Source: Argentina anserina (lineage: Eukaryota > Streptophyta > Magnoliopsida > Rosales > Rosaceae). From it: 64,000 nt of DNA. Below, piece by piece: positions 1 through 64,000 of this stretch. Positions within the stretch are counted from its first letter, which is position 1. The number at the start of each line of letters is the position of its first letter. Under the pieces are notes generated by a model. It was not told the DNA's origin. It searched no databases and saw only the letters and a list, made by a program, of their open reading frames with translations. The stretch spans positions 13,578,001 through 13,642,000 of the forward strand of contig NC_065872.1 of assembly GCF_933775445.1 (NCBI RefSeq). Reading direction: 5' to 3'. Both the position numbers and the translations under genes were made by a program.

Positions 1-2985
1 GAATGGTGCTCTTATTCATTGACGCATAGTGTAAACTGGCACCATCAGTTTTCATCTCTCTTTATGGAACAATATGCTATTATTGTTTACAACAATCTTG
101 CACCCCATTGGCAGGTAATATAATGCAGGTTCAGCAGCCATAATTACCACTATGGCTACTATAATGATAGAAAAAGGTTATCAGAACGTGATCAACTTTC
201 AATATTCTAATGTCAGAGTTCATGAAAGATTATTAATTAACTAAGAAGCATGCTTTAGTAGGAAAAACTATATAATAATTAAAGGATGTTTTTAATTAGA
301 ATTTTTCGAAAGCAGTATATTGTGATTCACTGTTGTGATTCACTGTTGATAGTGATTTTTGTTGTTGGTTTTTAGAAGTGTTTACCTCTCTATCAAACAA
401 ATGGATGTTTTTTTTTTTGCATAATTTTTCGATGTTAAAAGTTATTTTCTTTCTTTTTTCAAAAGTAATGGTTTGCCATTTTTACAGCTGGTTTTTGAAG
501 TTAGTCATCTAAACATTCATCATCTTGATTGTGTTTCGTCATTCACAAGTTCATGGGTCACAGACTTGTTGTGTTTCAAGCAACTAATTGTTGATGACTT
601 TTATGAATTATGACTAGAACATGACCTTATTAGATGGTTCATGAGATTAGCCAGTCCTTCATTGGGTCATATCTTTGTCTTCTGCGGTCCCTACTTACAG
701 TTTCTAAATTCTGACCACCAAATTTATTCTTTAATCAAACTCTCTATAGTTAACAAGTATTTTGTATGCATGTCCCTGTGTATTGTTTTTGCCTTAAACC
801 AATGATCAGCCATCCGTCTACCACTTAAGCCAAAAGAGTTCGAGTATCCATTTAGTATCATCTTAGATTTTGACCATGTGCTGGTCTGGTCGCCTTTTGT
901 CTAGAAGTCATTGTCTGGTTGGTTTTTTTAAGATTGTTGGATACTTGAGTATTGCAAGCCTTTGCTGAATGTGAAATTAAGAGAGATGTTGATTTTAAGA
1001 TTGAAGTGGGAGCTTCCATAGGCTGTGGTCAGGGTGACTTGAATTTCAGCATATGTGCCTTTGGTGGTGTAGTTTTGCTGTTCACTTGTCAAAGTTATAA
1101 AACATAAGGCTTATCATTTTTTGTTGCATTCAGTTTTTATATTAGATATATGGTAATCCGCAACAGCCTTGATACCTGCTTTAATACCTGGAATTGTATG
1201 TTTGAATGATTGCACATTCAATTTCAAGTGAAACGCTTTTGAACAAAGCTGTATCGTTTGTTTGTTGTGGATTTCTTTTCCTGATAATTGTTAAAGCCAC
1301 TGTTTAATTGTGTGCCCCATTATTGATCACTTCAACAGCCAAAGGGGGAGTTGTTTTATGTAGCCAGGTGTCGAGAGATAACTTGCTCTTTTGGGTGGAT
1401 CATCAAGGAATTTGGTTTGATTAATCATCAAAGCCTCAAAGGAACTTGATTGGATGGAACAGCCTGTTAAGATTTGTGGAAGGTAATATATGATAAAAAT
1501 GAGTTATTTTAAACAAGGAGATAGTGGGGATAGTGCAGTGAAGAACAAAGGAATCGCAATGACTCTTAGAAGGTATTGGCCTTTTGATGGTAAAGAGATA
1601 TCATCGTTCAGGTTATAGAGTTGGTAAGAGGTAAGCCAAGAATTGGTAAATGAGGTCCTCCCGTGTAACGAAAGCTTGGCAGAAGTAATCGCGCATAAAC
1701 CCTCCGAGAGGATGGGTCAATTTAATCGATAAATGGAGCGAAGTTGAAACACAACCTTTTGGCAGAGGTATTGGATCTCATTGTAGAGCGCATGAAGGCA
1801 AATGAACCTGGAAACCAAACTCCGCGGATGGTAAATGGGTTCTCCAGAGTGTTCATAAGTACAAGAGAAGCAAGCGGCCAGTATAGGTTTGTGCTCCGGT
1901 GATGGTATAGAAAGCGGCAAGGAGGTTCCTCCGGCAAACGAACCCCAACTATTAAATTGGTCTTCATGCAGATTTTCCCCAACTGATCAGCGATCATGAA
2001 CTCCTATGTTTTCAATTGTAAATTAAGGCACGGTATATAATATTGTTCAAAATTTGGTTTAAACCAAGGCAGGCTTTACTATGCAAGTTTCTAATTTCTC
2101 AAACAATTCACAAAGCTTGATAACCACATGGGTATAGGTTCTCTAACCAAACACGAAGATTAAGATGTCCTGTGAAAGCGTTGATGGGGTTTGGCAGATT
2201 TTGATTTTTCATCGCCAGCAAAAAAAAAAGATTAATTGGGGCAGAGGTTAACCGAGTTTCCATAGAAAAGTGCATCTTGTTTTGTATAGACGTGGTCCGA
2301 GGAGAGACACAGATTAAGTAACACGTGGCACTAGATGACAGGGTAGGCTGAAATTCTTAAAATCTTGGTTGCAGAATGTGCACCACGAAATTGGTATTTG
2401 ATGGGTGCCGGGCGTTATCGTTATGTTGTAGTTTCTCTTGGCGCCAATTCATTCACGCTTTCTATATTTTTGTTTGGATTGGAAGAAACCCACAACAATG
2501 AGTCCTTGCCAATGACCTTTCTCTTGGTTCATCTGTTGTAACAACACAAGTGCGTGGTGTAGTTTAATCCTCCCTCGAAATTCTTATAAATCACAATTCC
2601 GTTGTTCATAATTCCATTGGAATGTTAATATGGTCTAAAAAACCGAGTGCTATAATCTGTTGATTCTTCAAAATCCAATCTATTTTCTTCTCATATGAGT
2701 ACACTTGCAATCATACGATAACTCTGGAATTGGATCACAATGATCTTCTCTATCCAATCGTGTGCCTAAATTCATACGATTCAGAACTTCAACAATGAAC
2801 TACCTATTGTGTATCTCGTTCAAAACCATACAACGTCTAATATGAAATCTACTCTAAATGCCATTCTCCCTTGAACAAATATCAGATAAACACGCCACAC
2901 TTCTTTACGAGTCCACAAAATAGGCTCCAAAAGACCAAAAGCATCCTCCTCCTCGACACAAATCGAAGAACAAGATCGCATCCCT
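1..2985. other. Upstream intergenic DNA, no gene recognised
   Basis: AT-rich sequence without an ORF longer than about 90 codons and without a recognisable domain. A short purine run (AAAGGGGGAG near 1339) resembles a retrotransposon polypurine tract, but no LTR or pol coding could be tied to it. It could include the 3' flank of a gene to the left and distal promoter of the ABCF gene. Confidence 0.5.
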
Positions 2986-3254
2986 AAAACCCCACAAAAA
3001 CGTCCCCATTTCCCTCACCACCTCTCTAAAAATCCTCTCGCTTTTTTTCTCTACTCTTTGTCTCTTCCACTCTCCCCAGTGGCTTTAAACCTCCACACAT
3101 TCCACCACTATCTTCAACCACCTCTCTACTCTTTCCTCCCATCATCACAACAAGAGTAGAGAGACAACTCTCTCTCTCTCTCTCTCTCCAATTTCATATC
3201 CACACAAAAACCACCAAAGACTCCACCTTTCTCTCCTCCCTCACAAAACCCACC
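2986..3254 (+). promoter_or_regulatory. Pyrimidine-rich leader/core promoter of the ABCF5 gene
   Basis: A strongly C/T-rich stretch ends in a (CT)n run at 3169-3188, about 65 bp before the ATG. Pyrimidine-rich leaders of this kind are common in plant genes for plastid proteins. I see no clear TATA box. Transcription start is not determinable from sequence. Confidence 0.5.
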
Positions 3255-6200
3255 ATGGATTTAGCCTCCAAGCTCCACCGCTCCACCTTCCTCGCCGGCT
3301 CCGCCCCCTTCGACCCCCGCACCTCCGCCGCCTCCTCTCTCCCCCCTCGCCTCCGCCTCAAAACCACTTCTTTCTTCAAACCCACTCCCCCCTCTCCCCC
3401 CATCTTCCCAAAGCTCCAAGCTTTCGCCGCCGTCGAAACTCCCGCCACCACCGCCGCCGAAGACATCGAGTCCCTCTTCTCCTCCGACGCCTCCGCCGCC
3501 CAGGACCGTAAGCGCGGCAAGAAAAGCTCCCCCTCCGGCGCCTCCGGGGTCTCCTCGGGCGTGAAGCTCGAGAATGTGAGCAAGAGCTATAAAGGCGTGA
3601 CTGTGCTCAAGGACGTGACGTGGGAAGTGAAGAAGGGGGAGAAGGTCGGGCTCGTTGGGGTGAACGGAGCAGGGAAGACGACGCAGATGAGGATCATTGC
3701 AGGTTTGGAGGAGGCTGATTCGGGGAACGTGGTGAAGGCGAAACCGAACATGAAGATTGCGTTTCTGAGCCAGGAGTTTGAGGTTTCGATGAGCAGGACG
3801 GTGAGGGAGGAGTTTATGAGTGCCTTCAAGGAGGAAATGGAGGTGGCTGAGAGGCTGGAGAAGGTGCACAAGGCATTGGAGGGTGCTGTGGAGGATATGG
3901 ACTTGATGGGGAGGCTGTTGGATGAGATGGATAAGCTGCAGAATCGGGCGCAGGAGTGTGACTTGAGTATGGTGGATGCTAAGATCAGTAAGTTGATGCC
4001 GGAGCTTGGGTTTGCGCCCGAGGATGGGGATAGGTTGGTGGCTTCCTTTAGTAGTGGATGGCAGATGAGGATGTCGCTTGGGAAGATTTTGCTTCAGGTA
4101 TGATGGTTTGTGTGTGTGTGTGTGTTTTTTTCGATGAGAAAAATTTAGTTGTTGGATTGTGAGTTATAGGTTGGAGTTTTGTTAAGAATAGTTTGCATAA
4201 TGTGGTGTTTTCGAAATGGTGTCATGGTGAATTGCTTGCTGGGTTTCTGATTAGGGAGAGATGCTATTTCTAGTAATATTTGTTTCTATAGCCATATGAT
4301 ACGTGCTTTATCAGAAGTTGGTTACTCTAGATAGCAGATTTCTCATGATTGCATTTAGGGTAGCTTGGGGCCGTTGTTAACTTGTTATTGATAATCTATG
4401 AAGAATTAATCATCATACAGTGGAAGTAGCAATCAACTGTATGTTCGGTACTATTTCTGTAAGATTTGCTGATATATAGCACATGTGTCTTTGAGTGTAC
4501 ACTGGTTTAGTTGATCTGAGTATAATGGCTTTATCTTCAGGACCCTGATTTACTACTTCTGGATGAGCCTACCAATCACCTTGACCTTGATACAATTGAG
4601 TGGCTCGAAGATTATCTCAATCAACAAGATGTGCCAATGGTTATCATATCTCACGACCGAGCTTTTCTCGATCAATTGTGTACCAAAATAGTGGAAACTG
4701 ATATGGGTGTCTCCAGGACGTTTGAGGGAAATTATTCTGAGTATTACATTGCAAAGGCAGCTTGGATTGAAAGTCAAAATGCTGCTTGGGAGAAGCAGCA
4801 GAAGGAAATTGAGCACACAAAAGACTTGATCCACAGGTTGGGCGCTGGAGCAAATTCTGGCCGTGCTTCTTCTGCCGAAAAGGTACGTTGAGATTTAGTT
4901 TTGCTTGAAATTCCGAAAGAAACATAAACACCAATCATAGGTGAACTATAAGTTAGCCCGAGTCCTGTTAGTTTCTCAATGCAACTGAGCTGTTTTACTC
5001 TACAGTTTATTCTCTCAGTTGGGAAAACTTAAGCAGACGTGTAATATTCTTTGAATAGAAGAAGAAGAAGCACTTCTTAGACTGGCTTTAATCAACCTTT
5101 CTTATAATAATATGTAGATTTTCACTCATAATCATTCTAGTACAATTACATTAAGCAAATCACTCAATCCTTCGTTTCTATATTCATTAATTCATTGTAC
5201 AATACTAAAACAAATTATTTTCTCTTAATCTCTCTGATGTCTGGTTAAGTCTGTATGCATTAACAAGATTGATTATTTAGTCTAACCAGGTAGTTACAAA
5301 GATCATTCCACGGGCTATCTCCAATTGGTTATCTAATGTTTAGTTTCTTCTTGCCAAACACAGAAGCTGGAAAAACTTCAGGAAGAGGATCTAGTTGAAA
5401 GGCCATTCCAGAGGAAACAGATGAGGATCAGGTTTCCTGAACGGGGAAGAAGTGGAAGATTTGTTGCTACGCTTAAAAATCTGGAAGCTGGATTTGGAGA
5501 TAAGGTGGGTTTACATTTTACGATCAGAAGTAAAAGTGCTACAAGCCAAATTTACTTCTGCCTTTAAGAGTCCGTAACTTGTGTGTATTAATTGCACTCA
5601 TATGTGTTGTGTACCAGGTGCTGTTTAGCAGAGCAAACCTCACAATTGAAAGGGGAGAGAAAATCGCCATTATTGGCCCAAATGGGTGTGGAAAGAGTAC
5701 CTTGCTGAAACTAATAATGGGTTTACAAAAGCCAATAGCAGGTGAAGTTCTGCTTGGGGAGCATAATGTCTTACCGAACTATTTTGAGCAAAATCAGGTG
5801 TGTACTACCAAAACTAATTTCTACTTCAAAATAACTAATAGCATGGAGTTTCTTCATAGTAAACGAGGAACCAGATTTGTATATCTCCTTGTTAGACAAT
5901 ATTGTTGCTTGACCCCCATCATGACTTTTTAGGCTGAGGCACTAGATTTAAATAAAACAGTGCTTGAGACAGTAGAAGAAGCAGCAGAAGACTGGAGACT
6001 TGATGACATAAAAGGTCTCCTTGGTCGATGTAATTTCAAGGCAGATATGCTTGATAGAAAGGTTTCCCTCTTAAGTGGTGGTGAGAAGGTAGGTTCAAGG
6101 TTCCTTCTTTATTAATTAAATATAGGCTACATGTAACATGTTTTGCATAATTTTTTGTTTTGTTGAACTGCTAGTGTTCACTCGTATAAGTTATTTGACT

Positions 6201-7850
6201 TATTTCGAGTTTTCTTTTCTGGTAGTCGTCAGTTTTTTCATTTGTAATTATTGAGCGTGGTAATTTTATTTAAACATTCATGCGTCATATTGGCATGCTG
6301 TTGCCTCTATAAGGAATTTGTGACCTTTGACTAGGCCAGGATAATACAAGCAATGTTCAAAATAGATAAATAATGCAAGCAAGGCACAATGATTTCATAG
6401 ACATAATTGTAGGTAAAAGCTACTGCACATGAGGATGAAGTTAGAATAGGTCCTACATGACAGTTTTCCCATCCTAGTAACGTTTATCGTTTCAAGCTTG
6501 TTTATCAAAAGCATGTGGTTCATATAATTTACGAACTTTTCATTTTACCCAGCTGGTCATCACCTTCATAATAGACTTATATATACAATTCAGTAAAATA
6601 TTTTCCTCCACCCATTGAGGCACTTTTCTTCTGTCCAAGGCTTTGGAATTCCTTGCACTTCCCATTGTCTCTGCTACTCTTTTTATATAAATACAAGACA
6701 TTAATCAAGGGTTGAACAAGTGCATGGTTTAACAGTTTGTCTATTCACTTTTGTTAGGCACGCCTTGCCTTCTGCACATTCATGGTAAAACCATCTACTC
6801 TGCTAGTTCTGGATGAGCCGACAAATCACTTGGATATTCCTTCAAAAGAGATGCTTGAGGTATTAAACACATTTTATTTCCATTCTTTGTTGCACTATAG
6901 ATGGAATATACTGCTGTAATATCACTTACCTGTAATCTAATTCATAATTGTTCTTTCAGGAGGCAATAACAGAGTACAAGGGCACTGTTATCACAGTTTC
7001 TCATGACCGATACTTCATAAAGCAAATAGTTAACAGAGTAGTGGAAGTTAAAGACAGAAGATTGCAAGATTATGCAGGCAATTACAATGTAAGCAGTTTT
7101 CACTCTCAGTTTACTTGGGCCTGAAAGCATGTGATGTCTGCATAATCTTTTGGTTTTTTATTTTATTTTAAATTTTATAAATATGTTTTCAGCCAAAATT
7201 AAAGATTATATAACAGCATCATGATGGAATCAACCAACACCAAGCATTAATGAAATATAGTAGTTTGAGAGTCAATAGAACCAAGAGATCAGTGACGCAC
7301 CGTTTATTATACTCTCAGCCTCATAGGATGATCATAAGTAAAAATTTCAAAGTAAAAATGATGGCCTCTGTTTAAAGAAGCCCAGTCTTTCATCTGGAAT
7401 CTCAGCACAGGAAACAATTTCACCTATAGATTAGCAGTTTTGTTCAATTTGGAGTCTGGTGGAATTCATTCAAAATTCAAACCAATTATGCAGTTGCTTA
7501 TTTATCACTTATCAGTGATTGTGACCGCGAATTGTAATGATGTGCAGTATTATCTAGAGAAGAATCTAGATGCTAGGGAAAGAGAGCTCGAGCGTGAGGC
7601 AGAGATTGAGGAAAAGGCTCCTAAAGTGAAAGCGAAATCGAAGATGTCCAAGGTAAGAATGCTTCCATTATGGAATTCATAATAAATTTGTATGATTTGT
7701 TTACTCCAGCAATCTTAGCAACCCAATGTTAACTTGCCTACCTTATTATTGTAGGCTGAAAAAGAAGCTCGGAAGAAGCAAAAGATGCAGGCATTCCAGC
7801 AAGCCAAGGCAAAATCGAAAGGAACAAAAAACGCAAAGAGATGGAATTAA
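3255..7850 (+). CDS. ABCF5: ABC transporter F family protein, plastid-targeted (ABCF5/GCN5-like), complete, nine exons
   Basis: Soluble twin-ATPase ABC protein without membrane segments. ABCF proteins bind ribosomes and act in translation (EF3/EttA-type); a plastid site is inferred from the N-terminus. Exons: 3255-4097, 4541-4882, 5364-5504, 5618-5797, 5933-6088, 6758-6859, 6960-7088, 7548-7652, 7755-7850. All have GT-AG borders and phase 0, giving 697 aa, close to the usual length of plant ABCF5. Residues 1 to about 60 are rich in Ser/Thr/Pro/Lys and poor in acid, like a transit peptide. First ATPase: Walker [10 protein letters not shown] (135-143), signature FSSG (265-268), Walker [13 protein letters not shown] (from 285). 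A coiled linker follows. Second ATPase: Walker [10 protein letters not shown] (462-470), LSGGEKAR (549-556), Walker B LLVLDE (569-574), switch His 603. The C-terminal tail is Lys/Glu-rich. No defect seen. Confidence 0.95.
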
Positions 7851-8373
7851 AGTAGTTTTCGAAGTGGCCCACTTTATCAGCTACTCGATCATGTATGTAT
7901 ATACCAGTTAGTACATTAATAGATTTCCAGGAACAAGCAAGGCTGAAACAGAAATCCTGTACCTGAAGCATCTCCTTTTGCTAGGTAATTGATGAGCAAG
8001 TACGTGTTTTTGAAATCTAACCCCCAGTATAAAAATGAGAGAAGGATTACAGGGTTTGATTATTACTGCATAGAATCTGTAAATTTATTGGCTACAATGA
8101 TTACTGTATATTCACATTGAAAAACTAATCGCTGAGTCCATCTATTACATGATTTATCAGATCTCTTCTGAGCTATATGCAGCAAAGCTAGTTTTTCTTT
8201 AAGAGGAGAAAAAAGGATAAAAAAGACATGCTGGACATCGTTGATTAGTGGCTAGATCCTAATAGTTCATATCTTTTGACTAGTGCAGTCGAAGTTGGTA
8301 TCAGCGTTTCAGGAGTGCGAAGTTGAGATCCAACTTTTATCTGACAAATTGAGTCTAAAGCATTGAATACTTG
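7851..8373. other. 3' flank of ABCF5
   Basis: AT-rich sequence containing the 3' UTR and flank. No second gene seen. It ends where the large LTR begins. Confidence 0.5.
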
Positions 8374-10937
8374 TGTCACAGCTACGAAATTTTGAATAAT
8401 AAAAATTCGAATTCAAAGTCATGAAACTCTAAAACAATCTCAAATATATTGAAATCATCTTATAATAACAGTGTATCGAAACTGAGTCCACAACATGACT
8501 CAGTCGACTTGAATAATACACAATAAATGGAAATGTAAAATTCACTCAATCCTCATCACATACAGAAGAAAGAAATCTTCAGAGTAAGCCATCCGAATCT
8601 ACTAATTCCCACGTGCAGAACTATCCCCTACACCATCGAATTGGTGCACCGGGATTGTAAACACAAACCCTATAAGTTTTTCAGCCCGTATGAGTAAACC
8701 AACAATATAACATACATCGCATACAAAGGAAATATGACAAAGAACATTTAAAGACAAACATACTCATGTGACACTGGGCAACCCATATGTTACCCAATAT
8801 CATTTAAAATTTGTGAAATCATGAGACATTGGGCAACCCATCTCGTTACCCAAAATCATTTAAAACATGGGTACTCATGAGACCCAGGTACCAATATGTT
8901 ACCCCTCATGCAGTACATCGACAGACATTGGGCAACCCATCTGTTACTCAATATCACTCAAAACATGGGTACTCATGAGACCCAGACAACCCATTTGTTA
9001 GTTCTCGTGCAGTACACCGACAAGCACTGGGCAACCCATATGGTTACCCAAAATCACTCAAAACATGGGTAATCATGACTCATAAGACCCAGGCAACCCA
9101 TCTATTATCTCTCATGCAGTACACCGACAGACACTGGGCAACCCATATGGTTACCCAAAATCATTTAAAATATGGGTACTCATGAGACCCAAGTACCCAT
9201 CTGTTACCCCTCATGCAGTACAACGACAGACACTGGGCAGCCCATTTGTTACCCAATATCACTCAAAAATATGGGTACTCATGAGACCCAGGCAACCCAT
9301 CTGTTACCCCTCATGCAATACACCGGCAGACAGACTAGAGCTCTAACTGATCATAACTGACACCTGGTCAAGGCTTGGTTCCGACTACTGCCAATAACGT
9401 CCGAAGACCAGAAAACGTTTTAACAGTACTCAATGTTAAAACCACGTACAATATAACAATCAACACATATTTATTGTACTACAACCGAGCGACTCTTGCA
9501 CAACAATATAAATATAGTCACCACAATATATAATATAACAATCTATATATATGTATCGTATTTACCATTTTTTGTACACATACACAACCCACTATATTAT
9601 ATAGATGCCCCCGTTCAATCTTTTAAGAAATTGTAAATATGAGTCACCGCCAAGGGTAGACTTATCATAGTGAGATTTACTTACATTCACCATAGTCCAT
9701 AATCACTAAAACCTTTTAAAATCATTTATTAAAATAGTATTTCACTTACTTATGAACCGTAGATGATTAAGTTCACGTAATTTAAACCAAAACATATTTT
9801 TAGAACGAATTTTATAAGCTAGTGATGCAATGACTATGTTAACAACTCAAACTAAATTCAGTAACTATAACACTATTTCGATCATGATGATCATTGTGAG
9901 GTTTACTCATCTTATTTCATGCGTGCAATTTCGAGGGCACCGAGAGCGATTCCCTCATTCGTTTCGTCGTCACCTAATAGCATGATAAAGTGCGTAGAAA
10001 ACAATACGTAAAATCTCAGATGATGATTTCATTACAGCTGAACACTGTTCACAATCAATGTTCATGCACCGCCGCCATTTTCCGACCACCACCAATGACC
10101 ACCAAATTTCACCACCACAATCTAAATGACATTCCTAACAACTTTCTAATTCACCACAAAGTCCAAATCCGAGCTTAAACACTTCAATTTAACAAAAAAC
10201 TGAAAGACCCCAATTTAAACCATATGATTCCTTTTCTTCGATTCTCCTAGCACAAAATGATTTGGGTTAAATATTTTAGAGGGTTTGTAGTATGGAAGGA
10301 GACCTTTAAAATGGGACAAAAATTTCACCGATTGGTGGCCGGAGGAGGGAGGTTCGACGAGGTATAGTTCGGCGAAACTGTGCACTTTCGGAGGAACTTC
10401 CGGGCTTCACCGCTCCCAAACAGCGGCAAGATGGCGGGTGATGCTGCCACTAATCGACAAGGGATGCAGCAACCTTTCAAACGGGAACGGTGCACCGGTC
10501 TATGGTGGCCGGACGGCGGAGATCCGGCGACCCAAAGTCGGCCGCTCGGGAGGAAAAATCTAGATTTTCAGGTGAACAGTACCTGATCCGAATTTTTGAT
10601 TTTTCTTCCCCTTTTTCTCTTTAATTCACCTATTTATATAATTTTCCAAAAAATGTCCAAATACCTTTTGATTCGTAATTTCCTCATACGAACTCTGATT
10701 TAGGCGTGCCGCGTGTCTACGAATTCGTATTAACGAACTCTACGACTTTCATGAATGAAGTTTTCTGAGATTCCTAATGGATAAAAATTCAACTCTTGAC
10801 CCCTCATGGTAACGTTTCTGAGTATAAAACGCTCTGACACTTTCTTTTCTCCCTCGTACTATATAATCGGATCACCACCAATTTAAATATCTCAGAACAA
10901 TATTTAGAAAATAATGATAAATTTTCGGGATATTACA
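8374..10937 (-). mobile_element. Long solo-LTR-like element, copy A
   Basis: On the minus strand it starts TGTAATATCCCG (10937) and ends CTGTGACA (8374), giving TG...CA termini and about 2.56 kb. It shares its order of parts with copies at 33426-35967 and 51464-53910 and a truncated copy at 21880-23668: a terminal box, a GC-rich leader, a minisatellite rich in GGGTAAC/TACCC words, and a conserved 3' end with CTCAGTCGACTTGAATAAT. No pol coding lies inside. Flanking pentamers (ACTTG/ACCTT) do not match, so the target duplication is unproven. It is probably a solo LTR of a Ty3/gypsy or non-autonomous family. Confidence 0.7.
8770..9335. repeat. Minisatellite inside LTR copy A
   Basis: About five units of 100-107 bp. 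Each contains CGACAGACACTGGGCAACC-like, GGTTACCCAAAATCA-like and CATGGGTACTCATGAGACCC-like words. Shorter versions occur at 22975-23240, 33840-34120 and 53235-53490, always in the same place within the LTR. Confidence 0.8.
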
Positions 10938-10942
10938 ACCTT

Positions 10943-11790
10943 GCTGCCTCACCAAGCTCCACAATAAAACCCAGAAACCGAACTCACCTTTAGAATTGAA
11001 AGCAACATCGCCGAAGTCAAATTTCTCTAACCCGGAGACAAACCTAGAAAGGTATGTGAGTTAAGGCTTGGATCAAGCAAATCGAAAGAGATAGGAAGTC
11101 GAAAACAAGAGTGGACTCAAGTCTTACCAAAAAGGGGGAGGGAGGGTCGCCGGAGCGGAGAAACGACGCCGGAGCTACCCTGCCTCTAAACTTGATCTCG
11201 TCGGCCCTTCATCGCACATCAGTTCAAAAACATCCTCGCGGAGAGGGGAAAGAGTGGGCAGCGGTGATGGTGATCTCGTCACCTACGCTCGCCCGACGGT
11301 GGCGGTGGTGATCTCGTCACCTACGCTCGCCCGATGGTGGCGGCACGGCCTCAGGAAGAGGTTGTGTAGCTGCCTCTGTTTTTCGCACGGAGGGAGACCG
11401 AGGAGGAGAAAGAAGAAAAGGAGAAAAAATGTCGTGCGATTGAGTGGGAGAAGAGGGGAAATTTGTTGTCGAATTACATGTTTGCCCTTATGGAAACTTA
11501 AATGTAATTTCCATGCATAAACTTTAATTGCTAACAACGTTTGCATACAAACTCCGATTAGGGTGTGCCTCATGTCCACGAACTCGTATTGATGAGCCCT
11601 ACGAGTTTCATGAATGAAGCTTTCTCGAAAAACTTACGCATCGAAAAGTGAACTTTTAGAATTGATACACTTGGTACAACTCTCGATAAAAGGTAAGAGT
11701 ACAATCGTAAGAGTAAAAGCTTCGGGGCGTATCAATTCTCCCCTTCTTATGAAAATTTCGTCCTCGAAATTTCAGTAAACATTATGCCCC
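10943..11790 (-). mobile_element. Ty3/gypsy 3' LTR fragment with polypurine tract and pol tail
   Basis: Reading the minus strand, 11790-11735 shows a typical gypsy pol end (ISRTKF-like words) followed by the purine tract AAGAAGGGGAGAAT. At 11734 an LTR begins TGATACGCCCCGAAGC. It runs left through a GC-rich leader and stops next to copy A. A 36-38 bp direct duplication (GATCTCGTCACCTACGCTCG words) is present at 11269-11340. The LTR is incomplete. Confidence 0.6.
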
Positions 11791-12465
11791 CACAACCTAC
11801 GCAAAAATACGTCCCTTCCTAAGTGATAAATTAACAAGGCAGTTATCCTCAACATTTCATCTCATGAAGAATCACCATGATAAAGTCTAGAATACCGGTC
11901 TTGTTTACACCATAGGAATTTTAATACGTAAAACTCAGGTTGCCACACTCTAAACTTCGACTTAGAATACCTCACCGGTTAATAAGGAAATCTTTTCTTA
12001 GAGGCTCCCACCAGTCAAAAAAATTAACCTATTTGAAATGAACACTAGGTGTCGCCCTGTGTTTAGAATTCATCGATCAACAATAACGACTTAAAGAGAT
12101 AATGCTTAATGAGCTTTGTCGATAAGCTGACTTTAACTTTCACACTTCCACCATTGACTCCACCATTTCGAGCCAATGAAGCCATAGATAAACGTCATGT
12201 TGTTCTCACCCCTCCTTGGAGAACGAAATATTTCATGGAAATTACAAATTCTTAAGCGTCTTCATATTTTGTCGTTTCGCGATTGCAGTTTTTCTATCTC
12301 TCGCAGTCACCAAATCGCAATTTTATTATCTCGCTTGCGACGCTGGAAAACAGTGTTACATGGCTCAATATGAGTACAGCTCCCCGAGCAAAAGTAACGA
12401 AGTCCGTCACCATTAAAAGGTTCATGCATTCTAATTCACAAGATAAGTGAAAACGTCAACTCTAC
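11791..12465. other. Unassigned sequence right of the gypsy fragment
   Basis: Probably decayed gypsy internal sequence, since it lies directly upstream (minus strand) of the pol tail. I found no frame with a recognisable motif. Confidence 0.3.
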
Positions 12466-13099
12466 TCTCCAATGTCTTCCGATAAAACAAACCGAGTATA
12501 GTGGTAGAAAGCCCTCGGTTAATCACTTCAAGGTGTTTGGTTCTATTTGTTTTGCCTATGTTCCATAGGAAAGAAGGCAGAAATTTGATGATAAAAATGA
12601 GAAGTGCATTTTTGTGGGATATAGCACACAAAGCAAAGGCTATAGACTCTACAATTTGCAGAAAAAGAAGGTGCTAATCTGTAGAGATGTTATCTTCAAT
12701 GAAAAACTCTCGTGGGATTGGAAGCAAAATGCAATCCATGGTCCTAGCATTGAAATGCAAGAAGAGGAAGAAAATGAAGTTATTGAGGAACTCCTCAACA
12801 GACTCCAATAGGCAATCCACAGTCACAGTCATTTGGTTCTTTATCACCAAGCTCAACTCTTATTAGAATGAGGGATTTGAGTGAAGTCTCTGCAAGCTGC
12901 AATTTTTGTGTTACAGAACCACAAAATTATGAAGAAGCAGTGCAAGATGAAGCTTGGAAGATAACTATGGTGGAAGAGATCAAAGTTAACGAGAAGAACA
13001 ATATATGGGAGCTTGTGGACAGACCTAGAGACAAAGAAGTTATTGGAGTGAAGTAGATTGACAAGTCAAAGTTGAATCGTAATGGTTCCATTCAATTTC
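12466..13099 (+). pseudogene. Copia pol fragment (integrase C-terminus to start of reverse transcriptase)
   Basis: Frames carry the copia integrase tail (GRKPSVNHFKVFGS, then KCIFVGYSTQSKGYRLYN at about 12598-12655 and a SRDV-like CRDVIFNE). An acidic linker and then the RT N-terminus follow (EEAVQDEAW, NNIWELVDRP, IGVK). Stops and at least one frame change separate the parts. The fragment ends near 13099, where minus-strand TIR coding begins. Confidence 0.75.
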
Positions 13100-13128
13100 C
13101 TCCCTGTATATTTCTTCATGACGAGCAA

Positions 13129-14727
13129 TGATAGAGCGTTTTGTTAAAACGTCTATAATAAACCCTGTAAAAACATCATCGTTAGTATAGAATAAGCAGG
13201 GATCGTTCTTTCCGGGGAATTGAAGGGAACTCTAAACTTTTAGTGTTAACAAATAATGGGGGGTTTGAGATTGATTATTAACTACTAAAATAAAACATAA
13301 ATTACTATTTACATGATTGACTTCTCTTTAACAAACTTAAACCAAATTTACCATTACATCACATAATTACAAGTTCAAACCTATCATCTATTCTAATTCG
13401 ACCAATTACATACTTTTTAGACACCGATACAATTAGAGCCTTAGAGGATCATCTAATCATGCAAGATTTCAATTAACATTTAGATTGACTTAGAGTCTAA
13501 TCTAAATTTGCATGCAATCGAATTCAATAACACTTAGAGTAGAAATCAAACAAGATTACATTTAAGCACCAAATCTTTGTTGGAGACATGTTTCATGTAT
13601 GGCGTCACCCACCATGGTTTCACATGCAAATTTCCAGAATTTTTACCACTTTTAATCAACACAAACCGAACCCACTTAGGGCATGATTCGATTTGTGTCA
13701 TTATGGTTGATGAATCTAGCACTCAAACACAATCTTAGGGACTGCATCCAAGCACTAAATTCATATGCACATATCTGAAAATTATCTAAAAGTATGAGAA
13801 AGATGATTAGAACACAACAATAGAAATACAAACTCATTAATTATAGGAAACCATCAATTTGGCAAAGAACCAAAAATCCAATAAAACAATATGAAAATTT
13901 CGATTCTTAATACAAAACAATAATCACACACAAACATCATACTACAATCTTCATAGACAAAGTATTGTAAAAAAAAAATCAAAAACGAACAAACCCGTGG
14001 AGAAGAGTTGCGAGAATCACACGTTGTAGGAACTTTGGAGGTGTGTCTTCAATGGTGATTTCGGTGGAGATGGAATTTGTGTATGGGGAGAATGGCTTGC
14101 TGTTTTGGTGAAGGATGTTTGAGGTAGTATTTTGGTAGAGGTTTGGCTCTTGAATACAAATGAGAAGTGATTTTATTTGAGAGATGAAGCCATGTATATA
14201 TAAAGGAAAGATGGAGGGTTTGAAATTGCTTCTTTCTTCCTATAATAATGTCATGCTTTAATCCCTTAAATCATGGAAAGTTTTATTCCCTAAAACATGC
14301 CATGCTTTAATCCCTAAAACATTCCATGCTTTAATCCCTAAAACATGCCATGCTTTAATCCCTAAAACATGTCATGTTTTATTCCATACAACATGTCATG
14401 TTTTATGCATTGAATGATCATCTTTAATTGTTGCATGACTTGGCTCCATCTCTTTTACTTTAATTATCTCTTCAATTAAATCTGAAAATAAGAAAATAAA
14501 ATCATAAGTAAGAGATAATTAGTTTCAAAACCTAACAAGGATTCCTAGTCAAACTAGGATTCTAGACTAATTATGCGTTTTTAACTCATGTAAGCACAAA
14601 AATGCATCAAATACCGCCAAAGACTCTTACTACGACTTAATGACTCAATAGTACAACAATAAGGGCTAAGCAAAGTACAAATTGAGGTAAAAACATGTTA
14701 AGAAAGTCGCACAAAGTGCTCCTATCA
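13129..14727 (-). repeat. 3' LTR of the gypsy element (full length)
   Basis: 1599 bp. It contains 24-bp tandem units (ACATGCCATGCTTTAATCCC) at about 14245-14410 and a TATA-like ATATATAAAGG region near 14195. The same family supplies the solo LTR at 27732-29773. Confidence 0.85.
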
Positions 14728-16439
14728 ACTACCTCACACTTGGCTTTTGCTAGTCCCTTAGCAAAATAAAACTAAATAAGACACTATTGCCCTTAAATGA
14801 TTGTCTCAGAATCTCAAAACACATAGTTTTCAAGTTTAAGTATTTGAATGTAAGCACATAAATTCCAAGTTTCATAAACATGCTTCATAGTATGAATTAG
14901 TCCGATACGAGACAATAAGCATTTAACATGTTTAGTCAATCGAATCCTCCTCACAAGGCATACTCTCTTATTTTCACTCAGATTCATGGTTATCATTGAC
15001 ACATATGTATATGCAAGAGAAAGGATATTAATGCATCAAATAACTTGCATATTTCAATAAATGAAAGCACTTTGTGAATAACATAGGAAAACCTCATTTA
15101 ACAACTAAGTGCACAAATGGACCAAAACCATATGCTCAACTCTTGTAATCATCTCCACAAACCAAGATTTGCTCATTTTAAGAATCATTAGGATCATTAG
15201 ATAAGGTAAATGTTTAGGCGTAGCTAAAGGCATGAAATATCAAGGAATCACAAAGGTAATCCTATAGACTTAGCAGAGTAAACATCATCCTTATGACACC
15301 ACACACCATCAGGGGCCGAATATAACAAGTTGGGCACAATCATCATTCTAACCACAAAGTGAACATGGACAAAGGTCAAGTAAAAATTTTTAGACATTCA
15401 ATTACAACTCAACTCCAAATCACAAATGAAAGACAACATAACATTTTTTCTTTTCTTGCCGAGTTCATCATTCTTTTTTTTTTCTTTTTTTTTTTCCGGC
15501 AATGCTTGCTTAAAAGCTTATGGATTTTTTTTTCAAATGTCTTCCACCCCACACTTATTTCATGTATCATCACAACATCATCTCAATAAGAATTCTGCCA
15601 AATCTATAGGACAAGGTAGATGTAACTATACTAAGCATGGAGATAACATAAATGATGAATAAAAGGCTCAATGTAGGCTAAAATGTGGTTCAACTAAGGG
15701 GTCCCAAACAAGGCACATATAGGGATACATGGTTGTTTGGCTAAAGTGGTGGTATTCCTAGAAATGATCCATAAATCATTTTCAAAATCAGAGCATTTTA
15801 TGACTTAAATGTTTCAACAATCACAAAAGTGAGTTTCTAGTAAATTCTAGAGTCCATTAAAAGCTATGACACATAGTTATTGAATATGCAAAGAATAGTG
15901 AGGTTCATGAATAATCACGAAATTTCAAATTACATCTCATGAAAAAAAAAGTACATATAGGCTCAAAAACTCACAGGTTGTTATGGACTTTAAACTGACC
16001 AAAACATGTATGTCATAATCAATCAATCCAAATCCACATCATCAATGAAACTTACAATTCAATTCATATGAAATGCAAAACCATCATCTATGTATTTTAG
16101 AGACATAATCATCCTAGACTTTAGGGGCATCCTAAGACTCAATAAAGCAATAATTTTATTTTTTTAATTCATTTTTTTGGATTTTTTTGATATCATGACA
16201 CAAACAATCAATGAACTTGCAACCCTATCCCACACTTAGAAAATTACATTGTCCTCAATGTAAGCTCAATAATAAGAATGTAATTCACAAGCATAGAATA
16301 ATATCACATATCAACACATATACAATTCAACCATTAGAGTGAAAGGATTATAAAATTTAAACTCTCGTAGACGACTCCTCCACAGATACGGTTGAAATGG
16401 GTTATCTCCCATGCAGCGCTTGAGTTTTATAGTCTCTCA

Positions 16440-16730
16440 GCCTAGACTCTCTCATGTTCATTCTTCGTTAGGCACATCTCTCACAATTGTCACCTCATGC
16501 GTGTGCTCCTCAAATGGCTCATAGTAGGGCTTAAGTTGATGCTCATTCACGTTGAATGTCTTCCCTGTTTTATCATTTTAAATCTCAAATGCACCATGAG
16601 CAAACACGTTAGTAACAACAAATGGGCCAACCCAACGCGAACGAAGTTTCACTGGAAACAACATAAGCCTCGAATGGAATAACAGAACTTTCTGACCCAC
16701 TTGGAACTTCTTTCCTCTAATCATTTTTTT
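16440..16730 (-). pseudogene. Gypsy integrase C-terminal fragment
   Basis: The minus-strand frame reads [16 protein letters not shown], then one in-frame stop, then KTFNVNEHQLKPYYE. That is the GPF/Y module and tail typical of Tat/Athila-type integrases. No catalytic core precedes it. Confidence 0.8.
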
Positions 16731-17882
16731 CTTTTATCCTTCATTATTTTTTATTTTTATTTTTATTTTTTTATATTTTTTTTATATTTTTTTAATGTTA
16801 CGAAATCTACAAGCGTAAAGTATTATTAAGTCTAATTGATTTTATTCACAAACAATCCTAATATTTTAAGGTACGTGGAGTAGAGAAGCTAACTATGCAA
16901 TGGACTGAAACAGCCCCAGGTAATGGTCTTGCTTTATCTGATATACCTTAAAAGTTAGAATATCATTTTCTTTTGAAACTATATACATCTATTTATACAA
17001 AGTTATTTTCTAAGTTATAAAGCGAGGTGGACATGCGGCCTAAGTTTGTTGTCTAGACACAAACTCATTCTTTTGTTTCAGAAGGCTGGATAGCTAGATT
17101 CAGAGATAGTCGCAATGTATGACTCATTTGTTGGACACCACGGAGGCTACACCCTCGAAAGGATGTTTCCACTATCGACTCCATCACCGAGATGTATGTT
17201 AGTCTATGGGCCTCTGAGATCTAATTTTGTAAACCTTGAACCAGGGTAATGAAAATAGCATGCCCGTTACTCAGCTCGGAATAAATTTGTGTGTTAGACT
17301 GCTCGCAAAGTGTTAATAAAAGCCGTCCTCAACCCCAAGTGACCTTAGCAAGGTACAAATGGAGGGTTAAGGCTAATATTAACTAAATGGACTTTACCTA
17401 TTCCGTTCACTTTATAACTTACAATAAACTAAGCATAAATAAACATTTAGTTTCCTTAAAAATTATCTAAGTGTAACAAGTATCATATATGCATACTACA
17501 ACTAAATTAAAACATTTATCACAAAAAATATATTTAAAAAAATTAATTTTTTACTGTACATATTTTACTGTTACCTATTACTGTACACATACATTTATTT
17601 TTTGAATTTTTTTGATTTATTATTTACTGTACACAAAATTTATTTTTACAAAAATAAATTTTTTTACTTTTTTTTTATAATTTATAAGTATATTTATATT
17701 TTTACACTTTACAAAAAAAGTAAAAAAATTTACAGAGATTTACTTTTTTTTAGATGTAAAAAAAAACTTCTAATTGTTTTTACTGAATATTACTATTCAC
17801 CGTACTATTCACAGGAATTTATTTTTACAAATATACAATATAGTACAAAATTAACACTTTAAAGAATTGAGATTTTCTCAAT

Positions 17883-17900
17883 TCCCCGGCAACGGTGCCA
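17883..17900 (-). other. Primer-binding site (tRNA-Asp type)
   Basis: The reverse complement reads TGGCACCGTTGCCGGGGA, three bases inside the 5' LTR. It matches the 3' end of plant tRNA-Asp with one mismatch, as expected for Tat/Athila-type elements. Confidence 0.85.
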
Positions 17901-17903
17901 AAA

Positions 17904-18497
17904 TGATGGAGCGTTTTCTTAAAACGTCTATAATAAACCCTGTAAAACATCATCGTTAGTATAGAATAAGCAGGGATTGTTCTTTCCGGGGAATTGAAGG
18001 GAACTCTAAATTTTTAGTGTTAACAAATAATGGGGGGTTTGAGATTGCTTCTTTCTTCCTATAATAATGTCATGCTTTAATCCCTTAAATCATGGAAAGT
18101 TTTATTCCCTAAAACATGCCATGCTTTAATCTCTAAAACATACCATGTTTTATTCCCTAAAACATGTCATGTTTTATGCATTTAATAATCATCTTTAATT
18201 GTTGCATGACTTGGCTCCATCTCTTTTTCTTTAATTATCTCTTCAATCAAATCTGAAAATAAGAAAATAAAATCATAAGTAAGAGATAATTAGTTTCAAA
18301 ACCTAACAAGGATTCCTAGTCAAACTAGGACTCTAGACCAATTATGCGTTTTAACTCATGTAAGCACAAAAATGCATCCAATACCGCCCAAGACTTTTAC
18401 TACGACTTAATGACTCAATAGTACAACAATAAGAGCTAAGCAAAGTACAAATTAAGGTAAAAACATGTTAAGAACGTCGCACAAAGTGCTCCTATCA
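17904..18497 (-). repeat. 5' LTR of the gypsy element (internally deleted)
   Basis: 594 bp against 1599 bp for its partner. The missing approximately 950 bp is bounded in the partner by near-identical words GGTTTGAGATTG and GGTTTGAAATTG, and the short LTR keeps one copy. Confidence 0.85.
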
Positions 18498-18660
18498 AGC
18501 AAAGGGCTTTTAAAACTGCCTCTTTGATGTCGTGCGTCAAAGGTAACCACATTAAAAACAGTGGTACAACTTTCTTGTTGCCTTTCATGAATCGTAAAGT
18601 GGTTGTAAGCTCCTCCAAACACCGTCTAGATGAAGCATATAAACATTGGGACATAATGAT
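18498..18660 (-). pseudogene. TIR domain fragment, middle piece of a split exon
   Basis: The minus-strand frame reads YASSRRCLEELTTTL, then MKGNKKVVPLF, then HDIKEAVLKAL: the conserved core of a plant TIR domain including the CLxEL glutamate. It is bounded on the right by a copia LTR (18661) and on the left by the gypsy TSD. The preceding TIR half sits at 23669-23880. The following residues (RHEEIYREEIEW-like) sit at 13128-13100 beyond the gypsy element. Confidence 0.75.
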
Positions 18661-21600
18661 TGTATTGAGATATTGAAGATATGGTAGCCGTTTTGGAGTA
18701 GTTTGTGCAACTCGGTTTGGTTTTGTTGCGTGCAGATCCTCTCCTTGATTTCTGGTTTCTAGTTATTGGTGTAATCTTGTGTGATTGGTGTTAATCCTTT
18801 TAGAGACACAAATCCCATATGTTAGGGACTGTTAGTTGTTGAGGGTGGTTAGAGTGTTTTTTTTTTCTGTTTTATTCTTTACACCCATTTTGTGTATATA
18901 TTCGCTCTAGTATTGTGAGTTCGGTTCAATTATTACATCAATACAATTGAGCTAAAATTTTCTCATCATGAAATTCTTCATGGTATCAGAGCAGTGCTCC
19001 TCATATGACCTGCTTCTACTCTTATCTTTTTTTTTCTCCTTTTCTCTTAGCTAATCATGGCATCTAGTGGTTCTGAAATTGTTATCACTGATCCTTTACC
19101 AATGAGAACTGAATATGTTGATGGAGGTTCAAATAAGAGGAAGATCCAGATTGAGCTTTATCAAAGAAAACAAAGTTCCAGCTACTAATGCTGACAACTT
19201 TGAAAAAGAATTAACCAAGAATCAACAAGTTCGAGCGTGGATTGTCAAATCTATGGAGCCAAGCATTACAAAAGTTTTCAACTCTGCACGAGTATGATTT
19301 GTGCGAAGCACTGAAGGATCTGTATGGAAGCCCTAACAACTGTGCACGAATATTTCAACTTCAAAGAGATCTCTTTGAAATTCAAAAAAGGTACAGATCC
19401 TTTTGTTCAGCACCTTGGCATTTTAAAGTCAAAATTGAATGAGATTGATACTCTCAGACCTTTTACTACTGTTGGGTTATACTAAGGAAAAGTGCTGATG
19501 TAGACAAGTTTTTTCAACTCCTAGCATGTTTAGGACCAATTATGAGGATTTGAGGAGTCACCTCATGATGAGCTCAAAATATCCAAGTCTTTCTACTATC
19601 ACTACTGCTATACAGAGAGAGAAAACACACAGAAAAGTTATGAATGTTGAGGTTGGGTTTGGAAGCACTGATGCTAGAGCATTTGATGCGAACAAGCCTA
19701 CATTAAATGAAGTTAGGTCTGGAAGCAATGACATAAGAGCATGTGCTACAAGCTAGGCTGCAACAAATAATAGAGTTTACAAAGAAAAAAGACTTGACCT
19801 AAAGTGCACATATTGTGAGTCCATTGGAAGAGCTGGTATTGGTCACCAAAAAGAAAAATGTTGGATTCTGCATCCAGAATTAAAGTCTAAGTGGAATGAA
19901 GGTCAGAAGAACTATGTGCACATGTCAACTCTCAAGGCAAATTTGAGTAGTGTCACATATCACATGGTGAACTACACTGCAAATCAAATAACTCTCATCA
20001 ATGAATTTGCTAACTTTCTCCAATGCAAGGAAGAAAGCATGAAGAAAAGTGAAAAAGGAGATTCACATACTATGCCTGGCAAGTTTGCAGGTTTTTTGGA
20101 AAGTTCTGAGATTGTTCCTAAGAAAGATATTCCAAGTATCATTATTGCTCTCTCTACTGCTTTGGATATTAGTAAAAATGGTTATGTTTCGATAGTGGAC
20201 TCAGGAGCCTTACCACATATCACAAATGATTTTTTAAACTTTATATTTTTTAAAAACTTAAAATTCCTCTCATGTCTCTAATGGAATTTCGGTTCCAATT
20301 TCTAGTAAGGGTAAATTACATCTTTTTTCAAAATATGTTGAGTCAGATGTTTTGTTGTGCCATCATTCCCTTTTAAATTACTTTCATTTAGGAAATTGAC
20401 ACGATTACTCAATTGTCTAGCTATTTTTTCATCTAATGACATCATTTTCCAGGATCGAGTCACAAGGATGAAAATTGGTGAAGGATTCTTCTTAAATGGT
20501 CTCTACTATATCTCCACCACTCCAAGTTTTTCAAAATGTTTTTTGTCCAACTCAAAGTCAGCATCTCAGAAACTTTTGTGGCACAAACGACTTACTCATC
20601 CCTCATTTCCAGTTTTATCTAGGCTTTTCCCCTTTTTTGTAAGGTTGCTAGTGAGTGTGAAACTTGTCATATGTCAAAACAAACTAGAGCTCCTTTTTAT
20701 GTTTCACACTCTCAAGCAACCAAGTCTTTTGAGCTTGTTCACTCTGATGTATAGGGTCATGCCTCAATAAATTCATTTGATGGATATTGTTTCTATGTTA
20801 CCTTTATATGATTACACTCGTTCTACCTTTGTTTACTTGCTAAAACACAAAAGTGAAGTGTTCAAATGTTTTTAAATATTTTCACAATCTTGTTAAAATT
20901 CAATTTTAGTCAATAATCTCTATATTGAGATCTGATAATGGCATTGAGTACACCTCTAATACCATGACTAATTACCTAAGTGAACATGACATTATACATC
21001 AAACCAGTTGTGTAAGTACACAACAACAAAATGGAATAGCTGAAAGAAAAAAAATCAAAATTTACTTAAAAAGCAAGGGCTTTACTGCTGCAAAATGAAG
21101 TCCCAAAAGGTTTTGATCTCAAGCAATTCAAACTGCTGCATATTTGATAAACAAATTACCAAGTAGTGTACTTGAATTTAAATCTCAATTTGAAGGTCTT
21201 AAAAGAAAAAAATTAGATATCAGTCATCTCAGAATTATTGGATGCATCTGTTTTGTGCATGTTCAAGCTGATTAACAAGATTAGTTTGATCCGAGAGTAG
21301 TAAAATGCATGTTTCTTGAATATTCATCAACACAAAAAGGGTACAAGTGTTACAATCTTGAAACTAGGAAGATAATTGTGTCCAGAGATGTGCAATTTCA
21401 TGAAAATTCTCCATTTTATTGTGGAACTGATAATCAGCTTCAGGGGGAGTATCTCATTTCAAGTAAAAGCCATTGAGACTGTGTATACTCCTATGATCAG
21501 CTCGCTGATCTTTTCACAAAGATTTTTGATTCTACAAAGTTCGAGCATTTGTTGTCCAAGCTTGGATAACGATTTTCTCTAGATCCAGCTTGATGAGGAG

Positions 21601-21875
21601 TATTGAGATATTGAAGATATGGTAGCCATTTGGAGTAGTTGGTGTAACTCAGTTTGGTTTTGTTGCGTGCTCTGCACGCAACATCCTCTCCTTGATTTCT
21701 GGTTTCTAGTTGTTGGTGTAATCTTGGGTGATTGGTGTTAGTCCTTTTAGAGACAAGATCCCCTTTTTTAGGGACTGTTAGTTGTTGAGGGTGGTTAGAG
21801 TGTTTTTTTATGTTTTTGTCTCTACACCCATTTGTGTATATATTCTCTCTAGTCTTGTAAGTTTGGTTCAAATAT
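18661..21875 (+). mobile_element. Decayed Ty1/copia element lacking RT and RNase H
   Basis: The 5' LTR is 18661-18980, followed at 18981 by TGGTATCAGAGCA (initiator tRNA-Met primer site). The 3' LTR starts near 21599 and is cut off at about 21870. Broken gag begins at ATG 19058. A zinc knuckle (CTYC...GHQKEKC) lies near 19805-19865. The protease DSGA motif lies near 20195. A pre-integrase LWHKRLTHPSF and the integrase words RSDNGIEYTS and QQNGIAERK follow. After the integrase tail (VSRDVQFHE) the frame jumps to the extreme pol end (DQLADLFTKIF), so the RT-RNase H region is deleted. Many stops and frameshifts. Confidence 0.85.
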
Positions 21876-21879
21876 ACTC

Positions 21880-23668
21880 TCTCTAGGTGAAATGAAACTG
21901 ATTCGGAAATTAAATTAAAAAACGTTACGTTTTCTGTGGCTCGAGAGTTGAGTTTTATTCTGTCAATTATCTCTGAAAACTTTATTCACGAAAGCTGTAG
22001 AGCTAGTCGATACAAGTTCATGGACACACATCGCATCTTAATTGAACATCGTATGTGAAAGTTATTATCGACGTAAGTTAGTTTCCGAATTCATAAATGT
22101 ATAAAAGGAAACTTTTGGGGAAAACCTATTTCCCAAAAAGGAAACCCCCCATCTCTCTCTCCCTTTCCCCCGACCATCCCTCACCAAATCCACCGCCGAT
22201 CTCCCATCTCCGGCAACCGTGGCCTTCACCGCCGATCCAAAAAACCACCGCACGGTCTGCTGCTCCGACCCTTAGACGCGACATGCCGCCCCTCCCTGCC
22301 TTGAAGCCAGATGGGTGACTCGAAGTTTCTACAGATTTCGTCGCCGTCCAAACCCTGTCTCCGACAAAACAAGAGCTCGGGGCCAGCTTCTTTCCACCGA
22401 TCCTCACATCTAGTCCTGTTTGTAAGTGATTAGGAGCTCAAATCGCGCCGCCATTTCGTCCTCCTCGATTTCAACCACTGTCGGCATGTTGTGCGTCTTC
22501 GGCGACTTCCCGGCGGTTCTAGGGGTCTGATATAGGTACGAAAACATCTCTCTCTGTGTGATCTACATTTTTGGTGTTGAATGTGTTGTGATTTGATGAA
22601 GTTCAGACGGAGGAGGAGGTAGTGCGCATGTTGCATCCTAGGGCGGCGCGTGGGAGAAACTGGGGTGGCGGACAGACGACGTTAGGCCATGGGAGTAAGC
22701 AGGTGAGAAGAGGGGTGAGATTGGTGGCCGCAGGGGAGATGGGTTGCTATATTATATAATGTTACGGTTCTTATTTCAAAATGAGATTATATTGTGGTGA
22801 CGATATTTATATTGTTGTACAAGAGTCGTTTCATTGTAGTGCAATAACATTTGTGGATTGTTATATTTTATGTGGTTTTAACATTGAGTGTTGCTAAAAC
22901 GTTTTCTGGTCTTCAGACGTTATTGCCAGTAATCGGAACTAAGCCTTGGCCGGGTGTCAGTTACGATTCAGTTAAACCTCTAGTCTGTCTGTCGGTGTAC
23001 TGCATAAGGGGTAACATATAGGTTGCATGGGTCTTATGAGTACCCATGATTTGTGTGATATTGGGTAACATATGGGTTGCCCAGTATCTGTCGGCGTACT
23101 GCATGAGGGGTAACAGATGAGTACTTGGGTCTCATGAGTACCCGTATTTTTAAATGATATTGGATAAACACATGGGTTGCCCAATGTCTCATGAGTACAC
23201 ATATTCAAATATTATTGGCAACTAGATGGGCCGTCTAGTGTCTTATGAGTACACTTATCTTTAAATGTTATCAGTTATTTTCTTTTGTATGCGATATATG
23301 TTATACTGTTGGTTTACTCATACAAGCTGCACAGTTTACCGGGTTTGTATTTACAATCCCGGTGCACCTATTCGATGGTGTAGGGGATAGTTCTGCATGT
23401 GTGGATTAGCATATTGGAGGGCTTATTCTGAAGATTGCCGGAGTTTATTTCTTCTATTTTTGGTGAGGATTGAGTGAATGTTACATTTCCATTTGTCATA
23501 ATACTTGAGGTATAAACTGGTTATGTATTATTCAAGTCGACTGAGTCGTACAATGAACTTAGTTTCGATACACTATTACTATAAGATGATTTCAATATAT
23601 CTGAGATTGTTTTAGAGTTTTTCATGGGTTCGATTTCGAATTTTATCATTCGAAATTTTAAAGTGACA
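21880..23668 (+). mobile_element. Long LTR, copy B, 5'-truncated
   Basis: Same family as copies A, C and D. It starts inside the LTR (AACGTTACGTTTTC word), has TATA at about 22102 (ATGTATAAAAGG), the GC-rich leader and the minisatellite, and ends AAGTGACA at 23668. The left end is fused to the truncated copia LTR. The right end abuts TIR coding sequence. Confidence 0.75.
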
Positions 23669-23880
23669 ATTCTACAATTTCCATTAAGAGATTTGGATCA
23701 ACATCAAACCCTGCATTAATCTGTCGGTCATCCCTGAATGATTTTATTCCTCTGCTTTCCATTTCACGGTAGAATTTGGATATAAGACCCTTAATGTCAG
23801 TCTCTCCACCACTGAACTCAAAAACACATCATGCTTCCACCAAGGAGCCGAATTAGCTTAAGGAAGAGACGTAGACTCCA
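23669..23880 (-). pseudogene. TIR domain fragment, N-terminal piece of the split exon
   Basis: On the minus strand WKHDVFLS is followed, after a one-base frame change, by FSGGETDIKG, MESRGIKSFRDD and DVDPNLLMEIVE. This is the first half of a TIR domain. There is no ATG and a stop lies just upstream. LTR copy B interrupts it at 23668; the continuation is at 18660. With that piece and 13128-13100 it makes one TIR exon spread over about 10.8 kb. Confidence 0.65.
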
Positions 23881-23991
23881 TTAGGGTCAAGGCTATTGGA
23901 AAATAAAACGAAACAGAGTAGACAAGGTATTCCGTATTCACCGTTGGTGAACAAACCAACAACAAGACCATAGTAACTTACAAGTACTTTT

Positions 23992-24622
23992 CACTTGCCT
24001 ACCACAACTTCCACAATGCGTTTCACCAATACATTTTCATTCCTACAAGGAAAAAGGTTCAAACTATCATCAGGCCTTTAACAAATCTAGAAGTACAAAA
24101 ATGAATAGTCTCGTCTGCTTACTCATAAATCTAGGAATGCCATCCTGAGAGATTGGCCACTTTTCTCAAATTCACTTTCCACTGCTCCATCTTCCCTTCA
24201 TACCGGTCAACCTTTTTATGATCAATGAAAGCTACTTCAAAACTCTTCAATTGATGTCGTACATCAGAAGGATCCACTTCATAAAATATAGGTAGAATTT
24301 TGTTCTTGCCTTCCATGCATTTAAGAATCTTGGTAAGTTCATCCAAACACCATGGGAAAGAAGCAGATAAAACAACCAGCAGGAGCATCGATTATTGGAT
24401 TTCCTTTAGGAGACTAAGAGAAATAGATTCACCTACTTGGAGCTCGTTATCATCCTTGAATGTTCTAATGAGTCCCGTGTTTTGTAACGCCTCGTATAAA
24501 TGGGATAGAAAACCCCTACGAGTATCAATACCCCTGAAACTCAAAAACACATCATGCTTCCACCTAGGAGTTGGTTCAACTGAAGGACATGATTCAGAGG
24601 CTGTTCCAGTGCAGGAGGCCAT
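23992..24622 (-). pseudogene. TIR-only gene with an in-frame stop
   Basis: Plant TIR domain: NADase/immune-signalling family. The first exon starts at ATG 24622 (MASCTGTAS...) and reads HDVFLSFRGIDTR, FKDDNELQVGE, then a TAA codon (24394-24392). The frame then continues through WCLDELTKIL, FYEVDPSDVRHQ and VANLSGWHS, with another stop (24133-24131) just before a GTAAGC donor. A second short exon (24043-23992; acceptor CTTGTAG) reads NENVLVKRIVEVVVGK and stops, the usual linker after a TIR. No NB-ARC or LRR follows. It was probably a TIR-X type gene, now a pseudogene unless the stops are sequence errors. Confidence 0.75.
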
Positions 24623-24864
24623 TGAAAAGCACCGCACATACAAAAAAAAAAAAGCCTCTGTTCTGAAGTCGCTCCTCAGTGCAGTTTCTGTGGGATTTCA
24701 AAGTTCAGATTGGAACACAAACAAGAATTCACCCTCTATGTTGACTTACTTGACTTGTAGATCATCAGTCGCGTACAACTGGTGACAGAGCAGTAACAAG
24801 TCTAGACATTTGAGGTTTTGGCAATGGAAGGCAAGGTGTTGGAGGGCGTTTCAAGTGAGAATAG

Positions 24865-27731
24865 TGAAGTAAAATGAAGACAGATGAACAAAGAGAATGG
24901 TTTGAATTAACTGTATTCACTTGAAGAGAAAGAGCAACATTTACAGCCTATTTATCACGCTATACATTTGCAGACGTCTACTCTTGATCCTCTCTCAATA
25001 TATATATAATAAGAAATTATAACGAACATAATGTCAATCAATTGATTTAATCTAAAAATTATTTAGTAAGCACTAAATGTTATAATAGCACATACAAAAC
25101 CGGTAAACTCGAAAGCATATACAGTTGAATCAATTCAATCAAATGAACAAAGCACCATCATTAAACATTGAATCTCAGACCAAAATGTTTGCATCATAAG
25201 CAAATAACGCTAAAACAATAATGGAAAAACTTAATATGATCAAATAGAGTTGAGACGTGTAGATTGAATCAAGGTGCATGATAGAACTAGAAAGCGAAAT
25301 AGATCAATGAGATTGGCGTCTCAAGCTCTCGGGGAGATCGTTTTCGAATTTTAGGGAAATCCTTTTCAATCTTTGCAAACCATGTCATCTAAAGATCTTG
25401 TGATAGAGCTTCTCCTAGTCCTAAATACATTTGGGGTCGTTTCGAACTTTCAGTCATGCTAGGACTGACCTTGCGTCCTTATTTTTCCTTTCCCTTATCC
25501 AATACGATGTTGTTAGACTCACATTAATTATAAACGACGTCGTCTTGAGGTATAGGTGTATAACCACGAGAAAGAAAAAAACAAAAAAAAGGACGCCTGC
25601 AACTCTACGGGTCGTCTTCCTTCTCAAATTTTGCTCAATTCTGCCATTGAAAGAAATCTTAACTGCAGCAAAACTACAAAATTCAAGTTGATAAAACAAA
25701 AACTCAGCCTAGTCAGTTGTCTAGGCTTGCCCATAAATGGAACCGCCCTTGAGATGAAGTGAGGTGAAGCTTGCAGAGCAAGCAAAAGCTAAACTAGGCC
25801 ATTTATGCAGAATGGCTAGTGTGCCGAACAACTAGAATGCAATGTCTCCAATCAGCAATTAATATTGTAAAATGCAACAGCTATAACAAAAACCACTGAG
25901 CAATAACCACAACTCAACACTCCCCATCAAGCTGGATCGAGCCCAAGTCTTGAGCCAAGATTGAACAACAAACGTTGAAATTAAGCCGAATGGAGAACTT
26001 TGGCTGAAAATATCAGCTAGCTAATCACATGATCGCACATAGGCAGTAGCAAGAGTCTTAGATTGCACTTGATCTCTTACAAAATGATAGTCTACTTCGA
26101 TGTGTTTCGTGTGTTCATGAAACACCGGATTAGCAGCTATGCATCACAAAACAATTTGATAGGAGATGTGCAAGGTATCCCCAAATCCATGAGCAATGTT
26201 TTCAACCAAATGAGCACCCAAGTTGTCCAGGCCATTGCTCTATACTCAGCTTCAACGCTGGATCGAGCTACAACCGTCAGCTTTTTACTTCTCTAAGTAA
26301 CCAAGTTTCCTCCCACGAAAGTATAATAACCAGTCGTAGATTTTCGATCCACAGAGTTGGTGGCCTAATCAGAATCCGTATATCCCTCAAGATTGAAATG
26401 ATCATTCTTTTCCATGAAGATACCTTGAGAGACTTATCCTTTCAAGTAACGCAAAATACGTTTAACAATCTTCAAATGATAAAGAGATGGAGAGTGCATG
26501 AATTGACTCACCAAGCTTACAACATAAGTAACGTATGGACGAGTAATGGTGAGATAAATTAGCTTTACAACAAGCCTCTGATAGGATGTGACATCAGAGA
26601 GCATCTCACTATCATCATCAAGATTGAGCAACAATGGAAGAGGAGTCGAAGCAGGTTTGTTCAACTTCATGTCAGCTTCTTCCAAGAGATCCAAAATATA
26701 CTTTCTTTGGTTTAGAAATAGACTAGTAGAAGATCTGTCCATCTTTATGCCAAGGAAGTACCTAAGAGAGCCAAGGTCTTTGATGTAGAACTTGATATGC
26801 AAGGTAGCCATGAGAGTTTCAATGTCAGCATCATTGGATCATGTGATGATTAAATCATCCACATAAACAAACACAACTAACCTTCTAGCCGAATTTGGTC
26901 TAATAAACATGGAAGAGTCACCAACACACATTTTGAACCCTGCATCAAAGAGCACTGAGCTAAGCTTGGTGTACCAAGCTCGGGGTAATTTTTTTAAACC
27001 ATGTAGAGCCTTGTGTAACTTGCAAACCACACTTGGATCAGAAGCTTGGGGGTGGCTAGGAGGCAGCCTCATATACACATCCTCTTTTAATTCACCATGC
27101 AAGAATGCATTCTTCACATCCATTTAAAATAATGACCGGCCACAATTCATTGCAACAGACAAGAGAACCCTCACTAAGTTCATTTTTGCCACAAGATCAA
27201 AGGTCACCTTGTAGTCCACTGCAAAGGTCTCCTTGTAGTCCACTCCAAAGGTTTGAGTGAAACCACGAGATACTAATCGAGTTTTACATCTCTCAACCAT
27301 CCCATCAGAGTGAAACTTCACTTTATAAATCCACCTAACACTCACAACTTTCTGCCCCTTTGGAAGCTTGACTATACTCCATGTCTTGTTATCATCTAGG
27401 GCTTTAAGTTCATCAAGCATTGTTTGTTTCCATATTGGAGAGGAATCGGCTTCTTTGAACGATCTAGGTTTAGTAATCTCATCAAGTTTGGTTAAGAAAA
27501 CAAAATGAGAGTGAGACATTTTATCAGGATAGACTGCATTGCCGATTGGATGTCGAGGAGTATTGATCTCAAATCCTTGCAGCCTAGTAGACAGTTTCCT
27601 AGTTCGCCTAGGATATATTCTTTCTCGAATTTATGCCGGCTCTGGTTGATTTGGGGATTGATATTGAGCTAGAGGAGAACTGTTCCTCTCTTCTTCTTCT
27701 TCAACCTCAACCTTTATACCTTCATCAGACC
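24865..27731 (-). pseudogene. Copia element, reverse transcriptase/RNase H half and 3' LTR
   Basis: The minus-strand frames give a full but stop-ridden RT: NKTWSIVKLPKGQKVV, MDVKNAFLHGELKEDVYM, LHGLKKLPRAWY, YVDDLIIT, DLGSLRYFLGI, RILRYLKG. RNase H traces (STTGYYTFVGG, EAEYRAMA) follow. A purine tract TTGATGGGGAG precedes the 3' LTR, which runs from 25919 to about 24865 and is interrupted by an insert at 24975-25752. The integrase tail lies beyond a solo LTR at 29774-30110. The element sits about 240 bp upstream of the TIR gene at 24622. Confidence 0.8.
24975..25752 (-). repeat. Unclassified 0.78-kb interspersed repeat (copy 1)
   Basis: Inverted relative to a copy at 45757-46533 and a partial copy from 48841. 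One end carries GCGGTTCCATTTATGGGC, the other AGTAGACGTCTGCA. It lies inside the copia LTR. No terminal inverted repeat or coding is seen. It has an ACGACGTCGT-type palindrome. The TSD is not clear (perhaps CAA). Confidence 0.6.
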
Positions 27732-29773
27732 TGATAGGAGCACTTTGTGCTACGTTCTTAATATGATTTTACCTCTATTTGTACTTTGCTTAGCCCTTAT
27801 TGTTGTAATATCGAGTCATTGAGTCACAATATGAGTCTTGGACGGTATTGGTTGTGTCTTTGTGCTTAAACGAGTTAAAAACGAAGAATTGGTCTAGAGT
27901 CCTAGTTTGAGTAGCAATCCTTATAGGACTAGGAAACCTAGTTGGATTAAGAGTCTTCATCTTTCTACGTCTTGATCGCATTGGCGATATCTTGAGAGTC
28001 CTGTTTGCATTAGGAATCCTTGTTAGATTAGGAAACGTACCATTTTGAAAAGTCATACTTGGACTCAAACTCGTATTACGAAACTTTCCTAAATGAACTT
28101 TCTTGTTCTAATAACTTACTTGTTCTAGTAAGTTTCCTTTTTGCAAATTAGAAACTTTCCTAATCTAGTTGAACTCATCTATTACATGTGTCTTTTTAAG
28201 ACAACAAATGTCTAGATTAAGACATGAATTTCGAAATGCATTATCTCTTCTTATTAATTTCGGTTTTTATTTTCAGATTTGAAGAGATAATTCAAGGAAT
28301 AAAAAGAGGAGTCCAACCGTGCAAGACTCTTGAGGATTTATAGGAGTTCCATGCCGTGTGGGATAGGAAGAAGATAAGGCACGGCAAGGCTTGTGAAGGA
28401 AGCTAGAGGAAAACATGGAATCTGTGTGAAGCAAGGAGCTTGAAGATGAAGCTACTCAAGTTTTCAGCCTATATCCAAGAAGAAAAAGCAGTCCAATGCC
28501 GTGCTATCCAATTCATACCTGGACCAACCCATCCAGCCGTGTAACCCTGGAAAAACAAGGAGATAAGAGCTTATTCTACAAGAAAAACAAGGGCAGTCAT
28601 TCGATGCATTCATTGATGAGGAATCCTAACAGTGCATACATGGATCAGCCCATCAAAATCCTAACAGCCTCTCATCTCCTCCTTTCTATATAAAAGGCAT
28701 GGCCTCCCTCACAATTCACCATCTCCATTCTCTCACAAAGCTAGCCGAATTGCTGCCCAAACACATCCAGAAAATTCAAGCCACAAAACCTTCATCCATC
28801 ATCACCAAACCGTGCTCATCTTCCTACTCTTCCAATTCGAATTCATCCTTGCTTCATCTTAGAAGGTTTCTAATGTGTGATTCATTCATGGCTTGTAATT
28901 TATTTTTTGGTTTTTTTGAAATTTTCGAATTCATTGAATGATTTATTGGATGATCTTTTTGGTTTCATATATGAATAATATAAATTTAGACTTCTTTGGT
29001 TTTATGTTTTGATTGTATGAACTCTTGAATATGTGTTTATGTCGTGTATAATAGCTATGGCCAGTAGGGTTTCGAAATTAATTTAGGTTTTGTTTCAATT
29101 TATTCTTTGAATTTGTACATCTAAATCAATGCCTGAGGAAGTCAAGGCCATAGTTCTCCTAAGGTTGCGAATTAATTTACCAAAGTGTTCTTTGATTGAA
29201 TATGTGCTTCGTGTTTCAATTATTGATACTTGTTTAGGGTTGTGATAGTTCTAGGAATTTGCATGTTTAATCAAGATGAGTGACGACATGCTTGCTTACA
29301 TGTCTCCAATTCGACTTATTGTGCTTATGTGCTACATTGTTATTTAATTAGTACGTTTCGTTATGTTGAACTCTTTTTAGCATATGTTTAAGATTAAACA
29401 CTTCGTTGATTCTAAATAATTAAGAAGTCTTAACGATTAGATGAACCGCTTCAAACTCTAATTAGAATTGGAATTGAAATGGACTTAGAAATAATCAAAA
29501 TACTTCCTACTTATATGTTGTTCTATGCGTGTCATACATGTTTCTTAAGTAAAATTCGTATTTTGGTTATGTGATGAGTGGCTGATCAATTGTATATAAG
29601 TAATTTATGATTTATTTTAAGTAGTAATTTTAGAATCCAAATCAAATCCTCCAATAACATGATAAGTGTTGAGGCCATTTTGATTCCCCGGACTGAACGA
29701 TCCCTGCTTATTTTATACTAACGATAATGTTTTTCAGGGTATTTTATAGACGTTCTAACAAAACGATCTATCA
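27732..29773 (+). mobile_element. Solo LTR of the gypsy family, 2042 bp
   Basis: Starts TGATAGGAGCACTTTGTG and ends CGATCTATCA. Flanked by AGACC on both sides (27727-27731 and 29774-29778), a perfect 5-bp TSD. It has a core promoter-like TATATAAAAGG at about 28686. It is inserted between the integrase and RT parts of the minus-strand copia element. Confidence 0.9.
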
Positions 29774-30110
29774 AGACCTCTCTTCAGATTTAGTAGCCTG
29801 AGTGTTGCTTGTAGGAACTGTAAAAGCAGTACCATCTACCACAACGATAGGAGATGGTGTAGAACATTCGAACAACTCCCCCTGAAGATCATTTTCCTCT
29901 CCATGAAATAAGAGTTAGCTTCATCAAACATCTCTAGACACAATCAGTTTCTTAGATGTAGTTTCAAAACACTTATAGCCCTTTTGTGATGATGAGTACC
30001 CAAGGGAGACACATTTTATGGCTCTAGGAACATCTTGACTGTATGCTTCTAGTTCCAGCAATCCATCTTCCAACAATATATCCTCTTCCAAAATGGAGAA
30101 CAACAAAATT
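29774..30110 (-). pseudogene. Copia integrase tail (continuation of the 24.9-27.7 kb element)
   Basis: The minus-strand frame reads AIKCVSLGYSSSQKGYKCF and KLIVSRDV, the C-terminal signature of copia integrase, then an acidic linker that resumes at 27731 after removal of the solo LTR and one TSD copy. Confidence 0.8.
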
Positions 30111-30914
30111 TGCATGTATTCAAAGAAAGTACATTTAGGTATCCCAGTTCAACTGTATCAAGTGAAGTATATGCATTTCCTGACAATGAAAGCAAAGTCA
30201 AAGTAAGGAAAAACAAATATCAAAGTACAAATATCCAAATGCTTGCCACACAACATTGGCAATTGTGATACCAAATAACACACTTTTTATGAAGATGACA
30301 TATTATAACCATAAACCACACTATACATAGACTTGACAAATAAAGACCATTTGGTAGCCCCTATCCAGCGATACCACTCTAGATCATTAACAATCACATA
30401 GCCAAATATGGGAACTACAAGTAGCTCAAGACCCCAGTTTCAACTTTGTGACATTGTTCTTCAAAAAATAATAGGATGAAAAACACCAGGCCCAATAAGG
30501 AAGCACCTCCCCAGCCTAAAAGAAATTTCAAGTAATCTAACCAACAATTCTTTTCCAATTGCAAAACATGAATATCATCATAGGAGCACAATGAATTATA
30601 AGCTACTAATTAACCAACAAATACATTTCCTAATAACTCTGGTTGAACTAAGCATCTCTATTCTAGTCAAATTATGAGATTAACATTCAGTTCATATTAA
30701 AACTAGCTTCTCAATACCATATTCAAAACAAGCATGTCTTCTCGACATAGTCTCCAATTTACACTACATTTAAAGATAGTAACTCACAACAACTAATGGG
30801 TAAAGCCTCACCGTACAAAGATTCTATGTTATCTGCTCTAAATTTATCAGATAATAATGTCTTCTATTCTTGAAACTAAATGTAACACATATGACAAAAC
30901 GTAGATAAACTTAC
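30111..30914. other. AT-rich sequence, possibly intron of a dead gene
   Basis: No coding frame recognised. By position it would be intronic if the PWWP-like exon at 30915-30990 belonged to a minus-strand gene. Confidence 0.3.
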
Positions 30915-30990
30915 ACTCTTCCGTTCCAAAAAATTGGACCAAGAGCTTCTTAGGGTTAGGGGATTTCTCCCAATCTTCAAGCTTGCTTAT
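30915..30990 (-). pseudogene. PWWP-domain-like exon remnant
   Basis: The minus-strand frame reads ISKLEDWEKSPNPKKLLVQF then FGTEE, followed by a GTAAGT donor. It resembles the second half of PWWP domains of HUA2-like chromatin proteins (xISRPEDWxxxPDPKKxxVxFFGT). The expected acceptor is CAA instead of CAG. No other exon of such a gene is certain, so it is a remnant. Confidence 0.5.
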
Positions 30991-31161
30991 TTGAAAATTT
31001 AAAACCCAGAAGATATACTCTAAAAACCAATCACAAGGGTAGCGCAAACTACAAACTCAATAGAACTGTAATAGAAGGAAAGAGGAGGATTTTACCAGAA
31101 ACTGAGGAGACGGAGGGAACCCCTTCGTCGCGGTCTTTGAGCTCCGTCGCGGTCGACGTCG

Positions 31162-31413
31162 TTATGGGTCGAGAGGAGGTAGATCGCCGCCGGGGTCGGA
31201 AGTGGAGGACAAAAACACAGTTAGAGGGATCGATAGATTGATTTCGGTGGGAAATAAGGGTTTGACTGAGCTAAGAGAACTGTGAGAGGGAAATCGAATT
31301 TTTAGAGTAAGAGGGAATTGAAACTGAAATTTGTAGGGTTGTGAAAATTTTACATTGGAACCAAACAAAATTGTTTGTCCCGCCATATCTGTCTCTAAAA
31401 ACTCAGATAGCAT
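31162..31413 (-). CDS. Unrecognised small ORF (83 codons)
   Basis: ATG at 31413 with a second ATG at 31386 (MAGQTILFGSNVKF...). Ser/Pro/Phe-rich with no acidic residues early, like a transit peptide. It is followed by a GC-rich stretch and a GTAAAA site near 31096. It could be a first exon of the same dead locus as the PWWP-like exon or a chance ORF. I do not recognise it. Confidence 0.2.
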   Translation of the reverse strand: MLSEFLETDMAGQTILFGSNVKFSQPYKFQFQFPLTLKIRFPSHSSLSSVKPLFPTEINLSIPLTVFLSSTSDPGGDLPPLDP

Positions 31414-31419
31414 ATATAA

Positions 31420-31994
31420 CTTTTGTGTTGTACGATGGTTTTCAAAATTTTAACTAACAGCATCCATATCTATAAATTGGATTTGCTCAAACAAATGGTA
31501 AGGCCAGAAGCAAATTTTGTTTCAAGCAAATCGATTTTGTATTTTACTCAAGCAAATCGATTTTTTCTCACACCAATTTACAATTTGCTTGAGCAATTCA
31601 ATTTTGTCTTGTTGTGAAATAATTAATTTTTTTACCAGATATATTTACAACCAATAATAATGTGCCACGTGTCATTATCGACTCGATATTATCCAAAATT
31701 TCCGATAAGATTTTCGACTAATAGATAATTGACAGGTGTCACTGCCACGTGCCATTATCGGTAAAATAATTTGAGCAGATTTCCGATAAAATTTTCGACT
31801 AGTAGAGAATTGACACGTGTCACTGTCGGCAAAATCATTGCAACACAAAAAACCAAACACAAACCAAATTAGAATCAAAGCTATAAAGAAAATTTACTTT
31901 CCCTACCTCAAATTTAATTCCTAGTATCAAAGAAAATCAAATGATTGGTACCAACAGCAAACCCAATTCAAAAGCTAGTACCCAGTATATATAT
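31420..31994. other. Intergenic DNA with a short duplicated block
   Basis: A block of about 80 bp with CCACGTGYCATTATCG, TTTCCGATAA and TTTTCGACTA words occurs twice at about 31665-31840. No gene seen. Confidence 0.5.
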
Positions 31995-32377
31995 ACAGTC
32001 CCTATCCAGAGTGAAGCTTCACTCTGAAATTTTTGGCACACTTTTCGGTCAAATTTTTTCACCATAAGTTATTCAATATTTAGGTATGCTATTCAAGATC
32101 ATCTATACAAAATTTCACCTACTTCGGACATCGTTAAGGTATTGAAATTAGATTAAATCAATGAATGAATTAAAACTGTTCAACGTGAACCGTTCGTGTA
32201 AATCTCAATTTTGAAAGCTCAAACCATTGTCAAATTGGATGAAACTTTGTAGAGATGATCTTGAATAGCATACCTAAATATTGAATCGCTTATGGTGAAA
32301 AAATTTGACCGAAAAGTGTGCCAAAATTGGAATTTCACTCTGAAAATTTCAGAGTGAAGCTTCACTCTGGATAGAGA

Positions 32378-32381
<4 letters not shown>
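31995..32381. mobile_element. Foldback MITE, 387 bp
   Basis: Ends ACAGTCCCTATCCAGAG and, inverted, ACAGTCTCTATCCAGAG. The arms match for about 110 bp (GAGTGAAGCTTCACTCTG, GGTATGCTATTCAAGATCAT words). It sits in TA-rich DNA next to a (TA)n run at 32381-32420, so any TA target duplication cannot be told from the microsatellite. No coding capacity. Confidence 0.8.
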
Positions 32382-32422
<41 letters not shown>

Positions 32423-32636
32423 CCAACCACCTAAATGAAATTCCAAATAATTGGTACCCAAGGTAAGGGGTCCCAGCAATCTCCTTGAAAACTCTCACAA
32501 AGCACAAATTTGAATCTTTGGGTAAGTGAATGGAGTCATTGGAGTGTCTTGTGTGCACGGCCATGAACCTACACGGTCATGTGTTATGCACGTGATTGGG
32601 AAAAATAGAGATGGCATCAATCAATGGACGTTAAAT

Positions 32637-33196
32637 TAGGGTTGGGCACGGGACGGGATGGGACGGGACGAGGCTCATCCCACGTCCCGTCCCACTCTTT
32701 TGAATCGGGACGGGACACGGGATGAGGTTTTTTAAGAATGCATCCCACTCGGGATTAATCCCGGTTGGGACGGGACGAGATCGGGACGGGACAAATCCTA
32801 CCTTCTTATGAAGTTAAATAAAAACCTATATTTTAATTTTTTTTATAACAAAGTAACATTCAATAATGAAATTTTAACAAAAAATGCATATTATGTTCAA
32901 AATATTATAATTTACCATTATTATTTGAGTTGATATAATTTTAGAGTTATTAAGAACATAAATTAGTTTCATTTTGATACAAATATATAAGAATTTTTAA
33001 GTTTTCATTAGAGGTGGGACGGGATGGGACGAAGCGGGATAGAAATTATTCGTCCCACGTCCCATCCCACTATTATGAAGCGGGACGGGATCGGGACGGG
33101 ACGAACGTTTTTAGACCTCCGTCCCGTCCCGTCCTTATAAATTTCGGGACGGGATCAGGATGGGATCGGGATTTCCGTTTTTTATGCCCACCCCTA
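32637..33196. mobile_element. Non-autonomous hAT element 1, 560 bp
   Basis: Ends TAGGGTTGGGCA and, inverted, TAGGGGTGGGCA. The 8-bp TSD CGTTAAAT at 32629-32636 and 33197-33204 is perfect. Both ends are packed with GGGACGGGA words in inverted orientation. The middle is AT-rich with no transposase. Confidence 0.9.
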
Positions 33197-33425
33197 CGTT
33201 AAATACAAGTCTACAACTTAAAAACGATTATCTCAAACGCAGTAAAACAATATTTCACTGGAACTCGATTCAAATCATTTCTCCAATTCTACCAGATTCC
33301 TCCTCTTGCCTCGGGTTGTACCCATTTCGCCAAGTTGCTAAACCGGTAAACAAGTGAGAAAGGCACTGGTCCCTTTTTGGTCCTCTAGCTTTTCACCATT
33401 TTAAAATCATATATCATTCTTTTAA

Positions 33426-35967
33426 TGTCAGAACCCCGAAATTTCGAATAATCAAAATTTGAATTCAAAGCCATGAAAACTCTAAAACAATATCAAATAT
33501 ATTGAAATCATATTATTGTAACAGTGTATCGAAACTGAGTTCACAGTATGACTCAGTCGACTTGAATAATACATAACCAGTTTATACCTCAAGTATTATA
33601 ACAAATGGAAATGTAAAATTCACTCAATCTTTACCACAAACAGAATAAAGAACTTCAGCAATCTTCAGAGTAAGCCCTCTGAATCTGCTAATCCTCACCT
33701 ACAAAACTATCACTTACACCATCGAATTGGTGCACCGGGATTGTAAACACAAACCCAGTAAGGTTTTCAGCCGGTATGAGTAAACCAACATTATAACATA
33801 CATCGCATACAAAGAAAAATATAATATATAACATTTTAAGACAAGTGTACTCATGAGACATTGGAAAGCCCATCTGGTTGCCCAATATTATTTAAAAATA
33901 TGTGTACTCATGAGAATTGGGCAATCCATCTGTTACCCAATATCATTTTAAAAAATGGGTACTCATGAGACCCAGGTACCTATTTGTTACCCCTCATGCA
34001 GTACACCGGCAAACACTGTGCAACTCATTTGTTACTCAATATCATTCTAAAACATGGGTATTTATGAGACCCAGGCACACCATCTGTTACCCCACATGCA
34101 GTACACCGGCAGACAGACTAGAGCTCTAATTAATCGTAACTGACACTCGGCCAAGGTTTGGTTCCGATTTAATGCCAACAACGTCCGAAAACCAGAAAAC
34201 ATTTTAACAAAACTCAATGTTAAAAGACGTACAATATAACAATCCACACATGTTTATGTACTACAACCAAGTGACTCTTGCACAAAAATATAAATATAGT
34301 TACTCCAATAATCCGTTATACCGGAAGGTATGTTATCTCCCTTCCGGTCTCATCCGCCACAATTAATCGAACACAATACAACCTCATAATTTAAATAAAC
34401 ATTGTAACATTATATAATATAGCAACCCATATATATGTATCGTATTTACCATTTTCGTACACATACACGACTCACTATATTATATGGATGTCACAGTTCA
34501 GTCTTTTTAAGAAATCATAAATATGAGTCACCGCTAAAGATAGACTCGTCATAGTGAGATTTACTTACATTCACCATAATCCATAATCAATAAAACCTTT
34601 TAAAATCATTTATTAAAATAGTGTTTCACTTACCCATGAACCGTAGACGATCAAGCTCACGTAATTTAAACCAAAACATATTTTTAGAACAGTTTTTATA
34701 AACTAGTGATGCAACGACTATGTTAACAACTCAAATTAATTAAATAATTATAACACTACTGCGATCATGATGATCATTGTGAGGTTTACTTAGCTTAGCT
34801 CCGGCTGCGTCTTCTACTCAAAATAAAGAATGTACTAGCTACCACAATCACTCCATAACTAAGCAACAAGTACCTAATTCATATCAAGGTTACAAGTTAT
34901 TAACACATGAGACACAACAACAACAACAATTCAACCTAGAATCGCCAAACCTGTAACAATAATTAACTTACTCAAGAATTAACCTAACACATGCAAATGA
35001 CATATGTAAACGTTCGTATCGACGAGCACATCATAATGGAGTAAACCATTATTCCGACACATGACCCAACACACCGCCACCCGCCGCTAACAGTGGCGGC
35101 ACTACCACTGTTCCAGTGACCACCAATAAATTTACCAGCACAATCTAAACAACATTTCTAAAAACTTTCTAGTTGACAATAAAGTTTAAATCCAAGCCTA
35201 AACAGTCCAATCTACGAAGAGCATAAAATTGGCACTATTCATAGACCCTAGAAAAAGAAATCGTCGATTCTCCTTGTGTATTTCAAAATAGATAAAATTG
35301 TTTTAGAGGGTTGATATACATCCTACAAGCTTCAAAACACAAGACCTTGATTTGTTACCGGATGAGGGAGTTCTCCTCACTTCTTCAAACGGAATAGGCG
35401 TATTGGTTCTTCATTTCTGGGCTTCAAACAGCTCGAATCTCTCCCAAACACTAACCTAGATCGGTAGGGGACGGAGATACGGTTCCAACGCCACCAGTCT
35501 CACTCGATTCCGTCGTCGGACGACGGAGATATGGCCGGAGAAAGATTCGGCAACAAAGAGGGAAAATTTGCGTGAAAAGTACCCAAGCTTGTGTGAACAG
35601 TAACTGAGCTGATTTTGAAAAAAAAAACTAATTTTCTAATTTTTAATCTCCTCTCTTTCACTTTATACTCTTCCCAAAATCAGAAACCAAACTTTCGTTG
35701 CTAACAACTTTCATATACGATATCTGATTAAAGCGTGTCGTGCGTCTACAAACTCTTATTGACGAACTCTACGACTTTCATGAATTAAGTTTTCTGAGAT
35801 TCCTAACAGGTAAAAAGTCAACTCTTGACCCCTCACGGTAATGTTTCTGAGTATAAATCGCTCGAACACTTTTGTTTTCTCCCTCGTACTACATAATTTG
35901 ATCACCACCAATTTAAATATCTCCGAACAATAATTAAAAAATAATTATAAATTTCTGAGATATTACA
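33426..35967 (-). mobile_element. Long solo-LTR-like element, copy C
   Basis: 2542 bp. The minus strand starts TGTAATATCTCAG and ends GGGGTTCTGACA. Flanking pentamers TTTAA (33421-33425) and TTTGA (35968-35972) differ at one base, a near-TSD. It has the same order of parts as copy A, including the minisatellite. Confidence 0.75.
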
Positions 35968-37173
35968 TTTGATATTTTTGTTACTCACTCACAAAACATG
36001 ACATTGACAGTTTAAAATGTAAGTCTCATGTGACGGTTTATACTAGTTTCTTTTTTTTGCGAGTACCGAACTAAAGGTTGTGATGCACATCTATCTTTGA
36101 AGCATGCCGTGTAATTTCACTGCCGTGCATGGAAGAATTTTCGATAAGCGAAGTCTTTGTTGGTTTGTCGTGAAGAATAGAAGAGGGAGTCCCGAAATAG
36201 CTTTTATTGAGAAAAAGAAAGACAATGAAACTAAATTGGTAAATACCACGTGTTAGTCTTTCATGGTGATTGGACCCTTCAAACCCAACAATATAGACAC
36301 AACACAATTTATAAATCTATCTAATTATTATTATTTTTTGTTGTAAAGTAAAACTCTGTGATTATAAAAGGAATAAAAAAACAAAAATGCAATTATAAAT
36401 AGCATATAAGATCACACCAAAATTAGTTAGACAAACAATTAATAACCTTTAAAAAATCTAAATCGTCACAACATTCCTCCTATGATTGTGCATGCTCATG
36501 AAAGGCATCCATTTACGATATATGCAGGGCCTTCAACTAAGAGATTCCTTTTTTTTGCCTACACAAAACACCATTAGATCTTACTTTTTAATGACCTTCA
36601 ATGGCTAAGAGTAAGTCAATAAGTCTAACATTTTATATCAAAGTTGAACCATTTAAGATCATTAAAAGTAAATCAAACTTTTGAATGTCTTAATTTTTAC
36701 CAAATTTTTTAAAAAGTTTTTAAAGATGATCTACTCATATATATCTACGAATTGAAAAACAAAGATGTGAATTTATTATTAAAAAGCTGGTTAAATTGAT
36801 GATCCCTCTAATAGGACAAAAAAAATGAATATCCCTTACTGGAAGGGTCCTGATGATATATATACATGAAAACATTTTCATCAGAACCATTTAGTTGAGG
36901 GCTACTGGAGAACCCTCTAATCAATGGTTGATCAAACCCAATTTTCGATCATACTTTTTATCTCAACAATCTAAATTTTGGGTTTATATAAGTAGGGGGA
37001 GCCTTAATATCTACTGAGGTCCACAAATTAAGTAATGTACTAGTTGATGTATTCTTAGTTTCACCCACTTTTTATTCTCATATTCACGTCTCAACCAACC
37101 ATGCAAATTTTTATCTAAACTAAAAATCATCAAGGCATTCTTAGTTACGAATTAATACTTGAATAGTTCATGT
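35968..37173. other. Intergenic, no gene seen
   Basis: AT-rich sequence. The longest minus-strand frame (78 codons near 36.2 kb) has no recognisable features. Confidence 0.5.
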
Positions 37174-37181
37174 TTCATAGA

Positions 37182-37773
37182 ATCTGTTCTAAATATCAGT
37201 AAATTTTAAAAACGATACGATATCATCTATATCCTTTTAAGTTATCGGTCAATGCTAATTTCATGGTCAAAATCTGATGTATCGGGTTAACCCGATTTTG
37301 ACCTGATATATCGGATATTTTTTATTTTATTTAAAAATAATATTATCGTTTTAATTTTTCGAGGAAAGAAAAAATGTCTTAACTTAAAATGAAAATGAAT
37401 TGAACCTCAAAGCAGTGAAAAACTTCATTTTCTTATAATGCAAGAATTTCATTTTCATATTCATATTCGAACGTCGAAACTTTAATCAGAGAAAACAAAA
37501 AATCAAGCAACACCTCCAACTTTATATGTAAAGCTAAATCACTGCCTGTCTATCTCAATCCTTATTTAAGCACTTCTTTCTATTATTTAAAACTATTTGT
37601 GTATTTTTATTTAGTACTTGTTTGTAGTAAAATTCATAAATATATTAAATTTAATTAAAAATTAGTAAATCTGATAAATCCGATATATTCTGATATATCT
37701 CGATATATCCCTGATTTTTTTTTTCGAAACCGATACGATACCGATAAGTGATATTTACTTATTTAGACCATTG
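37182..37773. mobile_element. Non-autonomous hAT-like element 2, 592 bp
   Basis: Perfect 8-bp TSD TTCATAGA at 37174-37181 and 37774-37781. The ends are imperfect inverted repeats sharing TCTAAATA and AGTAAAT. Subterminal words GATATATC, CGATACGATA and ATATCGG recur near both ends. No transposase. Confidence 0.7.
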
Positions 37774-38360
37774 TTCATAGACTTTGGTTCGCACATTGAT
37801 TTGACATAGTTTGATAATTTAATATCTTATTGATTATGAATTTGGCCAAAATTTGTATAAGTTATCAACACCGTGCTTTATCAACGATTGATGTTTACTC
37901 TAAGTTCATCCACTTGGTGCTTTAACAGCAATCCTTGTTTAAGATCATCAAGGACCAAGTTATTAAAATTGTCTTCCTCAAAAGGTTGACTGCCATACAC
38001 GCACGATGCCACAAGATTGATCACTACGCTTGTTCTGGGGGCGTCACGAGAAAGAACACAATAGCATTATCCTACTCATTTGAATTGGCAAATCAAAACA
38101 TCAAAAATAAGGTTCAAACCACATAATAGTAGCAACGATAACAATAAGAAATAAACAATAACTCATAAGTTTATGCTTTCTTTGGTAACGTGTAGTTTAT
38201 GCTTGAGGTATGTGAACATCCCCATCACCAATGCACACGTTTAGGATATAAAAGTTAATTTGTAAGTACAAGAAATAAACAATTCACAACCTTCCAAATA
38301 TACGACCCTTATAGGAAATAGAAGTTCATATGCGACCAAATACACAAACACCCCTTGTTG
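37774..38360. other. 3' flank of the TIR-lectin gene
   Basis: No further lectin exon or other coding recognised. Confidence 0.5.
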
Positions 38361-38864
38361 TTATCCTTGATTGGTCTCAATCGATACCACCGTGTAGACA
38401 TCGCACTCATCTTTATCTGGTTCATTTGAACCTCCATATAGACCTGCATAAAACGGAATTTCAGCCCTCCACAAACATGCGTACCTTCCCAGTTGGACAT
38501 GGCGAAATCGAAACTTTTGTTCTTCACTTTCGTCATACGACTCCGGCTCGAACAGAGTGCATGAGAATTTGGAATCGTCTTCCTCTGGTTTCTCAGCCAC
38601 TGCAACAATCCAATTATGATTACTATCCATTCTCACCAAGTACTTATTGTTGTAGCAGCATCTTATGTGCACAAATCCATTCAAACTCTTTGCCATCTCT
38701 ATTTCGAACTTTGCATTTGGGCTCATAGAACCATCTCCATCAAACTTTGATAAACGCTATTGGCAATGCTGGATCATTTGTTATTAAGCTCAAGTATTTG
38801 TTGTTGTATGTAGCTTTCAGTGCGACAAACCTTGGCAACACCACTACCTCGTTCGTCTTGTTTG
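38361..38864 (-). pseudogene. Third amaranthin-type lectin exon, frameshifted
   Basis: Acceptor TTTTCTACAG, phase 1. Very close to the second exon (same CCYNNKYLVRMD and EEDDSKFSCTLFEPE words). One extra base at 38742-38748 breaks the frame before SMSPNAKFEIEM. The end lacks the VNWES/GT donor of the others and instead reads SIETNQG and stops at 38361, so this may be the terminal exon. Confidence 0.75.
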
Positions 38865-41800
38865 CTGTAGAAAATACGTACAAGAAACTATTACATAAAA
38901 TATGTACCAAGAAAGGAAAAACACAAGATAATTTGATGGAACTTAGATATGTAATTTAACAGGTATAATAATATGGCTAGCTATACGTAGCCTAGCTTCG
39001 TTATTACTAATTGCTTATTACAATTTACCTGATTCCCAGTTCACCACTGTATAGACATCACACGCGTCTATATCTGGTTCAGTTGAACCTCCAAATAGAC
39101 CTGCATAAAACGGAATTTCAGCCCTCCACAAGCATGCATACATTCCCAGTTGGACATGGCGAAATCGAAACTTTTGTTCTTCACTTTCGTCATACGGCTC
39201 CGGCTCGAATAGGGTGCATGAGAATTTGGAATCGTCTTCCTCTGGTTTCTCAGCCACTGCAACAATCCAATTATGATTATTATCCATTCTCACCAAGTAC
39301 TTATTGTTGTAGCAGCATCTTATGTGCACAAATCCATTCCAACTCTTTGCCATCTCTATTTCGAACTTTGCTTGCGGGCTCATAACTACATTTCCATCGA
39401 ATTTGATAAAATTTGCTGGTAAGGCCGGATCACTTTTTGTTAACCCTCAAGTATTTGTTGTTGTACGTATCTTTCAGTGCCACAAACCTTGGCAACACCA
39501 CCGTCGTGTTTGTCTTGTAAGCTGAAGAAAAAAAAAAGGACATGAACAATGAACCACGTGAAAAGGATTTAATTCGAACATACTTGATTTAATTGCTTAA
39601 CCACCAAAACACTCTTTGAACATAGCTACAATTGTTAGTCTACATCATGCATGATATATTGGAAATTGTCCATTTGATGTTTACATATTCAAATATTGTA
39701 AATTTACCCGATCATTTGTAACATTTGTATGTCTTTCAAATGTTAGTATGTGTCACTTATCTGTGGAGCAACATAGTTGTCATTCTATGTCTAGAAAAAC
39801 CAAAATATAAAATTTATAAATAAATTCATAAAAAAAGAATAATATAAATTATATCTCATGAGGAGAAATAATTCATATATATTATCAAGATTCAAAAAAG
39901 AGAGAGCTACTTCCTAGCGCCTACGAGATTGTCTAGCCGTCTGCCTAGACTTATTCAAATTATTAAATATTTATTTATTTTTTACATGTATTTGTATAAT
40001 TGAAAATATATAATGATGCTCAATATCAATTTTTAAAATAATCTAAAATCAAAATAAATTAAGTCCAAAATCCATATAATAATATTAGAACAAAACATAA
40101 ATTCTAAAACAAATGCAAGTTCTTTTTTTTTTCTAAATCTTTCCTGAAGTCCTTTGATTTCAAGCCCTAATGCCCAAATCGTTTTCTGTTTCAAAATTAA
40201 TATTGTGTTTGTGTTTTATTTCTAAGTCAAACAATCTTGACCATCGAAGCCCATTTAATTTCCCGACCGCCAAGCATGACCGAAGTGACATGAAATGACA
40301 CGGTAAGCTGCTGCCTAGCGCCTAGGCGACCGTTTTTTAGAACACTGCATAATATTCATAATAATAATTGATAACTTCTTTCTATAAGAAATAATTAAAG
40401 GTGAAATTAAGAACATGATTCTAAATATATACAATCACTTTAGATAAAGAGATCGAAGTTAAATTACAATAGAAAAAGGGTGCGGCTATATATTGTCACC
40501 TCATGATTAGCTCTCTACTCATTTCACCCCACATTTTTAAATTTAACATTAAATTTCTTATTTTATCACTTCTTTTTCCAAGCATGTTCTTATATAACAT
40601 ACCGAATTGAAAAATAATGTTTTTAAAGAAAATCTTTCAATTAATTTACATCAATACAAAAATAATAATAAAGTTCCAGTTATAATTCTATTAATCGGAT
40701 TCATATATTTCTTCTCTCAAATATTTCTTTTTATTATTTTAAAAATATAAATTTTAGTGTTTATCTAATATAAATGTCAAAAAATCATAATTTAACCACT
40801 TTGAGTTGTAGAAAAAAAGTTTTTAATTATCAACTTTGAGAAATGAAAAGAAGATTGATTTTGGTATTATATTTGTTTTTTTTGATGTTCACATGGTATT
40901 ATAAAGATTTTATTAATTAAACAATAATGATTTATAATTTGAATAAAGAATTACGTATGATTATTGAACATAAAATATAAAAAATTTCAACAAGAAGAGA
41001 GAATTAATATTTTCAGATTTGGGTGGAAAAAATCAATATTTAATGACAATAGATGCACTCTACACATATTTAGATTGACGAAAATGATATTCGATTGACA
41101 ATTATAACAAAGTACCACAATATGTTTCGGGTACAAAGCCACAATAATAGCTAACTTTAGGGGCTGTTTTTTGAATAAAAAAATCTTGTATTTTCTTTGG
41201 ATGAAAATCCACCAAGGTGATCTTAGCTCTTTAATAATTTAAATAAAAGTAAAACATTTTTGATTTAAATTAATCAACAATAAGTCACCGTGGTTGACTT
41301 CAACCAATATGAACAGTACTCTCTCGTGTTTTGATAGTTATATGCTTAATTTAATAGGCATGGCCGAACATGAGATTTCAAGTGAGGCGGGATTCAAAAA
41401 TAATGTCCTCTACTACTTTAATACAAAAAAAACCTAGAAAAAATCTAATAAACTACCTATTTATTCATCTAAATTAAAAAATATTAATAATTGTTTCTAT
41501 CTATCAATAATCAAATTACACTAACAATAGATGAGAGAGTTCAAATGTTTTGAAAAAATTCTGAATTATCTGTATAAGTATATGTTGCACACACCCACAT
41601 ATATATATTATATAAAAAAATTGGACATGCAAGGTTTTCGTGCCTGATCAGTGCTATAGGTATAATATAGCTAGCTGGGACGTTATTTATTGCCTAGCTT
41701 TGTGACTACTGATTATATAGCTTACCAGATTCCCCATCAACCAATGTATAGACATCACACTCATCTTTGTCCGGCAAATTTGAATCTCCAAATAAGCCTC

Positions 41801-42911
41801 CATATTTTGAAACATCAACCCTCGTCATCAAACATGCGTACATTCTCATTTGAATATGGCGAAATCGAAACTCTAGTCCTCCAGTTTTGTCGACCGGCTC
41901 CAACTCGAACAACGTGCATGAGATTTTAGATTTGTTTTCCTCTGGTTTTTCAGCCGCTGCAACAATCCAGCGTAATGTATTAGATCTGACCAAGTACTTA
42001 CTGTTGTAGCAACATCGTATGTGCACGAAACTATTCCCAGTCTCTGCCTTCTGTAATTCGAACATTGCATACGGGCTCGTAGCTTCATTTCCATTAAACT
42101 TTATAAACCCTGCTAAGCCTGGATCGTTCTTCGTTAATCTCAAGTACTTGTTGTTGTACTTTGCTTTCCACATCACAAACTTGGGCAACCGTATCTCCCT
42201 TTCGCCGTAGGTAAGCTCAATTTCTGGTGCTTTTACCTTACTATGTACATATGTCACAATGTCATTCAGAAGTTGTCTTTCAGACCTACAAACAAGAAAT
42301 AAGTGTCAGATGATAGCAAAATAATAAATCTAACATGTATAGAAGTATTAAAAACCTTTTTTTGACAAATGTTTTTTATAATGGTCTCATATATGATATT
42401 TAAAACTTAATTACTTATAATTCAGTGTATGCCACCCAGAGAAATTTGCCACTTTTGCTAAAGCCTCTCTCCACTGCTTCACCTTCTCTTTGTCTCTCCC
42501 ATCATTTTCATGCTTAGTGAAGGCTTCTTTAAAGCTCCCATTTTGCTTTCGTACGTCAGAAGGATTGACATGGTAAAAAAGTGGTAGAATTCTGTTACCG
42601 TCCTCCATGCAGTGACAGATCTTTGTAAGTTCCTCCAAACACCAACTAGAAGAAGCGTAGTTTTCCGAGAGAACAACAATTGCAAGCCTTGACTCTTCGA
42701 TTGCCTTCAGGATTGTTGGGGAAATAGGCGCACCAACTTCAAGCTGTGTGTCGTCCTTGAACGTTTGAATTTTATTCACAACTTGCAACTCATGGTATAA
42801 ATAGGATAGAAAACCCTCCCGTGTGTCTTCACCCCTGAAAGTCAAGAACACATCATACTTCCAATGAAATATTGATGGCGGAGGAAGAGATGGAGAGGCT
42901 GGTGAACCCAT
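38361..42911 (-). CDS. TIR-amaranthin (agglutinin) lectin fusion gene, with two further decayed lectin exons
   Basis: Exon 1 (42911-42415) encodes a full TIR domain: DVFLTFRGEDTREGF from residue 20, FKDDTQLEVG, NYASSSWCLEEL with the NADase glutamate at 94, FYHVNPSDVRKQNGSF and VANFSGWHT. It splices TATAA/GTAATT to TTTGTAG/GTCTGAAAG (phase 2) into exon 2 (42285-41726), giving the usual post-TIR linker NYKSERQLLNDIVTYV. Then comes a beta-trefoil agglutinin domain of amaranthin type (NNKYLRLTKNDPG, FVHIRCCYNSKYLVR, RWIVAAAEKPEENKS, SCTLFELEP, DECDVYTLVDGES). Exons 3 (39521-39029) and 4 (38864-38361) are phase-1 lectin exons, each with a one-base frameshift. Splicing exons 1-3 gives a stop at 39432-39430 and a protein of about 382 aa: TIR plus one lectin domain. 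No NB-ARC or LRR. The role is inferred as intracellular immune sensing by glycan or lectin binding. The ATG at 42911 was chosen as the first one before the TIR. Confidence 0.8.
39029..39521 (-). pseudogene. Second amaranthin-type lectin exon, frameshifted
   Basis: Acceptor TTTCTTCAG at the right edge, donor GTAAAT at the left, phase 1 on both sides, matching exon 2. The domain reads LPRFVALKDTYNNKYLRVN, FVHIRCCYNNKYLVRMD, WIVAVAEKPEEDDSKFSC, DVYTVVNWES. One extra base in an A run (T run at 39434-39438 on the plus strand) breaks the frame; removing it would restore a whole domain. Downstream of the break the frame is otherwise clean. Confidence 0.8.
39886..40347. mobile_element. Degenerate hAT-like MITE in lectin-gene intron 2
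   Basis: The right end (inverted) reads CAGTGTTCTAAAAAACGGTC followed by GCCTAGGCG words. The left end has CAAGATTCAAAAAAGAG and TAGCGCCTAC, TAGCCGTCTGCCTAG words. This is the plant pattern of hAT elements with CTAGGCG subterminal repeats. No matching 8-bp TSD found. Confidence 0.5.
40348..41725 (-). other. Rest of intron 2 of the TIR-lectin gene
   Basis: AT-rich and non-coding. The sequence after the exon 2 donor (AAGCTAGGC... then ATATTATACCT) resembles the start of the intron after exon 3, so exon plus intron were duplicated together. Confidence 0.6.
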
Positions 42912-43073
42912 CGAAAACCACGCAAAAAAAGAAGAAGCAAGGTCTGAAGAACAGGAAAAAGAAAACACAAAAAGAAGAAGAAGAAGGCCAACAATGGGGC
43001 AACGTCTGTTAAAGGCCTGCTCTCCGAGCGCCGGCCCTTAATTTGCAGACGGTTTTTAAACCAAGATCAACTC

Positions 43074-43125
43074 GAACCTTCCAGCCCCTTCTCCCTCCAA
43101 AAAGATTTGTTTGGTCCTATATAAA
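43074..43125 (+). promoter_or_regulatory. HSP70 core promoter: heat-shock element and TATA box
   Basis: A heat-shock element CGAACCTTCC (GAA and TTC modules at 43074-43081) with a partial third module, about 37 bp before TATATAAA at 43118-43125. The order and spacing are typical of plant HSP70 promoters. It faces right, away from the TIR-lectin gene, but heat-shock elements work in either direction. Confidence 0.7.
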
Positions 43126-43239
43126 CATCCCCCGACTCCTCTCGGCCTCGACAATTCGAAATCTATCTCTGCAAAACCAAAAGCCTCAATACAATTAAAA
43201 AACTTTAGTTTCTGCAATTCTTTGAGTCAAGTTAGTGTA

Positions 43240-43453
43240 ATGGCCGGAAAGGGTGATGGACCAGCAATCGGGATCGACCTCGGAACCACATACAGCTGCG
43301 TCGGGGTGTGGCAGCACGACCGCGTCGAGATCATCGCCAATGATCAGGGGAACAGAACGACGCCGTCTTATGTGGCGTTTACTGATACTGAGCGGCTGAT
43401 CGGCGACGCCGCCAAGAACCAGGTCGCCATGAACCCTGTCAACACCGTCTTCG
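43240..43453 (+). pseudogene. Cytosolic HSP70 exon 1, truncated gene
   Basis: ATG at 43240 starts [20 protein letters not shown], the N-terminus of cytosolic HSC70/HSP70. [27 protein letters not shown] and VNTVF follow. The donor GTAAGT after codon 71 plus one base is at the conserved position of the single intron in plant HSC70 genes. The rest of the ATPase domain and the substrate domain are absent. Intron sequence runs into the right inverted repeat, so only 71 residues remain. It is a captured fragment, not a working chaperone. Confidence 0.9.
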
Positions 43454-43611
43454 GTAAGTTCTCCCGATCCCTTTTTCTTTTTCTTCTTTATCTTTTTACT
43501 CAGATTTGTGCTTTAATCATTGTGATCTTGGTTTGTGGTTTGGTTAATTGCCGAGTGAACAGTGCGCGGCGCTCGGAGAGCAGGCGTTTACCAGAACTTA
43601 CCCAACAATGG

Positions 43612-45384
43612 TAGAGAAGCAAAGTTGAAACCAGAGTGAAAGGAAAGAAGTTTGAAGCCTTTCCATCGTTAGTGCGATCTGTTAGGACTAATGACTTCTT
43701 GACACCTGTGGCGTCGAGTTGCCCAGAGTTGTCCCATTTGGTGACCTCGTACATATAATAATATTTTCTCGTACTTAATTAAGAACCCAATATGGTAGTA
43801 CGCCTGTACGAGTGTGAAATTAGTCGTTGGCCCACTCGTAATTGAAGTGACGTAGGATTGTGATGCATGAGACAACAAGATGATGACAGTAGCAAATAGC
43901 ACACGTGCTAATCAGTACCTCCTCTAAACAAAAACGCGCAGGTCCCTAGAGTTCAGGGGATATATATTTAATAGGATATATTCTTTGGAGCGGAGTGAAC
44001 ATTTCCACATCGCATTACGTACACTTTTTCTTTTTCTTTTTTGAGAAAAGCATTACGTACACTTGCTTAATTAAAAATTAATAATGCTAATCTTAGCAAA
44101 AAAAAACATTACTATTACAGTGTGCACGTGTATATTAGGTGGAGTACGGGTGTAAATGAGTCGAGACTGAACCAATATAAAATTTGATTTTCGTCTTTTA
44201 TGTTTAAATTTTACTCGGCTTAAAAAAACTCGAGTTGAGCTCGGTTTGGCTCATTTTATTACACAAAATCCATTTGATTTACAACTCATCTCGATGGCTT
44301 GACGGAACAAAGCCGCACACCCCCATTTATTTTCAACGCGACTGAAACGAAAGAATAAACTAAAAATAACAAATCAAACTGGTTATTGAACTTAAAGTCT
44401 TTAACTTACTATTATAAAAAAACAAAGTCTTTTAGCTCATTCTAACTAATGTGATATTTTTAATATTATTTCTTATATAAAAATTATACTTTATATATAC
44501 CATAAAAATATAAAAATCAAGCTTCATTAATAAACGAGTCGAGCTTTCAACGAGCTCGAATTAGCTCACGAGCTAAACGCGTCGAACGAACCGAATAGTT
44601 GTTGTTCAAGTTCGGCTCATTTTCAGTGTTGGACTTAATATTAAGCTCAAACTCGGCTCATTTAATTTTATGAGCTTGAGTCGAACTGGCTAAAAACGAG
44701 TCGAACACGAGCTGTCGAGCTTATTTATAGCCCTAAGATGTAAAGCTTGGATCAACTTTGACTGCAGTTCAATGTTTATTGAAGAAATAACCATGTTAAA
44801 CTCTTCAAAAACAAAAACAAAATACCATGTTAAAGTGTTAACCACATTATATAGTTGCTAATTACATTGTTGCACGAAGCCTTTTAAAAAAAAAACTATA
44901 TCTATTGTCGATATGTAAGGCCGGTAAGGGGTAGACGGGTAGTCAAGTCAGTAACAATAAATAATCGTTAAAGTGCACTAACCATCATTAGAAGCTAATT
45001 ATACATAACAAAAAGGCTACATTTGTAACTATTTTCAGACACATTACAGTCGTAGTCTCATAGATATGTCGTAGTCTCATGTTTTATTTCATCTGAAGTT
45101 TCGATAAAAACGTGTAAATCTATTGTACATATAATTGATAAGTAGTCTCATCTCTGTTATCAATTCAACCACACGAGCTGTTATTTATAATTACGGGATG
45201 TAGTCATGTAGATTTACATTAGGTCAAAGCATAAGTGAAGCATGATAACCATGTTAAGAACTCATGCAAGATCTTAATGGTAACCATGTAGAGAACTCGA
45301 GATCGTAGGCAATACGTACTTCTGTGCCCAAAGGCTAATAGCATGAGATCAAAATGAAATTATACAAGAGCATGGGGTCATGCA
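43612..45384. other. Intergenic DNA with one degenerate hAT-like element
   Basis: No gene seen. The original promoter of the TIR-lectin gene, displaced by the Pack-MULE, would lie just right of 43612. Confidence 0.5.
44145..44735. mobile_element. Degenerate hAT-like element, 591 bp
   Basis: Ends TACGGGTGTAAATGAG and, inverted, TAGGGCTATAAATAAG. The interior is rich in inverted GAGCTCG, GAGTCGA and CGGCTCA words. Flanking octamers AGGTGGAG and AGATGTAA agree at five of eight positions. Confidence 0.55.
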
Positions 45385-45756
45385 CAGTCCCGCTCGCCCT
45401 CACCTGCGGGACTGTTTTAACGGGACAAAACGGGATGGACTATGGATGGCCATTAGATTTAAATGAAGCGAATCGCATAGCTGAAAACAGTGTGACTCTT
45501 ATTTGTTAGCCACACCCAATTATTTACCACTCTCCATTCTTGACCCACTTGTGTTGCTTCTCTGCGCAGAGACGCAAATGAACTACCCAGATTCACAACA
45601 ATATTGAAATTTGAGGAAAAGATTAAACGTATGGAGTAGACAAAAGGTGGGTTACATTTCTATGAATTCAATGCTTTCAAATTGGTATCTTAAACTAAGG
45701 AAGAATTCTGGATTTGCAACTAAGATTTTGGATCCACTGCCAAGTACCAAGAATCA

Positions 45757-46533
45757 AGAGCGGGTCCATTCATGGGCAAGCCTAGGCAGCTGACTAGGCT
45801 GAGTTTTTGTTTATCAAATTTTGTAGTTTTGCTGCAGATAAAATTTCTTTTCAATGACAAAATTGAGCAAAATTTGAGGAGGAAAACGACTCGTAGAGTT
45901 GTATGCGTCTTATTTTTTTGTTTTTTTCTTTCTCGTGGTTATACACTTATACCTCAAGACGACGTCGTTTATAATTAATGTGAATCTAACAACGTCGTAT
46001 TGGATAAGGGAAAGGAAAAATAAAGACGCAAAATCAGTCCTAGCAAGACTGAAAGTTCAAAACGATCTCAAATGTATTTAGGACTAGGAGAAGCTCTATC
46101 ACAAGATCTTTAGATGACATGGTTTGCAAAGATTGAAAAGGATCTCCCTAAAATTCTAAAACGATCTCCCCGAGAGCTTGAGACGCCAACCTCATTGATC
46201 TATTTCGCTTTCTAATTCTATCATGCACCATGATTCAATCTACACGTCTCAACTCTATTTGATCATATTAAGCTTTTCCATTATTGTTTTAGTGTTATTT
46301 GCTTATGATGAAAACATCTTGGTCTGAGATTCAATGTTTAATGATGATGCTTTGTTCGTTTGATTGAATTGATTCAACTATATATGTTTTCGAGTTTACC
46401 GGTTTCGTATGTGCTATTTTAACATTTAATGCTTACTAAATAATTTTTAGATTAAATCAATTGATTGACATTACGTTCATTATAATTTCTTATTATATAT
46501 ATATTGAGAGAGGATCAAGAGTAGACGTCTGCA
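45757..46533 (+). repeat. Unclassified 0.78-kb interspersed repeat (copy 2)
   Basis: Inverted homologue of 24975-25752. Homology starts at GCGGGTCCATTCATGGGC and ends at GACGTCTGCA. A third, 5'-truncated copy begins at 48841 at the duplication junction. Confidence 0.65.
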
Positions 46534-46849
46534 GTGCACCAAAAGTGCAGAAATTGCCCGTTCTGGCGACTGGCGATGCGCAATGATGGCGGGGATACTG
46601 CCCGTCGCACTCCCCCCTCCCAGCGCTTGGCTGGAGCTCCATCGCCAGTCTACGGCGGCCGGAATCTGTATATTTCCTAAAAACTTGAAATTTCTAGAAA
46701 TGGGCAGATTCCAGCTGCCGTGAGCTGGCGATGGAACTCCGGCCAACACGGACAAGAGCGCTGGGAGGGAGAGTGCGGCGGACATCATTTGCGCCATCGT
46801 TGCACTACGCCAGTTGCCGGAACGGGCGAATCCGCACCATGTGGACGTC
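46524..46849. repeat. 326-bp GC-rich hairpin, copy 1
   Basis: Two arms of about 160 bp starting and ending at GACGTC, roughly three-quarters identical. Shared words: TCCATCGCCAG, CTCCCAGCGCT, ACTGGCG and GGAATCTG. It folds as one long stem. Confidence 0.8.
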
Positions 46850-47259
46850 CGTTCTCTAACCGATCTATATATATATTCTACTTAATTTTGCCTAGACTGA
46901 TAAAAATTTCTGGATCCACCAATGCCAACAATTCCACGTTTGTTGACATGTTCAGGATTTTTGGGTTGAACTAAAATCTCATTTCTTTCTTTTATAATCT
47001 AAACATATCGAAGATTATTGCTTATGATTGAACTTATGGAAACAAGTGTCTGAGTCATTGGCCCGTTGACTGAAAAATCTAATAATTCCCAATTTCTCAA
47101 TAACAAATATGATTCTCAACTTTTGCTGAATGATTCGCTGTGAGGTGGAGGGGAATAGATAGGAAACAAGCAAAAGAACTGGGTTGCAGATGTGTTTTCC
47201 GTTCAAATGATTCAGAAGTGGGTGAATTGGGTTTCAGTTCTGAGGGAGATTGTAATGAT

Positions 47260-47324
<65 letters not shown>

Positions 47325-47741
47325 GATGGGAATGATTGGCTGTGGATTCACGAGTGGTGAGTAGTTTCTTTCGGCCGTATGATTAACTTCATTTAAATCC
47401 AATGGCTAACGATGATGTGTCCCGTTTTATCCCGTCAATACAGTTCCGCAGGTGAGCGGGCCTGGGGTCATGCAAATTGAAAGCTATGTACTTAATTCAA
47501 TGAGTGGTTAGACTGCTTACTTAAAGTTGGTATTAACTATTAGGAGTGCCAAATTAAGACCCAACTTTCACCACATCATAACAAACTCAGTCAAATTACT
47601 GAATCCTTGCATGCAGTAATTTGTGGACAAATAATGGATGGCCATTGATTTTATTATTGTTCATAACTTGATATACAAAGAATAATATAACATACAAAGA
47701 ATGATACATGTCATCGAGCTGTGCAATTCGTCAAATCTGCA

Positions 47742-48151
47742 TGTAATAACCCGATTTTTTTCGGAACGATTATTGGATTGTTTTTAAATTTATAAGTTTA
47801 TGAAATTCATTAAACGTGTTTGTGTCGCTTTGCAACGTCAGAAATCGAAAATAGAAACGTTATCAGGACTTCGATTTAGAAAAAAACGTTACGTTTCCGC
47901 GACGTGAGAATTGACTTTTATTCTGTCGCTCGGTTGTGAAAACTTCCTTCATGAAACTTGTAGAGCTCGTCAATACGAGTTCGTGGACACATCACGCGTT
48001 CGAATCGGACGTCAGACGTGAAAGTTATTAACGTCGAAAGTTAGTTTCCGCTTTTAGAAACAAGTATAAAAAGAACATTTTTCAGATTAGGATTTCCATT
48101 TTTAGAAACCCTTCTCTCTCCTCACCCGCCTCCCTCACCTTCTCTCTCCCC

Positions 48152-48197
<46 letters not shown>

Positions 48198-48840
48198 TCA
48201 GAAAACTCACACTGGCGATCTCCTCCCTCCGGACGTCCGTGACTCTCACCGCCGGCCCAGAAAGCATCGTGCGACCCTCCGAGACTTTCTCGTGCCGCCG
48301 TGAGCCTTCGTGCTCCAATCCGAGACCGCGAGTTCCATCGCCACAGTCGAGCTCCATCTCCGGCCATCTCCGGTGGTTCTCGAGCTTTGTCGAGGTAAGC
48401 GTTTTGCTTGTTTGATGGATTGGTGTGGTTGCTTGTCTATTTGGTGGCGTTTTGGTAGTGGATCAGAGGGGGAGAAGCGGAGGAGGAGGGGGGAGATTCC
48501 GTCACCTTAGGCGGCGCGTGTGGGTACGTGGAGGAGGTAGGAAGCGGCAGGAGGCCGTGGAGGAGAAGAGGAAGGAAGAAGGGAAGGTTTTGGGGCGGCG
48601 GTGGCGTGCTACGCGCCGGTTTTAGAATCGGCGCGTGGGCCCCTTGCGCGGTCGCCGGAGGTGGCGCGTGTACCCAACGCGCCGCCACATGCTGTGGTGC
48701 ATGAATAGTGTTTTCTAAACAGTAAATTTGTAAAATTTATTTTTACGTGCGGTAAATGTAAAAGTGATTTACGTACGGTAAATGTAAATTACATTCAATA
48801 AATGTAAAAGTAATTTCAGAAGGGTAAATTGGTAATTATT
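47742..48840 (+). mobile_element. Long LTR, copy E, 3'-truncated by the duplication
   Basis: Starts TGTAATAACCCG after CTGCA, nearly identical to the first 1.1 kb of copy D. It includes the GTATAAAAAG TATA region (about 48064), a (CT)n run at 48157-48195 and the GC-rich leader ending in GAGGTAAG. Confidence 0.85.
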
Positions 48841-49415
48841 ATACCTCAAGACGACGTCGTTTATAATTAATGTGAATCTAACAACGTCGTATTGGATAAG
48901 GGAAAGGAAAAATAAACACGCAAGATCAGTCCTAGCAAGACTGAAAGTTCAAAACGATCTCAAATGTATTTAGGACTAGGAGAAACTCTATCACAAGATC
49001 TTTAGATGACATGGTTTGCAAAGATTGAAAAGGATCTCCCTAAAATTCTAAAACGATCTTCCCGAGAGCTTGAGACGCCAACCTCATTGGTCTATTTCGC
49101 TTTCTAATTCTATCATGCACCATGATTCAATCTACACGTCTCAACTCTATTTGATCATATTAATCTTTTCCATTATTGTTTTAGTGTTATTTGCTTATGA
49201 TGAAAACATCTTGCTCTGAGATTCAATGTTTAATGATGATGCTTTGTTCGTTTGATTGAATTGATTCAACTATATATGTTTTCGAGTTTACCGGTTTCGT
49301 ATGTGCTATTTTAACATTTAATGCTTATTAAATAATTTTTAGATTAAATCAATTGATTGACATTAAGTTCGTTATAATTTCTTATTATATATATATTGAG
49401 AGAGGATCAAGAGCA

Positions 49416-49741
49416 GACGTCTGCAGTGCACCAAAAGTGCAGAAATTGCCCGTTCTGGCGACCGGCGATGCGCAATGATGGCGGGGATAGTACCCGTCGC
49501 ACTCCCCCCTCCCAGCGCTTGGCTGGAGCTCCATCACCAGTCTACGGCGGCCAGAATCTGCATATTTCCTAAAAACTTGAAATTTCTAGAAATGGGCAGA
49601 TTCCAGCTGCCGTGAGTTGGCGATGGAACTCCGGCCAACACAGACAAGAGCGCTGGGAGAGAGAGTGCGGCGGACATCATTTGCGCCATCGTTGCACTAC
49701 GCCAGTTGCCGGAAATGGCGAATCCGCACCATGCGGACGTC
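49416..49741. repeat. 326-bp GC-rich hairpin, copy 2
   Basis: Same length and arms as the hairpin at 46524-46849, with scattered substitutions, carried along in the duplication. Confidence 0.8.
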
Positions 49742-50152
49742 CGTTCTCTAACCGGCCTATATATATATTCTACTTAATTTTACCTAGACTGATAAAAATT
49801 TCTGGATCCGCCAATGCCAACAATTCCACGTTTGTTGACATGTTCAGGATTTTTGGGTTGAACCAAAATCTCATTTCTTTCTTTTATAATCTAAACATAT
49901 CGAAGATTATTGCTTATGATTGAACTTATGGAAACAAGGGTCTGAGTCATTGGCCCGTTGACTGTAAAATCTAAAAATTCCCAATTTCTCAATAACAAAT
50001 ATGATTCTCAACTTTTGCTGAATGATTCGCTGTGAGGTGGAGGGGAAGAGCTAGGAAACAAGCAAAAGAACTGGGTTGCAGATGTGATTTCCGTTCAAAT
50101 GATTCAGAAGTGGGTGAATTGGGTTTCAGTTCTGAGGGAGATTGTAATGATG

Positions 50153-50210
<58 letters not shown>

Positions 50211-50336
50211 GATGGGAATGATTGGCTGTGGATTCACGAGTGGTGAGTAGTTTCTTTCGGCCGTATGATTAACTTCATTTAAATCCAATGGCTAACGATG
50301 ATGTGTCCCGTTTAATCCCGTCAATACAGTACCGCA

Positions 50337-51164
50337 CTAGGTTGCATGGAATCGGGTGCGGGTACGTGGAAGCGAAGCGTTTGGAAACGCGAAAACGTTT
50401 TTTTTTCAAAAATTAAGGAAGCGGGTGCGTTTTGGAAGCGTCGAAATAATATATGTATATATATATATTATATATTATTTTTATTTTTAAATTATTTTAT
50501 CTAGTATTCAAATAACTTGATAACTATTAATAATTTATTTTCTAAACCATGATTATCTTTGATTATAGCATTATTAAAGCTTCATTTCAAAATTCAAACA
50601 AAAAAATGTACTACATAGTGTGAAGGTGTTGGGCACGTGTAAATTAAAGAGACATCACTAGATGAAATTGATTTAAAAAAAAGGTTCATCTTCTCTCTCT
50701 CTCATTTGGATTTTTTTCATCTTTTCACAAATCACAACTCACCGTCTTCTCTCTCTGTCTCTCTCTCATCTAGATTTTCTTGATATCTCTCCCCAGCTCT
50801 CCCCCTTCTTTCTGACACATACTAGATCGATTGATGTTATTCATCTTTAATCGCTTAACGAAATTGAAAGAAAATGAGATGACAAGAATAGTCTCAATAC
50901 ATTGATTGATGAAATAGAGGTAGGGAATGAATCGCGCTTCCAATTTCGAAGTCAACGCTTCCACTGCGCTTCCAATTCGGAAGTCAATGCTTCCGCCGCG
51001 CTTCCATTTCGGAAGCCAACGCTTCCGCCGCGCTCCCAAACCCACCTTTTCCGGAATCGCGCTTCCGTCGCGTTTCCCCGCGCTTCCGAGCGCTTCCGCT
51101 CCCGCTCCCGCTTCCGCTTCCGAAGCGGGAATCGGTCGTCCAACCAAGCTTCCGTGCTATGTAG
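50337..51164. mobile_element. Non-autonomous hAT element 3, 828 bp
   Basis: Absent from duplication unit 1, so the empty site is visible. Flanking octamers GTACCGCA (50329-50336) and GTCCCGCA (51165-51172) differ at one base. Ends CTAGGTTGCATGGAA and, inverted, CTACATAGCACGGAAG. Subterminal GGAAGCG words are direct at the left and inverted (CGCTTCC) in about fifteen copies at the right. No transposase; open frames in it are repeat translations. Confidence 0.85.
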
Positions 51165-51463
51165 GTCCCGCATGTGAGCGGGCCTGGGGTCATGCAAATT
51201 GAAGGCTATGTACTTAATTCAATGAGTGGTTAGACTGCTTACTTAAAGTTGGTATTAACTATTAGGAGTGCCAAATTAAGACCCAACTTTCACCACATCA
51301 TAACAAACTCAGTCAAATTACTGAATCCTTGCATGCAGTAATTTGTGGACAAATAATGGATGGCCATTGATTTTATTATTGTTCATAACTTGATATACAA
51401 AGAATAATATAACATACAAAGAATGATACATGTCATCGAGCTGTGCAATTCGTCAAATCTGCA

Positions 51464-51873
51464 TGTAATAACCCGATTTTTTTCGGAACGATTATTGGAT
51501 TGTTTTTAAATTTATAAGTTTATGAAATTCATTAAACGTGTTTGTGTCGCTTTGCAACGTCAGAAATCGAAAATAGAAACGTTATCAGGACTTCGATTTA
51601 GAAAAAAACGTTACGTTTCCGCGACGTGAGAATTGACTTTTATTCTGTCGCTCGGTTGTGAAAACTTCCTTCATGAAACTTGTAGAGCTCGTCAATACGA
51701 GTTCGTGGACACATCACGCGTTCGAATCGGACGTCAGACGTGAAAGTTATTAACGTCGAAAGTTAGTTTCCGCTTTTAGAAACGAGTATAAAAAGAACAT
51801 TTTTCAGATTAGGATTTCCATTTTTAGAAACCCTTCTCTCTCCTCACCCGCCTCCCTCACCTTCTCTCTCCCC

Positions 51874-51911
<38 letters not shown>

Positions 51912-53910
51912 TCAGAAAACTCACGCTGGCGATCTCCTCCCTCCGGACGTCCGTGACTCTCACCGCCGGCCCAGGAAGCATCGTGCGACCCTCCGAGACC
52001 TCCTCGCGCCGCCGTGAGCCTTCATGCTCCAATCCGAGACCGCGAGTTCCATCGCCACAGTCGAGCTCCATCTCCGGCCATCTCCGGTGGTTCTCGAGCT
52101 TTGTCGAGGTAAGGGTTTTGCTTGTTTGATGGATTGGTGTGGTTTTTTGTCTATTTGGTGGCGTTTTGGTAGTGGATCAGAGGGGGAGAAGCGGAGGAGG
52201 AGGGGGGAGATTCCGTCGCCTTAGGCGGCGCGTGTGGGTGCGTGGAGGAGGTAGGAGGCCGTGGAGGAGAAGAGGAAGGAAGAAGGGAAGGTTTTGGGGC
52301 GGCGGTGGCGTGCTACGCGCCGGTTTTAGAATCGGCGCGTGGGCCCCATGCGCGGTCGCCGGAGGTGGCGCGTGTACCCAACGCGCCGCCACATGCCGTA
52401 GTGCGTGAATAGTGTTTTCGAAACAGTAAATTTGTAAAATTTATTTTTACGTGCAGTAAATGTAAAAGTGATTTACGTACGGTAAATGTAAATTACATTC
52501 AATAAATGTAAAAGTAATTTCAGAAGGGTAAATTAGTAATTATTATTTACTGAGACAGTATTTACATTTGAATAGTATGCATACGTACAAAAATACGTAA
52601 ATAGTATCTACTCGTACAGAAATATATAATTAATATATATTTGTACAGTAATACATGAATAGTAAATACGTAAAAAACCAGAAATTTACTGGACAGTAAA
52701 ATATTATTACCGCTTCAGCATTTATGGTTTTACGTAACGATTCTAAATCCACTTTTTATCTTTTCAAGGTGATCGATACTTCAAGTAAATGATTTACTTT
52801 TGGAATCGTGGAAACTACGGTCGAGATTATAAGGTGAGTAAAATCTCATAATGACGAATCTACCCTTGCGGTGATTCAAGAATATGCTATTGTTTTAAGA
52901 ATGAACTATGATATGTATTTGATATAATGAATTGTATATGTGTATAAATGGTAAATATGTACATATATATAGTTTGCTATATTATATACTATCGTAATTT
53001 CCATTGTGAATAAGTTCATATTGGTGTTGAGATTTATATCTTGAGCATGTTGCTTTGATTTGTACAATATAATGTGATGATTTTTGTATGTGTTTTAACA
53101 TGGAGTTTGTTAAAATATTTTTGTCTTCGCACGTGTTTTTGTCTTCGGACGTGATTTTGTCTTCGGACGTGTTGGCATGTCAGAACCTAGCCTTTGGCTG
53201 GGTGAAAGTTATGATACAGTTAGAGCTCTAGTCTGTCTGCCGGGGTACTGCATAAGAGGTAACAAATGGGTTATCAGCTTTGAGGACCCATATTTTTAAT
53301 ATTGGATAACAGGTGGTTGTCCAATGTCGGCAACGTACTATATGAGGGGTAACAGAGGTGTACCATCGCTCATGAGTACCCGTATTATAAATGCATTTGG
53401 GTAAACAGAGAGGTTACCCAACTACTCATGAGCATGTATATTTTCACATTATTCGACAACCAGATGGGCATTCTAATGAGACATGAGTGCATTTATAATT
53501 GACATTTTGTGGATTTTCGTATATACTCTTATGCGAGTTGTATTTGTCGTTTTTACTCATACGAGCTGCAAAGCTTACTGGGTTTGTGTTTACAATCCCG
53601 ATGCACCTATTCGATGGTGTAGGGGATAATTCCGCAGGTGTGGATTAGCGGAACTTGACAGACCACTCAGAGGACTTGAAGTGATTTATTTTCAACTTGT
53701 GGTGAGGATTGTGTGAGGATTTATACATTTCTATATGTTATAATGTCGAATTATAGATTTGGTTTGTAATAATCGTTTTGACTGAGTTGTATTTTGAACT
53801 CAGAAATGATTCGTTGTGACATTAAAATAATTTCGATTTATTGAGATTGTTAGAGTTTTTCATGACTTCGAAATTTGAGTTTCATACTCGAAAAATTTGG
53901 GGTCGTGACA
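51464..53910 (+). mobile_element. Long solo LTR, copy D, complete with perfect TSD
   Basis: 2447 bp, TGTAATAACCCG to GGGGTCGTGACA, flanked by CTGCA on both sides (51459-51463 and 53911-53915). It has TATA at about 51787, a (CT)n leader at 51875-51908, a GAGGTAAG donor-like site near 52108 and the minisatellite at 53235-53490. It defines the true ends of the LTR family (copies A-E). Confidence 0.9.
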
Positions 53911-54086
53911 CTGCATAACATGTAATACAAGACTTGAAGTAGCCCATCCTAACAGTTGTAATATGCATCTGCACGTAGATATATGTACAAGTACTATCTA
54001 CTCCGTCTCTGATTCCCTCTTGAACTTGTCAAACAACTGCTTGTTTTCACAGTGCCAACACTCGTTCCATCAACATTGGTACAATA

Positions 54087-55037
54087 GGCAAAATTGACAA
54101 AATACACTCCAAACTTGCCTAAAATTGTCAATTTGCACCCTAAACTTGTATTTGAGTCAATTTACCTCCTAAATTTGGTAAAAATTGCCGATTTGCACCC
54201 TATCCGTTAAATTTAACTGTTTTCATCCAATTTTGCGTCAAATGTCATGCACATGAGGGGTAATGTTGTCATTTTCTATTTATATTTTTCTTAAAAACAA
54301 ATACAAATATTCTTTAAAAGGAGGATTATTTTTTAATCAAATTATTTATTTACATCTTTTTTCTACATACTTAACCCTACTTCGAATTATATATTCAACA
54401 TACCCACCCATTCAAATATAGTGTGTTGTGTATATATATATATATGTACACATTGTTGGAGGAGGATCGAAACGAGAATAATAACGACGTAATGGAACAA
54501 AACGTAACCATTTAATTATTGATAATGGGGCCTATATATAGGCATTACATAACTACAATCCCTTAGGATTCGGAGTCATAATCTATTACAGAGATGCGAA
54601 TCTATCTCTAACAGGAAACCTAATAAGGCAAAGACACACACAATGATAGAATAGTAATTCTACCAGAACACACATTTATTTTTAATTTTCAATGTATTTA
54701 TTTATATTTTTCTAATATTTTTTAACATACTATATCACGTAAAATAATAAATATATAAATCAATAACATGTTTCGAAAAAAAATTGTAACAAGTGTTCAT
54801 CTTAAGTAATTTTATTAATTTATTTCATTATTAAATATGAATAAATATATAATGACAATATTGTCCCTCAAATGCATGACATGTGACTTAAAATTGGATG
54901 GAAAACATTAAATTTAACGGATATGATGCAAATCGGCAATTTTTACCAAGTTTAGGAGGTAAATTGACTTAAATGCAAATTCAGGGTACAAATTGACAAT
55001 TATGACCAAGTTTAGGGTGCAAATCGGCCTTTTTGCC
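54087..55037. mobile_element. MULE-type MITE with long inverted ends, 951 bp
   Basis: Perfect 9-bp TSD GGTACAATA at 54078-54086 and 55038-55046, within polygalacturonase coding sequence. Inverted arms of about 200 bp (AAATTGCCGATTTGCA, AAATTTAACGG, ATGTCATGC words) start GGCAAAA. The core is AT-rich and holds a small solo LTR. Confidence 0.9.
54454..54670 (+). mobile_element. Small solo LTR (217 bp) nested in the MULE-MITE
   Basis: Starts TGTTGGAGGAGGATCG and ends CTACCAGAACA. Flanked by CACAT on both sides (54449-54453 and 54671-54675). It has a TATATATAGG box near 54532. The size suits a TRIM or short copia LTR. Confidence 0.8.
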
Positions 55038-55142
55038 GGTACAATATGACTGAACCACCTGCTTCCGGCAAGTCAAATTCACGTTTTCGATTCTTACTCC
55101 GTTGCATGGATTTGCTGTACTACAATCAAGTTTTATTGCGAC

Positions 55143-55929
55143 TAGGGCTGGACTTTTTGACACCGAAAAAACTGAAACCGGCAATAACCGAACCGCCCCG
55201 AAATCGAAAAACCGGAACCGAACGGAATCACCGCGTCGGTGTCGGAAACCAAACTGAACCGAGTAATTGGTGCCGGTTATCGGTTTCATGCTTTTAAAAA
55301 ACCGGTGGAAACCGAATCGAACCGAGAATTGACATTTAAGGTTATAACTTGTATTTGATGAACATATGTAATCGATTGGGTGCTTATGTAAAACATAAAT
55401 TTGGTAATAAATATATACATGTATAGATATGTGATTTTGTACAAGGTAATATATGATTTTGATTTTTGTATGTGTACAATTATGCATGCAGAGATCTAAT
55501 GTAATGTTTTTGGGTTTTGTCAACTAGCCCTCATGTTAAGACAAGTCTGAACATCCGGTGATGAAACTCATGGGGTTTAATGTTTATTTTGGTTAACTTG
55601 TTGTGTTTTAGCAAAACACTATTTTTGTTTACTTAATATTTGAGTTTTTGATATTTGGTGAATATAACTTAATTAAAGTATTGAACTTGTAGCTTACTCC
55701 TTCACTTTTAATCTTTTTATTTTCACTAGTCAAGTATGAAATGTCAATAAGGATATTAGGTTTTGTAACCGAAACAAAACCGAAACCGAACCGAATTATA
55801 GGTTAACCGAAACCGCGGTTTCTATGTATATTTTTCGGTTTCGGTTTTGGAAAACATGAAACCGAAAATTCGGTGTCGGTTTTCGGTTAGTGCTCATAAA
55901 CCGAACCGTTGGCACCGAGTCCAGCCCTA
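55143..55929. mobile_element. Non-autonomous hAT element 4, 787 bp
   Basis: Ends TAGGGCTGGACT in both inverted orientations. Flanking octamers ATTGCGAC and ATTGCGAT differ at one base. Subterminal ACCGAAAC and CGGTTTTCGG words crowd both ends. It interrupts polygalacturonase coding between SATAIAI and KLDCST. Confidence 0.9.
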
Positions 55930-56146
55930 ATTGCGATTGCTGTTGCTGATGTCCCTCGAATGTTCTGGTACAGTACATCGCTAACTTTGACACTTGATGC
56001 TTATTGATATATGAAGGCAATGTGCTTCAGTTCTCATGTCGTTGAATTTCCAGCAAAGTTAGAGATTGGGGCATAATCGAGTTCATTAGTTTCTTACCAG
56101 ACCAGGACAGTTGAGGATGTGTGGAGTTGTGGACAGTAATTTTGAT

Positions 56147-56515
56147 CGATTATAATGGGGTTTTGGACATTAATCATCTCGACATCAATAAATCGAACAC
56201 CTTGGACAAAGCCAGTGTTGGGTCTTGCCCAAGATTTGATCCTCAGACCATTTGTGGTGCCCTTAAAAGTCGCAGTTTTGAGTGTTACATTTTCGACTCC
56301 TTCCTCTTCCAAGTCTTTGGCCGATTATAATGGGGTTTTGGACATTAATCATCTCGACATCAATAAATCGAACACCTTGGACAAAGCCAGTGTTGGGTCT
56401 TGCCCAAGATTTGATCCTCAGACCATTTGTGGTGCCCTTAAAAGTCGCAGTTTTGAGTGTTACATTTTCGACTCCTTCCTCTTCCAAGTCTTTGGCCAGG
56501 CTCCCAATGCTGTAT
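56147..56515 (-). repeat. 185-bp tandem duplication inside a polygalacturonase exon
   Basis: 56147-56331 is repeated from 56332. Both copies encode the stretch from DLEEEGVENVTLKTATFKG through RIKSWARP to NVQNPIII. The copies look identical over about 170 bp, so the event is recent. The unit is not a multiple of three and shifts the frame. Confidence 0.9.
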
Positions 56516-56540
56516 TCACCAGAGACACGCAAATAACAAA

Positions 56541-56760
56541 TTGTTCCCCTCAGTCGGAATAGGGGGGTAAATTCCTTCCCTTAGAACCGTACTTGAGAGT
56601 TTCCGACCTCATACGGCTCAGCGGTAAAATTCTTTTGATGTAATTTATCGTATCTAAATGATAGAGATTTCTCATAGATATATCGCGATACTTTTTTTTC
56701 TTGAATTATCCAAAAGAAAGAGATTAATTACATGAGTTTCAAACTAAAATTTTTGTTAAT
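56541..56760 (-). other. Organelle-like group II intron fragment inside a polygalacturonase intron
   Basis: The minus strand at about 56622-56583 reads GAGCCGTATGAGG, then a GGAAAC loop, then AAGTACGGTTCT, the form of group II intron domain V. A domain-VI-like segment follows. The AT-rich sequence upstream looks like plastid or mitochondrial intron. The source gene is not identified. It lies within the 426-bp spliceosomal intron 56945-56520. Confidence 0.55.
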
Positions 56761-57123
56761 AATAAGTTTTATCTTTTCTCCCACCTTCAGAAGAATAAAC
56801 CAACATTAACAGTAAGGACTTAATCATTCACTCTCAAAAACTCATTAAGAACCTAAATTCCATCCCTTAAGACTTCGGAGAAATCAACTTCAATGAATAT
56901 GAACATATTATCTTCATGTCTACACATGCAGACATTTTTACCTACCAAATGCCATGGCCAGATCCGCAAAATATACGTTCAATCCAAAAGTCCTTGGTGC
57001 CGGGGCCAATGGAGACACAATCGTCCCTGATTTTGATGGAGGTGTCGATGATTGCTACATTTTGCAGAATTGGACGTGGATGCCATCGGTGTTTGGGCTA
57101 TTGCCATTGGCGATTACTCTGAC

Positions 57124-59873
57124 TAGGGCTCGGCCCATGAGTGACGGGCCCGGGCCGGGTCTCAATAAATTTAAATAATTGGCGGGCCGGGCCGGGTATT
57201 TTCAAAAATACGAAGATCCAAGCCCGCCTACCTAAGGCGGGCCTTGCTTTAGGGACTGTGTAAAAATTTCATCCAATTCGGACCTCGTTTAACCGTCGGA
57301 ATTTTCGTTCAACAAAAAAAAAGGCGTTTTCACATAATAAAATCCCATTAACCGGGACTTTGCCAAATGGTTTTCTCGTTGCGACAACGCACGATCGGTG
57401 AAAAAAATTAGGTGATTTCAAATATGTAAACAAATTTCCACATTCGCATCTTGGTAATTTGTCATCCGTTATGGCATATTAGTGTTGTTTTTGGTTTACC
57501 GGAAATTCCGGCGGTTAAACGAGGACCGAATTAGATGAACTTTTAAAATGATCATTAAATATATATATTGATCACATCGGATGGTGTCGATCGATTCCGA
57601 GAAGTTTCCTTCATATAATCGCTTCATAATGTGATAGTTTTATTATAAACTTAATATAAAAGTTATAATACATTAGTCGACAATTCGGCGATCGACAACT
57701 CTAATTAAAAATATGGTCGATCGACACCAGTAGATGTGATCAGTATATATATTTATGGAACCCGTAAAAATTTCGTCCAATTTGGACATGGTTTGACCGT
57801 TCGTACCAACGGTCAACTAAAGAAGAGGCGTTTTGACATATTTAAACCTCATTGACCGGGGCTTTGCCAAATCGATAGGTAACAAAAATTAGGTGATTTC
57901 AAATATGTAAAAAAATTTCCACATTCGCATCTTAGTAATTTGTTCCCCCTTAGGGCATATTAGTGTTGTTTTTGGTTTACCGGAAATTCCGACGGTTAAA
58001 CGAGTTCCGAATTGCATGAAATTTTAAAATAATCATTAAATATATATATTGATCACATCGGATGGTGTCTATCGATTCCGAGAAGTTTCATTCATATAGT
58101 CGCTTCATAATGTGATAGTTTTATTATAAACCTAATATAAGGTTATAATACATTAGTGGACACTTCGGCGATCGACAACTTAAATTCAAAATATGGTCGA
58201 TCGACACTAGTAGATGTGATCGGTATATATATTTAGGGAACCCGTAACAATTTCGTCCGTTTTGAACATGGTTTGACCGTTCGTACCAACGGTTAACTAA
58301 AAAATAGGCGTTTTGACATATTTAAACCTCATTGACCGGGGCTTTGCCAAATGGTTTTCTCGTTGCGACAACGCACGATCGGTGAAAAAAATTAGGTGAT
58401 TTCAAATATGTAAACAAATTTCCACATTCGCATCTTGGTAATTGGTCCCCCCTTAGGGCATATTAGTATTGTTTTTGGTTTTCCGGAAATTCCGACGGTT
58501 AAACGAGGTCCGAATTGCATGAAATTTTAAAATGATCATTAAATATATATATTGATCACATCGGATGGTGTCGATCGATTCCGAGATGTTTCCTTCATAT
58601 AGTCGCTTTATAATGTGATAGTTTTATTATAAACCTAATATAAGGTTATAATACATTAGTGGACACTTCGGCGATCGACAACTCAAATTCAAAATATGGT
58701 CGATCGACACCAGTAGATATGATCGGTATATATATTTAGGGAACCCGTAAAAATTTCATCCGTTTTGGACATGGTTTGACCGTTCGTACCAACGGTCAAC
58801 TAAAAAAGAGGCGTTTTGACATATTTAAACCTCATTGACCGGGGCTTTGACAAATAGATTTCTTCAGTTCGACCGCGCACGATAGGTAAAAAAAAAGGTG
58901 ATTTCATATATGCAAACGGCTTTTAGCATTCACATATTTGTAATAGGTCCCCCCTTAGGGCATAATAGTGGTGTTTTCGATTTACCAAAAATTCCGACGG
59001 TCAAACGAAGTCCGAATTTGATGAAATTTTTTCAGGGTCACTAAATATATATACCAATCACATCGGCTGGTGTCGATTGATCCCGACAAGTTTCTTTCAT
59101 ATAGTCGCTTCATAATGCGTTAGTTTTAATATAAACCTAATATAAAGGTTATGATACATTAATTGACGTTTCGGCGATCAATAACTCTAGTTCGAAATAT
59201 GGTCGATCGACACCAGTAGATGTGATCGGTATATATATTTAGGGAACCCGTAAAAAGTTTGTCCGTTTTGGATATTGTTTGACCGTTCGTACCTACGGTC
59301 AACAAAGAAAAAGGCGTTTTGACATATTAAAATCCACTTTGACCGGGGCTTTGCCAAATTGGTTTCCTTGGTGCGACCACACATAATCGGTGACAAAAAT
59401 TAGGTGATTTCAGATATGCAAACGACTTTTGGTGTTCGCATTTCGGTAATGGGTCTTCCCTTATGACATATTAGTGTTGTTTTCGGTTTACCGGAAATTC
59501 TGACGGTAAAACGAGTTCCGAATTGGATGAAATTTTTACAGGGTCACTAAATATATATACCGATCATATCTATTAGTGTCGATCAATCCCAAGAAATTTC
59601 CTTAATATAGTTGCTTCATAATGCAATAGTTTTATTCTAAACCTAATAAAATATGTATGTATAATATTTTATTATTTGGCGGGCTTTTACGGGCCGGGCC
59701 TTGCGGGCTTTTGGCGGGCCGGGCCGGATTTCACACCTCTAATTTAAGCCCGACCCTTTACCCACGGATGCGGGCTTTGGCGGGCTTTCTCACGGGCCGG
59801 GCCGGGTAAAAGCCTGTCAGGCTTACGGGCCTCAGCGGGCTTTTCGGGTCCGCGGGCTAAATAATGAGGCCTA
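57124..59873. mobile_element. Non-autonomous hAT element 5, 2750 bp, with internal satellite
   Basis: Perfect 8-bp TSD ACTCTGAC (57116-57123 and 59874-59881) in polygalacturonase coding. Ends TAGGGCTCGGCCC and, inverted, TAGGCCTCATTATTTAGCCC. GGGCCGGGC and GGCGGGC words crowd both ends. The middle is a tandem array (next entry). No transposase. Confidence 0.9.
57250..59640. repeat. About five tandem units of 480-505 bp inside hAT element 5
   Basis: Each unit has a TTTGACCGTTCGTACC word, CATTGACCGGGGCTTTGCC, ATTAGGTGATTTCA, GGAAATTCCGACGGT and GATCACATCGGATGGTGTCG. Landmark words recur near 57758, 58237, 58739 and 59240. The first and last units are more diverged. Confidence 0.85.
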
Positions 59874-60561
59874 ACTCTGACGCTCTTAATGAGTACATCT
59901 TGGCAGCCGTTTATTACAATGTGAAACATTTGGCTGTTCAATGACAGTAGCCCTTCAACTCTAATGTTTTAGAGTTTGTAAAACTCAAAGTCCGTAATTA
60001 TATACACTTAATATGATTAGTACCAATATAAACACCGGGAAACTTGAGCTAAGTTATTAAATGCATAGTTACTAACCGTGGCACCATTAGGACAGTTGCT
60101 GTTTTTGCTACTTAACTTGCAAGCCCACAAGCCTTGGCATCGAGAGCTCCTCCGACAATGGTTACCCCGCTAACTCCTTCAAAGCTGAACCGGTTGTTAA
60201 CTTTGCCTAATACTCGGTAATCAGGTGAAGCCACTCCATCAATCCGAGAAGTGACATGTGAGCTTTTGCAGTCACCTTTAAAAGACATAGCACCAAGAAA
60301 ATACCTTCCTTTATATATATATATATATATATATATCTCAGAGGAATCGGAGAAGTAGCCACAGGCTGCAGACCAAGAATCAAGAAAAGCTTGGGTTGAA
60401 TCGGTTACACCATTGCGCTTAGCCCCAAACTTCATAACGTTGTATATACTTGTTGTCATCTCCTCACTAGAAGCAGATGAGTGGTATAAACTATGCAGAA
60501 TAATGACCAAAACCGTGGCCAAATAATTTGTAAGCTTAGACATTTCGCTTGATTTGATATT

Positions 60562-63500
60562 TGTCTGAAGGGAGTAATTAAGCAGAGAAAGACTTGGTAA
60601 ACGGTAATTTAGTGGTAAGATACTGATTGTTGCTCTTTGAATTGATTGATTGCATATACTTGTTATAATGGTATATATAGACTAATTCACATTAATCACT
60701 AATCACTCCACTAATCACTCCACTACCCGTGATTCCCTCCACTATTTCTTCATTCATCTACTACCCTCCACTCACACTCCCCCTCAAATTGGCGCATACA
60801 TATCAACCATGCCCAACTTTCCAAGTGAGTCATAAAAAGCTTTCTTAGATACTCCTTTTGTGAGCATATCAGCAAGTTGCTCTTCTGTAGGAACAAAAGG
60901 AAAACTGATGATCTTCGCGTCTAGCTTCTCTTTTATAAAGTGACGATCAACCTCCACATGTTTTGTACGATCATGTTGTACATGATTCTGTGAAATATCA
61001 ATAGCTGCCTTGTTGTCACAGTACAGCTGCATAGCACATTTATGTTTAATACCCAAATCTTGTAGAAAGTTTCTAACCCATAACAATTCGCATACTCCCT
61101 GAGCCATACCTCTGTACTCTGCTTCAGCACTAGATCGAGCTACCACCTTTTGTTTCTTACTCTTCCATGTAACAAGATTACCCCCAACAAAGGTAAAGTA
61201 CCCTGATGTGGATCTCCGATATGTAATATTTCCAGCCCAGTCTGCATCTGTGAAGCCACAAATTTCAAGGATCTTATTGTGATTAGAGAACATTACTCCT
61301 CTCTCCGGAGCTGACTTCAAGTACCTCAAGATCCTTACAACAACATCCATGTTGTCCTCGCTGGGATTATGCATGAACTGACTTACTACACTTACTGCAT
61401 ACGCAACATCTGGTCTGGTATGTGATAGATAAATCAGACGTCCAACTAGCCTCTGATAACGAGGTTTGTCAGTAGGGACTTGATCTGGATACTCTGCTAA
61501 CCGATGGTTCTGCTCGATAGGAGTATCAATGGGAGTGCAATCCAACATACATGTCTCTGTTAGTAGATCAAGGATGTACTTCCTCTGACACAGATAGATA
61601 CCATCACTACCACGGGCTACTTCAATGCCTAAGAAGTACTTGAGTGTACCTAGGTCCTTCATCTCAAACTCTGTGGCAAGCTGTTTCTGTAATCTATCCA
61701 CCTCAACAGTATCATTCCCAGTAACTACCATATCATCAGCATATATAATTAGGGCTGTTACCTTCCCTTGTTGATGTTTGAGAAATAACGTGTGGTCTGA
61801 ATTACTCTGTTTGTAGCCAATCTTCCTCATGAATTGTGAGAATCTTCTAAACCAAGCACGAGGTGACTGTTTAAGACCATACAAAGTCTTTCTCAATCTG
61901 CATACGGAGTTACTTGGAGAAGCGGCCACATATCCAGGCGGAAGATCCATGTATACTTCCTCCGTTAGTTCTCCATGAAGGAATGCATTCTTAACATCAA
62001 ACTGCCTAAGTGGCCAGTTCAAGTTAGTAGTGACATAAAGAAATACCTGGATAGTGTTTATTTTTGCAACATGTGCAAATGTCTCATCATAGTCTATGCC
62101 ATATGTCTGGTGAACCCCTTCGCCACTAAGCGTGCTTTATACCGGCTTATTGACCAATCTGGATTATGCTTCACTGTAAACACCCAACGACATCCTACAG
62201 TCTTATTGCCATATGGTGGAGGTACAAGCTCCCAATTATTGTTCTTTTGTAATGCTTCCATCTCTTCCTCCATTGCTTTCCTCCATTTTGGATCTCCCAA
62301 TGCATCTTGCACTTTGTTAGGTACTGATACAGTAGATATTTGATTCACAAATGACTCATATGACTTAGATAATCTTTTGGTAGATATAAAATTCGCTACC
62401 GGATACTTGGCTTTAGTCTGAAGGGTAGGTTCATATCTTTTTGTTGGTTGACCCCGAGTAGACCTATTTGGCAAAACATATTGTCTACTATTACCTCTAA
62501 TAGAATGACTAACCTCAGGTGAGTGATATTCTGTACCAGGAGAGCATTGGTCAGGGGTATAAATAGTTGTACGGGAGTCATGAGTGGCAGTTGTGTTGTC
62601 AGCTTCTGGTGCCTGAATCTCTTGAGTGACGACCTCAGGTGGTGCCTGTGTGGCTTGGGTAATCTCAACGGAACCTATTACCATATCAACTGACGCACTT
62701 GTCTCCCCCTCTCCATGATACAACTCTTCAAAATATGAATTCTCCCCCTGAAGAGCAGTATCAGAAAAGGGAAAATAACTCATGTCCTCAAAAAAGGTAA
62801 CATCCATAGTAACATAGTACTTCCGAGTAGGGGGATGATAGCACCGGTACCCTTTCTGATGTCCTCCGTAACCAACAAACACACATTTAACCGCCCGGGC
62901 ATCCAACTTAGAACGCTGATGTGGTGGAAGATGAACAAAAGCAACACCACCGAAAACACGGGCAAGAAGATTATGAAAAGAGGGTAATGAGACATGAGAT
63001 GCAAGCACCTCATAGAGAACTTTCCCTTGAAGGACACGAGAGGGAAGACGATTAATAAGGTGGGCGGAAGTAATGACAGCATCACCCCAAAGGTATTTAG
63101 GCATGTGGGCACTAAAACAATACACCGAGCCATGTCAAGTAAATGACGATTTTTTCTTTCAGAAACCCCATTTTGCTCAGGTGTGTAGGGACACGTTGTT
63201 TGAAGAATAATCCCGTGTGTGTTAAAAAACTCCTGAAAGTGATGATTCACATATTCCCCCCCCATTATCAGAACGAAGAACTCGAATGGTGGCATTATAT
63301 TGTGTTTAGACAGAGGTATGAAAGACACGAAAAGCTGGAAAAACCTCATCTTTATTTTTAAGAAGAACAATCCATGAAAGACGTGTGCAGTCATCAATAA
63401 ATGACACAAAATATCGCATGCCTGACACAGTAGACTCTTTAGAGGGTCCCCAAACATCAGAATGAATTAGTTTAAAAGGAAGAAAACTTTTAGTAGAAGT

Positions 63501-64000
63501 ACTATGAGAATAAGTAGATCGATGATTCTTGCCCAAAACACAGGTCTCACAACATAAAGAAGACTCGTCCACACTAATAAACAAAGTAGGCATATATTTT
63601 TTCATAACACTAAAAGATGGATGCCCTAAGCGACGATGCCATAACCAAACTTCACTTAGCTTGTCAGAAGTGGAGAGTAAAGCGGTCCGAGACTGTCCCC
63701 CTGGTTTTCCCCTGCGTATGTCAGATCCAGATGAAACAACCGGCCCCTCAGATACCCCCGACCAATTACCCGTCCGGTGAGACGATCCTGAAAGATCACA
63801 TACATAGGAAAAAATGTTATAGAGCACTGAGCGTCAGCGTTCAATTGGGGAACATATATCAAATGATGAGATAAAGTAGGTACATAGAGTACGTTGTGAA
63901 GCTCTATGGTGGGAGTAATACGAACGGATCCGGACCCTAACACGGGGAATGCCTCACCATTAGCATTAGTAACAGAGGGTACGGGTGGAGGGGACAATAC
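60562..64000 (-). mobile_element. Ty1/copia retrotransposon, 3' two-thirds, mildly decayed
   Basis: Minus-strand order: protease/pre-integrase region (63997 down), HHCC-type LWHRRLGHPSFSVMKK and CETCVLGKNH, integrase (DVWGPS, FVSFIDDCTRLSW, PYTPEQNGVSERKN), integrase tail (KCVFVGYGGHQKGYRCY), RT (NNWELVPPPYGNKTVGCRW, FDVKNAFLHGEL, YADD), RNase H (TDADWAG, AEAEYRGMAQ, LYCDNKAAI) to the stop at 60784. The RT-RNase H part from 62022 to 60784 is a clean 412-codon frame. At least three one-base frameshifts lie upstream (near 62107, 63127 and about 63300). The purine tract TTTGAGGGGGAG precedes the 3' LTR (60776 to about 60562, TGTGAGTGGAGG). The 5' LTR lies beyond the window. Its 3' end is about 20 bp upstream of the polygalacturonase ATG. 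Confidence 0.9.

What the first reader, a model, noticed from the sequence alone, without database searches (positions are those of the whole stretch)
41726..42911. TIR domain spliced in frame to an amaranthin-type lectin domain
Seen: exon 1 is a complete TIR with the catalytic-type glutamate (CLEEL). Its phase-2 donor fits the acceptor of the next exon, and the join gives a normal post-TIR linker leading straight into an agglutinin domain with no stop. Known: TIR fusions to Nictaba-type and jacalin-type lectins exist, and amaranthin domains occur in chimeric proteins. I do not know of a described TIR-amaranthin immune receptor, so this could be a new architecture: glycan recognition coupled directly to TIR NADase output without NB-ARC/LRR.
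Basis: partly seen in the sequence, partly recalled or inferred. Interest (0 to 1): 0.9.

Follow-up and report, generated by a model that had tools for sequence, protein, structure and literature searches.

The report
Plant TIR enzyme fused to lectin
A silverweed gene joins an immune-signalling TIR enzyme domain to an amaranthin-type sugar-binding domain, a pairing shared with a blackberry protein, although the further lectin copies behind it are broken in this genome.

Summary
On the minus strand a TIR exon (42911-42415) splices in frame, phase 2, to an amaranthin/agglutinin exon (42285-41726); Pfam finds both domains. Two more amaranthin exons follow, each with a one-base frameshift. Rubus argutus P0001 is an intact TIR-amaranthin-amaranthin protein, and the two TIRs form a supported clade (99/95). 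The TIR came from a TIR-NB-ARC gene: 19 of 19 nearest own-genome TIR paralogues examined lie beside NB-ARC. The fusion point lies inside exon 2, near residue 190. Of 242 proteins fetched (120 with TIR, 124 with agglutinin) only these two hold both. Ten literature searches found no description. Likely mechanism: a lectin- or clustering-gated TIR NADase. The catalytic Glu is kept; three of four residues of amaranthin's T-antigen loop are not; no transcript or activity evidence was available. New variant of a known kind (TIR-lectin chimeras).

The parts
42415..42911 (-). Exon 1: ATG and TIR domain (P0003 residues 1-166), catalytic-type Glu94
42286..42414 (-). Intron 1, GT-AG, phase 2, 129 bp; same place and phase as in TIR-NB-ARC paralogues
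   Evidence: nucleotide similarity across the acceptor in 7 of 7 paralogous loci compared, E 0.01 to 1e-8
41726..42285 (-). Exon 2: about 24 residues of post-TIR linker, fusion point near residue 190, then amaranthin domain A1
39522..41725 (-). Intron 2 (2204 bp) of the NCBI gene model
   Evidence: exact reproduction of P0003; no transcript data seen
39029..39521 (-). Exon 3: amaranthin A2 with a one-base insertion relative to A1 and A3; P0003 ends in it at 39430
38361..38864 (-). Probable exon 4: amaranthin A3 with a different one-base insertion; its boundary is read from the sequence and is in no annotation that I saw
42989..43611 (.). Mutator-type gene-capture element (42998-43602, 605 bp) with 9-bp target duplications; it carries an HSP70 promoter and first exon and lies 77 bp upstream of the ATG

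Best explanation
A genuine chimeric gene. One rearrangement in an ancestor shared by Rubus and Argentina (both Rosoideae) put the 5' end of a TIR-NB-ARC immune receptor gene (TIR exon, intron 1 and about 24 codons of exon 2) in front of a tandem amaranthin lectin gene. The product is a soluble TIR enzyme in which the lectin part takes the place of NB-ARC and LRR. Most likely mechanism: the amaranthin part binds a ligand (glycan, charged polysaccharide or partner protein) or self-associates; this brings TIR domains together, which then cleave NAD+ and signal through EDS1-family receivers, as proposed for TIR-only proteins. Shown by computation: the fusion, its intron, its predicted folds, the conserved Glu, and one other species. 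Inferred: ligand gating, NADase activity and EDS1 signalling. In this species only A1 can be translated whole, so the gene acts as a reduced single-lectin form or is on the way to loss.
Against: No transcript or protein evidence. A2 and A3 are frameshifted. Three of four T-antigen loop residues differ. The AE-face His is Tyr37 here (His in 96 and Tyr in 7 of 126 rows). A1 has a long end branch, 0.28-0.30 against 0.15-0.16 for Rubus A1. A lectin tree does not show the two A1 domains as sisters. A mobile element sits 77 bp upstream of the ATG. Only the best of five structure models reached pLDDT 81; the others were 66-73.
Confidence: 0.5

Rival explanations
1. A decaying relic: the fusion works or worked elsewhere (Rubus), but in Argentina it is becoming a pseudogene, with lectin exons 3 and 4 broken and the upstream region split by a mobile element.
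For: Two independent one-base insertions; element 77 bp upstream of the ATG, 97% identical to its HSP70 source and so probably recent; long A1 branch; AE-face His changed.
Against: All 352 codons of TIR plus A1 are open and all splice sites used by P0003 are canonical; TIR dN/dS against paralogues 0.27-0.34; NCBI annotates it as a protein.
Confidence: 0.25
2. The lectin part is not a sensor. The protein acts as a TIR-only enzyme controlled by its expression level, and the amaranthin domain is a passive tail or a stabilising or localising module.
For: T-antigen loop residues not kept; tandem lectin lost in this species; expression-driven condensation has been suggested for TIR-only proteins (PMC12856790 passages).
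Against: The lectin fold is predicted intact. Single-domain apple amaranthins agglutinate bacteria by electrostatic binding (PMC12861480 passages), so loss of the T-antigen loop need not mean loss of binding; A1 is basic, pI 8.5. PMC12856790 also reports inhibitor proteins as regulators.
Confidence: 0.2
3. Two separate neighbouring genes, a TIR-only gene and a lectin gene, wrongly joined in prediction.
For: No RNA evidence was available; the annotations are automatic.
Against: Exon 2 opens with 24 residues of post-TIR linker that match TIR-NB-ARC relatives, and similarity to paralogues crosses the acceptor; the same pair is annotated independently in Rubus.
Confidence: 0.05

Closest known systems
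TIR-Nictaba chimerolectins (Arabidopsis PP2-A5; seen here in Capsicum P0109)
   Same: N-terminal plant TIR joined to a lectin domain, no NB-ARC or LRR; PP2-A5 is induced by spider mite attack (PMC12355970 passages)
   Different: Different lectin family (Nictaba/PP2 instead of amaranthin); separate placement of the Capsicum TIR in the tree
TIR-jacalin proteins of Fragaria (P0027, P0028, P0031)
   Same: Related Rosoideae TIR, 60-63% identical, same linker, lectin C-terminus
   Different: Jacalin fold, separate TIR clade (100/93), so probably a separate capture
Rosoideae TIR-NB-ARC proteins with At4g27190/At4g27220-like NB-ARC (P0024, P0025, P0029; own loci L010-L018, L021, L024, L028)
   Same: TIR, phase-2 intron and linker; the likely parent group
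   Different: NB-ARC is replaced by amaranthin after about residue 190
Amaranthin-aerolysin proteins (AAT; wheat Hfr-2, cucumber AAT) and apple MdAGG
   Same: Amaranthin domain, usually no signal peptide (PMC5554364 section 14); MdAGGs are needed for induced fire-blight resistance (PMC12861480 passages)
   Different: Aerolysin or nothing in place of a TIR; PMC5554364 lists no TIR partner
NLRs with integrated lectin domains (grass NLR-jacalin; a soybean GNA-TIR-NB-ARC-LRR)
   Same: Lectin and immune-receptor domains in one protein (PMC4759884 and PMC6272470 passages)
   Different: Those keep NB-ARC; other lectin families

Membership tests
Plant TIR domain of the NADase type | TIR domain by profile and fold | tested here: met
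Plant TIR domain of the NADase type | Catalytic glutamate | tested here: met
   Glu94 in 126 of 126 TIR rows; by counting along the alignments it falls on RUN1 Glu100, the residue named in the title of 7s2z
Plant TIR domain of the NADase type | Self-association face with the conserved His (residue recalled) | tested here: inconclusive
   Tyr37 here; His in 96, Tyr in 7 of 126 rows; Rubus P0001 has His
Plant TIR domain of the NADase type | NAD+ cleavage and EDS1-dependent signalling | not testable with these tools
   needs biochemistry and plants
TIR-NB-ARC-LRR receptors (TNL) | NB-ARC and LRR | tested here: not met
   Pfam scan of the 358-aa product finds only TIR models and Agglutinin; precomputed Pfam of P0003 likewise
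TIR-NB-ARC-LRR receptors (TNL) | Phase-2 intron and linker after the TIR exon | tested here: met
   19 of 20 TIR exons, the window's included
Amaranthin lectin family | Agglutinin domain PF07468 | tested here: met
   64.4 bits against cut-off 25
Amaranthin lectin family | Beta-trefoil fold of amaranthin | tested here: met
Amaranthin lectin family | T-antigen loop N74-H75-Y76-W77 | tested here: not met
   aligned T269, L270, R271, W272: 1 of 4 kept (residue numbers from the PMC12355970 passage). The other four N-domain residues that the passage names did not fit the chain numbering and were not used
Amaranthin lectin family | Tandem domains in a head-to-tail dimer that form the sugar site | tested here: not met
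   A2 and A3 are frameshifted here; two intact domains in Rubus P0001; dimerisation not testable
Amaranthin lectin family | Carbohydrate binding | not testable with these tools
   needs a glycan array
TIR-Nictaba (PP2-A5 type) chimerolectin | Nictaba/PP2 domain | tested here: not met
   the lectin part is PF07468; no PP2 match

The most novel reading that the evidence does not exclude
A Rosoideae-specific class of intracellular immune sensor in which amaranthin domains replace NB-ARC and LRR and gate a TIR NADase by ligand-driven clustering; one of several lectin and kinase modules that related Rosoideae TIR genes have captured behind the same phase-2 intron.
Probability: 0.3. Interest if true: 0.78.

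Novelty: new variant of a known kind. Interest (0 to 1): 0.55.

Why it matters
TIR-lectin proteins are little studied. A further lectin family joined to a TIR, with the parent gene and the junction identifiable, makes the question 'can a lectin gate a TIR enzyme without NB-ARC?' testable in one small protein, using the intact Rubus relative. It also points to Rosoideae TIR genes that have repeatedly been joined to new C-terminal modules (amaranthin, jacalin, kinase, NB-ARC).

Tried and rejected
Chance adjacency of a TIR exon and a lectin exon: rejected (expected about 1.2e-4; second species).

Separate lectin gene starting in exon 2: rejected, because exon 2 opens with the post-TIR linker.

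Fusion by recombination within intron 1 (exon shuffling at the intron): rejected, because the junction lies about 24 codons inside exon 2.

Sisterhood of the two A1 domains: not shown. In the free trees Rubus A1 is outside a group of the window's A1 plus unfused Rubus copies; holding the two fused A1s together costs 3.45 log units, p-AU 0.236, not rejected. One fusion with later TIR loss in Rubus copies, or gene conversion, both stay open. Holding A2, A3 and the second Rubus domain together is likewise neither shown nor rejected (0.30 lower, p-AU 0.447).

Bacterial-type promoter scan of the leader says nothing for a plant. tRNA scan: none. A first intron pattern returned something for 18 of 20 loci, several of them wrong joins; a looser pattern gave 19 of 20, L026 unresolved.

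Limits: one search listed 120 of 241 hits, 120 of 262; candidate lengths were limited to 0.55-1.75 of the query; relatives sharing few 5-residue words are missed. More fusions may be among the unlisted hits. The genome searches scored a limited candidate set. The paper library holds open-licence papers only.

Full report
What is there. The gene is on the minus strand. Exon 1 (42911-42415) encodes a complete TIR; a GT-AG intron of 129 bp (42414-42286, phase 2) leads to exon 2 (42285-41726), an amaranthin/agglutinin domain. Pfam finds TIR (1.7e-52) and Agglutinin (1.7e-17) in the spliced product. The NCBI protein P0003, 'uncharacterized protein LOC126791088 [Argentina anserina]', 382 aa, is reproduced letter for letter from the window by exons 42911-42415, 42285-41726 and 39521 onward.

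Exon 2 ends in a GT donor. Exon 3 (39521-39029) and a probable exon 4 (38864-38361) encode two more amaranthin domains. In an alignment of the three lectin exons each of these two carries one extra base, at different places, so neither can be read in full; the annotated protein stops after 30 residues of exon 3. Rubus argutus P0001 (515 aa) holds one TIR and two amaranthin domains without a break.

Is the junction real? At 19 of the 20 TIR exons examined in this genome, the window's included, a phase-2 intron at the same place leads to the same kind of linker (L026 unresolved). In 7 of 7 paralogous loci compared, nucleotide similarity starts 6-23 bases before the end of intron 1 and runs 16-55 bases into exon 2 (E 0.01 to 1e-8). 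By protein sequence the TIR side ends at about residue 190 (PIEIEF in Rosa chinensis P0019, PIGIEF in Rubus P0001, APEIEL here), and the lectin side starts with TYGE..IRLP.FV, matching the unfused Rubus lectins P0002, P0004 and P0005. The fusion point thus lies within exon 2; intron 1 came with the TIR.

Origin. In a TIR tree of 68 rows, from 57 proteins chosen out of the 120 TIR proteins fetched, this TIR and that of Rubus P0001 form a clade (99/95). Rosa chinensis P0019 (TIR only; its tail resembles the start of an NB-ARC linker) and the unnamed P0037 come next, then Rosoideae TIRs joined to NB-ARC, to a kinase or to a second TIR. All 19 own-genome paralogous loci fetched (about 1.5 kb either side of the TIR) hold NB-ARC beside it and none has an agglutinin match; 12 match the At4g27190/27220-like NB-ARC best and 7 a classical TNL one (the labels rest on source names and Pfam lists). 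Lectin domains: exons 3 and 4 are sisters (100/99), and exon 3 is nearest, after exon 4, to the second domain of Rubus P0001. A1 of the two fusions fall in one eight-row set (99/95, 98/97), but unfused Rubus copies stand between them; forcing the pair is not rejected (p-AU 0.236).

How rare. One search returned 13 lectin relatives, 2 with a TIR. One search found 262 and listed 120, 2 with a TIR. One search found 241 TIR relatives and listed 120, 2 with an agglutinin domain. My rescan of the 242 proteins fetched found 120 with TIR, 124 with agglutinin and 2 with both, P0001 and P0003. The Prunus, Malus, Pyrus and Rosa rugosa amaranthins listed carry no TIR in their precomputed Pfam lists. In this genome, of the three places where PF07468 matches cluster (10 matches), one has a TIR match beside it; the nearest listed TIR of the other two is tens of kilobases or more away (both lists are capped).

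Constraint. TIR exon against six paralogues: dN/dS 0.27-0.34; A1-A2 0.37, A1-A3 0.46, A2-A3 0.33 (Nei-Gojobori, my script). These are averages over both lineages and do not show that selection acts on the gene today.

Upstream. A 605-bp element (42998-43602) with 9-bp target duplications and similar terminal inverted repeats carries about 496 bp of an HSP70 promoter and first exon, 97% identical to a copy on C5, and ends 77 bp before the duplication-side of the TIR start codon. It has the marks of a Pack-MULE (recalled) and could have altered expression.

Literature. Ten searches in an open-licence library found no TIR-amaranthin description among the listings and passages I looked at. PMC5554364 surveyed 84 genomes and names aerolysin, fascin, hydrolase, TRAF-like, B-box and Bet v1 partners (abstract, passages, section 14). 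PMC5485960 lists TIR/Nictaba in Arabidopsis (passages); PMC6272470 one GNA-TIR-NB-ARC-LRR in soybean (passages); PMC4131498 mentions TIR-Nictaba and amaranthin-kinase (passages); PMC6362431 has no 'TIR' (passages); PMC4759884 lists jacalin and B_lectin in NLRs, with 'agglutinin' absent from its main text. PMC6299034 and PMC10341869 (passages) report Rosaceae agglutinin genes without a TIR partner. Subscription journals are mostly outside this library.

Verdict. Observation confirmed; interpretation partly supported. A new lectin partner for a known kind of chimera, with one intact relative, plausibly an immune sensor, partly degraded in the window's species.

Noticed in passing
window 42989-43611: Mutator-type gene-capture element (605 bp, 9-bp target duplication CAACAATGG, similar terminal inverted repeats) carrying an HSP70 promoter and first exon 97% identical to G000:C5:25146089-25146572; it lies 77 bp upstream of the TIR-lectin ATG, head to head.
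   Followed up: partly
loci L010-L018, L021, L024, L028; proteins P0024, P0025, P0029: A group of Rosoideae genes joins a TIR exon to an NB-ARC resembling At4g27190/At4g27220-like proteins (recalled as CC-type NLRs): 12 of 19 own-genome loci examined.
   Followed up: partly
protein P0016 (Rosa sericea): Predicted TIR-TIR-protein kinase fusion whose TIRs fall near the TIR-amaranthin clade.
   Followed up: no
proteins P0027, P0028, P0031 (Fragaria): TIR-jacalin proteins with related TIR domains, apparently a separate lectin capture in the same subfamily.
   Followed up: partly
window 24122-24595 (minus): Second TIR-like stretch in the window, interrupted by two stop codons within or at its end.
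   Followed up: no
window 60787-63134 (minus): Long open frames that read like a Copia-type retrotransposon polyprotein (motif recalled; no family search done).
   Followed up: no
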